Assembly: GCA_937958265.1 (NCBI GenBank)
Contig: CALGNX010000020.1
Span: 1-64,000 of the forward strand
Direction of reading: 5' to 3'
Length of the DNA stretch: 64,000 nt
Source of the DNA: an uncultured Algibacter sp.
GTDB taxonomy: Bacteria > Bacteroidota > Bacteroidia > Flavobacteriales > Flavobacteriaceae
The notes below the pieces were generated by a model. The model ran no database searches and was not told where the DNA came from. It worked only from the letters and a program-made list of their open reading frames with translations. Numbering within the stretch: the stretch's first letter is position 1; each line of letters starts with the position of its first letter. Made by a program: the position numbers and the translations under genes. Below, in pieces: positions 1 to 64,000 of this stretch.

Positions 1-69
1 ATTCCGAACAGAGCAGTTAAGCCCATTTGCGCCGATGGTACTACGTTAGTGGGAGAGTAGGACGCCGCC
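1..69 (+). rRNA. rrf: 5S ribosomal RNA, 3' part (5' end outside window)
   Basis: attccgaacagagcagttaagcccatttgcgccgatggtactacgttagtgggagagtaggacgccgcc matches the conserved 3' portion of bacterial 5S rRNA; terminator follows directly. Confidence 0.93.
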
Positions 70-75
70 TTTTTT

Positions 76-110
76 AATCCTCAACAGATATCTGTTGAGG
101 ATTTTTTTTT
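76..110 (+). terminator. Rho-independent terminator of the rRNA operon
   Basis: AATCCTCAACAGA-TA-TCTGTTGAGGATT perfect stem followed by a T run. Confidence 0.9.
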
Positions 111-495
111 GCTCTAAACTTAAATAACTCCAGGTGAATACAAGTGATTTAGTGATCGAGACCAAAAAATGAAAAAAATATTTTGCTTTATTACGTGTGG
201 TTAACTGTTTGGTATTGATAGAAATTAGTGATTGAATACTGGTAATGTTTACCATTCTATTTGATGCTATAAGTTTAAATTTTCAAGAGACTTCTTAATT
301 ATTAATATAGATGCCTTTTTAATATAAAAATATGTGAAAAATACTTTAATGGCATATTCCTTTTATATTGTATTAGTTTGATTTATAGAATTTAAGAACT
401 ACTGTGTATTTATATAAGTTAATAACTCTTAATAACTCCATTGTAAAAGAGCTATTAAATTTTATATTTTGCATTGCTATTTATAAATTGATTAC

Positions 496-2784
496 ATGAA
501 AGTCTGTATTGCTGAAAAGCCAAGTGTTGCCCGGGAAATAGCTGCTGTATTGGGAGCTAATAATAAGTGCGATGGTTATTACGAGGGAAATGGCTACGCA
601 GTTACATATACATTTGGTCATTTATGTACTTTGAAAGAACCTGTAGATTATAAGTCTTATTGGAAAAGTTGGGATTTAAATAATTTACCAATGCTTCCTG
701 AGAAGTTTGAAATTAAAGTATCTTCAAACTCCGGTATTAAAAAACAGTTCAATATAGTGAAAAGTTTATTTGATAATGCCTCAGTTGTTATAAATTGTGG
801 TGATGCAGGCCAAGAAGGGGAGCTCATACAACGTTGGGTTATTAATGAAGCTCATTATAAAGGTGAAGTGCAGCGTTTATGGATTTCTTCATTAACTACA
901 GAAGCCATTAAAGAGGGGTTTCAAAATTTAAAACCCTCAAAAGATTACGATAATTTATATTATGCAGGATTTTCTAGGTCTATTGGCGATTGGTTATTAG
1001 GTATAAACGCTACACGATTATATACTGTCAAACATGGAGGTTATAAGCAAGTGTTATCTGTTGGGCGAGTACAAACACCAACATTAGCAATGGTTGTAAA
1101 TCGTTTTAAAGAGATAGAGAATTTTAAACCACAGCCATACTGGGAATTGCAAACACTTTATAGGGAAACATTTTTTAGTTATGAAGAGGGGCGTTTTTTC
1201 AAAAAGGAAGATGGGGAAGTTTTAGCAGTTAAAGTGAAAAAAAGTGATTTTGAAATAAAATCGATAACTAAAAAAAAGGGTAGGGAATATGCACCTAAAT
1301 TGTTTGACTTAACGGGCTTACAAGTGTATTGCAATACTAAATTTGGGTTTTCTGCAGATGAAACATTAAAAATAGTACAAGTTTTGTATGAGCGTAAAGT
1401 TGTTACTTACCCAAGGGTAGATACTACTTTTTTACCCAACGATGTTTATCCAAAAGTATCTGGTATTTTAAAAAAATTAACTAATTATGCAACGCTAACC
1501 CAACCGCTTTTGGGTAAAAAAATTAAAAAATCAACCAAAGTATTTAATGATAAAAAAGTAACAGACCATCATGCTATAATTCCTACAGGTATGCAAACTA
1601 GCTTACAGTACAATCAGCAGCAGGTTTACGATATTATAACTAAACGTTTTATTGCTGTTTTTTATGATGATTGTATGGTTTCAAATACTACAGTTTTGGG
1701 TCATGCCGCTAATGTGGTTTTTAAAACTACAGGTAAGGAAATTTTAGAAAAAGGGTGGCGTGTTGTTTTTGAAGATTCGGATAAGAAACAAAAAGAAACA
1801 GGTATATTACCAACTTTTATAAAAGGCGAAAATGGGCCGCATGAGCCTTCGTTTTTAGAGAAGGAAACAAAGCCTCCAAATCAATTTACAGAGGCAACCT
1901 TGTTACGGGCTATGGAAACTGCTGGTAAACAGGTAGATAATGACGAATTGCGAGATTTAATGAAGGAAAACGGTATTGGACGGCCATCTACCCGAGCGAA
2001 TATAATAGAAACACTTTTTAGGCGACAATACATAAAACGTAATAAAAAGCAGGTATTACCTACAGAAACAGGAATTCAATTAATAGATACCATTCAAAAT
2101 GATTTATTAAAATCGGCGGAACTTACGGGTTCTTGGGAAAAGCAATTAAAGGATATAGAAAAAGGTGAATTTACAGCTGGTGCATTTATTAGTAATATGA
2201 AGCGCATGGTAGACGCTTTGGTTTACGAGGTAAGAAGCGAAAAACGAGTTAATATCTCTCATGCGACTACATTAGAAAAGCGAGTAGATAAGGTTAAAGC
2301 CAAAAATGAAGCAGGTATTACGGCAGAAACTTGTCCGAAATGTAAGAAGGGGCGTATTATAAAAGGTAAAACTGCCTATGGTTGTAGCCAATATAAGTTT
2401 GGCTGTGGTTTTGTTATGCCTTTTACTTTTTACAAAAAAAAGATTTCTGAAAAGCAATTTATCAGACTATTAAAAAAAGGATCGACAGTTAACTTAAAGG
2501 GCTTTAAAACAGACGCGGGAACCGTAGAAGGTTTAATACGATTGGATAATGAAATTAAACTAAAACTAGAGCCCAAACAAGTTAAAATAAAAACACCATC
2601 AAAGGTATTGTTATGTCCTAAATGTAAAAAAGGAAACGTTATTAAAGGTAAAACGGCTTACGGTTGTACAGCTTACAAATTTGGCTGCGATTTTACAGTG
2701 TCTTTTGATGTTGTTAGGCAAAAAATTAATGGACAAATACCAACTATAGCACTTGTACATAGTATTTTAAAAGCCTCGGTTTAG
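496..2784 (+). CDS. topB: DNA topoisomerase III (type IA) with two C-terminal zinc-ribbon repeats
   Basis: N-terminal Toprim motif MKVCIAEKPSVAREIA, GRVQTPTL, YPRVDTTFL catalytic Tyr region; CPKCKKG...YGC..YKFGC repeated twice at C-terminus. Confidence 0.95.
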   Translation: MKVCIAEKPSVAREIAAVLGANNKCDGYYEGNGYAVTYTFGHLCTLKEPVDYKSYWKSWDLNNLPMLPEKFEIKVSSNSGIKKQFNIVKSLFDNASVVINCGDAGQEGELIQRWVINEAHYKGEVQRLWISSLTTEAIKEGFQNLKPSKDYDNLYYAGFSRSIGDWLLGINATRLYTVKHGGYKQVLSVGRVQTPTLAMVVNRFKEIENFKPQPYWELQTLYRETFFSYEEGRFFKKEDGEVLAVKVKKSDFEIKSITKKKGREYAPKLFDLTGLQVYCNTKFGFSADETLKIVQVLYERKVVTYPRVDTTFLPNDVYPKVSGILKKLTNYATLTQPLLGKKIKKSTKVFNDKKVTDHHAIIPTGMQTSLQYNQQQVYDIITKRFIAVFYDDCMVSNTTVLGHAANVVFKTTGKEILEKGWRVVFEDSDKKQKETGILPTFIKGENGPHEPSFLEKETKPPNQFTEATLLRAMETAGKQVDNDELRDLMKENGIGRPSTRANIIETLFRRQYIKRNKKQVLPTETGIQLIDTIQNDLLKSAELTGSWEKQLKDIEKGEFTAGAFISNMKRMVDALVYEVRSEKRVNISHATTLEKRVDKVKAKNEAGITAETCPKCKKGRIIKGKTAYGCSQYKFGCGFVMPFTFYKKKISEKQFIRLLKKGSTVNLKGFKTDAGTVEGLIRLDNEIKLKLEPKQVKIKTPSKVLLCPKCKKGNVIKGKTAYGCTAYKFGCDFTVSFDVVRQKINGQIPTIALVHSILKASV

Positions 2785-2853
2785 AAGCATAAGCATTGTT
2801 TTTAAAGGGGTTAATTTGTTTTAATTAAATACAAAAAATATTTTAAGTTTTTT

Positions 2854-3441
2854 ATGGTTTTTAAAGCATCTTTACACAAACATTTTAAAATCTTTAAACC
2901 GTTTGGTTATTTAAGTCAGTTTTCTAGTAATGACTCCAAGCAACAGTCTAAAAAATTTCTTGGGAGTTTGTATGATTTCCCTGTGGGTATTATGGCTATT
3001 GGGCGTCTGGACGAACCGTCTGAGGGCTTGTTATTATTAACTACAGATGGAAAGGTGAGTGCAGAAATAAATAGCCGAAAGATAGAAAAAGAGTATTATG
3101 CCCAGGTTGATGGTATTATTACAAAAACAGCTATAAATCAATTAAAAAATGGTGTAGATATAAGTGTTGATGGAGCTGTTTATTCCACAAAACCTTGTGA
3201 GGTGTTTAAATTAAATTCGACTCCTATTTTGCCTCCTCGAGGAAAAAAAATTAGGGACGATAGGCATGGCCCAACATCATGGTTGTCTATCACTTTAAAA
3301 GAAGGTAAATTTAGGCAGGTTAGAAAAATGACTTCGGTAGTAGGTTTTCCAACATTACGGTTAGTTCGGGTTCGGGTAGGAATAATGCATATAAATACAA
3401 TGCAAGCAGGTGATGTAACTGAGGTTGATACTTTTTTTTAG
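2854..3441 (+). CDS. rRNA large subunit pseudouridine synthase (RluE/RsuA family)
   Basis: GRLDEPSEGLLLLTTDG catalytic Asp motif, EKEYYAQVDG, EGKFRQVRKM. Confidence 0.9.
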   Translation: MVFKASLHKHFKIFKPFGYLSQFSSNDSKQQSKKFLGSLYDFPVGIMAIGRLDEPSEGLLLLTTDGKVSAEINSRKIEKEYYAQVDGIITKTAINQLKNGVDISVDGAVYSTKPCEVFKLNSTPILPPRGKKIRDDRHGPTSWLSITLKEGKFRQVRKMTSVVGFPTLRLVRVRVGIMHINTMQAGDVTEVDTFF

Positions 3442-3618
3442 AAATAAACGAAAACTTTTACAGTTATATCTTTTTAATACTAGATGCTATTTTTTAAATT
3501 TTAAGTAGTTATTAGTAATGTATAATTCAAAGTGTTTTACGAAATATTAACGTGAAGTGGCACAATTATCAATGCATTGCATTTATAATATTTTTTTTTA
3601 TTAATGTTTTGTTGATTA

Positions 3619-3773
3619 GCGTTAGGGATTGTAGTGGAAATCCTTTTTGTGCTTTATCGTAAACCATAGGAAATTAGTGGTTTTTAGTTTATTGTATGTT
3701 TTGTAAGCTATACAAATTATTTGGGCACAATAAAGATTGTAACGTAAAGCGCGACCCTTTTCGGGTAACGCCC
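3619..3773 (+). repeat. Dispersed intergenic element, copy 1 (forward, long variable centre)
   Basis: Starts GCGTTAGGGATTGTAGTGGAAATCC and ends TGTAACGTAAAGCGCGACCCTTTTCGGGTAACGCCC, as in copies at 24518, 42882 and 50233. Confidence 0.8.
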
Positions 3774-3814
3774 AAATAATTTTCATTGGCCTTTTGCTGT
3801 GGCTTAAAATTTGT

Positions 3815-3822
3815 TACATTTG
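3815..3822 (+). promoter_or_regulatory. Candidate Bacteroidetes -7 box (TACATTTG)
   Basis: Matches TAnnTTTG consensus; TTTTG ~18 bp upstream; 8 bp before the ATG at 3831. Confidence 0.45.
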
Positions 3823-3830
3823 GTGGTTAT

Positions 3831-5885
3831 ATGAAAGATTTTATAAATAAATTTTATAAAAACCACACCTTAATATATAAGGTTTTACTTTTTATTTGTA
3901 CTACAATATTGATTGTGCACTTGTTTCCTAAAAGTGGAAAATTTAAGTACAGTTTTGAAAATGGTAAGCCATGGCAGTCTGAAAGTTTACAGGCACCTTT
4001 TGATTTTGCAATTAGAAAATCTGATGAAGAGGTTACTGGAGAAAAAGCACAAATTACTGAAAAAGCGATACTTTATTTTAATATTGATAATGCCATACAG
4101 GAGCATGTTATGGCTGTATATAAAGATCAATTTAAAGCCACATTTTCTGACACATTACCTCGATTAGTTTCCAAAGAACTCTTTAGTGTGGGGAAAATAA
4201 TGCTTGATGAGTTATATAGGTATGGTGTATTAACCGAAGATTATAACTATTCTGATGAACGATTAATTGTTATTTTGGATGGTAGGGAGAAGAAAAAAGA
4301 TGGTATATATTTGAATTTGTTTGAGCAAAATGCCGTTACTACACTTATTGATAAAGTACTTAAAAAACAACGTTTATTAAATTTTAAAACCGATTTTGTT
4401 GCACTTTTTTTCGATTTAATACAGCCTAATTTAACACTAGATAAAACATTTACAGATAATGCACTAAAGGATGAGTTAAGTAGGGTTTCCTTTACTAGAG
4501 GTAGTGTTGCAAAGGAAACTTTAATAATTTCCAAGGGCGAGGTTGTTGAGGGTAATAAATATCAAATTTTGAAATCCTTACGTGCGGAATACGAATCGCA
4601 GGTTTGGAATAAAGCTAACTATAATTGGATTGTTTTTGCTTATACACTTTTGGTGGCTTTAGCTTTACTTATGCTGTTGCTGTTTTTACAAAAATATAGA
4701 ATGGCTGTTTTTGAGAACAATGCGAAGGTTACTTTTATATTTTTTAATATTGTTTTAATGATTTTTATTAGCACCTTGGTAGTAAATTACAATTCCAAGT
4801 ACATATATGTGGTGCCTATATGTATTTTACCATTAATTTTTAAAGCTTTTTTTGATGCCCGTTTAGGCTTGTTTGCTCACGTGCTTACAGTACTTTTATT
4901 AGGCTTTATTGTACCTAATAGTTATGAGTATGTATTTTTACAAATAATAGCGGGTATTGTTACTATATTAACTGTCTCTGAGCTATATAAACGGGCTAAC
5001 TTATTTATTTCGGTAGGGCAGATTACGCTTATATACATTATTGCTTATTTTGCTTTTTTTGTAATACATGAGGGGAGTGTTGATGCATTAAAGTGGGAAA
5101 CATTTATTTGGTTTATTTTATGTGGCTTAGCTACGTTATTTGTACAGCCTTTAATTTATGTTTTTGAAAAAATTTTTGGTCTAGTAAGTGATGTATCACT
5201 TTTGGAATTATCTGATACGAACTCGAAATTATTAAAAGAGTTATCTAATAAAGCGCCCGGTACATTTCACCACTCTTTGAATGTGGCAAATTTGGCAGAA
5301 GCATCTGCTAACGAAATAGGAGCAAATGCTATGTTAGTTAGAGTAGGAGCGTTGTATCATGATATTGGCAAGATGAAAAATCCAACGTTCTATACAGAAA
5401 ACCAATCTACAGGTATTAATCCGCACGACGAATTATCTTCTAGAGAGAGTGCTGCAATTATTATAGACCATGTTATTAACGGTATTGAAATTGCAAGAAA
5501 AAATAATTTACCAGATAGGGTTATTGATTTTATACGCACCCACCATGGTACAAGTGTTGTTTATTATTTTTATATGCAGGAGAAAAAGGATTATCCGGCG
5601 GATGATGTGGATGTTTTAGGTTTTAGTTATCCAGGGCCTAAGCCCTTTAGTAAAGAAACTGCTATTTTAATGATGTGTGATAGTATTGAGGCGGCATCTA
5701 AAAGTTTAAAAGAGCCTACATCTAAAAAAATAGAGGCTTTTGTTGAAAAAATTATAAATAAACAAATTAAAGATGATCAATTTTTAAATGCAGATATTAC
5801 TTTTAAAGAAATTCAAGCTATTAAAAAAGTGCTAAAGCACAAGCTAGCAAACATTTACCATTTGAGAATTGAATATCCTGAATAA
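3831..5885 (+). CDS. 7TM-HD family (PgpH-like) phosphohydrolase, probable cyclic dinucleotide phosphodiesterase; ORF track start 3786, internal ATG 3831 preferred
   Basis: Extracellular 7TMR-HDED-like region, multiple TM helices, then HD domain (PGTFHHSLNVANLAE, YHDIGKM, THHGTSVVYYFY). Confidence 0.9.
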   Translation: MKDFINKFYKNHTLIYKVLLFICTTILIVHLFPKSGKFKYSFENGKPWQSESLQAPFDFAIRKSDEEVTGEKAQITEKAILYFNIDNAIQEHVMAVYKDQFKATFSDTLPRLVSKELFSVGKIMLDELYRYGVLTEDYNYSDERLIVILDGREKKKDGIYLNLFEQNAVTTLIDKVLKKQRLLNFKTDFVALFFDLIQPNLTLDKTFTDNALKDELSRVSFTRGSVAKETLIISKGEVVEGNKYQILKSLRAEYESQVWNKANYNWIVFAYTLLVALALLMLLLFLQKYRMAVFENNAKVTFIFFNIVLMIFISTLVVNYNSKYIYVVPICILPLIFKAFFDARLGLFAHVLTVLLLGFIVPNSYEYVFLQIIAGIVTILTVSELYKRANLFISVGQITLIYIIAYFAFFVIHEGSVDALKWETFIWFILCGLATLFVQPLIYVFEKIFGLVSDVSLLELSDTNSKLLKELSNKAPGTFHHSLNVANLAEASANEIGANAMLVRVGALYHDIGKMKNPTFYTENQSTGINPHDELSSRESAAIIIDHVINGIEIARKNNLPDRVIDFIRTHHGTSVVYYFYMQEKKDYPADDVDVLGFSYPGPKPFSKETAILMMCDSIEAASKSLKEPTSKKIEAFVEKIINKQIKDDQFLNADITFKEIQAIKKVLKHKLANIYHLRIEYPE

Positions 5886-5992
5886 AATATTAAAAAAAAA
5901 CAAAAAATACTTGTGTAGTTTAAGATGAAAGCATAAATTTGCAACCGCATTTAGGATATGCGAAACGTTCATATTTTAATAGTTATTATTTT

Positions 5993-6080
5993 GGAGAGGT
6001 GCCTGAGTGGCCGAAAGGAACGGTTTGCTAAATCGTCGTACCCCAAAAGGGTACCCGGGGTTCGAATCCCCGTCTCTCCG
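5993..6080 (+). tRNA. tRNA-Ser (anticodon GCT)
   Basis: GGAGAGG...TCTCTCC acceptor stem, TTGCTAA anticodon loop, long variable arm, GGTTCGAATCC T arm. Confidence 0.95.
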
Positions 6081-6196
6081 CAATATAGCAAGATCAATTT
6101 TAATAGCTTTCTAAGCGCTATTAAAATTGTGGGTAAGTCCAGTATCATGTTATTGCTAACGGATAATTGAAATAATGTATTTCAAGATAGCCAATT

Positions 6197-6271
6197 CGGG
6201 GTGTAGCGTAGCCCGGTTATCGCGCCACGTTTGGGACGTGGAGGCCGCAGGTTCGAATCCTGCCACCCCGA
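6197..6271 (+). tRNA. tRNA-Pro (anticodon TGG)
   Basis: CGGGGTG...CACCCCG acceptor stem, TTTGGGA anticodon loop, GGTTCGAATCC T arm. Confidence 0.95.
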
Positions 6272-6272
6272 C

Positions 6273-6308
6273 AAAAAAGCCTTGCATATTATGCAGGGCT
6301 TTTTTATT
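6273..6308 (+). terminator. Rho-independent terminator after the tRNA pair
   Basis: AAAAAAGCCTTGCAT-ATT-ATGCAGGGCTTTTTT hairpin. Confidence 0.85.
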
Positions 6309-6768
6309 TTTAAAATTTTATAGTTGTTTTTTCTTGTAAATAAGTACGGATAAAGTAAAAGCAGCATAAATTACTTTACCTCTTTGGCTTTTCTTTTTTT
6401 TTATAAAAATATAAACCGTACCTAATACAATATTTTATATACAGAAAAAGTAGTTGTTTCTCTTATCGGGCGCTGCAAATACAGAAATGTTTAAGTTATA
6501 AAATTATTTTTTTGCTTTTCTTATTTAAAGTTAATGTAAATCGTGTTTAAGTTAATGTAATGCTTTGTAAATATTTAGATTTACAAGAATAAAACACAAT
6601 GCTTTGTTAGGTTGAGTCTAGGGTTTAAAACGTGCAAAACAAAAGTCTATAATTATGTTTGTGTTATATTGAAAAAATTTAGATTTCTCTTATGTAATGT
6701 GTTTTATGGGTGTTTAAGGGTTAGGAGGTTTTTTTAATGCCTTATGAATTAACAATACATAGTAATAA

Positions 6769-7695
6769 ATGGTAAAAGAAAAACAGAAGGATAGCTTTAA
6801 AATTAAACATTTGCCAACTTTAATTATAGATACTTACAAAGCTTGGAATGCAGACGATCCTTTTAGGTTAAGCGCTGTTGTTGCCTATTATGCTGTGCTT
6901 TCGTTACCGGGACTTTTGGTTATTATAATTAATTTAGTAGGTTCGGTTTGGGGTGTAGAAATTGTTCAAGGGCAATTAACAGCTGAGATTTCTCAAGCAT
7001 TGGGTAGCGATGCAGCAGAATCTATAAAAACGATGATGTTAGAAACTCAAAATGAAGAAAAAAGTACACTGGCTACAATTCTTGGTCTTGGTACTTTAAT
7101 ATTTGGTGCTACTGGTGTTTTTTATCATTTACAATTATCGCTTAATCAAATCTGGAAAATTGTACCAAACAATAATGCTAGTATCACAAAAATGTTGTTG
7201 GATAGAACACGTAGCTTTGCATTTATTATTGCAATTGGTTTTTTATTGTTAATTAGTTTTTTAGTGACTACGGCAATTTCAACTTTAAATCTTTATATCA
7301 GAAGTATTTTTCCAGATATTATTGTTTACATTGCTTTTGTTCTCGATGTATTAGTTTCTATTGGTATTATAACAGTGCTTTTTGCCTTAATGTTCCGGTA
7401 TTTGCCGGATTTAAAAATTAAATGGAAAACGGTGTGGTTGGGGGCTTTTATTACTGCTATATTATTTGTTTTTGGTAAATTTCTTTTAGGTTTATATTTT
7501 GGAGAAACCAATCCAGGATCTACTTATGGTGCAGCCGGTACTATTGTTTTAGTGTTACTTTGGGTGTCATACTCATGTTTAATTTTATTTTTTGGTGCCG
7601 AGTTTACTTATGTTTACGCAAAACGCTATGGATTAGGTATACTTGCAAAGGCTAATAGTAATAAAAACAGTAGTGATAAAGAAAGGTATATTTAG
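6769..7695 (+). CDS. YihY/virulence factor BrkB family membrane protein
   Basis: FRLSAVVAYYAVLSLPGLL, TGVFYHLQLSLNQIW, GSTYGAAGTIVLVLLWVSYS typical of YihY/BrkB. Confidence 0.9.
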   Translation: MVKEKQKDSFKIKHLPTLIIDTYKAWNADDPFRLSAVVAYYAVLSLPGLLVIIINLVGSVWGVEIVQGQLTAEISQALGSDAAESIKTMMLETQNEEKSTLATILGLGTLIFGATGVFYHLQLSLNQIWKIVPNNNASITKMLLDRTRSFAFIIAIGFLLLISFLVTTAISTLNLYIRSIFPDIIVYIAFVLDVLVSIGIITVLFALMFRYLPDLKIKWKTVWLGAFITAILFVFGKFLLGLYFGETNPGSTYGAAGTIVLVLLWVSYSCLILFFGAEFTYVYAKRYGLGILAKANSNKNSSDKERYI

Positions 7696-8002
7696 TTTTT
7701 TATAACTATAGAGGTATCTTCTGATAGTAGTTACGAAATTATTTGATGTCAATTAAGGTTTTAATGTTCTATTGTTAAGTTGAGCTGTCTTTTGTTTAAA
7801 TGAATGATAGGTTAAAATGTTTTCTTAGCGCCTTTTTCTTTTAAAGGTAGAAATAGAGGTAACTAATTAAATGTGAAATTTGTAATTTGTGTTGTTATTA
7901 TTATACGTTAAATTTTTTTAATTGTACTGTAAGCTCTAAATCGCTTTTGTTTTTATATATAAAGACAACTAATAAAATTATTTTTTAATAGGGTGTGGTT
8001 TA

Positions 8003-8042
8003 AAAAAAAGAGCTATTTCTAAAGCTAGAAATGTCCTTTTTT
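8003..8042 (-). terminator. Probable terminator downstream of the CsbD-like gene
   Basis: ATTTCTA-aagc-TAGAAAT stem; minus strand reads into CTCTTTTTTTT. Confidence 0.5.
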
Positions 8043-8080
8043 ATTTTGAAATAAGAAATAATTTAAGAATATAAAATCCT

Positions 8081-8266
8081 TTATAACTCTGAGATTTCTT
8101 TTTTTAATTCCTCTATTTTTTTTCCAGTTTTCTCTTGTACTTTTCCTAGCATATCATCAAATTGGCCTTCTGTATATTTTAAGTCATCATCTGTTAAATC
8201 TCCATATTTTTGCTTTAATTTTCCTTTTATTTGTTTCCAGTTTCCTTCTAATTGATTCAAATTCAT
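8081..8266 (-). CDS. CsbD family stress-response protein
   Basis: MNLNQLEGNWKQIKGKLKQKYGDLTDDDLKYTEGQFDDMLGKVQEKTGK is a canonical CsbD-like sequence. Confidence 0.93.
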   Translation of the reverse strand: MNLNQLEGNWKQIKGKLKQKYGDLTDDDLKYTEGQFDDMLGKVQEKTGKKIEELKKEISEL

Positions 8267-8842
8267 AATATTTCTTTTTTAAGTTATGGCTCTAAATTAC
8301 AATAAATGGTAGTGTTGGTTTAGCTTAAATAAAGTGTAACTTAACGCTATTAATAAAGTTTATTTGGCATTCAAAGTAATAATTAGGAATTAAGTTTTAA
8401 TTATATGGAAGTTATAAATAGTTTTAGGCACAAATAAGATTCGTTAAAAAGTTTCTAAAAAAGTTAATAATTAATGTTTTTAGGGTATCTATATCAAATA
8501 TTTAAAAGCATATTTACAGAAAATATTTTTGTTTCAAAAGAGGTTTTAAAGAATATACTGTATAAATTATGGTAAAGTATTTAGTATTTGTTTTATTATT
8601 TTATAAAGCGTTAATCTGTTAATTTTCAAAATAGACTAATAATTTTAAGATATGTATCTAACAGTACCAATACGTTTTATGTGCGGCTATATTTCAAAAT
8701 ATAGCATCACATAAAACTATGTTAAGTTTTCTCTTTTTTATTTGGTTAATAAATAATAGAAATTTAACAGAGAATATTAAACCTAAAAAATTAAAGTTAT
8801 GGGTTTAAGGTTGAAAATTAATGATTGATAAATTAAATTAAT

Positions 8843-9865
8843 ATGAAAGTTATTGATGCTAAAATAATTCGGCAAATATTTATATTGCTATTAATAGGCC
8901 TTATTGGGGGACTAATATTTATGGAAATGTTACCCTATTTATCTGGTGTTTTAGGTGCTATTATTATGTATGTTTTATTTCGAACTGTAATGATAAAATT
9001 AGTAAAACATGGGTGGCATCCTAATTTAGCTGCAGTTGTGTTAATGTTTCTATCTTTTATTGTTATTTTATTACCTGTAGTAGGTATAATATTAATGTTA
9101 GGTAGTAAAGTAAGTATGGTGGTTGCTAAGTCTGAAAAAGTAATTAATGTTTTAGAAAAACGCCTTAGTGGTATTGAGCAACGGTTTGGGTACGATATTA
9201 CTTCTCAAATAGATACGACAGCTATTTCTAGCTGGATTTCCAATAGTTTACAAGGTTTAGCTGGTGGAACTTTTACCACATTTATAAGTATTTCAATAAT
9301 GTATTTTTTATTATTCTTTATGTTAACCAACCGTAAAAAATTGAAAGACTCGTTATTTCAATATATTCCAATTAGTGAGTCTAGTTTAAAAATTATAGGA
9401 GGTGAGACGCGGCAAATGGTTCGGGCTAATGCTTTGGGAATTCCTTTGGTTGCCATAGCACAGGGTATTGTTTCTGTTATTGGGTTTTTTATTTTTGGGG
9501 TAGAGAGTCCTTTTTTTTGGGCAGTTTTAGTAACCTTTGGCTCAATGATCCCATTTGTAGGAAGTTTATTGGGGACTATTCCTTTATTTGTTTTAATGCT
9601 TTCTAATGGTAATGTTTTTCAAGCCTACGGTATTTTAATTTACGGTATAGTGGTTGTAGGATCTACAGATAATGTTATACGCTTATTTGTACTTCAAAAG
9701 TTAGACGATGTACACCCGTTAATTACTCTTATAGGTGTTATTGTTGGCTTGCCTTTATTTGGGTTCGTAGGTCTTATATTTGGTCCTTTAATGGTTAGTT
9801 TATTTTTAATTATTATTCGCATTTATAAAAAAGAATACGCTCAAGATGAAGAGGGGATTTTGTAA
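8843..9865 (+). CDS. AI-2E family transporter (PerM/YdiK family)
   Basis: Polytopic protein with MIPFVGSLLGTIPLF and GFVGLIFGPLMVSLF motifs. Confidence 0.9.
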   Translation: MKVIDAKIIRQIFILLLIGLIGGLIFMEMLPYLSGVLGAIIMYVLFRTVMIKLVKHGWHPNLAAVVLMFLSFIVILLPVVGIILMLGSKVSMVVAKSEKVINVLEKRLSGIEQRFGYDITSQIDTTAISSWISNSLQGLAGGTFTTFISISIMYFLLFFMLTNRKKLKDSLFQYIPISESSLKIIGGETRQMVRANALGIPLVAIAQGIVSVIGFFIFGVESPFFWAVLVTFGSMIPFVGSLLGTIPLFVLMLSNGNVFQAYGILIYGIVVVGSTDNVIRLFVLQKLDDVHPLITLIGVIVGLPLFGFVGLIFGPLMVSLFLIIIRIYKKEYAQDEEGIL

Positions 9866-10344
9866 ATTAATTTATAGTTATAAATGTAAAACATGCTTAA
9901 TAACAGCATGGAAACGTTTAAAGAAAAAAGCTTGCTTATTTTTAGTAATTTATAGGGATTATTTAGGATTAAACAATACTTTATTATTTCCTCCGTTGTT
10001 CATTTGTAAATTTAGAATTATTAAAATTTTCATGTTTTGTTAAAATAATTTAGTTTTTATAACTGTTATTTAGTGTAAACGGTTTTTATACGGGTAACAT
10101 GAACTTTTAAAACTTGCACACACTTAATAATGAGAACATTATTTTCTTAAATACAAGAAAAAATTGCTTTTTCTATTTTTAAACCCTAAAAAAACACTTT
10201 TTAACAAATATTTTGTGTTTTTCTTTCGGTATAAGTTAAGTTTGTGATTATTAAGTAAATAACAGTGTGGAGTCGTTTTTTTAATGTACTAGTAAAAACG
10301 TGAATACACTAAATAAAAATATATTTTAAACTAAACTTTATAAC

Positions 10345-11754
10345 ATGAAAAAAAAATTATTTAGCTTATTAGCGATTGCATTTTGTTTTTCAGTTTCCGC
10401 GCAAAAAATACGCGGTACTGTATCTAACAGTCAAGGCAATCCTTTGGAAAATGCATTAGTATGTTTAACAAACAATCCATCTGTTTTCGTAAAGACTGAT
10501 CGGGATGGTAAGTTTGCCATCAACGGTAATGTTGGCACAAAGCTTAGAGTTGGTGCACTGCGTTACGATACTAAAAAAGCGTTTGTTACTACTTCTGCCA
10601 ATAATCAAAATATTGTAATGCAAAAAGATCCTTTATTGCAGTCCGATGTATTCCATATTAGTTTTGACCATATACGCAAGGGTGATGGTTATTCAAATGC
10701 GGAATTAAGAGATGATTTTAATGTGGCTTATAGTAAAGGTTTTTACTTTCCAAGACAAGAGGAAGATGCTCTTGATAGAGGAGTTGTTTTAGATAGTGAT
10801 CGTGCTTCCATTGATTATAATGAAAGTCGAGACGAAAATGGTACATCTATAAAAGTACGTTTTCCTGCAGGGGGCATAAAGACAGAATCGTCAGGAGTAG
10901 ATACACGAATTGATTTGGAGGGTGTTTTTAATAACAATACCTATAAGTCTGAAGATTTATATCTGTCCTATTGGGTTAAATTTAGCGATAATTTTCGTTT
11001 TGATCTTTGCGGTGGTAAATTACCTAGTTTAGGTGGGTCTACTTTTAATTCATCTAAAGATAGATGGAAAGGTAGAATTATGTGGCGTAAAGGTGGTAGT
11101 ATTCAGTTTTATATGGAATTGCCAGATAATAAATTTACCCCTACAAATGATGAGCGTTTTTGGGGTGATTTAGAAGAAGCAGGAGGATCTATATGTGATT
11201 TTTCTTATACACCGTATTTATCAACACCAGGATGGCACAATATAGAGTTGCATTACAAGTTTGAGACCCCAGGACGAAACGATGGTTTGTTTGAGGGTTG
11301 GGTTGATGGCGAGAATTATAGTATAATGAATGCCTCTGTTTTTAATAATTACAGACCTAATGGAACAAGTCGTGAGGATATTACAATAAACTCTATTTTA
11401 ATAAGCGCTTTCCTTGGAGGTTCAGATATTCAAGATTATACACCAACTGAAGATACGTATGCTTGGTTTGATGAATTTCGAGTATCTACCGAGCGTATAG
11501 ATGAATGGGACGATTATCAAGACACAACATTAAGTACAACACAAGTTGAGCGAGTTAAGCCTCTAATAGCTTTCCCAAACCCAAGTAAAAATGGTGTTTT
11601 TCAGCTTAGTCAAGGTGAAAAATGGACTGTATTTAACACTTTAGGCCAAGAGATATCTAAAGGTAACGGTGTAAATGTAGATTTAAGTACAGTAAATAAA
11701 GGCCTTTATTTTCTTATTATGGAAAATACTACTTTAAAGCTTGTGGTTGAATAA
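10345..11754 (+). CDS. Secreted PL14-like (alginate lyase-like) polysaccharide lyase with N-terminal carboxypeptidase-regulatory-like domain and T9SS type A sorting domain
   Basis: Signal peptide; RGTVSNSQGNPLENALVCL regulatory-like domain; YLSYWVKFSDNFRFDLCGGKLPSLGG...GRIMWRKGGSIQFYMELPDN resembles PL14; C-terminal IAFPNPSKNGVFQL...KGLYFLIM sorting domain. Confidence 0.72.
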   Translation: MKKKLFSLLAIAFCFSVSAQKIRGTVSNSQGNPLENALVCLTNNPSVFVKTDRDGKFAINGNVGTKLRVGALRYDTKKAFVTTSANNQNIVMQKDPLLQSDVFHISFDHIRKGDGYSNAELRDDFNVAYSKGFYFPRQEEDALDRGVVLDSDRASIDYNESRDENGTSIKVRFPAGGIKTESSGVDTRIDLEGVFNNNTYKSEDLYLSYWVKFSDNFRFDLCGGKLPSLGGSTFNSSKDRWKGRIMWRKGGSIQFYMELPDNKFTPTNDERFWGDLEEAGGSICDFSYTPYLSTPGWHNIELHYKFETPGRNDGLFEGWVDGENYSIMNASVFNNYRPNGTSREDITINSILISAFLGGSDIQDYTPTEDTYAWFDEFRVSTERIDEWDDYQDTTLSTTQVERVKPLIAFPNPSKNGVFQLSQGEKWTVFNTLGQEISKGNGVNVDLSTVNKGLYFLIMENTTLKLVVE

Positions 11755-11915
11755 GATTTTGTACTATTTATCTGTGCCCTACTATACCAGATTTATTAAC
11801 GTTTTTCGTTAAAAAAAATGTACGCTTTATTTGTGTTTTAATTTTAAAAGGAACTAATGCATATTCATTTTTATTGGGACTTAAAAGAAATACTTTTAGG
11901 TCTTAATAAAATGAT

Positions 11916-13409
11916 ATGAATATAACCTTAAAATATAAATTCAAAAATTTTATGAATTCATTCAAATCACTTTTTTATATATCTTTATTTCTTGTGTACT
12001 GTCCAATGTGGGCTCAGGTTGGTATTGGCACAACGACGCCTAATACTACAGCTGTACTCGATATAGCATCAAATAATAGTGGGGTTTTGTTTCCTCGTGT
12101 AGCTTTGGCTGCCAGAAACGCAATTACACCAGTAGCAACAGTTCCTGCAACCGGTCTTGTTGTTTACAATACAGCTACGGCAGGTATAGGAATTAATGCA
12201 GTTACCCCAGGTTTTTATTATTGGGACACGATCTGGATACGGTTTGGTACGGGTACGGCTACACCGCCACCAGCTGGTTGGCAGCTAAACGGTAATAATG
12301 TAATTCCTTCTAATTTTTTAGGGACCACCAATGCTTTACCTATACGCTTTGCTGTAAATAGGATAGAGCGTTTTAGAATAACGGGTAATAATCAATTGGT
12401 GCCAAATAATTTAGATAACGAAATTTTAATTGGAAATGCCACTAATGGTGGTGAAAATAGTGTAATTATCGGAGAGTCTGCAGAGGGTAATGCACTCGAA
12501 GCTATTGCCATAGGTAATGAGGCTAAAGTGTTTAGTAATTACGGAATCTCTATTGGTGATGAGGCTTCTGTAGGAGCAGCGGGTCAAACAGCGCAATCGG
12601 GTATTGCTATTGGCAGACTAACTGAAGCCTTAAATGGGCAGGCTATCGCTTTAGGTAATGATGCTAAGGCTTTAGATAAAAACGCTACGGCTTTAGGTTT
12701 TGATGCTATTGCAGATGGAAATGCCACAGCGGTTGGCTTTTCAGCAGAGAGTAGAGGTAATAATAGTGTAGCAGTAGGTTTAAATACGGAAACTAATGGG
12801 GCTAATGCTACAGCAATAGGTAGTCTGGCAAAAGCATTTGGTCGTAATGCTACAGCCGTAGGAGAGGGTGCGCAGGCTGCTTTTGATAATTCAACAGCAA
12901 TTGGTTTCGGTGCAATATCATCTGGCAGAAATAGAATGCGATTAGGTAATGTAAATGTAAACAGAATTGAGGCGCAAGTGGCTATAACTACGCCTTCAGA
13001 TAGTCGTTTTAAATTTGATGTGGAAGAAAATGTTCCTGGTCTAGAGTTTATAAAAGCATTAAGGCCAGTAACCTATAAATTTAATTTAGAAAAGTTAAGC
13101 AAGTTTAAAAATGAGACTGAAACGGCACAAAACACAAACAAAGTGGAAACTGGCTTTATAGCCCAAGAAGTGGAGGCAGCAGCTAAGGCATCGGGTTATG
13201 ATTTTAGTGGTATAAATAGGCCTGAGAATTTGCAAAAGCATCATTACTCATTAGCTTATGCGCAATTTGTTGTGCCTCTTGTACAAGCTGTTAAAGAGCA
13301 ACAAAAACAAATTGAAGTTTTACAAAAGGAACGCGCTGAACTTTTAATTTTGAAAAGCGAAGTGGATAAATTAAAATTGATGACTTCTAAATTAAAAATA
13401 AACCAATAA
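11916..13409 (+). CDS. Tail-fibre/trimeric adhesin-like protein with YadA-like head repeats and C-terminal S74 intramolecular chaperone domain (possible start at 11952)
   Basis: N-terminal VGIGTTTPNTTAVLDIAS; repeated AIGxxA.A.G motifs; C-terminal TPSDSRFKFDVEENVPGLEFIKALRPVTYKFN ... GFIAQEVEAAAK...QKQIEVLQKERAEL. Confidence 0.8.
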   Translation: MNITLKYKFKNFMNSFKSLFYISLFLVYCPMWAQVGIGTTTPNTTAVLDIASNNSGVLFPRVALAARNAITPVATVPATGLVVYNTATAGIGINAVTPGFYYWDTIWIRFGTGTATPPPAGWQLNGNNVIPSNFLGTTNALPIRFAVNRIERFRITGNNQLVPNNLDNEILIGNATNGGENSVIIGESAEGNALEAIAIGNEAKVFSNYGISIGDEASVGAAGQTAQSGIAIGRLTEALNGQAIALGNDAKALDKNATALGFDAIADGNATAVGFSAESRGNNSVAVGLNTETNGANATAIGSLAKAFGRNATAVGEGAQAAFDNSTAIGFGAISSGRNRMRLGNVNVNRIEAQVAITTPSDSRFKFDVEENVPGLEFIKALRPVTYKFNLEKLSKFKNETETAQNTNKVETGFIAQEVEAAAKASGYDFSGINRPENLQKHHYSLAYAQFVVPLVQAVKEQQKQIEVLQKERAELLILKSEVDKLKLMTSKLKINQ

Positions 13410-13494
13410 GAAGGTTTAAAACTATTTAGTTAATTGAATAAAAAAATGCTCGCCTTTACAGGGTGAGTATTTTAAATTATTATAAAGCTAATTT

Positions 13495-14535
13495 TTAATT
13501 AGCTAATGGTACAGTTGTTTTAATTCTTTTCGCTTTTAAATATTCGCTCGGACTTATATTGTATTTTTCTTTAAAAATTTTCGAGAAGTAACTACGGCTA
13601 CTAAATCCTACACTATATACAATTTGGGATATGTTGAGTTCTGTAGTGTTTATGTAATCTCTAGCGGCTTCCAAGCGTACGTGTCTTACATATTCGGTAA
13701 CCGTACGGGCGTATAAAATTTTAAAAGCTTCTTGCAGTTTAGCTTGTGTTAATCCAGATTTTTCAGATAAATAATCCAAAGTATAATCTAGTGCTACATT
13801 TTTTAATATCGATTTCGCTATTTTTCTTGCTTTTTTAAGTTCACTTTTAAGTAAATTAGTTTCTATTTTAGTTCCTTGTAAGGCAATATCATGCTGTTGT
13901 ATGTGCATGGAAAGAATTTGGTAAACCATGCCTTCAATTTTAAGAATCCTAATCATTCCATTTTGCTTCACTTTTCTAAGCTTTCCAATAACATCAGCCA
14001 TTTTTAAATTGTAGCTCCCAAAATAAGCAAAGGTGTCCTCTTGGTCTTTATCTAAAAATACCTCATAAAGCTTTTTGTTAAGCTGAGCAACGTTGTTAAG
14101 CCGCTTTTTTAAATATAATTGCCTGCTAATTTGAATAACATTAATTTCTAGTTTAATATCTTTAGGGAAATAGCCGTAATTATAGCCCCCATCCTTACTC
14201 GTAATAATTACCGATTGAAATTGAGCGATGGTTTTATATTCTTTTTGGTATCCAAATTTATGTGAGCAATGCCCGTTTAAACAATAAGTAAAATGAATAG
14301 GATTAAAATTTGATGTATCCATTATAAGTGTAATGTCGTCAAAAAATGTAATATCGTATTCTAATAAATTAACACCCCAATCAAAGGTGATAAATCTAAT
14401 GGACCCTTTAGCTAAAGCGCTATTAACTGTTAAGGTATACTCGCCCCAACGCGACTCAATAGTTCCTCCTATTATGTCACGAATTTGTTTAACAGTGCCT
14501 TCGGTATTATTAGCAGTAATATTTATTTCAGTCAT
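13495..14535 (-). CDS. AraC family transcriptional regulator
   Basis: C-terminal HTH: LDYLSEKSGLTQAKLQEAFKILYARTVTEYVRHVRLEAARDYINTTELNISQIVYSVGFSSRSYFSKIFKEKYNISPSEYL. Confidence 0.92.
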   Translation of the reverse strand: MTEINITANNTEGTVKQIRDIIGGTIESRWGEYTLTVNSALAKGSIRFITFDWGVNLLEYDITFFDDITLIMDTSNFNPIHFTYCLNGHCSHKFGYQKEYKTIAQFQSVIITSKDGGYNYGYFPKDIKLEINVIQISRQLYLKKRLNNVAQLNKKLYEVFLDKDQEDTFAYFGSYNLKMADVIGKLRKVKQNGMIRILKIEGMVYQILSMHIQQHDIALQGTKIETNLLKSELKKARKIAKSILKNVALDYTLDYLSEKSGLTQAKLQEAFKILYARTVTEYVRHVRLEAARDYINTTELNISQIVYSVGFSSRSYFSKIFKEKYNISPSEYLKAKRIKTTVPLAN

Positions 14536-14817
14536 AAGGGAAAAGTGTAAAATTAGATGGAAGTAAAATTATAAAAAAAAACACGTATTTGAGTTGAAAG
14601 TTGATTTATTAGTAAATTTTTAACTAGACAATTTTTAAACTAAGCTTATAAACAAAAAGCTTATATATTTTACGTGTTTTTGATTATAAAATACAGGGTA
14701 AACTCGAAAATATTTGGTGTATTAAATTGTGATGACACATTTCATTTGGGCTATTATTTAATTTGTATTGGTTAAAAAAAGCAGAATTTATTTAAGAGTT
14801 TTACAAAAAAAAGAATC

Positions 14818-15522
14818 ATGTGCTATAAAATTTCTAATACAGCTAATAGGCAACTTCTAGAGGATACTTTTAATGCATTTTTTACATTTCCTAAGCTCTA
14901 TAGAAAAATGCCGGTTATAGATGGTTTGGCAGAGTCTACAGTGCCTGTAATATGTCTGGAGGAAAAACAAGAAATTTCCTTTGCTATTTGGGGGCTTTTG
15001 CCTGATAGTTATCAAGACGATTGGCAATATTTTCAGGATATTCACAATACACTAAATTTAAATAAGGAAACCATCTGCGAAGATGAAAAATATAGAAGTG
15101 CCTTAAATAATAAGCGTTGCGTGGTTTTAGTTACTGGTTTTTTTACGTATTACCTCCATAACGGCCAATTGTTTCCGTATTATGTCCATTTAAAATCGAA
15201 AGCACCTTTTGCGATAGCGGGTATTTATAATGAGTTGGACGATGGTTTTAAAACCTGTTCTTTAGTGGTTTCAAAAGCCAATGCATTTATTCAAAAAATT
15301 AATAACTCACATACGTTTATGCCGGTAGTGTTAGATTATGAGCATTATAAGAAATGGTTGAATCCTGAAACTACAGAAAATGAATTGAACACAATAATCG
15401 ATACAGAAGCTCAATTAAATTTAATCGCCCACCCTATAGCTAAAGAGTTTCATAAATTAGGGGTAGATTACGATTCTGTTCTAGAACCTGTAATTTACAA
15501 TAATTTACCAAAAACCATGTAG
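14818..15522 (+). CDS. Divergent SOS response-associated peptidase (SRAP/YedK-HMCES family)
   Basis: MCYKISN with Cys2; LNLNKETICEDEKYRSALNNKRCVVLVTGFFTYY aligns with NARSET...R.RRCLVPADGFYEW; SHTFMPVVLD aligns with H.RMPVIL. Confidence 0.82.
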   Translation: MCYKISNTANRQLLEDTFNAFFTFPKLYRKMPVIDGLAESTVPVICLEEKQEISFAIWGLLPDSYQDDWQYFQDIHNTLNLNKETICEDEKYRSALNNKRCVVLVTGFFTYYLHNGQLFPYYVHLKSKAPFAIAGIYNELDDGFKTCSLVVSKANAFIQKINNSHTFMPVVLDYEHYKKWLNPETTENELNTIIDTEAQLNLIAHPIAKEFHKLGVDYDSVLEPVIYNNLPKTM

Positions 15523-15833
15523 TTTTTAATCTAATGGTAATTTATTGAAATACGCTTTATAAAACCACGGTCTTCATTCATTTAAATGAAATATTCGCTT
15601 TAGTATTAATAGTACATTAAAAGCTATATTTTATCAGGAGTATTATTGCATATCATCTCAATAAATAAAATTGTGGGTTGAAAAAAATAACACTTTTTAT
15701 TTCCATAATTTATTGAGGTAATAACAGATTGATAAGCGTTAATTACCGAGAATCTAAATTGTTAATTTTGTAAAGCAAGCAATGATAAAACGTTTATTAT
15801 TGCTCAATTTAATTCACTAAATAAACACGAAAT

Positions 15834-15995
15834 ATGTTACGTTGGACGATTATATTTATAATTATAGCATTTATAGCAGGAGCACTAGGGTTTGGAGGAA
15901 TAGCAGGAGGCGCTGCAGATATTGCTAAAATATGCTTCTATATTTTTATAGTGTTATTTGTGTTATCACTTTTAAAAAGTGTTACAAAAAAGTAG
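15834..15995 (+). CDS. DUF1328-family small membrane protein (53 aa); absent from the supplied ORF track
   Basis: Hand translation [53 protein letters not shown] matches the YtjA/DUF1328 pattern. Confidence 0.88.
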
Positions 15996-16295
15996 GTGTA
16001 TCAGGTTTGCTTCTCAAAACTACTAAATAAATCGATTTGTTTTAAGTTGATTTAATTATAAAATACTTAGCTTAATAAAACCGCATTATTTTTAGTAAAT
16101 ACTGTTTGAAGCTTGTTAATTAGAACTCTGTAGCAATTATTTTTTTAAGAGAACTCTTTTAGTTAAAAAAATTTGTCAATAACATTTATAATAATTACAA
16201 AATCTAAAAGTGTACCAAATACTTAAATTGATATTAACAATAAAAAGGTAAAAGGTACACGCAAAAAAAACAAATTAATCCAAAATCAAATAAAA

Positions 16296-16487
16296 ATGAA
16301 AAAATCAGTATATCTATTATTATTCGCAACTTCTATAATTTTTACAAGTTGCAGAGACGAAAAATCGACAGGGGAAAAAGTAGAGGATGCCGTTGAAAAT
16401 GTTGGCGACGGTATTGAAGATGCAGCGGACGATGTTAGTGATGGCATCAAGGACGCTGCGGATGATGTTGAAGATGCGGTAGATTAG
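16296..16487 (+). CDS. Small acidic lipoprotein with Asp-rich heptad-like repeats
   Basis: Lipobox SIIFTSC; repeated DGIEDAADDVSDGIKDAADDVEDAVD. Confidence 0.7.
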   Translation: MKKSVYLLLFATSIIFTSCRDEKSTGEKVEDAVENVGDGIEDAADDVSDGIKDAADDVEDAVD

Positions 16488-16847
16488 TAACTTAAATTAA
16501 TAGTTTATAAAAATTTGGGGTTACCGCACTTTGTGTGTGTTACCCTTTTTTTATAAAAGAGTACTAGATAAATAATACTTCAAGGCCAGTTTATTTAGTA
16601 TTACTATATTTTTTTGAGTTCACTTTTAGTTCGTTTGGATTAATTTTTTATTTGAAGAACCTTTAAATTGTTTAAAATTTGAAAACTATTAGTAACGCGC
16701 TGTTTTTTTATGTTTCGATAAATGAATGCGCTATACAAGCTCTGTAAAAATAAAATAACACAAGGGCTGCCAATGCAGATACTTCGTTTTTTTACGAAAA
16801 GTAGATCAGTTTCTAGAGGGAGTAAACAATAACTAAAAAAAGTAAAT

Positions 16848-18365
16848 ATGTCAATAAAGGGATCCATAATAAAAGGTGCTATTCATTTAAAAGATCAATT
16901 AACACCAAAAGTAAATAATATAGAAGCTCAAGAAAGCGTTTTGGAAAATTTATTAAGCATGGCAAAAGATACAGCGTTTGGTAAAACGTATAATTTTGAA
17001 GCCCTATTAGCTAGCGAAAATAGAGCAAAAGCTTTTGCAAAACAGATTCCGTATTTTGACTATAATACATTAAAAACCGAATGGTGGGATCGGGTTATAA
17101 ATGGAGAAGATAATGTAACATGGCCTGGTAACCCGGATTATTTTGCGTTAAGCTCTGGTACAACAGGGAAAAAAAGTAAACGTATTCCTGTAACAAACGC
17201 TATGATTGATGCCATTAAAAATGCAGGAATAAAGCAAGTGGAAGCACTCTCTAATTTTAATTTACCAGCATCGTTTTTCGATAAAGATATTATGATGCTT
17301 GGCAGCTCCACAGATCTTAACGAGCGTAACGGAAATTTGGAAGGTGAAATTAGCGGTATAACAGCTAGTCGTATCCCTTTTTGGTTTGAAGGTTTTTATA
17401 AGCCTGGAAAGGCTATTGCAAAAATTGATGATTGGGATGCGCGCGTGCTGGAAATTGCTAAAAATGCTAAAAATTTTGATATTGGTGCACTAAGTGGTAT
17501 TCCTTCATGGATTGAGCTTATGCTCGAAAAAGTAATCGCATACAATAAGGTAGATAATATACACGATATTTGGCCTAACTTAAAGGTTTATACTTCTGGA
17601 GGTGTTGCTTTTGCACCTTATGAAAAGAGCTTTAATAAACTATTGGCACATCCTATTACGGTTATTGATACCTATTTGGCTTCGGAAGGTTTTATAGCAT
17701 TCCAAGAGCGACCAGATACAGATGCCATGCGTTTGGTTACCGATAACGGTATTTATTTTGAGTTCGTGCCCTTTTTGCCAGAATATATTAACGAGGATGG
17801 TTCCTTAAAGCAAGATGCGCCATCTATAACGCTAGCAGAGGTAGAGTTAAACCAAGACTATGTTTTATTAATTAGTACAGTTTCTGGTGCTTGGCGATAC
17901 CTTATTGGCGATACTATTGAGTTTACCGATGTGGAGCGCGCAGAAATTAAAATTACTGGCCGTACTAAATTCTTTTTAAACGTTGTAGGTTCTCAACTTT
18001 CAGTAAATAAAATGAATGCCGCCTTAGTTAAAATGGAAGAACAATTTAATATTGAAATTCCAGAATTTACATTAGCTGCCGTAAAAATTAATGATGAATT
18101 TCATCACCATTGGTACCTAGGAACCACAACGACTGTGAAAGATAAAACGTTAGCAGAAGCGTTAGATGTACTACTACAAGATGCTAATAAAAATTATAAA
18201 GTAGCACGCACTAAAGCTTTAAAGGGTGTTAAGGTAACCGCAGTGGCGCCAGAAGTATTTTCAAATTGGAGTGGTGCGCAAAAGAAAAAAGGTGGGCAAG
18301 TAAAGATGGAACGCGTAATGAGCGAAGCACGTTTTAAGGATTGGGAAGCTTTTGTGGCTAAGTAA
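16848..18365 (+). CDS. GH3 (auxin-responsive promoter) family protein, acyl-adenylase-like
   Basis: YFALSSGTTGKKSKRIPVT, VYTSGGVAFAPYE, YRYLIGDT-like WRYLIGDTIEF motif. Confidence 0.9.
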   Translation: MSIKGSIIKGAIHLKDQLTPKVNNIEAQESVLENLLSMAKDTAFGKTYNFEALLASENRAKAFAKQIPYFDYNTLKTEWWDRVINGEDNVTWPGNPDYFALSSGTTGKKSKRIPVTNAMIDAIKNAGIKQVEALSNFNLPASFFDKDIMMLGSSTDLNERNGNLEGEISGITASRIPFWFEGFYKPGKAIAKIDDWDARVLEIAKNAKNFDIGALSGIPSWIELMLEKVIAYNKVDNIHDIWPNLKVYTSGGVAFAPYEKSFNKLLAHPITVIDTYLASEGFIAFQERPDTDAMRLVTDNGIYFEFVPFLPEYINEDGSLKQDAPSITLAEVELNQDYVLLISTVSGAWRYLIGDTIEFTDVERAEIKITGRTKFFLNVVGSQLSVNKMNAALVKMEEQFNIEIPEFTLAAVKINDEFHHHWYLGTTTTVKDKTLAEALDVLLQDANKNYKVARTKALKGVKVTAVAPEVFSNWSGAQKKKGGQVKMERVMSEARFKDWEAFVAK

Positions 18366-18542
18366 ACTTATGATAGCGATTTGGGTTTTAATGTTGTGTT
18401 GCTAATTTGAATTCTTTTTTGTCTAGGTTACGAAGAAACAAATTAGCAACAAGCTATTAGTATTTAACGTTAGGAGTTTTTATTTACATATTGCAGAGGT
18501 TATCTAAAAAATTAAAAGCCTCTTATTGTTTTGCAAACTTAC

Positions 18543-19316
18543 TTAATTAGTCAATTTCTTAAGCGCTTCCAACTCAATGCCTAACGCGTTAAACATACCT
18601 AAAATACTGCTTATTTTAAGCTCTTCCTCACTATATTCCTGTGTGTTAATACTACAGGTAAATTCCCAAAGTTCTAGTACTTCAGTAATAGGTACGCTAT
18701 AATCGTTATAAGCTTTATTATCAGAGATTAATAAAAGGGAACCGTTAAAATCAATATTATTCATAACGCGCTTATAAACCATACCATCATTTAAAGTAAT
18801 AAGTACGTAGGTTTTTCCTGTTGTTATTTCACTTCTATTTTCTACAAACCGGCCAATAACAAAAGCGCCATCTTTCATGGGTAACATAGAGTCACCTTTT
18901 ATAGGGAATGCACGATGTTTACCAGTAGGTAAAAAGGGCAATTTTATTTTTTGAAGTTGCTCAATATATTCGGGATCGTCGTAACCAGATAAATAACCAG
19001 CAGAAGCTTTTACGGGAACCACTTCTATCAAGTTCTCATTATCATTATCAACAGTTATTGGAAATAAAACACGTTGGTTATTCAACTCTATAAACGAAAA
19101 GTCTTTCGCTTTAGTTAAGTCATTTCTAAGTAATATGTCAATAGGGATTTTAAAATAATCCGACAGTTTTATAAGAAACTCTATAGTTGGTGCAGAGCGG
19201 CTTTCTTCGTACGATCCAATACGCGAGCGGCTCACTTTAAGTTCTTCAGAAAGACCTTCTTGAGAAAGCTTTTTTAGGCTTCTTAAATGTTTTATGTTTT
19301 TTGATATATAATTCAT
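18543..19316 (-). CDS. XRE-family HTH / S24 (LexA-like) repressor
   Basis: N-terminal HTH LKKLSQEGLSEELKVSRSRIGSYEESRSAPTIEFLIKLSDYF; C-terminal S24: KASAGYLSGYDDPEYIEQL, FPIKGDSMLPMKDGAFVIG, VYKRVM. Confidence 0.92.
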   Translation of the reverse strand: MNYISKNIKHLRSLKKLSQEGLSEELKVSRSRIGSYEESRSAPTIEFLIKLSDYFKIPIDILLRNDLTKAKDFSFIELNNQRVLFPITVDNDNENLIEVVPVKASAGYLSGYDDPEYIEQLQKIKLPFLPTGKHRAFPIKGDSMLPMKDGAFVIGRFVENRSEITTGKTYVLITLNDGMVYKRVMNNIDFNGSLLLISDNKAYNDYSVPITEVLELWEFTCSINTQEYSEEELKISSILGMFNALGIELEALKKLTN

Positions 19317-19319
19317 AAT

Positions 19320-19356
19320 ACTACAAATGTAAGCAATAATTACTTAAATATGTAGT
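19320..19356. promoter_or_regulatory. 37-bp imperfect palindrome between divergent S24-repressor and dinB genes; candidate repressor operator
   Basis: ACTACAAATGTAAGCAATAATTACTTAAATATGTAGT: 15 of 18 symmetric positions pair. Confidence 0.65.
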
Positions 19357-19368
19357 TAATTTTGTAAA

Positions 19369-20583
19369 GTGAAAAAAAATATTCTACATCTAGATTTAGA
19401 CACTTTTTTTGTGTCTTGCGAGCGACTTATCGATAGCCGATTACAAAAACGCCCATTATTAGTTGGTGGTACAGGCAATAGAGGTGTAGTGGCAGCTTGT
19501 AGTTACGAAACGCGTCGTTTTGGAGTATATTCTGGAATGCCCATGCGCATGGCAAAACGCTTATGCCCCGAGGCTGTGATAATACGTGGTAACTCATCTA
19601 TTTATACTAAACACTCACACTTAGTAACCGAAATTATTAAGGATAAAGTACCCGTTTTTGAGAAAGCAAGTATTGATGAGTTTTATGCTGATTTAAGTGG
19701 TATGGATAAGTTTTTTGGAAGTTATAAGTATGCTTCAGAGTTGCGAAGTACCATTATAAAAGAAACAGGATTGCCCATTTCTTTTGGTTTATCGGGTAAT
19801 AAAATAGTATCCAAAGTAGCTACAGGAGAAGCAAAACCTAATAATCAATTACGTGTAGATCATGGGTTCGAGAAATCATTTTTAGCACCATTATCTATAA
19901 AAAAAATACCATCGGTAGGTAATAAAACCTATCAGATTTTAAGAAATTTAGGCATAGATAAAGTAAGTGTGGTGCAACAAATGCCAATGGAAATGATGCG
20001 TAGTGTGTTGGGAGCTAATGGAGTTACTATTTGGAAGCGTGCACATGGGCTTGATTCCCCGCCTTTAATACCTTTTCACGAGCGAAAATCAATTTCTATA
20101 GAGCGTACTTTTAATAAAGATACTATTGATATGGTTAAATTACGAACCAGCATTTTTGCTATGGCCGAAAATCTCGCGTATCAATTACGAAGGGGCGAAA
20201 AATTAGCATCCTGTATTAGTGTTAAGATTAGGTATTCCGATTTTAATACCTATTCCAAACAAGTCAATATTCCTTATACAAGCGCAGATCATGTTATAAT
20301 TCCAAGAGTGTTAGAGTTGTTTAATAAACTATACCAGAGGCGTTTGTTAATTCGTTTAGTTGGTGTGAAAATAACAAATATGGTTAGTGGTAATTACCAA
20401 ATTAATTTGTTTGATGATACAGAGGAAATGCTAAGCCTGTATAATGCTTTGGATACTATTCGTAGTCGTTATGGGGTTTTAAGTGTTCAAAAAGCAGCAT
20501 CTATAGGTGCTAAATCTATAGCAAGTAATCAAAACCCTTTTAATGGTGAGCCGCCTATAATTTTAGCACACCGAAAACAATAA
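19369..20583 (+). CDS. dinB: Y-family DNA polymerase (DNA polymerase IV/UmuC-like), GTG start
   Basis: ILHLDLDTFFVSCERL, YSGMPMRMAKRLCP, SIDEFYADLSG, GLSGNKIVSKVATGEAKP. Confidence 0.92.
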   Translation: MKKNILHLDLDTFFVSCERLIDSRLQKRPLLVGGTGNRGVVAACSYETRRFGVYSGMPMRMAKRLCPEAVIIRGNSSIYTKHSHLVTEIIKDKVPVFEKASIDEFYADLSGMDKFFGSYKYASELRSTIIKETGLPISFGLSGNKIVSKVATGEAKPNNQLRVDHGFEKSFLAPLSIKKIPSVGNKTYQILRNLGIDKVSVVQQMPMEMMRSVLGANGVTIWKRAHGLDSPPLIPFHERKSISIERTFNKDTIDMVKLRTSIFAMAENLAYQLRRGEKLASCISVKIRYSDFNTYSKQVNIPYTSADHVIIPRVLELFNKLYQRRLLIRLVGVKITNMVSGNYQINLFDDTEEMLSLYNALDTIRSRYGVLSVQKAASIGAKSIASNQNPFNGEPPIILAHRKQ

Positions 20584-23543
20584 TGTATCTTAATTGTCAT
20601 TCATATTATGCGTTACGTTACGGCACATTTTCCGAAGTAGATTTGCTAAAACTTGCTAAAGAAAAAGGCGTTACCACATTAGCGCTAACCGATATTAATA
20701 ATACATCGGCTTGCCTAAATTTTATTCGAAAATCGCAAGAATTTAAAATTAAACCCATCATAGGTATCGATTTTAGAAACGGTGCCAAGCAACTATACGT
20801 GGGTTTAGCAAGAAATAATGCGGGTTTTCAAGCATTAAATGTGTTTTTGTCACAGTACAGGCACCATAAAAAATCGCTTCCAGAACTAGCACCTGTTTTA
20901 AATCACGTTTACATTATCTACCCCTTGGAGTGTGTTATGCAATTGGAGAAAAAAGAATTTAAGGCGCATGAGTATATAGGTGTTTCTATTGAGGATCTTA
21001 AAAAGCTACCATTTTCAAGTTATAAGTCCTACACCAATAAGTTAGTTATTCAGCAGCAAGTTACCGTGCGTAACAAACGTGATTTTAATGCACACCGTTT
21101 ATTGCGAGCTATTGATAATAATACGCTGCTAAGTAAGCTTCAAAAAACAGAAGAGTGTCGTGAAAACGATCAAATGATTTCTCAGGATCGGTTAATAAAG
21201 CTGTATTCCGAATATCCTTTCATTATTTCAAACACAAAAAGAATATTGGACGATTGCCAAATCGATTTCACTTTCGGAAAGGCTCGTGTATCTCAAAACC
21301 AAAGCCTGTATTTAAACTCTGAAGAAGAAGATTATAAATTTTTAGTAAAACTTTGTAAAGACCATTTGCATAAGCGTTATAGCAAACCAAATGTTAAAGT
21401 AAAAACACGGTTAGAGGTCGAGTTAAAAACCATTAGACAGATGCGTTTTGTGTCTTACTTTTTAATTAATTACGACATTATTTCCTACTCAAAAAAAATG
21501 GGCTATGTACACGTAGGGCGGGGTAGTGGAGCCAATAGTATTGTAGCGTATATTATAGGTATTACAAATGTAGACCCTATAGAGTTAGATTTGTATTTTG
21601 AGCGTTTTATAAACCCCTTTAGAGTCTCGCCGCCAGATTTTGATATCGATTTCTCTTGGAAGGAGCGAGAGGATGTTACCAATTATATATTTAAACGCTT
21701 CAAACACGTGTCGTTATTAGCAACCTATAGCACTTTTAAATACCGTGCGGTTGTTCGGGAATTAGGAAAGGTATTTGGCTTGCCTAAAGAAGATATAGAT
21801 AAATTAAGCGCAGGAAAATATAAAACGACAAGTCTAGACGAGATATCGCAACTTGTTTTAAAATATGGAGAACTTATAAAAGGCTTCCCAAACCATTTAA
21901 GTGTACATTCCTGTGGTGTTTTAATTTTAGATAAACCCATACATTACTATTCCGCCACAGATTTACCTCCAAAAGGTTTCCCAACCGTACAGTTTGATAT
22001 GATGATTGCCGAGGATGTTGGCATTTTTAAATTTGATATTTTAGGGCAGCGCGGTTTAGCAAAAATTAAAGATACTATTGATATTGTAAAATATAACAGG
22101 CCAGAATTACCGCCAATAGATATTAATCAAATTGAACGTTTTAAAAACGATCCTAATATTAATAACCTTTTAAAACAAGGTAAAGCAATTGGGGCGTATT
22201 ATGTAGAGTCGCCTGCCATGCGTGGTTTAATGCAGAAATTGCAAACACAAGATTATATTGGTTTAGTTGCAGCTAGCTCTATTATAAGACCTGGTGTTTC
22301 TGGTTCCGGAATGAAAAAGGAATTTATAATAAGGCTGCGTTACCCCGAAAAACGAAAAGAAGCAAACCCCATTCTTTTAGAAATTATGCCAGAGACTTAC
22401 GGTATTATGGTATACCAAGAAGATGTGCTTAAGGTAGCCAATAAATTTGCAGGATTAAATTTGGGAGAAGCCGATGTATTACGAAGGGGCATGAGTGGTA
22501 AATTTAGGTCGCTGGCAGAGTTTACAGCCGTTGAAGAAAAATTTATAAATAATTGCAGAGCAAAAGGTTACTCAGATACTTTAATATTCGAGGTTTGGAA
22601 TCAAATTAAAAGTTTTGCAGGTTATGCGTTTGCAAAAGGGCACTCCGCATCTTACGCGGTGGAAAGTTACCAGAGTTTGTACCTAAAGTGTTATTTCCCT
22701 TTGGAATTTATGGTAGCAGTATTAAATAATGGTGGCGGTTTTTATAGTACAGAACATTACATACACGAAGCAAAAATGTGTGGTGGTATTATCGAAGCAC
22801 CATGTATAAACAAAAGTGAGCACCATAATATTATAAGGGGTAAAACTATTTACTTAGGTTTTGGCTATTTAAAAAGCTTGGAAATTTTAACCGTAAAACG
22901 CCTTTTAACAGAAAGGCAGTTTAACGGCGTATTTAAATCGCTAGACGATTTTATAGATAGGGTTATTATTTCCATCGAGCAATTAACTATTCTTATTAGA
23001 ATAAACGCCTTTAAGTTTACAAAACAACCCAAAACAGAACTTATGTGGCAAGCTATTTTTAAATTAAATGCAAATAAAAGTAAAACCACACAATCCAAAT
23101 TATTTATACCAAAACATAAGCAATTTAAGTTGCCAAGTTTAAAAACAACATGGATTGAAGATGCTTACGACCAAATGGAATTACTCGGTTTTCCTTTGTT
23201 TAATTATTTCGATTTATTAGATGAAACTTTACACGAAAGTATAAGCGCTAAGAATATGCCTAAATATGTAAATAAAACGGTATGGCTTTACGGCACACTA
23301 GTAAATACCAGATTCCATAAAGGCTCTAACGGAAAAAGAATGCGGTTTTGCACATTTATAGATCAGGCAGGCCATTATTTCGATACCGTACACTTTTCAG
23401 CGGTAGTGGATAAGTTTCCTGTAAACGGTTTAGGTGTTTATGCTTGTTTTGGTAAAATTACCGAAGCGTTTAATTTTTGCTCTGTTGAAATTCAATGGAG
23501 TAAGAAATTATCTTTATTGCCAGACCCAAGAGGTTTAAATTAA
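20583..23543 (+). CDS. Short DNA polymerase III alpha subunit (DnaE, error-prone DnaE2-like by context)
   Basis: PHP start CHSYYALRYGTF, VHVGRGSGANSIVAYIIGITNVDPIELDLYFERFINPFRVSPPDFDIDFSW, RPGVSGSGM, FAKGHSASYAVESYQSLYLK; overlaps dinB stop by one base (TAATG). Confidence 0.92.
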   Translation: MYLNCHSYYALRYGTFSEVDLLKLAKEKGVTTLALTDINNTSACLNFIRKSQEFKIKPIIGIDFRNGAKQLYVGLARNNAGFQALNVFLSQYRHHKKSLPELAPVLNHVYIIYPLECVMQLEKKEFKAHEYIGVSIEDLKKLPFSSYKSYTNKLVIQQQVTVRNKRDFNAHRLLRAIDNNTLLSKLQKTEECRENDQMISQDRLIKLYSEYPFIISNTKRILDDCQIDFTFGKARVSQNQSLYLNSEEEDYKFLVKLCKDHLHKRYSKPNVKVKTRLEVELKTIRQMRFVSYFLINYDIISYSKKMGYVHVGRGSGANSIVAYIIGITNVDPIELDLYFERFINPFRVSPPDFDIDFSWKEREDVTNYIFKRFKHVSLLATYSTFKYRAVVRELGKVFGLPKEDIDKLSAGKYKTTSLDEISQLVLKYGELIKGFPNHLSVHSCGVLILDKPIHYYSATDLPPKGFPTVQFDMMIAEDVGIFKFDILGQRGLAKIKDTIDIVKYNRPELPPIDINQIERFKNDPNINNLLKQGKAIGAYYVESPAMRGLMQKLQTQDYIGLVAASSIIRPGVSGSGMKKEFIIRLRYPEKRKEANPILLEIMPETYGIMVYQEDVLKVANKFAGLNLGEADVLRRGMSGKFRSLAEFTAVEEKFINNCRAKGYSDTLIFEVWNQIKSFAGYAFAKGHSASYAVESYQSLYLKCYFPLEFMVAVLNNGGGFYSTEHYIHEAKMCGGIIEAPCINKSEHHNIIRGKTIYLGFGYLKSLEILTVKRLLTERQFNGVFKSLDDFIDRVIISIEQLTILIRINAFKFTKQPKTELMWQAIFKLNANKSKTTQSKLFIPKHKQFKLPSLKTTWIEDAYDQMELLGFPLFNYFDLLDETLHESISAKNMPKYVNKTVWLYGTLVNTRFHKGSNGKRMRFCTFIDQAGHYFDTVHFSAVVDKFPVNGLGVYACFGKITEAFNFCSVEIQWSKKLSLLPDPRGLN

Positions 23544-23577
23544 AATATTAAATACAACTCAAGTATATTAAAAAAAC

Positions 23578-23611
23578 AAAACCCCATAAACATAATGTTT
23601 ACAGGGTTTTT
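23578..23611. terminator. Hairpin between dnaE and convergent tRNA-Ser, likely bidirectional terminator
   Basis: AAAACCCcATAAACAT-a-ATGTTTAcAGGGTTTTT. Confidence 0.75.
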
Positions 23612-23612
23612 G

Positions 23613-23697
23613 CGGAGAATGAGGGATTCGAACCCCCGGAGGTGTGACCCTCAACAGTTTTCAAGACTGCCGCATTCGACCACTCTGCCAATTCTCC
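23613..23697 (-). tRNA. tRNA-Ser (anticodon TGA)
   Basis: Minus strand GGAGAATTGGCAGAGTGGTCGAATGCGGCAGTCTTGAAAACTGTTGAGGG...GGGTTCGAATCCCTCATTCTCCG, CTTGAAA anticodon loop. Confidence 0.95.
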
Positions 23698-23883
23698 TAG
23701 AGTGCCATATAAAGCGGTGTGCTTCATTGCGGGTGCAAATATAAAATGTTTTTCCTTTTAATCAAATAAAAATATATTTTTTTTTAAAATAAATTTTCAA
23801 AAAGGCTAAATATGGATAATTTATGCAGCAATACTTTAAAAAGAAATTTTCAAACCTTATTTTTGTATAAGAAAACACTTAGG

Positions 23884-24513
23884 ATGGATACAATAAAACA
23901 GCTAGAATGGCGATACGCAACAAAAAAATTTGATGCTACTAAAAAACTAACTCAAGCTAAGCTAAATATATTAACACAAGCATTTAACCTTACAGCCACG
24001 TCTTTCGGTTTACAAACTATAAAGCTTGTAATTATCCAAGATAAAAAAATAAGAGAACAACTAGTAAGCGCATCTTACAACCAAAAACAAGTGCTAGAAG
24101 CTTCGCATTTATTTGTAATTTGCATACAAAACGATATTTTGGAAAGCGATGTAACCAATTATTACAATAATATAAAAAATATACGCAAAACATCAGAAAA
24201 AATATTACAGCCTTTCAGAGATAATTTAATAAAAAGTATGCAAAGCAAAACAGTCGCAGAGCGCCAACAATGGTCAAAAAACCAAGCCTATATAGCGCTA
24301 GGTAATTTAATGGCGGTTTGCGCTATGGAATCTGTAGATGCTTGCCCTATGGAAGGTTTTGTACCAACCACGTATAACGAATTACTTAAATTAAACGATA
24401 AAGGCCTACAAGCCGTATTACTACTTCCCGTAGGATATCGTGCTGAAGACGATATGTTTTCAACATTAAAAAAAGTTAGAAAACCCTTGGGCGAAGCTGT
24501 AATAACATTATAA
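23884..24513 (+). CDS. NAD(P)H-dependent oxidoreductase, nitroreductase family (ORF track start 23812; internal ATG 23884 preferred)
   Basis: MDTIKQLEWRYATKKFDATKKL, TSFGLQTIKLVII, QAYIALGNLMAVCAMESVDACPMEGF. Confidence 0.9.
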   Translation: MDTIKQLEWRYATKKFDATKKLTQAKLNILTQAFNLTATSFGLQTIKLVIIQDKKIREQLVSASYNQKQVLEASHLFVICIQNDILESDVTNYYNNIKNIRKTSEKILQPFRDNLIKSMQSKTVAERQQWSKNQAYIALGNLMAVCAMESVDACPMEGFVPTTYNELLKLNDKGLQAVLLLPVGYRAEDDMFSTLKKVRKPLGEAVITL

Positions 24514-24517
24514 ACTA

Positions 24518-24610
24518 TTTGGGCGTTACCCAAAAGGGTCGGGCTATACGTTACAAGTCCTCGCACCTCCAAAAGTCGGGCTGTGGGCTTTACACTACTA
24601 TCCCTAACGC
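24518..24610 (-). repeat. Dispersed intergenic element, copy 2 (reverse)
   Basis: Reverse complement GCGTTAGGGATAGTAGTGTAAAGCCCACAGCCCGACTTTTGGAGGTGCGAGGACTTGTAACGTATAGCCCGACCCTTTTGGGTAACGCCCAAATA. Confidence 0.9.
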
Positions 24611-24650
24611 AAAACTAATGTGGCAACACACCCCTAAATACAATTAGAAT

Positions 24651-25862
24651 ATGCCAGGATTTGAATTATTTGGAGATTTAGAAAGAAAAGAAGTAAACGA
24701 CGTGCTAGATAATGGCGTACTTATGCGCTATGGTTTCGATGGTATGCGAAAAGGCCATTGGAAAGCTAAAGCACTAGAATCAGAGCTGCAAACAACCTTT
24801 AGTGTAAACCATGTACAGCTGGTTTCTAGCGGTACAGCAGCAGTATCTGTGGCTTTAGCTTCTGCAGGAGTAGGTGCAGGCGATGAGGTTATTATGCCAA
24901 CATTTACTTTTGTAGCCAGTTTTGAAGCTATTATGATGCTAGGCGCTATCCCCATTTTAGTAGACGTAGATGATACGTTATGCCTAAACCCAGAAGCCGT
25001 AGAAAAAGCCATAACGCCAAAAACAAAAGCTATTATGGTCGTGCAAATGTGTGGTAGTATGGGTAATATGGATGCTTTACAAAGTATTGCAACTAAGCAT
25101 AAGCTTATTTTAATGGAAGACGCTTGCCAAGCAACAGGAGGTAGTTATAAGGGTAAGCCATTAGGTAGCGTTGGCGATTTAGGTTGTTTTTCTTTCGATT
25201 TTGTAAAAACCATAACCTGTGGTGAAGGCGGCGCAGTAATAACAAATAACGAAAATTTTTATAAAAACGCCGATCAGTTTAGCGATCATGGTCATGACCA
25301 TGTAGGAAGCGACAGGGGTGCAGAAACGCATCCATATATAGGTTATAATTTTAGGATTTCAGAATTAAATGCTGCAGTAGGTTTAGCTCAAGTAAGGCGT
25401 TTGCCAGAGTTTTTAAACATTCAAAAAAAACACTTTAATATACTAAGAGAGGCCTTAATCGGAATTCCGGAAGTAACCTTCAGGACAGTGCCAGAAGGCG
25501 GTGTGGAAAGTTGCTCGTTCTTAAACTTTTTTCTGCCAGATTTAGAACTTTCAACAAAAGTTTCTAATGCATTTAAAGAAAACGGTATTGATGTATGTTG
25601 GAATTATTATAATAATAACTGGCATTATATTAGAGCATGGCACCATTTAAAAGATATGAAATCCCTTTTTCCAATTTCACAGGAAGTAAAAGAAGGTTTA
25701 GCGTATTTAAAAACCAAGGATTTTTCAATGTCAGATCATTATATAGGCAGAAATATTTCTTGTTTAATAAAACTGTCTTGGACTGAAGATGAGGTTAAAG
25801 AGCGCGCACAAAAAATGGCAACTATTATAAAGCAAGTTTGTGCACCAAAGGTAGTAAGCTAA
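24651..25862 (+). CDS. DegT/DnrJ/EryC1/StrS family PLP aminotransferase
   Basis: VSSGTAAVSVALASAGVGAGDEVIMPTFTFVAS, EDACQATGGSYKGKPLGSVGDLGCFSFDFVKTITCGEGGAVITNN. Confidence 0.93.
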   Translation: MPGFELFGDLERKEVNDVLDNGVLMRYGFDGMRKGHWKAKALESELQTTFSVNHVQLVSSGTAAVSVALASAGVGAGDEVIMPTFTFVASFEAIMMLGAIPILVDVDDTLCLNPEAVEKAITPKTKAIMVVQMCGSMGNMDALQSIATKHKLILMEDACQATGGSYKGKPLGSVGDLGCFSFDFVKTITCGEGGAVITNNENFYKNADQFSDHGHDHVGSDRGAETHPYIGYNFRISELNAAVGLAQVRRLPEFLNIQKKHFNILREALIGIPEVTFRTVPEGGVESCSFLNFFLPDLELSTKVSNAFKENGIDVCWNYYNNNWHYIRAWHHLKDMKSLFPISQEVKEGLAYLKTKDFSMSDHYIGRNISCLIKLSWTEDEVKERAQKMATIIKQVCAPKVVS

Positions 25863-25882
25863 TAAAATAAAGTTTTAGAGTG

Positions 25883-25918
25883 AAAAAATACTACATTTTA
25901 AATTGTAGTATTTTTTTT
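25883..25918 (+). terminator. Rho-independent terminator of the DegT-family gene
   Basis: AAAAAATACTACA...TGTAGTATTTTTTTTT. Confidence 0.85.
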
Positions 25919-25972
25919 TGCTTTAAAATAAGCTAATAAAGTTTTAGTTTTTAAGGGCTTTACGGTTAAAAT

Positions 25973-26020
25973 TTTTTGAATCAAATTAATGAATAGTAAT
26001 TCATTAATTTGATTCAAAAA
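25973..26020. repeat. Perfect 22-bp inverted repeat with 4-nt loop
   Basis: TTTTTGAATCAAATTAATGAAT-AGTA-ATTCATTAATTTGATTCAAAAA. Confidence 0.9.
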
Positions 26021-26030
26021 TAAAGAAAAC

Positions 26031-26080
26031 AATACCCTACCACTTAGTGGTGGTTCTAACAAAATTAGTTCTAGGGTATT
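26031..26080. other. Candidate three-way-junction structure
   Basis: Outer stem AATACCCTA/TAGGGTATT enclosing CCAC-tta-GTGG and CTAA-caaaa-TTAG hairpins. Confidence 0.45.
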
Positions 26081-26164
26081 AAGTTGTTGCTCAAACTATA
26101 GTTATTTGCATACTTAGCATAAAAAGATAACACCACAAGTGTTATATAGTGCGTTTTAAATTTA

Positions 26165-27310
26165 TTAATAGGTAACATAATCTGTAATTTCTAAACCATA
26201 ACCAACTAAACCGACGCGTTTAGTGTGCGCTGTGTTTGAAATTAAACGTAGTTTACGTATATTTAAATCATGTAAAATTTGCGCACCAATACCAAAGTCT
26301 CGCGAATCCATATTAATTTTTGGTGCCTTAGCAACAGTGTTTTTAGTTTGATGTTCTTTTATAAAAGATAATCTACTTAAAATATTCATAGATTGCACCT
26401 CTTGGTTAATAAATAATATAGCACCTTTACCAGCATCGTTTATTATCTTAAACATATTATCCAGCTGTTTGTCTGCATTATTGGTAAGTGTACCTAAAAT
26501 ATCATTGTTTATTAAAGTTGAGTTAATGCGGGTAAGCACATCCTCATCAGTAGACCATTGGCCTTTAGTTAAAGCGATATGTATTTGGTTATTTGTGGTT
26601 TGCTTATAAGCCCGTAATCTGAAATTACCAAAACGGGTTTCAATTTCAAAGTCTTCTTTTTTATTAATTAAAGAATCGTGTTGCATTCTGTATGCCACTA
26701 AGTCTTCAATTGAAACAATTTTTAAATCTAATTTTTTAGCAACTTTTATAAGCTGAGGTAAGCGCGCCATAGAGCCATCATCGTTCATAATTTCAACAAT
26801 AACACCAGCAGGATTTAAGCCTGCTAATCTTGCAAAATCAATAGCTGCTTCTGTATGGCCTGTGCGTCGTAAAACACCACCTTCTTTAGCAACTAAAGGG
26901 AAAATATGCCCTGGTCGTGCCAATTCAAAAGGCTTAGTTTCTTTATTTGTTAATGCTTGTACTGTTTTGGCTCTATCACTAGCTGAAATACCCGTGGTTA
27001 CACCATGCCCTCTTAAATCTACAGAAACGGTAAATGCTGTTTCCATGGGGTCTGTATTGTTGCGTACCATCATACTTAATTCAAGTTCTGTACACCTGTT
27101 TTCTGTTAATGGAGCGCAAATAAGACCTCTGCCGTGGGTAGCCATAAAGTTTATCATTTCAGGAGTAGCCTTATCGGCAGCAGCTAAAAAGTCGCCTTCA
27201 TTTTCTCGATTTTCATCATCAACAACAATAATAACTTTTCCGTTTCTTATATCGTCAATAGCCTCGTGTATAGTATTAAGTTTAAACGTTGATTTTGGTG
27301 TTTGCGTCAT
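26165..27310 (-). CDS. ribB: 3,4-dihydroxy-2-butanone-4-phosphate synthase with C-terminal GTP cyclohydrolase II-like domain lacking the zinc Cys motif
   Basis: IHEAIDDIRNGKVIIVVDDENRENEGDFLAAADKATPEMINFMATHGRGLICAPL, RTGHTEAAIDFARLAGL; C-terminal IGAQILHDLNIRKLRLISN...GYGLEI. Confidence 0.93.
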   Translation of the reverse strand: MTQTPKSTFKLNTIHEAIDDIRNGKVIIVVDDENRENEGDFLAAADKATPEMINFMATHGRGLICAPLTENRCTELELSMMVRNNTDPMETAFTVSVDLRGHGVTTGISASDRAKTVQALTNKETKPFELARPGHIFPLVAKEGGVLRRTGHTEAAIDFARLAGLNPAGVIVEIMNDDGSMARLPQLIKVAKKLDLKIVSIEDLVAYRMQHDSLINKKEDFEIETRFGNFRLRAYKQTTNNQIHIALTKGQWSTDEDVLTRINSTLINNDILGTLTNNADKQLDNMFKIINDAGKGAILFINQEVQSMNILSRLSFIKEHQTKNTVAKAPKINMDSRDFGIGAQILHDLNIRKLRLISNTAHTKRVGLVGYGLEITDYVTY

Positions 27311-27457
27311 GATAAGAATACTAATTTATATTTTGTAATACGTTGTAAGTTGATTACTAATTATTTTTTTATGAGATATGGGCAATTAAGCGCAATGCTT
27401 ATTACCATTTCTTTGTTTTATTGAAATTTAGGCTATTTATAAATCTATAACATAGCA

Positions 27458-29437
27458 TTATTTTAATGCGTTTAAGTAACTTAATTTTAAGTCCTGCTTT
27501 ATTTTTTGATTTAATAGGGGGTACGCTATAAAGTAAAAAGGTATTCCTAATATTAAAACAAATATTTGAGGTTTAGCCTTTAGTTTGTTTATTTTTTTAT
27601 AAAATTGAAACATGTTTACAATCGATTTTATAAAATAGATTAGAAACAGAACAAAAGAAATAATACTTAATTGCATAGAGGCTAAAGCAAGTGGTAGTGC
27701 TTTGTTATTTTTTAAAACGAAAAATAAGATGAATAAAATAATAGCAATACTATATAGTGTTATGCTAAATTTAGAATGGTCACTATAATTAGTCTTTATA
27801 GTTTCGGTAGTATCGAGATCATCACTAATTTGGATGCCACGAGATTTTAAATCTTCAAATGTAATACCTTTGGATATTAAAAGTTTTATAGCTTCAAATT
27901 TAGTGCTTTCATCATGGCCTAAAGTATCGTGGTTTTTTACAACGTTAATAAGTTCGTCGTCATTATAGGCTAATAAAAATTTATAGGCCCCACGTTGTTT
28001 TATATTTTTAAATTTTAAAAGTGCTTTAAGAGGTTCGAACATGTCTCCAAATTCAAATATATTACGATCTGCTGTAGCGCGACTAGTTAAAAATATGCCA
28101 AGCGGAAGTACAATTAAAGTTGAAAACCATGGTGCTATAATGGCGTTGAAATCGCCACTTTTCGCACTGTTTATTGCGAAAATTCCAATAAAGTGGTAGG
28201 TTAAAAATAGTAATATAGCTATAACCATAGGTAAGCCAATACCGCCTTTTTTTATTAAAGCACCCAGTGGTGCCCCCACAAAAAATAAAATAACACAAGC
28301 AAAACCTAGAGCAAATTTTTCGTGTAATGAAATAAAATGCCTGTTAAGGTATGCCCTAGAGTATTTCATAGTTTTCTCCTTAGATGTTATAAGTTTTCTT
28401 GAACTTATTATCGATTTTGATGCGGTTTCAACTAATGCTAATTTTTGTTCGGTATCAAAAAGTGCTAAAATCGAGCCTGTGTAAGTGGAGTCTTTAATAG
28501 TTTGGTTCGGTATTGTGGTGTTTTGATTGATTCCTGACCTTAAACTTAAGTTTTTTGCAAATATTTTATTTGCATTATTATACTTAATAATCAAAGAATC
28601 AATGGATTTGTCTAAGCCTGCTACATCCAACATGTTGTATTTGTTGGTCTGAGATTGCTCATCAAAATCAACATCGTTCATGTTTGATAAATCGATATTA
28701 ATTATTTTTTTTTCGAAAGAACTTTTAGCAAATGGTTTTTGGTTTAAATCCTTTCGTTTTCTGCTTTCTCCTGGGTTTTCCTTATATATATTCCCATCCA
28801 ACAAAATAAGTTTTATTACGTCAGACTTTTCATTACTAACAAATTCACCAGTTTTAGATTTAATTACAGTAGTGTTTGTACGGTTATCATCTCCTTTTAT
28901 GTGTATTGTAACATCTTCCAAATATTGTCCTGTTTCTCCACTTTTTTTCTCTACTTTTATATTGTAGTTAGTGCCTTCTATTTCATTAAATTGTCCTTCA
29001 GCAATAGCCATACTAGGTTTTACTTTGGCTATATTTCGTCTTAGGTTGTATGAATTTAGTTCGGCCCATGGAATAATATTATTCGAAAAAAAGAACGTAA
29101 GAATACCTAAACTAATAATAAATAAGCTTAAGCCCGACATAGCACGTTGTAATGAAATTCCTGTTGATTTCATCGCAGCAAACTCGTAATTTTCTGCAAA
29201 GCTTCCAAATACCATTATAGAAGATAGTAATATGGTAAGTGGTAGTACTAATGGCATAAGTTTGGGCATAAAATAAGCTAAAAACTTAAGTATAACCACG
29301 ATATCTAGGTCTTTACCAGCGAGTTCTTTTATGTAAAGCCAAATAGTTTGTAAAACAAAAATCAGCATGAGTATAATAAACACGCTGAAAAAAGTTTTAA
29401 GGTATGTCGTTAATATGTAACGGTCTAGTATTTTCAA
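27458..29437 (-). CDS. LptF/LptG family permease (YjgP/YjgQ)
   Basis: MKILDRYILTTYLKTFFSVF, MPLVLPLTILLSSIMVFGSFAENYEFAAMKSTGISLQRAM. Confidence 0.92.
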   Translation of the reverse strand: MKILDRYILTTYLKTFFSVFIILMLIFVLQTIWLYIKELAGKDLDIVVILKFLAYFMPKLMPLVLPLTILLSSIMVFGSFAENYEFAAMKSTGISLQRAMSGLSLFIISLGILTFFFSNNIIPWAELNSYNLRRNIAKVKPSMAIAEGQFNEIEGTNYNIKVEKKSGETGQYLEDVTIHIKGDDNRTNTTVIKSKTGEFVSNEKSDVIKLILLDGNIYKENPGESRKRKDLNQKPFAKSSFEKKIINIDLSNMNDVDFDEQSQTNKYNMLDVAGLDKSIDSLIIKYNNANKIFAKNLSLRSGINQNTTIPNQTIKDSTYTGSILALFDTEQKLALVETASKSIISSRKLITSKEKTMKYSRAYLNRHFISLHEKFALGFACVILFFVGAPLGALIKKGGIGLPMVIAILLFLTYHFIGIFAINSAKSGDFNAIIAPWFSTLIVLPLGIFLTSRATADRNIFEFGDMFEPLKALLKFKNIKQRGAYKFLLAYNDDELINVVKNHDTLGHDESTKFEAIKLLISKGITFEDLKSRGIQISDDLDTTETIKTNYSDHSKFSITLYSIAIILFILFFVLKNNKALPLALASMQLSIISFVLFLIYFIKSIVNMFQFYKKINKLKAKPQIFVLILGIPFYFIAYPLLNQKIKQDLKLSYLNALK

Positions 29438-29444
29438 GAGGAGT

Positions 29445-30080
29445 CTAATCTAAATTATTGATGTAATATGCTTTGTATTTATTAGCATCAAAGGTAAATA
29501 AGGTTTTTGATAAAGGTGCGTTTGTTTTAAAAGAATTAACAGTGAGTGTTGTTTTTGTTCCGTTTATCCCTGTTTGTATTAAATTGTAAATATGTTTGGT
29601 TTGTGCATCTATACCTAAAAGCATTTGTTTAATTTCAGAATTTGAATCTATTGGTATGAGTTTTACATACTGTATTTTTCTGCCTTTTATGTTCTGTTCA
29701 ATATCCATTTTATAGGTATGTCCATCCTCATAAAATGATAGCATTTTGCTTGGAGTAATGGCGTCGCTATCAGTCTCAATGTTTGATGAGATAGTGACCT
29801 CTTCATCTTCTGTACTTATGGTATACATTTTTTCACCATCGAAAAGCCTAGTAATACCAAGTATATTTAATCTGTACTTATCACCTTGCATAACAACATC
29901 GCCTCGTGTTTCTTGTTTTATATGTTCTGCAAGATTTTCAAGTGTATATTTAAAATCTAACGAAATATTGTCGTAGCTTCTAACTTTTGCGGAAACTTGG
30001 TCGAGTAATGCTTTTGCTTTGTTTTGAGAGAATGAGCTTATAGAGACAATTGTAAATATTATAGTTAAGAATTTTTTCAT
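29445..30080 (-). CDS. LolA-like outer membrane lipoprotein carrier protein
   Basis: Signal peptide; ALLDQVSAKVRSYDNISLDFKYTLEN, GDVVMQGDKYRLNILGITRLFDGEKMYTI; directly upstream of lptF/G-like gene. Confidence 0.85.
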   Translation of the reverse strand: MKKFLTIIFTIVSISSFSQNKAKALLDQVSAKVRSYDNISLDFKYTLENLAEHIKQETRGDVVMQGDKYRLNILGITRLFDGEKMYTISTEDEEVTISSNIETDSDAITPSKMLSFYEDGHTYKMDIEQNIKGRKIQYVKLIPIDSNSEIKQMLLGIDAQTKHIYNLIQTGINGTKTTLTVNSFKTNAPLSKTLFTFDANKYKAYYINNLD

Positions 30081-30124
30081 TGAAAGTTTGGTTTTAATTT
30101 CGGTTTTACGCTATCTAAATATTT

Positions 30125-32545
30125 TTATATTTCGTTTTCTAAATGTTTATCCAAGGCTGCTAAATCGGTAACTAAAACTTGCCTAGCCTTACTACCTTCA
30201 AATTGGCCAACTATACCTGCGGCTTCTAACTGGTCTATAATTCTACCAGCTCTATTGTAACCTAATTTTAATTTGCGTTGTAGTAATGAAGCAGATCCTT
30301 GCTGTGCAGTAACTATAACTATGGCGGCATCTTTGAATAGTTTATCCCTATCGGATATATCTATATCAATACCCGTGCCACTTTCTTCGCCAACATACTC
30401 TGGTAATAAATAAGCATCTGGATAGGCTTTTTGTCCGCCAATAAAATCGACAATTTTTTCAACTTCTGGAGTGTCTACAAAGGCACATTGAATTCTTATT
30501 ACATCGTTACCTTGGGTGTATAGCATATCACCACGACCAATAAGTTGGTCTGCACCACCGGTATCTAAAATAGTACGGGAGTCTATTTTGCTGGATACCC
30601 TAAAGGCTATACGAGCTGGGAAATTGGCTTTTATTATACCGGTAATTACATTAACAGATGGCCTCTGGGTTGCAATTATTAAGTGAATACCAATAGCACG
30701 TGCTAATTGAGCTAAACGCGCAACAGGTGTTTCTACCTCTTTACCAGCCGTCATTATTAAATCGGCAAATTCATCAACTACTAAGACTATATATGGTAAG
30801 AATTGGTGCCCATCATTAGGGTTTAATTTACGGTCTTTAAATTTTTTATTGTATTCGGCTATATTTCTACATAGTGCATTCTTTAGCATTTCGTAGCGGT
30901 TATCCATTTCAATACACAAGGAGTTTAAGGTGTTAATAACCTTGGTGTTGTCTGTAATTATAGCTTCTGCCTCGTCTGGTAGTTTTGCTAAATAATGACG
31001 CTCTATTTTATTGAATAATGTTAATTCTACCTTTTTAGGATCTACCAATACAAATTTAACTTCGGCAGGGTGTTTTTTATAAAGTAAAGATGTTAGTACA
31101 GCATTTAAACCAACAGATTTACCTTGGCCAGTAGCACCAGCCATAAGCAGGTGCGGCATTTTTGCTAAATCAACTACAAAGGTTTCATTGCTTATGGTTT
31201 TACCTATAGCGATAGGTAGCGCCATTTCCGAAGATTGGAATTTCTTAGATGCAATAACAGAACGCATAGATACTATGGTTGCATTTTTATTAGGCACCTC
31301 TATACCAATAGTTCCTTTTCCTGGTATAGGAGCTATAATCCGAATACCTAAAGCGGAAAGTGATAAGGCAATATCATCTTCAAGATTTTTAATTTTCGAA
31401 ATTCTAACACCCGCTTCAGGTACAATTTCGTAAAGTGTTACTGTGGGGCCAATAGTAGCTTTAATACTTGATATACCAATTTTGTAATTGTTTAAAGTAT
31501 CAACAATTCTGTTTTTATTCTCTTCTAATTCCTCTTGGTTTATAGTAATACCCTCGGTACTGTATTTTTTTAATAAGTCTAATGGCGGAAATTGATATTT
31601 TGCTAACTCTAAAGTGGGATCAAATTGTCCAAAATCTTCAACGAGTTTGTTTGCTAAATTATCAGTTTCAGATTTCTCTTCGGTAACAGTTTCAACATTT
31701 ATTTCTATAGGGGTTTCTTCTTCTTCTTCTATTTTAGCTATTTCTTCCTCTATTTCAATTTCGGGTTCTGCAATTTTAACTTCTAATGGCGTTGTTTCTA
31801 ATTTTGGGCTAATAGAAGGTTTTTTTAAAACTGTTTTTTTGGTGTCCAAAGCTACGTCGTGGACTGTTTTAATAGTTTCGGCTTCATCGGTTAAGCTATT
31901 ATCAAAAGGGACAACGTCTAGTTCACTTTTTATGTCTGAAAGGTTGTTTTTAATGTCTTTTTTTACTGAAGAGAAAAGCTTAGTGATATTCTCAAAAGTG
32001 ATTTTAAATCGAATGGCTAAATATGTTATTAATCCAAATAAGAGCAATAAAACAATACCAGCTTTACCAATATAATCTTGCATAAAACTATTAAGTTCAA
32101 AACCTATAGTACCGCCAAGAATACCATTTCTATTGCCAAAAAAACCAAAAAAAATAGAAAGCCAAATGATAATGAGGATGCCCCAGAACCAATGTGTTCT
32201 TAATTTTTCTTTATTAATATTCATTAACACATAAATACCAGATAAAAATAATAACCCTGCAAATATAAAAGAGGGTATGCCAAAGCCGCGCTGTATAAAA
32301 AAATCACTTAACCAAGCACCAGTTTTACTTAGCCAGTTCTTGGTTTTAACCTCGCGAGAAGCAAAATCTGATAATGTACTTTGGTCTGTTTCTCCCGTAA
32401 ATATGAAGGATAGAAAAGCAATCGATAAAAGAAGTCCCATAATTACAAGAAAACTACCTAGTACCAATTTTTGTTGGCTAGACAATTTAAAACTTGGCAT
32501 TTTAAACTTTTTTCTTGGTTCTTTTTTAGCTTTAGCTTTAGTCAT
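30125..32545 (-). CDS. ftsK: DNA translocase FtsK
   Basis: N-terminal TM region; MPHLLMAGATGQGKSVGLNAVLTSLLYKKHPAEVKFVLVDPKKVEL, VVDEFADLIMTAGKEVE, C-terminal gamma winged helix. Confidence 0.96.
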   Translation of the reverse strand: MTKAKAKKEPRKKFKMPSFKLSSQQKLVLGSFLVIMGLLLSIAFLSFIFTGETDQSTLSDFASREVKTKNWLSKTGAWLSDFFIQRGFGIPSFIFAGLLFLSGIYVLMNINKEKLRTHWFWGILIIIWLSIFFGFFGNRNGILGGTIGFELNSFMQDYIGKAGIVLLLLFGLITYLAIRFKITFENITKLFSSVKKDIKNNLSDIKSELDVVPFDNSLTDEAETIKTVHDVALDTKKTVLKKPSISPKLETTPLEVKIAEPEIEIEEEIAKIEEEEETPIEINVETVTEEKSETDNLANKLVEDFGQFDPTLELAKYQFPPLDLLKKYSTEGITINQEELEENKNRIVDTLNNYKIGISSIKATIGPTVTLYEIVPEAGVRISKIKNLEDDIALSLSALGIRIIAPIPGKGTIGIEVPNKNATIVSMRSVIASKKFQSSEMALPIAIGKTISNETFVVDLAKMPHLLMAGATGQGKSVGLNAVLTSLLYKKHPAEVKFVLVDPKKVELTLFNKIERHYLAKLPDEAEAIITDNTKVINTLNSLCIEMDNRYEMLKNALCRNIAEYNKKFKDRKLNPNDGHQFLPYIVLVVDEFADLIMTAGKEVETPVARLAQLARAIGIHLIIATQRPSVNVITGIIKANFPARIAFRVSSKIDSRTILDTGGADQLIGRGDMLYTQGNDVIRIQCAFVDTPEVEKIVDFIGGQKAYPDAYLLPEYVGEESGTGIDIDISDRDKLFKDAAIVIVTAQQGSASLLQRKLKLGYNRAGRIIDQLEAAGIVGQFEGSKARQVLVTDLAALDKHLENEI

Positions 32546-32742
32546 TAATTCGATATAATTTCAAAATGAAAACCTATAAGTAATAAGGTGTAATATTTTT
32601 TTTTAATTTGAACAAAAATACAAATTACAAACGTTACTAAAAGCTTATTTTAAAAAATAGCAAAGACAAAACACATAATGTTTAGTAGTTTTTTTAATGG
32701 GTGTATTTAATTTCTTTTTAATGTGATGCGGGTAAATTTAGT

Positions 32743-33111
32743 CTAAAGAAATTTTGGGAGATATATAATAATACCAATTACAGACGCAAAAATGGAGGCT
32801 ATAAAAACAGCGCCCGCAGCAATATCTTTTATGAGACCTATTTTTTTGTGATGTCCAGGGTGTATAAAATCAGCAATTTCTTCAATTGCGGTATTCATAC
32901 CTTCTAGGCTCATAACCATACTAATTGCCAGTAATTGAGCAATCCATTCCGTAGCCGAAATGTTGTAATAAAATCCAGCTGCTATAACTATTAAAGCCAA
33001 AGTAAACTGGATTTTAATGCTAGCTTCGTTTTTTAAAAGAAATATAGCGCCTCTAAAAGCGAACCTGATGCTTTTTAATCGATTAACTAAAAACGACTCT
33101 TTTTTAGGCAT
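32743..33111 (-). CDS. dgkA: Diacylglycerol kinase family protein
   Basis: IRFAFRGAIFLLKNEASIKIQ, EGMNTAIEEIADFIHPGHHKKIGLIKDIAAGAVFIAS. Confidence 0.92.
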   Translation of the reverse strand: MPKKESFLVNRLKSIRFAFRGAIFLLKNEASIKIQFTLALIVIAAGFYYNISATEWIAQLLAISMVMSLEGMNTAIEEIADFIHPGHHKKIGLIKDIAAGAVFIASIFASVIGIIIYLPKFL

Positions 33112-33610
33112 TTTTTAGTGCTTCTATAGCATTTTTATAATTAGGTTCATCAACAATTTCAGCAACTTGTTCGTTATAAATCACTGTTCCGTGTTCATCT
33201 AAAATGATTACGCAACGGGAATGTAAACTTTCTAGTGGGCCATCAATTATATTTAGTCCGTAACTTATGCCAAAACTACCATCTTTAAAATCGGATAGAT
33301 TAATTACATTTTCTAAACCTTCAGCAGCGCAAAAACGTGCTTGAGCAAATGGCAAATCACGAGATATGCAAAGTACTTTCGTGTTACTTAATGCGCTAGC
33401 TTCTTTGTTGAAAGTTCTAACCGATTGAGCGCAAGTACCCGTATCAATACTTGGGAATATATTTAAAACAATTTTGTTTCCTGAATATGTTGATAAACTA
33501 TGAGTAGCTAAGTCGCTAGCTGTAAGTTTAAAATCTGGAGCTTTAGTGCCAATTTTTGGTAAACTATTTGATGTGTTAATTGTGTTTCCTTTTAGTGTAA
33601 TAGCAGCCAT
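33104..33610 (-). CDS. tpx: Thiol peroxidase
   Basis: MAAITLKGNTINTSNSLPKIGTKAPDFKLTASDL, FPSIDTGTCAQSVRTFN, CISRDLPFAQARFC. Confidence 0.95.
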   Translation of the reverse strand: MAAITLKGNTINTSNSLPKIGTKAPDFKLTASDLATHSLSTYSGNKIVLNIFPSIDTGTCAQSVRTFNKEASALSNTKVLCISRDLPFAQARFCAAEGLENVINLSDFKDGSFGISYGLNIIDGPLESLHSRCVIILDEHGTVIYNEQVAEIVDEPNYKNAIEALKNA

Positions 33611-34020
33611 TATTTATATTTTGTTTTAGAGATTAAAAATATGCATATTCAAGTGGTTTATTACTATGTTTTTCGAATATTTTCTTAACTATTTAGTCTT
33701 TCACGAATTTAAAGTTTGCAATTCGTTTCGTAAACAGTAAATATTTAAACAAAATAATTTAAAGTAAATGGAGGGCCACACAAAACAGTTGTAAATTATA
33801 AAGATTCATTAATATGGGCTTTACAGTTTTTACCTAAAAAATAAGTGGTTTGGCAATTAGTAAACGTAAGTGTTATATTTAAAATCTATTGAAATGTAAT
33901 TAACGATAGTTTTTTACAATTTAAATATAATTTTAAAAAATATTGTTTTTGTTTTTTGTAGCTTTACAATGACTAATTTTAAAAAAAATAAAGAAGTATT
34001 TACCCCAATTAACAAAATAA

Positions 34021-36234
<2,214 letters not shown>

Positions 36235-36256
36235 AATAAAGTAATAACATTTTAAT

Positions 36257-36297
36257 ATTGGGGTTAGTAACTTAAATTACTAATCCCAATTTTATTT
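36257..36297 (+). terminator. Hairpin terminator between katG and the ankyrin gene
   Basis: ATTGGGGTTAGTAA-cttaaa-TTACTAATCCCAAT then TTTATTTT. Confidence 0.8.
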
Positions 36298-36313
36298 TAA
36301 AATTATAAATTGT

Positions 36314-36784
36314 ATGAATGAAAGTGATTTGTTTTTTAATATTTTAAAGTCTGGAAATATAGAGACTATTGAAGCTAAACTAAAGCAAAATCCAGATTTA
36401 GTAAATGTTAAAGATTCTAGAGGTTTTACACCCTTAATTTTTGCGTCTTATTTTGATCAAGACGAAGCTGTAGAGATTTTATTAAAATATAATGCACCTG
36501 TTGATGCTATTGATGCCTCTGGAAATACAGCTTTAATTGGTTTGGCTTTTAAAGGGAATGTTAAATTGGCACTAAAATTAATTAAAAAAGGAGCGAACAT
36601 AAACGCTAAAAACAATTTAGGGACTTCACCTTTAATTTTTGCGAGTACATATAATAAAATTGAAATGGTAGAACTTCTATTAAAGTATAATGCCGATATT
36701 ACTTTAAAAGATAACCAAGATAAAACAGCGTTAGCTTATGCGAAGGAGAAGGGTTTTGAAACCTTAATAAAACGCTTAGAATAA
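36314..36784 (+). CDS. Ankyrin repeat protein downstream of katG
   Basis: Repeats GFTPLIFASYFDQDEAVEILLKYNAPVDAIDASGNTALIGLAFKGNVKLALKLIKKGANINAKNNLGTSPLIFAST. Confidence 0.93.
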   Translation: MNESDLFFNILKSGNIETIEAKLKQNPDLVNVKDSRGFTPLIFASYFDQDEAVEILLKYNAPVDAIDASGNTALIGLAFKGNVKLALKLIKKGANINAKNNLGTSPLIFASTYNKIEMVELLLKYNADITLKDNQDKTALAYAKEKGFETLIKRLE

Positions 36785-36995
36785 GTTTCTAGTTTACAAG
36801 AAATAATTTAGAAAATATGCTTATTGCGGAGTAGACTCGTTAGAATGTTATGTGAATTTAGTTGCTGTGTGTAATTTCAAAGTTAAGTGTTACCCCGGTT
36901 ACTTATAATAAATGCCATTGTTTAATATTTGCTCTACGAGAATAAAAAATACAATTAAGTGTATTTTAAAAGTAAATGGAAAAGTTTAAAAGAAC

Positions 36996-37038
36996 TCATT
37001 ACCGTACAAATATTTAATAGTATTTGTACGGTTGAGTT
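36996..37038. terminator. Bidirectional terminator between ankyrin gene and gatB-aspS
   Basis: ACCGTACAAATA-tttaatag-TATTTGTACGGT with flanking CTCA/TGAG extension. Confidence 0.75.
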
Positions 37039-37053
37039 TTAGGTAAATAAAAA

Positions 37054-40000
37054 TTACTTTCGCATAACTTTAACATTCATTTCTTCAATTTTTTTATCAG
37101 ATAATGGCGAAGGTGCTCCAAAAAGTAAGTCTTCACTAGTTCCTGTTTTTGGGAATGCCATAACTTCTCTAATCGATGCTTTTTTCTCTAAAATCATCAT
37201 AAGTCGGTCCACACCCCAAGCAATACCGCCGTGCGGTGGTGTACCATAATGAAATGCTTTATACATGGTACCAACACTCTTCATCATTTCCTCTTTATTG
37301 TACCCCATATTTTTGTAAGTAGCTTCTAAAATTTCTGGTTTGTGTGCCCTTACGGAGCCACCACCAATTTCGTAACCATTTAAAATTAAATCATATTGTT
37401 GGGCAATAATACTTCCAATCTCATTTTCTTTACCATTTATGTGTTTGTTTAAATCGTAAATTGCGGGCATAGAAAATGGGTTATGGGTAAATGTCCAGCG
37501 GCCTTCATCTGTTTTTTCAAACATCGGAAAATCGATAACCCAGGCAGGTCTTAATTCCTTTGGGTTAATTAAACGTAGCATCTTTGCTAATTCTTGACGA
37601 ACCGCATCTAGTGCTTTGTTTGCAGTAGCATAATCTGCTGCAGAAAAGAATACAATATCGCCAACTTGTGCGTTGGTTTTCTTAATAATTCCTGCTGCTA
37701 TCTCTTCACCTAAAAACTTAATAATTGGAGATTGTAAATCGCTTTCATTAACAATAATGTAAGCCAAACCTCCAAGTCCATGACTTTGAGCTAAAGCCGT
37801 AAGTTTTTCAATTTGGCCTTTAGATAGGCGTTTACTACCTTGTTCTTCAGCAGAGACTTTAATGCATTTTACAATACCGCCTGCTTCAATAGGTTTGCTA
37901 AATACTTGAAAAGTAGTGTCTTTTACAATTTCAGTAATATCTTGGAGTTTTAATCCGAAACGTAAATCGGGACGGTCGCAACCATAACTATCCATGGCTT
38001 CTTTATAGGTGATAACTTCAAAGGGGCGTAAAATCCATTTTTTACCATATATTTTATTCACAATACCGTTAAACATTTCGGTATTTAAATCTATAATTTG
38101 TTGCATGCTGGCATAGGCCATTTCGATATCCAATTGTGTAAACTCCGGTTGGCGGTCGCCACGAGAATCTTCATCTCTAAAACAACGTGCCAGTTGAAAG
38201 TATTTCTCGTAACCAGAAACCATTAGCATTTGTTTAAATTGCTGCGGGGCTTGCGGTAGTGTGTAAAACGATCCTGCTTGTTTACGTGTTGGTACAATAA
38301 ATTCGCGGGCACCTTCATCGGTTCCGGCACTTAATATTGGTGTTTCAATTTCAAGGAAATCTTGCTCGTCTAAAATATCGCGCATTAATTTAATTACCTT
38401 ATGGCGATTAACAATAACACGTCGTACATCGTCATTTCTGTGGTCTAGGTATTTGTATTGAAAACGTACATTTTCATTTGTTTTTGTAGCGCGCTTTATT
38501 TCAAAAGGTAAGGTTTTAGAAAGGTTTAAAATTTCTAAATCTTTGGCTTCTAGTTCAATTTTACCGGTTCTTAAAGCTGTGTTGTAATCGTCTTCTTTTC
38601 GTTGAACAATGTTTCCTGTAACGGTGATAACCGATTCTGGCTTCAATTTTACTAAGTCGTCTAGATTAGCAAATGATTCTCGACTTAATCGCACCTGAAA
38701 AACCTGTGTACTAGAATCTCGTAAATCGATAAACATTAATTCACCATGATCGCGAACACTAGAAACCCAACCGGAGAATGTTACGGTTTCCGAAATATTG
38801 GCTTCAGATACATTAGAAATTACATGTGTTCTGTATTCATCTTTTATAACAATTGGTATTTCTGGAAGTACTTCTGTTTGTTTAGTTGCTGCTTGGTGGT
38901 TATAGGTTGTTGGTTGTTCGTTTCTGTTCTCTGTATTCAGTTTTTCGTCAACTTTGCCAGAAAGCGCATTTAAAATTCCTTCACGTATTACTTTTCCAGA
39001 AGCACCTTTACCAATAATAGCGATTACTTTTCCAACAAGAATACCAGCTTTACCTTGGTTTCCAGCTTTGATATCGTTGGAAATAGATTCATTATCTGAA
39101 ATCACTTTCCCAATAGCATTCTCAATTTGAGACTCCGAAATTGAGTTGTCTTCAAAATATTTGTTATAATTAAAGTCTTTATCTTTTAAGTAGGCTGTTA
39201 TTGCATTTTGAGCTAAAACTGAAGTGATTTTTTCATTTTTAAACAATTGAAAAATTTCAATTAAATGTTCTATGTTGTGAATATTAGCATAATCATCAGC
39301 ACCAATATTGTTAACTAAACTTTTTGCAACAAATGAGGGGGCTTTAATCACATTATTTATAGCAATAAAGGTTTTGGAGCGTAATGCATCTGCTGTAAAA
39401 AATTTGGCATCCTGCGGTAAAACGCCACCCGTAATTAGTATAGATTCTACTGCAAAGGGTAAGGTGCTTAAATCGACATTAATAGATTTAACAACATCTT
39501 TTATAGATACAAAAGGTAAATCTGGTTCGGAAATAAAGCGGTAGTCTGCTTCAAATTCCTTTTTACGCATGGTTTTGGTCTGCTTTAATTCTGCATCCCA
39601 AAGTACGGTAGTTTGATCTGGCCTAAAAGCTTTATTTTCTGTAAAGTAATTAAGTTGTTTCTCTATTTCTTCTTTTAAAGCATCGACCATAAACTTAAAT
39701 GAATTTAAGTTTTTTATTTCGGTACGCGGATTTAAATCTGTGCTGTTTTTTTTACGAAGCGATACCGAAACATCAGATTTAAATTCCCCTTTTTCAAGGT
39801 TGGCTTCTGAAATGCCTAAATTTTGAACAATACGTTGTATGTATTGTGCGTAGGTTGAAGCGTCCTCTATATTACGAATACAAGGTTCTGTAACAATTTC
39901 AATTAACGGTACACCAGCTTTATTAAAATCGACGAGCGATATTTTTTTCTCATGCATTAATTTAGCCGCATCTTCCTCAATATGTACTTGTGTTAAATGT

Positions 40001-40389
40001 ACGGTAAATTGTGAGCCATCGTTACGGAAGCAAGAAACTTCGCCATCTGGAATTATTGGGTTATGAAACTGTGTAATTTGAATATTCTTAGGGTTGTCTG
40101 GGTATTCATAATGTTTTCTATCCCAAGAAATAACGTTATTTTTAAAAGTAGATTTTACGGCTTTGCCAAAATAAATGGCCTTAGTTATAGCTTCTTTATT
40201 AATGGCTGGTAATACACCCATTTGCCCAGTACAAACCGAACATATGTTTTGGTTAGGTTGCTCTATCTCTTTGTTAGCGCAGGAACAAAATAATTTCGAT
40301 TTTGTATTTAGTCTAACATGTGTTTCTATGCCAATTACTAACTCTAATTGGTGTGTTTTAAGTAGTGCGTTTAATTGTTCCAATTCCAT
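37054..40389 (-). CDS. gatB-aspS: Fusion protein: Asp/Glu-tRNA amidotransferase subunit B (GatB) + aspartyl-tRNA synthetase (AspRS)
   Basis: N-terminal ELVIGIETHVRLNTKSKLFCSC...VCTGQMGVLP and C-terminal GatB/YqeY tail; then GWVSSVRDHGELMFIDLRD, DEQDFLEIETPILSAGTDEGAREFIVP, FRDEDSRGDRQPEFTQLDIE, HYGTPPHGGIAWGVDRLMMI of bacterial AspRS in one uninterrupted 1111-aa ORF. Confidence 0.95.
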   Translation of the reverse strand: MELEQLNALLKTHQLELVIGIETHVRLNTKSKLFCSCANKEIEQPNQNICSVCTGQMGVLPAINKEAITKAIYFGKAVKSTFKNNVISWDRKHYEYPDNPKNIQITQFHNPIIPDGEVSCFRNDGSQFTVHLTQVHIEEDAAKLMHEKKISLVDFNKAGVPLIEIVTEPCIRNIEDASTYAQYIQRIVQNLGISEANLEKGEFKSDVSVSLRKKNSTDLNPRTEIKNLNSFKFMVDALKEEIEKQLNYFTENKAFRPDQTTVLWDAELKQTKTMRKKEFEADYRFISEPDLPFVSIKDVVKSINVDLSTLPFAVESILITGGVLPQDAKFFTADALRSKTFIAINNVIKAPSFVAKSLVNNIGADDYANIHNIEHLIEIFQLFKNEKITSVLAQNAITAYLKDKDFNYNKYFEDNSISESQIENAIGKVISDNESISNDIKAGNQGKAGILVGKVIAIIGKGASGKVIREGILNALSGKVDEKLNTENRNEQPTTYNHQAATKQTEVLPEIPIVIKDEYRTHVISNVSEANISETVTFSGWVSSVRDHGELMFIDLRDSSTQVFQVRLSRESFANLDDLVKLKPESVITVTGNIVQRKEDDYNTALRTGKIELEAKDLEILNLSKTLPFEIKRATKTNENVRFQYKYLDHRNDDVRRVIVNRHKVIKLMRDILDEQDFLEIETPILSAGTDEGAREFIVPTRKQAGSFYTLPQAPQQFKQMLMVSGYEKYFQLARCFRDEDSRGDRQPEFTQLDIEMAYASMQQIIDLNTEMFNGIVNKIYGKKWILRPFEVITYKEAMDSYGCDRPDLRFGLKLQDITEIVKDTTFQVFSKPIEAGGIVKCIKVSAEEQGSKRLSKGQIEKLTALAQSHGLGGLAYIIVNESDLQSPIIKFLGEEIAAGIIKKTNAQVGDIVFFSAADYATANKALDAVRQELAKMLRLINPKELRPAWVIDFPMFEKTDEGRWTFTHNPFSMPAIYDLNKHINGKENEIGSIIAQQYDLILNGYEIGGGSVRAHKPEILEATYKNMGYNKEEMMKSVGTMYKAFHYGTPPHGGIAWGVDRLMMILEKKASIREVMAFPKTGTSEDLLFGAPSPLSDKKIEEMNVKVMRK

Positions 40390-41789
40390 TATAGTGTGTC
40401 TTTTAAGAAGTTAGCAAACTTCAAAACAAGTGTCTCGTTATTTTTTGCTGCTGTAATTTGTAAGCCAGTTGTTGTGCCTTGCGGAATGGTTAGTGTAGGC
40501 AGTTGCCCCAAACTAAAACCAACTGTGTAAGCATCTGATAAGTACATGGCATGTGGGTTTTTTAAGCTATCTCCAATTTTTGGTGGTACATTTGGTGTAA
40601 CTGGTGATATGATGATATCGACCGCCTTAAAATCGTTTTCGAAATTTTTAGATATAGCATCGCGAAGTGCTAAGCCTTTTAAATAAATAGCATCTGAAAA
40701 TCCTTGTGATAATACTTGATTTCCGCCAACAATCCTACGTTTTGATTCTTCTGAAAAGTTTTCGGATCGCGTTACGGAATAGGTCTCTTTTAAGTTGTCG
40801 CCTTCAATCCGATTTCCATAATTGGTGCCGTCTAACCTTGATAGATTCGAGGCTGTTTCAGCCATTGCTAAGGTGTAGTATGTGGATACTAAAGTTTCAG
40901 ACTCAAAGAAATCTAAAGCCTTTACGGTAATGCCTTTTGCTTTTATTTTTTCTATGGTTTCAAGAAAATCTGATTTTACTTTAGCATCAATAGCATCATT
41001 TTCTATAAAATTTTTGAAATAACCTATAGTTTTAATTTGTGTTGAATTTGAAATACTATCCTGAGGTATTTCATGGGAAGCGTAAGTGGTTTGATCCTTA
41101 ATATCTTTACCACTTATGGCGTTTAATACAATGCGAATATCTTCAATAGATTTTGCAATTGGCCCAACACAATCTGTAGAGGAGGCGTAAGCCATTAATC
41201 CAAAACGCGAAATACGACCGTAGGTTGGTTTTAAGCCATACACATTATTGTAACCAGCAGGCTGGCGTACAGAGCCGCCGGTATCGCCGCCAATTGAAAA
41301 AACAGTATAATCTTTTGCGACATTAACAGCAGAGCCACCACTAGAACCACCACTAACTAAATTGGGGTTGTGTGCATTTTTTACAGCGCCAAAAATAGTA
41401 TTTTCAGACGAAGAGCCGTGCCCAAAACTATCTCCGTTTTCCTTTACTAACGGTATCGCGCCAGCATCTAATAATTTTTGAATTGCCGTTGCTGTGTAAG
41501 CCGATTTGTATTTTTTAAGTAAATCTGAACTTGCTGTTGTGTATGTGCCCTGCAGCATGTAAACATCTTTAATGCCAAAAGGGATACCCTCTAGCAAACC
41601 AATGGTTTCTCCTTTAGCAATTTTTAAGTCTACTTTTGCTGCTAATTCCAAGGCTGTTTTATCCAATAAGGCATTTACCGTATTGTGCGTGTTTTGTTTT
41701 AATAAATCTAAACGTTGTTGTATTAGTGCTGTACAAGTGATGTCTTGATTTATCAATTGTTTATGTATGGTTTGTATTTGAGAACTCAT
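40389..41789 (-). CDS. gatA: Asp/Glu-tRNA amidotransferase subunit A
   Basis: GIPFGIKDVYMLQGTYTTASSDLL, GSSSENTIFGAVKNAHNPNLVSGGSSGGSAVNVA, SIGGDTGGSVRQPAGYNNVYGLKPTYGRISRFG. Confidence 0.96.
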   Translation of the reverse strand: MSSQIQTIHKQLINQDITCTALIQQRLDLLKQNTHNTVNALLDKTALELAAKVDLKIAKGETIGLLEGIPFGIKDVYMLQGTYTTASSDLLKKYKSAYTATAIQKLLDAGAIPLVKENGDSFGHGSSSENTIFGAVKNAHNPNLVSGGSSGGSAVNVAKDYTVFSIGGDTGGSVRQPAGYNNVYGLKPTYGRISRFGLMAYASSTDCVGPIAKSIEDIRIVLNAISGKDIKDQTTYASHEIPQDSISNSTQIKTIGYFKNFIENDAIDAKVKSDFLETIEKIKAKGITVKALDFFESETLVSTYYTLAMAETASNLSRLDGTNYGNRIEGDNLKETYSVTRSENFSEESKRRIVGGNQVLSQGFSDAIYLKGLALRDAISKNFENDFKAVDIIISPVTPNVPPKIGDSLKNPHAMYLSDAYTVGFSLGQLPTLTIPQGTTTGLQITAAKNNETLVLKFANFLKDTL

Positions 41790-41791
41790 AT

Positions 41792-42058
41792 TTATTCTTC
41801 TATAACTTTAGAAACTACTAAATAGCCGTTTTTTGATTTTGGAAAGTTTTCAATAATAATTTGCTTTTCTAAAGCAGAGCTGTTAATAACTGTATCTGCT
41901 CTTAAATCGTCTAAAAATAAAGCATTATTATGACTCGCATTATTCAAATTATTATTTGTGTTGGCCTTTTTAATAACCTCAAATAACTTGTTTACAGCCT
42001 CACTAGGCTGTGCGTCTTTAATACTTGACAATACGTCAACTGTCATAATTTTACTCAT
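41792..42058 (-). CDS. gatC: GatC-like amidotransferase subunit C
   Basis: Position immediately before gatA (2-bp gap), size 88 aa and C-terminal LRADTVINSSALEKQIIIENFPKSKNGYLVVSKVIE typical of GatC. Confidence 0.8.
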   Translation of the reverse strand: MSKIMTVDVLSSIKDAQPSEAVNKLFEVIKKANTNNNLNNASHNNALFLDDLRADTVINSSALEKQIIIENFPKSKNGYLVVSKVIEE

Positions 42059-42162
42059 GTCTCTATTTTTATAATTATTAATGCCTAATTTTTTGTTAGG
42101 TATTTTCTTTTTTACCTCGTATTTAAGGGAGGTATGAATTATTTCTGTAATTTTTGAAGGGT

Positions 42163-42195
42163 AATAAAAAAGCCTTCCAAATTTTGGAAGGCTTT
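42163..42195 (-). terminator. Strong minus-strand hairpin plus U-run in the gatC upstream region
   Basis: Minus strand AAAGCCTTCC-aaaattt-GGAAGGCTTTTTTATTA. Confidence 0.75.
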
Positions 42196-42881
42196 ATATT
42201 TTTATAAACAACAACCTTCCGGATCCTATATGTTAGGATTATTGAAATTATTATTATTAAAATTTATTTTCATAGCAATATTCTTATGCTCAAATATATG
42301 CAGAATAAAAAGATTAAGCACTGTTTTTAGAAAGATCATACCTTTATTGTCAAATTATTAAAAAAAATAAAGCAATGTTATAGTATGTTTAAACTATTTG
42401 AATGAATTTGGTTTTGTAGGTGAGTTGTAATTTTAAAATTATATTAAATTACTTTTCCAAAAGAAATTGGTTGACATTTTTTTTTGTAAGCTATCTAGTT
42501 TTAGATCATTTTCTTGAAATAAGGAAAAATAGTAAAAAGGTTTTAGCGTTTTTGAAGTAAAAATTTTGTGTTGTGCTGTGTTGAAATTTAATTTTTAAGG
42601 CAGTTTGAGTTTTTTTGTTGTATTGAGCCTTGATGAAAAAAGGCGAAACTTAATTTAAGGTGGTTTTTAGGAGGTTTAAGAGGTTATTTTAAAATTAATA
42701 AATGTTGATAATTTTGTTTGCACTTCCTTTAAATCCGTTTTTAAAATGCTAATATTTTGTATATTTGGCTGTCTACGAATAGCTGCCTTGAGGTGTCTTT
42801 TTTGTGTAATTAGGTTGTTTTACAACGGTTAATAGTTTTTTGTTGGCCCGTTGTAGTTAGCCAATATGTAGTAACCAGTTA

Positions 42882-42969
42882 GCGTTAGGGTTTGCAGTGG
42901 AAAGCCCACAGCCTGACGCAGGAAGTGCGAGGACTTGAAGCGTAAAGCCCGACCCTTGTGGTAACGCCC
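42882..42969 (+). repeat. Dispersed intergenic element, copy 3 (forward)
   Basis: GCGTTAGGGTTTGCAGTGGAAAGCCCACAGCCTGACGCAGGAAGTGCGAGGACTTGAAGCGTAAAGCCCGACCCTTGTGGTAACGCCC. Confidence 0.9.
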
Positions 42970-43019
42970 AAATATTATGGGGTTGGTTTTAATAATAGTA
43001 ATAAAATTAAATACGGTAA

Positions 43020-44975
<1,956 letters not shown>

Positions 44976-44999
44976 TTAAGTTAGTGTACGCATATTTTA

Positions 45000-45041
45000 A
45001 AAACCTCTATCCGTATTAATATGGTTTAGAGGTTTTTTTTG
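45000..45041 (+). terminator. gyrB terminator
   Basis: AAAACCTCTA...TAGAGGTTTTTTTT. Confidence 0.85.
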
Positions 45042-45199
45042 TAAATAACAATAAATTACAACGTGTTTTTAATCTTATAATTCGTTTCAGCCTTTTTTAA
45101 TTTGTAAATTAGCAGGAAAATATTGGGCGAAAATTTTAAATTTATTTTTTTGAAAAAAGTAGCTTATCACATAATTTATAAATCTTAAAAAAAAGTAGA

Positions 45200-46126
45200 A
45201 TGAAAGTAACCGTAGTAGGAGCAGGAGCAGTTGGTGCAAGTTGTGCAGAGTATATTGCTATAAAAAACTTCGCAGCAGAAGTTGTATTGTTAGATATTAA
45301 AGAAGGCTTTGCTGAAGGTAAAGCTATGGATTTAATGCAATGTGCATCCTTAAATGGTTTTGATACTAAAATCACAGGGGTAACTAACGATTATAGCAAA
45401 ACTGCAAATAGTGATATTTGTGTTATTACTTCTGGTATTCCGCGTAAACCAGGTATGACGCGCGAAGAGTTAATAGGTATTAACGCAGGTATTGTAAAAA
45501 CTGTATCATCAAGCTTATTGGAGCACTCTCCAAATATGGTGCTTATTGTGGTTAGTAACCCAATGGATACAATGACGTACTTAGCACATAAAACATTAGA
45601 TATTCCTAAAAACAGGATTATTGGTATGGGTGGCGCTCTAGATTCGGCACGTTTTAAATACAGATTAGCAGAAGCTATGGAAGCACCAATTAGCGATATT
45701 GATGGTATGGTAATAGGTGGTCATAGTGATAAAGGTATGGTGCCTTTAACTAGCCACGCGACTAGAAACAGTATTAGAGTTTCTGAGTTTTTAAGCGAAG
45801 AGCGTTTGGAGCAAGTTGCTGCCGATACTAAAGTTGGTGGTGCAACGCTTACAGGTTTGTTAGGAACTTCGGCTTGGTATGCGCCAGGTGCTGCAGTAAG
45901 TGGTTTAGTACAGGCTATTGCTTGTGACCAAAAGAAAATGTTTCCATGTTCTACATTTTTAGAAGGTGAATATGGTTTAAGTGATATTTGTATTGGTGTA
46001 CCTGTAATTTTAGGGAAAAACGGAATTGAGCGTATTGTGGACATTCCTTTAAGTGATGCCGAAAAAGCACACATGAAAGCAAGCGCAGAAGGGGTTGCAA
46101 AAACTAACGGTTTGTTAGAGCTGTAA
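45200..46126 (+). CDS. mdh: Malate dehydrogenase
   Basis: MKVTVVGAGAVGASCAEYIA, VITSGIPRKPGMTREELIGINAGIV, VVSNPMDTMTYLAHK, GGALDSARFKYRLAE. Confidence 0.95.
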   Translation: MKVTVVGAGAVGASCAEYIAIKNFAAEVVLLDIKEGFAEGKAMDLMQCASLNGFDTKITGVTNDYSKTANSDICVITSGIPRKPGMTREELIGINAGIVKTVSSSLLEHSPNMVLIVVSNPMDTMTYLAHKTLDIPKNRIIGMGGALDSARFKYRLAEAMEAPISDIDGMVIGGHSDKGMVPLTSHATRNSIRVSEFLSEERLEQVAADTKVGGATLTGLLGTSAWYAPGAAVSGLVQAIACDQKKMFPCSTFLEGEYGLSDICIGVPVILGKNGIERIVDIPLSDAEKAHMKASAEGVAKTNGLLEL

Positions 46127-46145
46127 CTTACTATAAAAAAAAAGG

Positions 46146-46181
46146 AAGGGCTATCTATTTATTTAGGTAGCCTTTTTTTTG
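46146..46181 (+). terminator. mdh terminator
   Basis: GGGCTATCTA...TAGGTAGCCTTTTTTTT. Confidence 0.75.
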
Positions 46182-46353
46182 TGCTTAAAAAAAGCTAATA
46201 TTTAATATGATTGCCGGAACATATTATATCTATTATGCGTTTGATTTTTTACAAAAAAAATATATTGGTAAGTCGTATTTGCTTTAGTATTAGTCGCTTA
46301 ATTTATGGCTTAATCGGTTTTAAATATAATACATCAAATACATATATTTTCTC

Positions 46354-46361
46354 TATATTTG
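46354..46361 (+). promoter_or_regulatory. Candidate -7 box TATATTTG, 4 bp before ATG
   Basis: Matches TAnnTTTG; next ORF ATG at 46366. Confidence 0.4.
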
Positions 46362-46365
46362 GCGC

Positions 46366-46977
46366 ATGTTTGTAAGATGGTGTATTAGTGTTTTAATTTT
46401 TAGCTTAACCTTATTTGGTGTTGTTTCGCAGCAGCAATTGCAGGTAGCTAATCAAGAAATTGTATTGCAATTTCAAAATGCTAAGTTAACCTCGCCAGAA
46501 ACAGCGTATACTGTAGGGAGCCTTAAACAGCAGTTAGAGGGGTTGGGTGCTAAAAATATTAATGTACACTCTCAAGGTAATAGTAAATTAAAAATCACAT
46601 ATTATAGTAGTGTTAATGTTGTACGCATTAAGCAAATACTAGAAACTACTGGTGCACTAGAGCCTGTAAATGTTAAGAGAAAAGCAGAAAAACTTCCTTT
46701 TAAAAACACTTATATTAGTTATAATTTGGATGTTTTTGAAATACAACAAAACATAAATTCAGGAGGCGATTTAGATGGTACTGTTGTATTGGTTTTAGAT
46801 GTAAAAAGTGATCGTTTTTTCAATTCAAACCAACTATTTTTAAGTAGTTTATTATATACACATCAAGATTGTAGTACAGCAGTGGCTTATAAAGTTGGTA
46901 AGGACATTGCTATACATATAAGTAATGCATTACATACTATCCCCGAGGTAAGGGCTGGCCCCAGTGTTAAAGTATAA
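46366..46977 (+). CDS. Hypothetical protein with N-terminal hydrophobic/signal segment
   Basis: Uninterrupted 203-aa ORF between mdh and secDF, signal-like N-terminus MFVRWCISVLIFSLTLFGVVS. Confidence 0.7.
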   Translation: MFVRWCISVLIFSLTLFGVVSQQQLQVANQEIVLQFQNAKLTSPETAYTVGSLKQQLEGLGAKNINVHSQGNSKLKITYYSSVNVVRIKQILETTGALEPVNVKRKAEKLPFKNTYISYNLDVFEIQQNINSGGDLDGTVVLVLDVKSDRFFNSNQLFLSSLLYTHQDCSTAVAYKVGKDIAIHISNALHTIPEVRAGPSVKV

Positions 46978-47118
46978 AAAGGTATATTTTAATACAATAG
47001 AAACGTTTTTAACGATACCTTTTTTAATAAATAAAGCGAGTTAATACTTTAACTATTTATAGTACTCTAAAAAAAACCACATTTAAAAATTAAAATTGTC
47101 AAACAATTTAGCAAATTC

Positions 47119-47126
47119 TATATTTG
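47119..47126 (+). promoter_or_regulatory. Candidate -7 box TATATTTG upstream of secDF
   Basis: TAnnTTTG match with TTG about 20 bp upstream. Confidence 0.5.
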
Positions 47127-47175
47127 CGCGCTTGAAAATATTCAAGTTTTAAAATTTGACATTAAAAAATACAAC

Positions 47176-50163
47176 ATGCAAAACAAAGGATTAGTAAGAC
47201 TATTTGCTATTTTGTTTGGTTTGGTAAGTCTTTACCAATTATCATTCACATTTACAGCAAACTCAGTTGAAAAAGAGGCGCAAGAGGCGGCTATTAGTAA
47301 AATTTCAGAAACAGAAACAGATTTTCGTGCGCTTCGTAGTCAGGAAGAAGCTAGGTTTCTTCAAGAAAAAGGAACAGATACTGTTTATAATATCGGTATT
47401 GCAAAATTCACTTATAATGAGGTGAAGCAAAAGGCCATGAATCTTGGATTAGATTTAAAAGGTGGTATTAACGTTATTCTTCAAGTATCTGTAAAAGATA
47501 TATTAAAAGGATTAGCAAATAACACAACCGATCCTGTTTTTAATAAAGCTTTAGAAGATGCAACAGAACTTCAAAAAAACAGTCAGGAAACTTATGTAGA
47601 CGATTTCTTTACAGCTTTCGATAAAATTAAAGGCGATACCAAATTAGCATCTCCAGATATCTTTTATACGAGAGAATTGGATGGTGAGATTGATGGTGGC
47701 ATGTCTGATGCGGATGTAAAAGCGATTATTAAAACAAAAATAGACGAGTCTATCGTTTCTGCTTTTGAAGTATTACGTAAGCGTATTGATGAGTTTGGTG
47801 TAACCTCGCCAAACATTCAGCGTTTAGGTAATTCTGGTCGTATTTTAGTAGAACTTCCAGGGGTTAAAGATGTAGAGCGAGCAACAAGCTTATTACAAAG
47901 TACAGCACAATTGGAGTTTTGGGATGCTTATAAAGGCGAACAGTTTTTTAGCTTTTTAGATCAGGCTAATACGGTTTTAAAGGATATTGTTAAAACCGAT
48001 ACAAATGCTGAGGTTGAGTCTCAAGACGAAGAAGATGCACAAAGCGATCAAATTGATGATTTATTAGGAGATGCAGAAACAGACTCTACAGCTGTAGCAC
48101 AAAATAATCCGCTAGGTAATTTAATTAGAGGTATTGGTTACCAAGGCGGACCAGTTATTGCTAAGTTTGAAATTAAAGATAAAGAAACTGTTCTAGATTA
48201 CCTAAACAAGCCAGAAGTACGCGCATTACTGCCAGCAGACCAACGTTACGCTAAGTTTGTTTTTGGAAAACCAGAAAAAAATAGCGAATTGGTAGATTTA
48301 TATGCCTTAATAGGAAATAGAGAAAACACGCCACAATTAAGTGGAGCCGTTGTAACCGATGCTAGAAACCAGTTTGGAGCAACAGGAAACTCAGAAGTAT
48401 CTATGCAAATGAATGCTAAAGGTGCTAAGATCTGGGAAGAAATGACCGGTAAAGCATATACACAAGGTAGCCAAATTGCTATTGTTTTAGATAATGTAGT
48501 GTATTCTGCACCAGGTGTAACAACAGGTCCAATAGCAGGAGGTAGTTCTTCTATTTCTGGAAACTTCTCGTTAAACGAAGCGATAGATTTAGCAAACGTA
48601 TTACGTGCAGGTAAGTTACCAGCATCGGCAGATATTATACAAAGTGAGGTTGTAGGCCCATCTTTAGGTAAAGAAGCTATTGAAAGCGGAACAATGTCTT
48701 TCCTTATCGCTTTAGTATTAGTATTACTTTGGATGATTTTTTACTACGGAAAAGTAGGTGCTTTTTCAGATGTTGCCATGTTATTAAACCTGTTATTAAT
48801 TTTCGGTGTACTATCAGGCTTAGGTGCCGTGTTAACATTACCTGGTATTGCAGGTATTGTATTAACCATTGGTATGTCTGTGGATGCGAACGTACTTATT
48901 TTCGAGCGTATTAGAGAAGAGTTAGCAAAAGGAAAAGGACAAGTAGAGGCTATTAAAGATGGTTTTAGTAACGCTCTATCTTCAATTTTAGATGCCAACA
49001 TCACTACAGGCTTAACAGCATTAATTTTATTTGTATTTGGTACAGGGCCTATTAAAGGTTTCGCAACTACCTTATTAATTGGTATTGCAACCTCTTTATT
49101 TACAGCTATTTTTATAACTAGACTGTTAATCGATTGGTATACAAACCGTGGCGGAAAATTAGAATTCTCAACAGGCATAACTAAAAACTTGTTTAGAAAC
49201 ATCAATATCGAGTTTTTAAGTAAACGAAAAGTGGCTTATACTTTTTCAGGTGTATTAATTGTTTTAAGTTTAGGTTCTTTGTTTGTAAATGGTTTAAACC
49301 AAGGTGTCGATTTCGTAGGTGGTAGAACATATCAAGTGCGTTTTGCACAAGATGTAAGCGCATCAGAAATTACAAATCTATTATCTAGCCCAGACGTATT
49401 TGGAAGTGCAGATGCCAAAACATTTGGAGATGAAAACCAACTTAAAATTACCACTAAATATAAGGTAAACGAATCTGGATCAAAGGTAGATGAGGAAATT
49501 AGAAAATCGCTTTACCAAGCCTTAGTACCGCACTTGCAAGGTATAACCTATGAGAAGTTTATCGATTTAAACGACGAGAATAAGCAAGTCGGTTTACTAG
49601 AATCTTACAAAGTAACACCAACCATAGCCGATGATATTAAGCAAGCCTCTTTTTGGGCTATTTTAGGATCCTTAATTGTAGTATTCCTTTATATCTTAAT
49701 GCGTTTTAAAAAGTGGCAATACTCATTAGGAGCAGTAGCTGCTGTATTTCACGATGTTATTATTGTATTAGGTATATTCTCGTTAACCTATAAATTTATG
49801 CCATTTAATATGGAAATAAATCAAGCGTTTATTGCGGCAGTATTAACCGTAATTGGTTACTCATTAAACGATACCGTAGTTGTGTTTGATAGAATTCGTG
49901 AGTTTTTCAATGAGTATACAAGTTGGGATTTCGATAAAGTCGTAAACGTATCTTTAAGTAGTACATTAAGTAGAACCCTAAATACATCGTTAACAACATT
50001 AGTAGTACTGTTAGCTATATTCATATTTGGAGGAGATTCCATAAGAGGCTTTATGTTTGCCTTAATTATTGGAGTTGTTGTGGGTACCTACTCATCATTA
50101 TTTATTGCAACGCCAATCATGTTCGATTCTGTTAAAAAATTAGAAGAGAATAACGAAGCGTAA
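47176..50163 (+). CDS. secDF: Protein translocase subunit SecDF (fused)
   Basis: GLDLKGGINVILQVSV, RIDEFGVTSPNIQRLG, TIGMSVDANVLIFERIREELAKG; second half VGGRTYQVRF...GYSLNDTVVVFDRIREFF. Confidence 0.95.
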   Translation: MQNKGLVRLFAILFGLVSLYQLSFTFTANSVEKEAQEAAISKISETETDFRALRSQEEARFLQEKGTDTVYNIGIAKFTYNEVKQKAMNLGLDLKGGINVILQVSVKDILKGLANNTTDPVFNKALEDATELQKNSQETYVDDFFTAFDKIKGDTKLASPDIFYTRELDGEIDGGMSDADVKAIIKTKIDESIVSAFEVLRKRIDEFGVTSPNIQRLGNSGRILVELPGVKDVERATSLLQSTAQLEFWDAYKGEQFFSFLDQANTVLKDIVKTDTNAEVESQDEEDAQSDQIDDLLGDAETDSTAVAQNNPLGNLIRGIGYQGGPVIAKFEIKDKETVLDYLNKPEVRALLPADQRYAKFVFGKPEKNSELVDLYALIGNRENTPQLSGAVVTDARNQFGATGNSEVSMQMNAKGAKIWEEMTGKAYTQGSQIAIVLDNVVYSAPGVTTGPIAGGSSSISGNFSLNEAIDLANVLRAGKLPASADIIQSEVVGPSLGKEAIESGTMSFLIALVLVLLWMIFYYGKVGAFSDVAMLLNLLLIFGVLSGLGAVLTLPGIAGIVLTIGMSVDANVLIFERIREELAKGKGQVEAIKDGFSNALSSILDANITTGLTALILFVFGTGPIKGFATTLLIGIATSLFTAIFITRLLIDWYTNRGGKLEFSTGITKNLFRNINIEFLSKRKVAYTFSGVLIVLSLGSLFVNGLNQGVDFVGGRTYQVRFAQDVSASEITNLLSSPDVFGSADAKTFGDENQLKITTKYKVNESGSKVDEEIRKSLYQALVPHLQGITYEKFIDLNDENKQVGLLESYKVTPTIADDIKQASFWAILGSLIVVFLYILMRFKKWQYSLGAVAAVFHDVIIVLGIFSLTYKFMPFNMEINQAFIAAVLTVIGYSLNDTVVVFDRIREFFNEYTSWDFDKVVNVSLSSTLSRTLNTSLTTLVVLLAIFIFGGDSIRGFMFALIIGVVVGTYSSLFIATPIMFDSVKKLEENNEA

Positions 50164-50184
50164 AATAATTTAAAATTTATTTTT

Positions 50185-50219
50185 AAAGCCTATTAACACT
50201 CTGTTAGTAGGCTTTTTTG
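50185..50219 (+). terminator. secDF terminator
   Basis: AAAGCCTATTAAC-actct-GTTAGTAGGCTTTTTT. Confidence 0.85.
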
Positions 50220-50232
50220 TATTCTAAAATTA

Positions 50233-50329
50233 GGGCGTTCCCCGAAAAGGGTCAGGCTTTCCGCTACAAGTCCTCGAAACAGCGCTTAAGGCGCCGTATC
50301 TGTGGGCTATCCGCTTCAATCCTTAACGC
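50233..50329 (-). repeat. Dispersed intergenic element, copy 4 (reverse)
   Basis: Reverse complement GCGTTAAGGATTGAAGCGGATAGCCCACAGATACGGCGCCTTAAGCGCTGTTTCGAGGACTTGTAGCGGAAAGCCTGACCCTTTTCGGGGAACGCCC. Confidence 0.85.
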
Positions 50330-50589
50330 AATACCTGCTAGCGTTACAGTGTAAATTTTTGGTAGAATATATCCTTAATTATTATTATTTATACATGTCA
50401 AAAAACAATTACGATGAACAAAAAATAGAATAAGAATTGTAAAACAGGTTTGTTAAACACCAGAGAAGCACACATTTTAAAATGTAAGAAGGAAGCATAT
50501 ACATTTTAAATTAAATTGATTCTTAATAAGAACATAAGTAATATTATATAACAAATAAAAATATAAATTTTTACTTTTGTATAACTTTA

Positions 50590-51903
50590 ATGATACCAAT
50601 GATAAAAGAAGAAAACGGAGTTTGGAGAAGTTGGAACGATAATTTAGTTTACAATTACAAGAATCTGTACAAAATTACAACCGAAGAAGAATTACAAGAT
50701 GTTATATCAAAGACCGACAAAATACGTTTTTTCGGTACTAAACAATCCTCTGCAGATATTGCTGCAGGTGTGGATTCCCTTATTGATATTTCAGAGTTTA
50801 ATAACATATTAGGCTATAACGATGCCGAGCGCACAATTACAGTGCAATCCGGTATGATTTTAGGGGATATGCTAGAAGCTATTGAGGCAAAAGGTTGGTG
50901 TATACCATGCTTACCAGACATTAATACCATTACCATTGGCGGTGCTTTAGCTACAGGTACACACGGTACAAGCGGGAAAATGTTATGTGAGTATATGACG
51001 AGTTGCCGATTAGTTTTAGCAGACGGCTCTATAAAAGAAGTAAAGGCTAGCGATGCGTTAATGGATGCTGTAAGAGTATCTCTTGGTGTATTAGGTGTTA
51101 TGTCTACAATAACATTTGCATGCGAACCTATTTATACATTACATATAAAGGAAGGCCCAGAAGACGACTCTGAGTGGTTGCCAAAAATAAAAGAGCGTTT
51201 AAAAAAGCACGATTTTCTGCGTATTCTTTGGTTGCCGCACACAGATAAAGGTTACGTAATTACAGGCGATAAAATAGACCCTAACACAGAAGTAAAAGAA
51301 GATTTAGGTCCCAAATATTTAAAGCATAGAAGAAGCGCTTCAAAAATACTATACAAATATACACACGTTTTTCCTTGGATTACCGCCATAGCAAACAAGC
51401 TTTTATATAAAGGGTTTTTCAGTTCAACAAAAGAGCATAAAGGATCGTTATACCAAGCTACAGTTACAAAATCTAGAGGCTCTACCTTGGAGTTAGCAGA
51501 ATGGACTATCGCTTTAGATAAGTTTCCAACCGTTTTTAATGAGTTAAAAACAGAAATTAATAAATGGAGTAACAAATCTTTTATTCATATCCCAATGGAT
51601 GTTCGGTTTGTTTATAAAGATAACTCTTGGTTAAGTTACGCCTATAAAGCAGATACCGTTACCATGGGTTGCGTGTCTAGAAACGCAGCAACAGCAGATA
51701 CTTATGAGGCTTTTAAAAGTATAGAAAAAATATTTTTAAAGCATGGTGGTAAACCACACTGGGGCAAACGCTTTATGGCTAAAGATCAAGAATTAGGAAA
51801 AGTTTACGATAAATGGGAAGATTTTAAATCTTTAAGAAACACCTTAGACCCAACTAATAAATTGCTAAACCCGTATTTAACCCAATTGTTTAATAAAAAC
51901 TAA
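50590..51903 (+). CDS. FAD-binding oxidase, D-arabinono-1,4-lactone oxidase family
   Basis: FAD-binding region ITIGGALATGTHGTSGK; C-terminal GGKPHWGKRFMAKDQELGKVYDKWEDFKSLRNTLDPTNKLLNPYL. Confidence 0.88.
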   Translation: MIPMIKEENGVWRSWNDNLVYNYKNLYKITTEEELQDVISKTDKIRFFGTKQSSADIAAGVDSLIDISEFNNILGYNDAERTITVQSGMILGDMLEAIEAKGWCIPCLPDINTITIGGALATGTHGTSGKMLCEYMTSCRLVLADGSIKEVKASDALMDAVRVSLGVLGVMSTITFACEPIYTLHIKEGPEDDSEWLPKIKERLKKHDFLRILWLPHTDKGYVITGDKIDPNTEVKEDLGPKYLKHRRSASKILYKYTHVFPWITAIANKLLYKGFFSSTKEHKGSLYQATVTKSRGSTLELAEWTIALDKFPTVFNELKTEINKWSNKSFIHIPMDVRFVYKDNSWLSYAYKADTVTMGCVSRNAATADTYEAFKSIEKIFLKHGGKPHWGKRFMAKDQELGKVYDKWEDFKSLRNTLDPTNKLLNPYLTQLFNKN

Positions 51904-51960
51904 AGCAGTCTATTTAGTTATTATTAAAAAACAGTAAAATAAATTCAATTTTAGTTGAAG

Positions 51961-51994
51961 GCCTACTAAACTTTTAAGGTATAGTAGGTTTTTT
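51961..51994 (+). terminator. Terminator of the oxidase gene
   Basis: GCCTACTA...TAGTAGGTTTTTT. Confidence 0.75.
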
Positions 51995-52015
51995 GCTAAT
52001 ATAAATACCAATAAT

Positions 52016-52666
52016 ATGTTACCTAAAGGTTTTTTGTTCGATTTTGATGGAGTAGTGGTAGATAGTTTTGAAAGTCATAATTCGGCTTGGTCATCAGCAT
52101 TTAAAACGTTGTTTAATAAAGAGATTCCGGCTTTTCCTAAAAGTCATGCTGGTAAATCTCCTATGGTTATCTCAGAATATTTCTGTGGTACAATAGATAA
52201 AAAAACGCAAACTGAAGCTTTATACTTATTAAAAGATAAGCACTTGGATACACATTTTATCACACCAAAATTATTGCCTGGTGTACATGAGTTTACACGT
52301 TTCTTATCAAGTAAAAATATTCCTTATGGCATAGCTAGTAATGCAACAAAACAATTTTTAAAAAATAGTATTTACCATTTAAATTTAAATTTTCCTGCGG
52401 TATTTGGTGTGCAAGACTACGAAAAGCCAAAACCAGCACCAGAAGCTTATATGTCTCTAGCCAATGCTTTAAATATTCCAGTAACGCATTACAAAGATGT
52501 TTGGGTGTTTGAAGATAGTTTAACAGGAACAACAGCAGCAAAGTTAGCCGGTATGGTACCTATTGGAATACTCACACAATACTCGGAAAAAGAACTTAAA
52601 GAAGCCGGAAGTAAATTGTGTTTTCCTACGCTTTTAGAGGCTTTTAATTATATTAATAATTTATAA
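52016..52666 (+). CDS. HAD family hydrolase (beta-phosphoglucomutase-like)
   Basis: GFLFDFDGVVVDSFESH, YGIASNATKQFLKNS, VFGVQDYEKPKPAPEAY, VFEDSLTGTTAAKLAGM. Confidence 0.92.
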   Translation: MLPKGFLFDFDGVVVDSFESHNSAWSSAFKTLFNKEIPAFPKSHAGKSPMVISEYFCGTIDKKTQTEALYLLKDKHLDTHFITPKLLPGVHEFTRFLSSKNIPYGIASNATKQFLKNSIYHLNLNFPAVFGVQDYEKPKPAPEAYMSLANALNIPVTHYKDVWVFEDSLTGTTAAKLAGMVPIGILTQYSEKELKEAGSKLCFPTLLEAFNYINNL

Positions 52667-53140
52667 TTCCATCTTAGCCTAGTTTAAGTAATAAGTGCAA
52701 TTGGCCAAATAAATGTAAATTTTTATATTTTAAGGTTTGCCTCATTAAATTCTAATGAATAAGGTTCGTGCTTGTTTATAAGGGAATGTAAGCTCAAAAT
52801 TATCGAATATGTAAGTAGAAACTCATCTGACTTTTCGGTTAACAATGAAATAAAAAAAATGAGGTATATGGTAAATATATTTAATTTTTTTTCATGTAAA
52901 TAAAAAAAATGAAAAGTTAGATTTGTCTATATTTTTGCGAATAAAAGGAGCAAAAAGGATTATTACTTACTCTTATATTTAATAGATATATAGGTTTTTA
53001 AAAAAAAGAGATTAAGGACATTAAAATTATTGTAATCAATTTAAGAAATACTCATTATTTTTTTTAAGTAGGTTTCTTTATTTTTAAATTATGACTATAG
53101 TTTTAATACTTTTGCACAAACATAATAGCAGCATTATAAA

Positions 53141-53437
53141 ATGGCAAGACGAAACAATGAAAATTTAAGTATTAGCGACGCTTTAAAAGTATTTGTTGAA
53201 ACCAATAAACTTGAAAAAGGTTTAGATAAGGTTAACGTTGCCGATGCTTGGGTAAAACTTATGGGAAATGGGGTAAATAACTACACAACAGCTGTAAGTT
53301 TAGAGCGCGGTGTATTATTTGTACAGTTAAGTTCTAGTGTCTTAAGAGAAGAGTTAAGCTATGGTAAACAGAAAATAGTTAATATGCTTAATGAAGATTT
53401 AGGGAAAGAAATTATTAAAAAACTGATTTTAAGGTGA
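53141..53437 (+). CDS. DUF721 (DciA-like) domain protein
   Basis: DALKVFVETNKLEKGLDKVNVADAWVKLMG...LFVQLSSSVLREELSYGKQKIVNMLNEDLGKEIIKKLILR. Confidence 0.88.
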   Translation: MARRNNENLSISDALKVFVETNKLEKGLDKVNVADAWVKLMGNGVNNYTTAVSLERGVLFVQLSSSVLREELSYGKQKIVNMLNEDLGKEIIKKLILR

Positions 53438-53535
53438 TTAATAATGATTAATGAGATTAAAATTTTTGTAAAAAGTTTTAAGATTATTAAATTTTATATT
53501 ATATTTGTTACTTAATATATTATAATACAAATACA

Positions 53536-53727
53536 ATGAGTAAAGGTACCGTAAAATTTTTCAATGATTCTAAAGGTTTTGGATTCATTACTGAAGATGA
53601 CAACAACAAAGAGCATTTCGTACACATTTCAGGACTTATCGATGAAATTCGTGAAGGTGATGTTGTAGAATTCGATCTACAAGAAGGTAGAAAAGGATTA
53701 AACGCCGTAAACGTAAAAGTAGTCTAA
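53536..53727 (+). CDS. Cold shock domain protein
   Basis: MSKGTVKFFNDSKGFGFITEDDNNKEHFVHISGL. Confidence 0.96.
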   Translation: MSKGTVKFFNDSKGFGFITEDDNNKEHFVHISGLIDEIREGDVVEFDLQEGRKGLNAVNVKVV

Positions 53728-53754
53728 TTATATACTATTTAACAATTACAATTT

Positions 53755-53787
53755 AAAGCCTATCATTTATTTGATAGGCTTTTTTGT
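53755..53787 (+). terminator. Terminator of the cold shock gene
   Basis: AAAGCCTATCA-tttatt-TGATAGGCTTTTTT. Confidence 0.88.
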
Positions 53788-54221
53788 TTAAATAGCCTAC
53801 AGATTATAGCCTTTATGCGTGTGTTTTAAATAATTTTGTAATTGCTAGCAAGTACGTAAGGAAAAGAGTTTTTTTGTTTCTCTACAACTTTATTTTATAA
53901 CACACGATTTTAATAAGTGCTTGGTGTGTTTATTATTCTTTAAAAATACTACTTAGTAGATTTCGAATTCTAAAAGTGTAAAAGTAGATGTAATGAGCCT
54001 AGAAGTATTATATTTAGACAGGCATTTGAGTGTTTAATTTATTTTAAAACCGTGTAATTCTGTTTAGTATGATAACAAATATGGTTTATTATTTATACAA
54101 ATATTAAATTAATATTACAGTAATAATTATATGCTAAAAAAAGAGTTAAACCATTAATAAAATTATTTTGGGTACAAGGATGGGGTAATGCAATAACTGT
54201 ATTAAAAAAAAGTAATTAAAA

Positions 54222-54256
54222 ATAAAAATTCCGCAAATTAATTGCGGAATTTCTAT
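54222..54256 (-). terminator. Terminator of ndk
   Basis: AAATTCCGCAA-attaa-TTGCGGAATTT, minus-strand U-rich 3' side. Confidence 0.8.
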
Positions 54257-54285
54257 TTTATGAGAAATCTAATACTATTACATTA

Positions 54286-54705
54286 TTAAAATTGTTCTCT
54301 TCCTGAAAAATGAAAAGCAGCCTCAATAGCAGCATTATCATCACTATCACTTCCATGTACAGCATTTTCACTTATAGAATCTGCATACATTTTTCTAATA
54401 GTGCCTTCAGCAGCATCATTAGGGTTTGTCGCACCAATTAAGGCTCTAAAATCTTCAACAGCATTTTCTTTTTCTAAAATAGCTGCAACTACAGGACCAC
54501 GTGTCATATACTCCACTAATTCTCCAAAGAAAGGGCGCTCCTTATGTACTGCGTAAAATGCCTGAGCATCTGCCGTAGTCATTTGGGTTAATTTTAAAGC
54601 TAAAATTTTAAAACCTGAAGTTGAAATTTTTTCTAATATTGCCCCGATGTGTTGTTTCTCAACAGCATCTGGCTTAAGCATTGTAAATGTTCTATTTGTT
54701 GCCAT
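54286..54705 (-). CDS. ndk: Nucleoside-diphosphate kinase
   Basis: [57 protein letters not shown]. Confidence 0.96.
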
Positions 54706-54793
54706 TTATTTTAATTTATTTGCACGCAAAAGTAATCTATTTCTATGAAATTGCAACACTACCAATTTTAAAAAAATTGTATCTTCGCTAACT

Positions 54794-55813
54794 ATGAATA
54801 AGCAAGATATTACGAGCATAAAACAATTGTTAGCTGTAAAGCAAAATATTGTAATTGTACCTCATAAAAATCCAGATGGCGACGCTATTGGATCTACTTT
54901 GGGTTTATACCATTATTTGTCTAAAGGTGGCCATAATGTTAACGTTTTAGTACCGAATGATTACCCTACATTCTTAAAATGGATTCCAGGAAGTGATATG
55001 ATTTTAAGGCATGATTCACAAACAAAATTGTGTGAAAACTTAATTAATAATGCCGATATTATTTTTACTTTAGATTTTAATGCCTTTCATAGAACAGGAA
55101 ATATGGAAGCTGTTTTAAGTAACAGTAATGCTATAAAAATAATGATTGACCACCACCAGGCGCCAGATAACTATGCCAAATTTACGTATAGCGATGTTGG
55201 TATGAGTAGCACCTGCGAAATGGTTTACCATTTTATGGATAAATTAGGAGATACCAGTTTACTCGATTCTAATATTGCAACAGCCTTATATGTTGGAATA
55301 ATGACAGATACAGGATCTTTTAGGTTCCGCTCAACCACCAGTACAACACACGATGTTATAGCCAAGTTAATAGAAAACGGCGCAGATAATACAACCATTC
55401 ATAATAATGTGTTTGATAGAAATAGTTATAACAGCCTACAATTATTAGGTTGCGCTTTAACAAATTTAAGAGTTGTTCCAGAATCTAGAACGGCTTATAT
55501 AACACTATCTCAAGAAGAACTTCATAAGTACGATTATAAAAAAGGAGATACTGAAGGTATTGTTAATTATGGTTTATCATTAGATAATGTGGTTTTAGCA
55601 GCTATATTTATTGAGGATAAAAATGAAGGTATTATAAAAATTTCATTACGCTCAAAAGGAAATTTTTCGGTTAATGAAATGTCTAGATCTTATTTTGAAG
55701 GTGGCGGTCATACCAATGCTGCCGGAGGAAAAAGTGACTTATCCTTAAAGGAAACCGTTGAAAAATTTATTAGTATATTGCCAAGCTACCAAAAAGTACT
55801 AAACAATGAATAA
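54794..55813 (+). CDS. DHH/DHHA1 phosphoesterase (NrnA-like oligoribonuclease/pAp phosphatase)
   Basis: IVPHKNPDGDAIGSTLGLYHYL, MIDHHQAP, YVGIMTDTGSFRF, GGGHTNAAGGKS. Confidence 0.92.
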   Translation: MNKQDITSIKQLLAVKQNIVIVPHKNPDGDAIGSTLGLYHYLSKGGHNVNVLVPNDYPTFLKWIPGSDMILRHDSQTKLCENLINNADIIFTLDFNAFHRTGNMEAVLSNSNAIKIMIDHHQAPDNYAKFTYSDVGMSSTCEMVYHFMDKLGDTSLLDSNIATALYVGIMTDTGSFRFRSTTSTTHDVIAKLIENGADNTTIHNNVFDRNSYNSLQLLGCALTNLRVVPESRTAYITLSQEELHKYDYKKGDTEGIVNYGLSLDNVVLAAIFIEDKNEGIIKISLRSKGNFSVNEMSRSYFEGGGHTNAAGGKSDLSLKETVEKFISILPSYQKVLNNE

Positions 55814-56348
55814 ATTAATAATTATAGCTTCTGTTTTTCTTATGTTTGGTTGTAAAACACCTGAGGCCAGACGCCCTGTAACGGTTAAAACAGGATCTTT
55901 TATAAATTCATCTATCGAGCGTAACAAAAAACTTTATGCTAAAGAAAAAGTTGATTTTGAAGCTATAATGAATAATGAAGAGCACACTTATTTAGCTTCA
56001 AACAGTGGGTTTTGGTATTACTATAATAGTAAAATTGATATTGACACACTACAAACACCCCAATTTGGCGATATTGTTAACTTTAATTACAATGTTACAT
56101 CTATAAATGGCCAAGTTATATATTCAGCCGAAGTTTTAAAAACCCAAAATTATGCTATGGATAAACAGGAATTGTTTACGGGTTTGCGCGAAGGCTTAAA
56201 ACTAATGAAAACAGGAGAAACCATTACGTTTTTATTTCCTTCACAAAAAGCTTATGGCTACTATGGCGATACAAAAAAAATAGGCCGTAATGTGCCTTTA
56301 ATATGTAAAGTTACAGTTAATTCTATTACCCCAAATAAAACTAATTAG
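55806..56348 (+). CDS. gldI: Gliding motility-associated FKBP-type peptidyl-prolyl isomerase GldI
   Basis: Lipobox SVFLMFGCKT; FKBP-type domain GLREGLKLMKTGETITFLFPSQKAYGYYGD; overlaps preceding DHH gene. Confidence 0.82.
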   Translation: MNKLIIIASVFLMFGCKTPEARRPVTVKTGSFINSSIERNKKLYAKEKVDFEAIMNNEEHTYLASNSGFWYYYNSKIDIDTLQTPQFGDIVNFNYNVTSINGQVIYSAEVLKTQNYAMDKQELFTGLREGLKLMKTGETITFLFPSQKAYGYYGDTKKIGRNVPLICKVTVNSITPNKTN

Positions 56349-56349
56349 T

Positions 56350-57474
56350 ATGGTATTTAAAAGTGCAGTAAAAATATTAATTTTTCTTTTAGTATTAAAT
56401 TCAATCTCATGTAAAGCACGGTATCCAGATCTTGAAGATGGTTTGTATGCAGAATTTGTTACAAACAAAGGTGTTATGGTAGCTAAACTAGAACAAGAAA
56501 AAGCACCTATTACTGTTGCTAATTTTGTCTCTTTGGTAGAGGGTACTAATACTATGGTGAAAAAAGACTATAAAAATAATAGATTTTATGATGGTCTCAT
56601 ATTTCATCGTGTTATAAATAAATTTATGATACAAGGCGGAGATCCCTTAGGTACAGGGCAAGGCGGTCCTGGTTATAAATTTAGAGACGAATTTCATCCA
56701 GATTTAAAACATGATAAAGCGGGTATCCTATCAATGGCGAATTCTGGGCCAAACACCAATGGCAGTCAGTTTTTTATAACAGAATTGGCTAAGCCTTATT
56801 TGGATAATTCTTACAATGTTTTTGGAGAATTAATTTTAGGGTTAAATATTCAAGATTCGATCTCCAATGTAAAGGTTAACAATAATGATAAACCATTGGA
56901 TGATGTCGTTATTGAAAAGCTAACCATTATTCGAAAAGGAAAGTTAGCTAAAGATTTTGATGCTTCTGAAATTTTTGAAAATCATTTTGCAGAGGCAGAG
57001 CAGGCAGAGCAAGAAAAGAAAGCACAAGAAGAGGCTATATTAAAATCAACTTTAATTAAATTTAAAGCACAAAAAGCAAATGCAGTAGTTTTAAAATCTG
57101 GTTTAAAATATTTTGTAAATGAAAAAGGAATAGGAGCAGATTTAAAGGAAAATTCAAAAGCATTGGTACACTATGCGGTCTATTTTGAAGATGGAAAACT
57201 ACTTGAAACTAGTAATTTAGAAATTGCAAAAAAATGTGGTGCTGTAAACAATAAACGCAAATTAGCAGATAAATACCAACCCATTACCGCAGATATTGGA
57301 CCAGATGCAAAAATGATACCTGGTTTTAAAGAAGGTTTACAACAGTTAAGAGTTGGAGACAAAGCCACTTTATTTGTACCATATCATTTGGCTTATGGCG
57401 AATCTGGTAATCGTAGTATTCCCGGAAAATCTAATATTATTTTTGAAGTAGAGGTTTTAAAACTTTTAAAATAA
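56350..57474 (+). CDS. Dual-family peptidyl-prolyl isomerase: N-terminal cyclophilin + C-terminal FKBP lipoprotein
   Basis: Cyclophilin FYDGLIFHRVINKFMIQGGDPLGTGQGGPGYKFRDEFHPDLKHDKAGILSMANSGPNTNGSQFFIT and FKBP MIPGFKEGLQQLRVGDKATLFVPYHLAYGESGNRSIPGKSNIIFEVEVLKL. Confidence 0.93.
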   Translation: MVFKSAVKILIFLLVLNSISCKARYPDLEDGLYAEFVTNKGVMVAKLEQEKAPITVANFVSLVEGTNTMVKKDYKNNRFYDGLIFHRVINKFMIQGGDPLGTGQGGPGYKFRDEFHPDLKHDKAGILSMANSGPNTNGSQFFITELAKPYLDNSYNVFGELILGLNIQDSISNVKVNNNDKPLDDVVIEKLTIIRKGKLAKDFDASEIFENHFAEAEQAEQEKKAQEEAILKSTLIKFKAQKANAVVLKSGLKYFVNEKGIGADLKENSKALVHYAVYFEDGKLLETSNLEIAKKCGAVNNKRKLADKYQPITADIGPDAKMIPGFKEGLQQLRVGDKATLFVPYHLAYGESGNRSIPGKSNIIFEVEVLKLLK

Positions 57475-57583
57475 TTTTTTGTAAAGAATATATTTCATCA
57501 AAATTTATTCGATTTCAACCAAATGTTAATTTCTAGAATTAAAGTTCACTTAATACCCTAAAATAATTTAATCGATTAAACTT

Positions 57584-58510
57584 ATGCATTTATTAAAATT
57601 TAATTGGAACCCAATAACAGGTATTGATATTGTTGGGAATTTCAAAATTCATTTTTACAGCTTAATGTGGGTTGTTGCTTTTATATTAGGATGGTATATT
57701 ATGAAACGGATTTTTACTAAGGAGAAAGTATCCTTAGATTATTTAGACCCGTTATTTATGTATACTGTTTTATCAACAATGCTAGGAGCGAGGCTAGGGC
57801 ATGTTTTGTTTTATCAATCGGAATTAATTCAAGACGATTTTTTTAGTATATTTCTCCCTTTTAGTTTTAAAAATGGTTTTGAATTTACAGGTTTTCAAGG
57901 GTTAGCCAGCCATGGCGCAGCTATTGGAATTATTATAGGGATGTACTTATATAGAAGAAAATATAACTATAAATCTGTACTTTGGATTCTAGATCGCCTT
58001 GTAATAACAGTAGCAGCTGGAGCTATTTTTATTAGAATTGGAAACTTTATTAATTCTGAAATTATAGGTAAAGTTACAGAATCTGGTTTTGGTGTTCGTT
58101 TTATTCAAGACGAGTACTATAAGAGCCAAATTATGAAGCTTACAGGTATTAACGATTTAAGAAAAGCATATCTTGCAGTTACAGAAAATTCTCAATTTCA
58201 AAACTTATTAGAAGCTGTTCCGTACAGACATCCTTCGCAGCTTTACGAATCGTTTTGTTATATATTCGTATTTATAATTTTATTGTATTTGTATGTGAAA
58301 ACCACAAAAAAAGATCAATCAGGGTTTTTATTTGGTCTATTTTTGGTTCTACTTTGGACAATCCGGTTCTTCATCGAATTTACTAAAGAGCCACAAGGAG
58401 AAGAATATATAAACTGGTTTAGTTTAAATACCGGGCAGTGGTTAAGTATTCCGTTTGTGTTAATTGGTTTGTACTTTATGTTTGGATATAAAAAAGGAAG
58501 TATAGATTAA
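57584..58510 (+). CDS. lgt: Prolipoprotein diacylglyceryl transferase
   Basis: HFYSLMWVVAFILGWYIM, GARLGHVLFYQ, GLASHGAAIGIIIGMYLY, RIGNFINSEIIGKVTE, HPSQLYES. Confidence 0.95.
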   Translation: MHLLKFNWNPITGIDIVGNFKIHFYSLMWVVAFILGWYIMKRIFTKEKVSLDYLDPLFMYTVLSTMLGARLGHVLFYQSELIQDDFFSIFLPFSFKNGFEFTGFQGLASHGAAIGIIIGMYLYRRKYNYKSVLWILDRLVITVAAGAIFIRIGNFINSEIIGKVTESGFGVRFIQDEYYKSQIMKLTGINDLRKAYLAVTENSQFQNLLEAVPYRHPSQLYESFCYIFVFIILLYLYVKTTKKDQSGFLFGLFLVLLWTIRFFIEFTKEPQGEEYINWFSLNTGQWLSIPFVLIGLYFMFGYKKGSID

Positions 58511-58520
58511 CTCGTAAACC

Positions 58521-58591
58521 GGTTTGATCCCATTTCAACCTTACTTATACTGGTTAAAAGGTATAAATAAGGTTTAAAATGGGATTAAACC
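58521..58591. repeat. Long imperfect inverted repeat (about 30-bp stem) in the lgt/arsB convergent gap
   Basis: GGTTTGATCCCATTTCAACCTTACTTATAC-tggttaaaag-GTATAAATAAGGTTTAAAATGGGATTAAACC. Confidence 0.85.
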
Positions 58592-58696
58592 TAAACTTTA
58601 AGCTCAGATAAATTTAGTTCGTTTTTTCTATCTATTTTAAATTAGTTATTCAGTTAAAATATTTTTTTCAAGTATTAATTCTGTAGGTGTAGGGCT

Positions 58697-59743
58697 TTAA
58701 ATATCAGTGTTTCCATAATACTTTTTGCGCAACCAAAAGGAAACTCGAACCAATAAAATCAATGCAGGCACTTCAACCAAAGGACCAATTACGCCTGCAA
58801 ATGCTTGACCTGAATTCAATCCGAAAACTGCAATTGCAACTGCAATAGCCAATTCAAAATTATTTCCTGCTGCTGTAAATGCTACTGAAGCTGTTTTGTC
58901 ATATTCTGCACCCGATGCTTTAGTAAAGAAAAAACCAATTATAAACATTAACGTAAAATAAATAAGTAAAGGTATTGCAATTATTAAAACGTCCATTGGA
59001 ATTTCTACAATCAATTCTCCTTTTAGTGAGAACATAACTACGATGGTAAATAAAAGTGCTATTAAAGTTATTGGCGAAATTGTTGGAATGAATTTATTTG
59101 TATACCAATCTTCGCTTTTAAGTTTTACTAAAATTAATCTGCTTAAAATTCCCATCACGAAAGGAATACCTAAATAAATAGCTATACTTTCTGCAATTTT
59201 TCCGATTGAAATATCTACAATCGCTCCTTTAAATCCAAAATAAGGTGGTAGAATTGTGATAAAAAGCCAAGCATAAAAACTATATGCAAATACTTGAAAA
59301 ACACTGTTTAATGCAACCAAACCTGCTCCATATTCGCTACTTCCTTCAGCAAGGTCGTTCCAAACCAAGACCATTGCAATACAACGGGCTAAACCAATTA
59401 AAATAAGACCGACCATATATTCGGGATAATCTCGTAAAAATGTAATTGCTAAAACAAACATTAAAACAGGACCAATTATCCAATTAAGAATAAGTGAAAT
59501 AGAAAGGATTTTTGTGTTTTTAAAAACCTTTGGTAATAATCTGTAATTAACCTTTGCCAAAGGTGGGTACATCATTAAAATTAAACCAATTGCAATAGGA
59601 ATATTTGTAGTTCCGCTACTAAATGCGTTTATAATGTTTGGAAATGTTGGAATAAAATAACCAAGTCCAACTCCTATTGCCATTGCTACAAATATCCAAA
59701 GTGTTAAATTTCTATCCAGAAAACTTAATTTTTTTGAAGGCAT
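58697..59743 (-). CDS. ACR3 family arsenite efflux transporter
   Basis: [84 protein letters not shown]. Confidence 0.95.
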
Positions 59744-59746
59744 TTT

Positions 59747-60379
59747 TTAAGAGTTTATTTGAGAAAAAACGTAATACATTTCGGTAGCTATTTGCATACT
59801 TCTTTCATTGTACTTTTCTGCTTGTTGTGGTGTGTTATCGAATACTTTTGGATCTTCAAAAGTTATTGGAATACGTTTTTCTGCACCTGTAATAAAAGGA
59901 CAGCCGCCATCGGCTTGCGAGCAAGTCATAATCGCTACAAATTCATATTTTGGATTAAATTCATCATCTAATTTTTTTGAAAACCCTATTATTGGATGTT
60001 CGTTGTTAGCATATTTAATGCTGTAAATTGGGTTCTCTTTTTTTGAAATCGTTTCTATCTGAAATCCTGAATTTTGTAAAGTTTCTGCAACCATTGGAAA
60101 AAGTGCGGTGCTTTCTGTTCCACCCGAATAACAAAAAACGTTTTTTATATTGAAATAATGGGCCATTGTTTGTGCCCAAACTTGAGATAAATGACTTCTT
60201 CGGGAGTTGTGAGTACAAATAAAATTAATTCGAATGTCTTTGTTTTTGGATACTTTGGACTGAATATAATCAGTTAGTGGTTGTAAAACACCCTTTCGCT
60301 TGTTTAAAATTGTTTGTGGGTCTAATTTTTTTATTAAATTTTCTATTTCTAGAAATAGATTAGTTTGTTTTGTTATCAT
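59747..60379 (-). CDS. Low-molecular-weight PTP-fold arsenate reductase-like protein
   Basis: NFICTHNSRRSHLSQVWAQTMAHYF (CX5R loop), VAIMTCSQADGGCPFITGAEKRIPITFEDPKVFDNT. Confidence 0.9.
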   Translation of the reverse strand: MITKQTNLFLEIENLIKKLDPQTILNKRKGVLQPLTDYIQSKVSKNKDIRINFICTHNSRRSHLSQVWAQTMAHYFNIKNVFCYSGGTESTALFPMVAETLQNSGFQIETISKKENPIYSIKYANNEHPIIGFSKKLDDEFNPKYEFVAIMTCSQADGGCPFITGAEKRIPITFEDPKVFDNTPQQAEKYNERSMQIATEMYYVFSQINS

Positions 60380-60403
60380 GTTTTTATAAAATTTAAATAA
60401 CTT

Positions 60404-60871
60404 TTAGCAGCAGTTTCCATTTGGTGAACAACAAGACTCATCATTTAATGCGGATAATTTTACTTTGGTTTTTTCTACTGGAATTCCGCAATTATCCTTT
60501 GCTAAGCAGTCAGTTTGTTTGTTAGTTAATAAGAAATTTTGCCCGTCAAAATCAAGTCCGAATTTTCCAATCGTATCCGCTTGATATTCTACTTCTATTT
60601 CTAAATCAGCTATTTTTAAAACCTTTTCGGAAAGTTTAATAATATTCAATAGCTTTTCGGGGTGTAATCTGTGGTCGTAGTCGTTTGCATTCCAAAGTTG
60701 AAAGTTTACAACGTCTTCTTTTCTTTCGGTACCGCCACAATCGATAAAATGTTTTGTTATTTTGCCTACTTCTGTAACGTGAAAGTGATTAGGCACTAAG
60801 TCTCCGTTTGGTAGTTGAAAACTTATAGTTTGTAGTTCTTTTAATGCTAATTTTACCTGTGATAACTTCAT
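60404..60871 (-). CDS. DUF6428-like protein associated with the ars operon
   Basis: LPNGDLVPNHFHVTEVGKITKHFIDCGGTERKEDVVNFQLW; Cys-rich C-terminus ESCCSPNGNCC. Confidence 0.85.
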   Translation of the reverse strand: MKLSQVKLALKELQTISFQLPNGDLVPNHFHVTEVGKITKHFIDCGGTERKEDVVNFQLWNANDYDHRLHPEKLLNIIKLSEKVLKIADLEIEVEYQADTIGKFGLDFDGQNFLLTNKQTDCLAKDNCGIPVEKTKVKLSALNDESCCSPNGNCC

Positions 60872-60919
60872 AACTATATTTGTTTATTGCGATTATACGA
60901 TTAATGAGTTTAAATTTTT

Positions 60920-61252
60920 TTAGCAACAATCCGATTTTTCAGTTATATCTTGATTTAAAAATTCGTTCATTATTGTTTTCATTTTAGTCCAATTCTCTGC
61001 ATGAATACAGTAACATACACTTGTGCCTTCAACATTTCCTTTAATTAAACCTAAATGTTTTAGTTCTTTTAAATGCTGTGAGATTGTTGGTTGCGCTAAT
61101 CCAATTTCGTTTACCAAATCGCCGCAAACACAAGCGTTAATTTTAAATAAATGTTGTAAAATTGCTACTCTTGCCGGATGTCCGAATACTTTTGCCAAAA
61201 GAGAAATTTTATTCTGTTTGTCGGTAAACATTTCAGTTTTAGCTAATCCCAT
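60920..61252 (-). CDS. ArsR/SmtB family metalloregulator
   Basis: ALIFKINACVCGDLVNEIGLAQPTISQHLKELKHLGLIKG-type winged helix with ACVCGDL metal-binding motif. Confidence 0.93.
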   Translation of the reverse strand: MGLAKTEMFTDKQNKISLLAKVFGHPARVAILQHLFKINACVCGDLVNEIGLAQPTISQHLKELKHLGLIKGNVEGTSVCYCIHAENWTKMKTIMNEFLNQDITEKSDCC

Positions 61253-61395
61253 TTTTTTTATTTATTATCATTACATTGTAATATTACGATTAATAATTAA
61301 ATGTTCAAAATTTTTGGGCTTTGAAAAAAAACAACACTACTGTTTTACTCTTGGTTTTTTATTGTGTATCTCTTGTGATTAAATCAATTTTAAAA

Positions 61396-61542
61396 TTATA
61401 GATACAAGGTTTTATCAACTAAATAATTTTTAAGCTCATCGTTTATAATTACTAAACGTGACGATTCAGCTAATCGAAAAATTGCCGCATTGCCTGCCTT
61501 ATCAGGGTCAATTGTAAATCGCTCTAAAAAAAGTGGGTCTTT
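61396..61542 (-). pseudogene. C-terminal gene remnant (possibly Imm11/DUF1629-like)
   Basis: Minus strand reads KDPLFLERFTIDPDKAGNAAIFRLAESSRLVIINDELKNYLVDKTLYL* after an in-frame TAG, no start codon. Confidence 0.5.
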
Positions 61543-61594
61543 CTAGCGGTTTAGTATTAGGGTTGTAAGCTTTAACGCCTATCTATTTCTTCTT

Positions 61595-62290
61595 CTATTT
61601 TAACTTAAAGAAGCTTGGATAATAGTCTTCAGGATATATATACGTGTCTTCGTCGTAAGGAATCTGATTATATTTGTACAACGCAAAAAAAGTGTCTCCT
61701 TTTTTGTTTTTCATTTTCTGTAAATTTAAGCCTCTGGAAGATGAGAATTTTTCTTTGTTATAAATACTTTCAAAAGTTTGGTTATTTATTTTACCTACGG
61801 CTTCTACATATGGTGGCCTATTTGGTAAAGAACGTTGCCTATCTATAACGTAAAAAACAAAATTTTGTTTAAATATTAAATATCTAGTGCTGTCCGAACT
61901 GTCTGTAAAATACCGTTCGTGTTTAGCTAATTTAATGTATTGGTTTTTGTTTTTATAAGAGTGAATTTTTTTTTCTAGGGATGTAAGGCCAACATATACA
62001 AATAATAAAATTGGTAGCAGATGGATAATAGTCCAGGATATACTGCCATCAAAAACTTTAGGGTTTTTAATTAATCTAATTATTGAAATTAAGTATAATA
62101 TAACTAGAGGCGTGTATAAGCAAAGCCCAAAAATAAACCGAAAACCTTGATGCATTCCATCTCCTCCATATCTATTACCATGTTTATAGCTATAAGATTC
62201 ATAAAATATATTAGTTGAGTCAAAAAGCAAGGCAATTACTAGTAATAATAAACCAATTATTGGGGAATATATAGATATGTTTTTAATCAT
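61595..62290 (-). CDS. Hypothetical membrane protein
   Basis: 231-aa ORF with three predicted hydrophobic segments. Confidence 0.65.
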   Translation of the reverse strand: MIKNISIYSPIIGLLLLVIALLFDSTNIFYESYSYKHGNRYGGDGMHQGFRFIFGLCLYTPLVILYLISIIRLIKNPKVFDGSISWTIIHLLPILLFVYVGLTSLEKKIHSYKNKNQYIKLAKHERYFTDSSDSTRYLIFKQNFVFYVIDRQRSLPNRPPYVEAVGKINNQTFESIYNKEKFSSSRGLNLQKMKNKKGDTFFALYKYNQIPYDEDTYIYPEDYYPSFFKLK

Positions 62291-62702
62291 TTTATTTAAC
62301 TTATTAATTTGGTTATGTTAGAAAAAAATATGCCATTGCTGTATGTAGTTAGTAGTTTACAAATTAAACAATTATTTAGAATAATATGTGAGCCGAATTT
62401 TTTAAATTTTTATTTTGTTTCTCAAATAAACTTTATATGTGGTTGTAGGCTTCCCTAAAAATAGGACAGTTTTTCAATGCTTTTTAATAGCTTATTTTTT
62501 ATACAGTTTTACCATGTGTTTTATGTTTTTTTATTGAAGTTTTGTTTGCTTATAATCGATATAATTTCTTCATGATTAACTTTATCGGTATGTGATAGTA
62601 GGGATTTCGGGCTATTTCCTGTTTTGTTGCACCTAGCTTATTGTGGCGTATAATGCGCGCATAACTATGCAGTCCAGTCTCCCAAGAATTTTGTGCTGCG
62701 TG

Positions 62703-63573
62703 CTATAAGTTGCTATTTGTTATCAGTTTTTGTCCTTCAAACTCTTTCATTAAGTTATCCCAATTAAAAGGAGTTTGCAAATAAAATTCAGCATTACCAC
62801 CAATTGGGGCAAAGTGCTTTAAAACTTGTTCTTTTCCAGTAGGATAATTATAGGTTTCATAATACTTATTTTCTAAAAATAAATTTTGTAAATTTTCTAT
62901 TAAATCTTGATCTAGTCGGTCGCTATAATATACATATCGAATGCCATGAATGCAGTACGTACTGTTAAGATTATTCTTTTTTCCTTTGAATGGTTTTTCT
63001 AGAGTCATAGAAACTTCAATTCCATTTAAGAAATCATCGGATATTTTTATTTGCTAGAGCTAAGAAAGCGTATGTCTCAGCGGGACTGTTTTGGTTGTAT
63101 TCATCCATAATCCAAATTAGTGCACCTTCTGCTCCTTCACTAATAATATCAGAATATTCTAGAATTAAAGCCGATAAATTACTGTATTTTGCTAGTTCAT
63201 TAAATAATTTATATTCTTCAAAGGTATGTGATGAACCAGGCTTATCTTCAAACACGACTTCGAACTTAAAGCTTTCTAATCTTTTATTGTTAGGCTGTCT
63301 AATATCGTTATGGTATCTAATATTTATTTTCTCATCCGGATATAAAGTCTTAATTTCTTCTAGAGAAGTAATTAAGATTTTAGGTATTAATTTAAAGTCT
63401 TTTTCAGTTAATAGAGTGTTATTTTTAATATACTATTTGTTAATATTTATTATGTTGTTAGAGGTACCATCTCTGAGAACTTTAATGAAAAGTGTATTAC
63501 TATGTATCGTGAATACAATGGGTGAAAAATAGCGTTTAAATAAGTTTGACTTATGGATTTGTTTTTGTTTTGG
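62703..63573 (-). pseudogene. Decayed gene: internal TAG at 63433-63435 and a frameshift near 63043-63053
   Basis: Open frame KQKQIHKSNLFKRYFSPIVFTIHSNTLFIKVLRDGTSNNIININK*YIKNNTLLTEKDFKLIPKILITSLEEIKTLYPDEK...NKRLESFKFEVVFEDKPGSSHTFEEYKLF...FLALANK joined after a 1-nt shift to ISDDFLNGIEVSMTLEKPFKGKKNN... Confidence 0.65.
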
Positions 63574-63670
63574 TCAGGATTAATAATTTGATTACCATCT
63601 TATTTTTGGCATTCCTAAAGAAGAAAGGGGGAGGGGGTAAAGATTAGAATTCCCATCTTCAAACAGTTTT

Positions 63671-64000
63671 TTAGTTTTTATTTTTCAGATATTTCTTAAC
63701 GAATTTCAGTTCCGATTTTTTGTCAATTTGTAAATTCGATACACAGGTACTTGTCCACAACTTTCCAGTCTTATCTATTTTTCCAAAAACTAAATACCTT
63801 TTGTTTTTTTTGAAAAAATAGTCGCAAAGATATTTTTCTTCTTTTTCCTCAATCAGTTTTCGATTCAATACTATTTGTTTTCCGCGATATAATTTCATTA
63901 GTTCAAACTTTCCGTCTCCAATATAATTCCCGTAAAAAATTACAGTTGAACTTTCAAAACTGTCTTCTAATTTCAGTTCCGATTGAATTTTTTCGCTAGT
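63671..64000 (-). CDS. NTR/TIMP-like hypothetical protein, 5' end beyond window
   Basis: Frame stays open past the listed ATG at 63898 to base 64000: TSEKIQSELKLEDSFESSTVIFYGNYIGDGKFELMKLYRGKQ...YLCDYFFKKNKRYLVFGKIDKTGKLWTSTCVSN; C..F..gk.YLVf...g.l.TStC pattern resembles NTR/TIMP-like domains. Confidence 0.6.
   Translation of the reverse strand, partial: TSEKIQSELKLEDSFESSTVIFYGNYIGDGKFELMKLYRGKQIVLNRKLIEEKEEKYLCDYFFKKNKRYLVFGKIDKTGKLWTSTCVSNLQIDKKSELKFVKKYLKNKN

Follow-up and report, generated by a model that had tools for sequence, protein, structure and literature searches.

Organisation of the operon

The window is a 64,000-nucleotide stretch of DNA from an uncultured Algibacter sp. of the Flavobacteriaceae (contig CALGNX010000020.1, assembly GCA_937958265.1). 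It contains an operon of the order gatC-gatA-gatB::aspS, in which GatB and aspartyl-tRNA synthetase (AspRS) share one uninterrupted reading frame, and a putative attenuator directly upstream of gatC (Table 1).

Table 1. Positions of the operon genes, protein segments and leader elements in the window
Feature	Position	Strand	Basis
gatB::aspS fusion, 1111 aa	37054..40389	(-)	uninterrupted ORF
GatB moiety, aa 1-478, cradle and YqeY-like tail	38956..40389	(-)	domain matches
Linker, about aa 479-515, sequence variable	38845..38955	(-)	low predicted confidence
Bacterial-type AspRS moiety with GAD domain, aa 516-1111	37054..38844	(-)	domain matches
RDHG motif, anticodon-binding domain, aa 546-549, His548	38743..38754	(-)	alignment
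gatA, 466 aa amidase	40389..41789	(-)	PF01425, 367.8 bits
gatC, 88 aa, divergent, Asn-rich middle	41792..42058	(-)	family profile match
Intrinsic terminator, regions 3:4, GCCTTCC-AAAATTT-GGAAGGC-T6	42166..42192	(-)	z -5.5, compensatory changes
Attenuator region 2, GGAAGGTTGTTGTT	42207..42220	(-)	pairs with leader Asn codons (1:2) or region 3 (2:3 antiterminator)
Leader peptide ORF, MKINFNNNNFNNPNI*, 15 codons, 8 Asn	42226..42273	(-)	recurrent consensus
-7 promoter element TATATTTG, consensus TAnnTTTG	42291..42298	(-)	32/32 leader-bearing loci

The initial annotation described a GatB extending to about residue 480, a linker, and an AspRS with the sequence RDHGELMF in its anticodon-binding loop; all three assignments are right. 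Domain searches place GatB_N at residues 17-298 (308.8 bits) and GatB_Yqey at residues 372-475 of the fusion, followed in the AspRS half by an OB-fold (residues 536-621) and a class II core (residues 638-1082, 354.8 bits). The GAD domain at residues 830-927 (70.7 bits) identifies a bacterial-type AspRS. Both halves score above NCBIfam cut-offs (NF004012 for GatB; NF001750, 713 bits, for AspRS), and no dedicated GatB/AspS model in NCBIfam release 20 matches above its cut-off. Our literature search found no GatB-AspRS fusion; GapMind mentions AspS2 only. The predicted structure of the fusion, made from a shallow alignment, has a mean pLDDT of 60.7 and a pTM of 0.42, and we read from it only the low-confidence linker.

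The operon geometry claimed at the outset is borne out by the ORF coordinates: base 40389 is common to the end of gatA and the start of the fusion (TAATG), and gatC ends 2 bp ahead of gatA. The 1-bp overlap between gatA and the fusion recurs in 75 of 83 loci compared. GatC alone falls just under its Pfam cut-off (21.9 versus 23 bits), and the family profile matches Aquifex GatC (3h0l_C, E 0.0025). The catalytic Lys/Ser/Ser signature motifs of the window GatA are intact as read by eye; among 18 loci, the Ser motifs are present in all and the Lys motif in 16. In the GatB moiety, Cys35, Cys37, Cys50 and Cys53 are invariant among the fusions compared.

The fusion is neither a chance event nor an assembly error, because the same frame recurs in the family, where all 43 GatB-positive genomes encode it at 1115-1130 aa, in another family (8 full-length copies) and in about 75 named genomes. 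Frame and catalytic motifs are kept over deep divergence (57-90% identity), and the GatB and AspRS halves each form one clade in quick maximum-likelihood trees with long outgroup branches. A Spirochaetia locus (L176), considered as a distant fusion, was rejected: there, gatB and aspS lie next to each other as two genes.

AspRS type and tRNA identity

The RDHG motif is found in 82 of 83 fusions compared. Alignment shows His at the same site in Pseudomonas aeruginosa and Mycobacterium smegmatis AspRS, in agreement with the earlier proposal that an anticodon-loop His is common to non-discriminating enzymes. Each of the 15 stand-alone Bacteroidota AspRS tested has Lys at this site, and Escherichia coli AspRS and Thermus thermophilus AspRS1 have Leu; the stand-alone AspRS resident in the same genomes has the motif R[DN]KG where the fused enzyme has RDHG. 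The Lys-type AspRS must discriminate, since two genomes (G134 and G375) carry it without GatB. His548 is a correlate of the non-discriminating type. At a second position, which also determines specificity in P. aeruginosa, the fusion has Asp, not Gly.

In the window organism's own genome, tRNA(Asn) has a U1-A72 pair and tRNA(Asp) a G1-C72 pair, the determinants of amidation (PMC9976931); tRNA(Gln) is also U1-A72. The U1-A72 pair of tRNA(Asn), the intact GatA motifs and the absence of both asparagine synthetases, AsnA and AsnB, fit an Asn-transamidosome, in which the fused AspRS would mischarge tRNA(Asn).

A leader upstream of gatC

The leader region lies beyond the coordinates of the initial annotation, which overlooked it. 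A leader ORF of the consensus M-x-x-N(n)-F-N-N-P-N-x precedes gatC in 31 of 71 named loci and in 25 of the 43 family genomes with the fusion (24/42 excluding the window genome); the other 18 have none. It is the only such ORF on either strand of the window. In 1.44 Mb of other sequence there is one comparable match, and the 32 leaders observed compare with 0.09 in shuffled sequence. None of 20 asnB genes has an Asn leader upstream. In all 32 leader-bearing loci the -7 box, which matches the sigma-A consensus (PMC9723704, PMC7366714), precedes the leader ATG by 18-31 nt, against a shuffled expectation of 1.06.

The layout, a short leader rich in cognate codons and an intrinsic terminator between it and gatC, is that of a textbook attenuator, and we infer from it that the region is a ribosome-mediated one that would make expression of the operon respond to Asn. 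Region 2 starts 0-6 nt past the leader stop codon in the 31 aligned leaders, and the GGAAGG:CCTTCC pairing of regions 2 and 3 is complete in 30 of 31, these arms barely varying. The terminator stem shows compensatory A-U/G-C changes at two pairs. In a simple masking model, sequence and energy agree that a ribosome at the leader stop masks the antiterminator. No Rfam family, and hence no T-box, reaches its gathering score near 42 kb. We found no published case of an Asn-specific leader-peptide attenuator in the literature searched.

It is improbable that the Asn-rich ORF is no ribosome sensor and that the terminator instead ends a short RNA made constitutively, or that the ORF serves translational coupling or encodes a small protein. 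Such a reading would agree with the 1:2 helix, which shows no covariation (cognate -7.9 versus swapped -7.7 kcal/mol). Against it, Asn codons, stop spacing, competing antiterminator and terminator occur together in all 31 aligned leaders, and attenuation by leaders has been suggested at other amino-acid operons of flavobacteria (PMC9723704).

Routes to asparagine in the genome and the family

The window organism's genome (99.8% complete) encodes AsnRS (asnS, above its NCBIfam cut-off), GlnRS, a single GluRS and a stand-alone AspRS. It contains no AsnA and no AsnB, the single weak AsnB match being MnmA-like, nor any additional PF00733 protein of 570-640 aa; no other Asn route is encoded. The initial annotation had presented the fusion as a route to Asn-tRNA and by implication as a replacement for AsnRS. 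The transamidosome signatures fit the former; the latter fails, since the genome has asnS and glnS as well as a stand-alone aspS besides the fused one. The fusion is thus not the only route to Asn-tRNA, and what it appears to substitute for is not AsnRS but asparagine synthetase.

The distribution across the family fits this substitution. Among 241 Flavobacteriaceae genomes surveyed, 43 carry GatB, in every case fused to AspRS and never as a stand-alone protein. PF00733 was rejected as a marker of AsnB because it is too loose, matching 237/241 genomes with paralogs and MnmA included, and canonical AsnB (L187, NF006949) was taken instead. Canonical AsnB is found in 0/43 genomes with the fusion versus 183/198 without. 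AsnA is likewise absent from all 43, and the two synthetases combined are present in 0/43 versus 193/198 (Fisher p about 2e-42, uncorrected for kinship). Two genera hold both states, g200 (G397/G576) and g235 (G602/G433), indicating swaps within a genus. In 16 of the 43 genomes with the fusion there are further PF00733 proteins, of about 570-640 aa, which might make Asn. The carriers are patchily distributed in the family.

These data bear on three other explanations. It is very unlikely that tRNA(Asn) is charged only or chiefly through the fusion, the situation of bacteria lacking AsnRS: a GatCAB with a non-discriminating-type AspRS motif and the U1-A72 pair of tRNA(Asn) would suit that role, but asnS is present in the window organism's genome and the variable tracking the fusion is AsnB/AsnA. 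GatCAB enzymes are often dual-specific and tRNA(Gln) shares the U1-A72 pair, so that the operon might serve Gln-tRNA(Gln) synthesis with a non-discriminating GluRS, the AspRS being a passenger; we consider this highly improbable in view of the encoded GlnRS, the single GluRS, leader codons for Asn rather than Gln, and the mutual exclusion of the fusion and Asn synthetases. Nor, in all probability, is the operon redundant or vestigial: with AsnRS, GlnRS and AspRS in the cell every tRNA could be charged directly, and carriage is patchy (43/241), but catalytic motifs and frame are kept at 57-90% identity, the exclusion of AsnB is total and the attenuator is conserved.

Proposed mechanism

The sequences directly show the gene content, the fusion and its distribution, the signature motifs, the leader and its alternative pairings. 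They make it very probable that the operon encodes a covalent Asn-transamidosome replacing asparagine synthetase, attenuated by a leader in about half of its carriers. The fused AspRS would charge tRNA(Asn) with Asp, and the tethered GatB, with GatA and GatC, would amidate Asp-tRNA(Asn) to Asn-tRNA(Asn) using glutamine as ammonia donor; channeling of Asp-tRNA(Asn) between the two is a plausible consequence. Asp-tRNA(Asp) would come from the separate AspRS, and free Asn would be reused by AsnRS. With abundant Asn-tRNA(Asn), the ribosome would run on to the leader stop codon and cover region 2, and the terminator would form; with little of it, the ribosome would stall at the Asn codons, allowing the 2:3 pairing and readthrough into gatC-gatA-gatB::aspS.

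Some marine flavobacteria without an ordinary asparagine synthetase thus appear to make Asn on tRNA by a fused enzyme pair, filling a gap in Asn biosynthesis in many genomes that gene-presence annotation would label auxotrophs. This would be a clean case of a tRNA-dependent pathway displacing an amino-acid synthetase, and the fusion, as a natural single-chain transamidosome, a direct test bed for mischarged-tRNA channeling. A stronger version, in which the fused AspRS is a dedicated tRNA(Asn)-mischarging module with no-release handover, asparagine synthetase was replaced repeatedly in Flavobacteriaceae, and the leader is the first known Asn attenuator, so that the product Asn-tRNA(Asn) controls how much of it is made, is conceivable but slightly doubtful.

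Comparison with known systems

Bdellovibrio, Deinococcus and Thermus make Asn by a tRNA-dependent route, and a second AspRS in such genomes was reported only for Deinococcus-Thermus in a survey of 547 genera (PMC4206432). Like the window genome, Deinococcus radiodurans and T. thermophilus have two AspRS, AsnRS, GlnRS and GatCAB but no Asn synthetase, and their GatCAB is used for Asn synthesis, the role proposed here. Their AspRS2, however, is a separate, archaeal-type enzyme without a GAD domain, whereas the window AspRS is bacterial-type, GAD-containing and joined to GatB. Assignment of the latter to AspRS2 was rejected, as the archaeal non-discriminating model scores 184.6 bits (cut-off 368) versus 713 for the bacterial one.

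Bdellovibrio bacteriovorus likewise has AsnRS, GlnRS, GatCAB and a bacterial-type AspRS without AsnA or AsnB, but its single unfused AspRS serves both tRNAs; with GatCAB it complements an E. coli Asn auxotroph (PMC4206432). The Asn-transamidosome of P. aeruginosa (PDB 4wj3/4wj4) combines, as the fusion is proposed to, a bacterial-type non-discriminating AspRS bearing RDHG with GatCAB, but in a non-covalent assembly. The bifunctional AspS/GatC (NF009460, PRK12820) also joins AspRS covalently to a GatCAB subunit, but there AspRS comes first and the partner is GatC, not GatB; the window protein was rejected as a member (476 bits, cut-off 1379).

The leader shares with the trp, his and ilv attenuators its cognate codons, a stop beside region 2 and an antiterminator competing with an intrinsic terminator. 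It differs in being Asn-specific, in preceding a tRNA-dependent amidation operon and in its occurrence in Bacteroidota; it would extend the set of amino acids sensed through leader peptides to Asn, in a phylum for which few such cases are described, and it opens the predicted physiology to a simple reporter test.

Fusion frame and gene content

All the features described in the initial annotation, namely a single GatB::AspRS frame and its operon layout, are present in the sequence (table below). Pfam and NCBIfam place the GatB cradle at residues 17-298 and the YqeY-like tail at 372-475, followed in the same 1111-aa frame by a complete, bacterial-type AspRS with GAD domain. gatA and the fusion start have one base in common, and gatC lies 2 bp ahead of gatA. 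Structure prediction of the fusion gave a poor model. GatC encoded in the fusion operons does not have the N-terminal match usual for this subunit, and its middle is rich in Asn (NTNNNLNNASHNNA), a curious property for part of an enzyme that would make Asn; it is Asn-rich in most Flavobacteriaceae relatives.

Coordinates of features in the window and in two other assemblies
Feature	Source	Positions	Strand
gatB::aspS fusion	window	37054-40389	-
gatA	window	40389-41789	-
gatC	window	41792-42058	-
Asn-rich leader ORF	window	42226..42273	-
Flavo-1 RNA (RF01705, 47.1 bits)	window	3614-3760	
Second fusion fragment	G126:C38	22990-23193	
Unfused operon	L176	2280-7441	

The window's genome (2.89 Mb, 99.83% complete) encodes a stand-alone AspRS of 584 aa, AsnRS, LysRS, GluRS and GlnRS, so the fusion is dispensable for charging any tRNA. 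asnS, glnS and a second aspS, which the proposal of a fused transamidosome had left to be looked for in this genome, are thus all there. It has one GatB copy, and neither AsnA nor AsnB was found in it. A single sub-threshold match to PF00733 was rejected as AsnB; the protein begins MKRVVIGLSGGVDSS and resembles MnmA. The missing capacity is asparagine synthesis rather than tRNA charging. In the mechanism we propose, AsnRS would reuse free Asn, the resident AspRS would be devoted to tRNA(Asp), and a ribosome on a leader peptide would sense Asn-tRNA(Asn) in about half the carriers. Sequence comparison supports the gene content, the exclusion described below, the specificity signatures and the alternative RNA structures; from these we infer enzyme activity, channeling and induction.

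Distribution and exclusion with asparagine synthetase

Among 241 genomes of the window's family, each at least 95% complete, 43 contain GatB. In all 43 the reading frame that holds it is open over 1115-1130 aa, which excludes an assembly error, and none has a stand-alone GatB, vs the wider class, where GatB is usually stand-alone (about 490 aa). A second family holds eight full-length copies. About 75 named genomes carry the fusion, including Algibacter, Polaribacter, Flavobacterium, Lutibacter, Aquimarina, Wenyingzhuangia and others, as well as Jiulongibacter (Cytophagales). The linker is near 30-45 aa throughout and varies in sequence between genera. A second, 68-codon fragment in genome G126, 71% identical to the fusion C-terminus, is probably the remainder of a copy truncated where contig C122 ends. 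Contig L177, labelled Bifidobacterium breve, carries an N-terminal stretch of a fusion of Bacteroidota type (65% identity) and is probably mis-binned.

Canonical AsnB, searched in the same 241 genomes with a relative's protein (NF006949, 931 bits), occurs in 183 and AsnA in 18; each is absent from all 43 fusion genomes. One or the other is found in 0/43 genomes with the fusion vs 193/198 without (Fisher p ~2e-42, shared ancestry ignored). Both states occur within genus g200 (fusion in G397, AsnB in G576) and genus g235 (G602 and G433, respectively), so replacement has occurred at short range. Other PF00733 proteins, mostly 600-640 aa, are present in 16 fusion genomes and absent from the window's genome. 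Five family genomes (G165, G464, G469, G486, G551) lack the fusion, canonical AsnB and AsnA, and are possibly Asn auxotrophs or users of another route; two of them, G165 and G469, encode PF00733 proteins other than canonical AsnB.

The tRNA-dependent Asn pathway is already known from Deinococcus and Thermus, which use a separate archaeal-type AspRS2, and Bdellovibrio runs it with one non-discriminating AspRS (PMC4206432). In the survey of that paper, a second AspRS in genomes with AsnRS, GlnRS and GatCAB but no Asn synthetase was confined to Deinococcus-Thermus; the window's second AspRS, in contrast, is bacterial-type and fused to GatB. The open-access literature searched yielded no paper on the fusion, its exclusion with AsnB or an Asn leader-peptide attenuator, which is weak evidence of absence.

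Specificity and origin

The fusion may well have a database label already. Its anticodon-binding domain reads RDHG in 82 of 83 fused AspRS, and the same motif occurs in the non-discriminating AspRS of P. aeruginosa, bearing out the loop His noted at first reading, and of M. smegmatis (non-discriminating: PMC6523644). It also occurs in the AspRS of an unfused gatC-gatA-gatB-aspS operon in a Spirochaetia MAG (L176), possibly a picture of the pre-fusion arrangement. All 15 stand-alone Bacteroidota AspRS tested have R[DN]KG; E. coli AspRS and T. thermophilus AspRS1 have RDLG. The K-type enzyme must discriminate, as it is found in family members without GatB (G134, G375), where Asp would otherwise enter at Asn codons. 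The first acceptor pair is U1-A72 in tRNA(Asn) and G1-C72 in tRNA(Asp), a determinant and an antideterminant, respectively, for GatCAB (PMC9976931).

In maximum-likelihood trees, fused AspRS forms one clade far from the resident AspRS, and fused GatB one clade far from Bacteroidia GatB. A single fusion event is the simplest reading of these trees; with the patchy distribution, it would require transfer or repeated loss.

A putative Asn attenuator

The leader ORF upstream of gatC reads ATG AAA ATA AAT TTT AAT AAT AAT AAT TTC AAT AAT CCT AAC ATA TAG, and is followed by GGAAGGTTGTTGTT and then GCCTTCC-AAAATTT-GGAAGGC-T6. The arrangement M-x-x-Asn run-F-N-N-P-N-x is found at 31 of 71 testable named loci and in 24 of the 42 other family fusion genomes (25/43 including the window). 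Leaders numbered 32 vs 0.09 in shuffled upstream regions; 1.44 Mb of control sequence held one comparable ORF, and none of 20 regions upstream of asnB had an Asn leader. A -7 box, TAnnTTTG, the sigma-A consensus (PMC9723704, PMC7366714), lies 18-31 nt ahead of the leader ATG at 32/32 loci.

The anatomy matches trp/his-type attenuation in which Asn would be the amino acid sensed. Amino-acid operons of F. psychrophilum have been suggested to be under leader attenuation (PMC9723704). Region 2 begins 0-6 nt after the leader stop, and its GGAAGG and the CCTTCC of region 3 are paired in 30 of the 31 leaders aligned, forming the antiterminator; region 3 can alternatively pair with region 4 to form the terminator. 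Compensatory changes at two terminator pairs (44 G-C and 4 A-U; 19 A-U and 19 G-C) exceed column shuffles. In a simple masking model, the antiterminator has 0 to -4 kcal/mol with the ribosome at the stop and -10 to -19 kcal/mol with the ribosome on the Asn codons (region 1). When the window leader is folded untranslated, the Asn codons pair with GUUGUUGUU (z -5.2); no covariation support was found for this 1:2 helix.

Leaderless fusion loci (L101, L102, L107, L111, L115, L123, L130, L140, L150) have a conserved AAAACTTTTGTAATTTTGC-like promoter near gatC, which suggests that the attenuator was lost or gained together with a promoter switch. Elsewhere in the window lies a Flavo-1 RNA, a motif with no assigned function that is common across Flavobacteriaceae.
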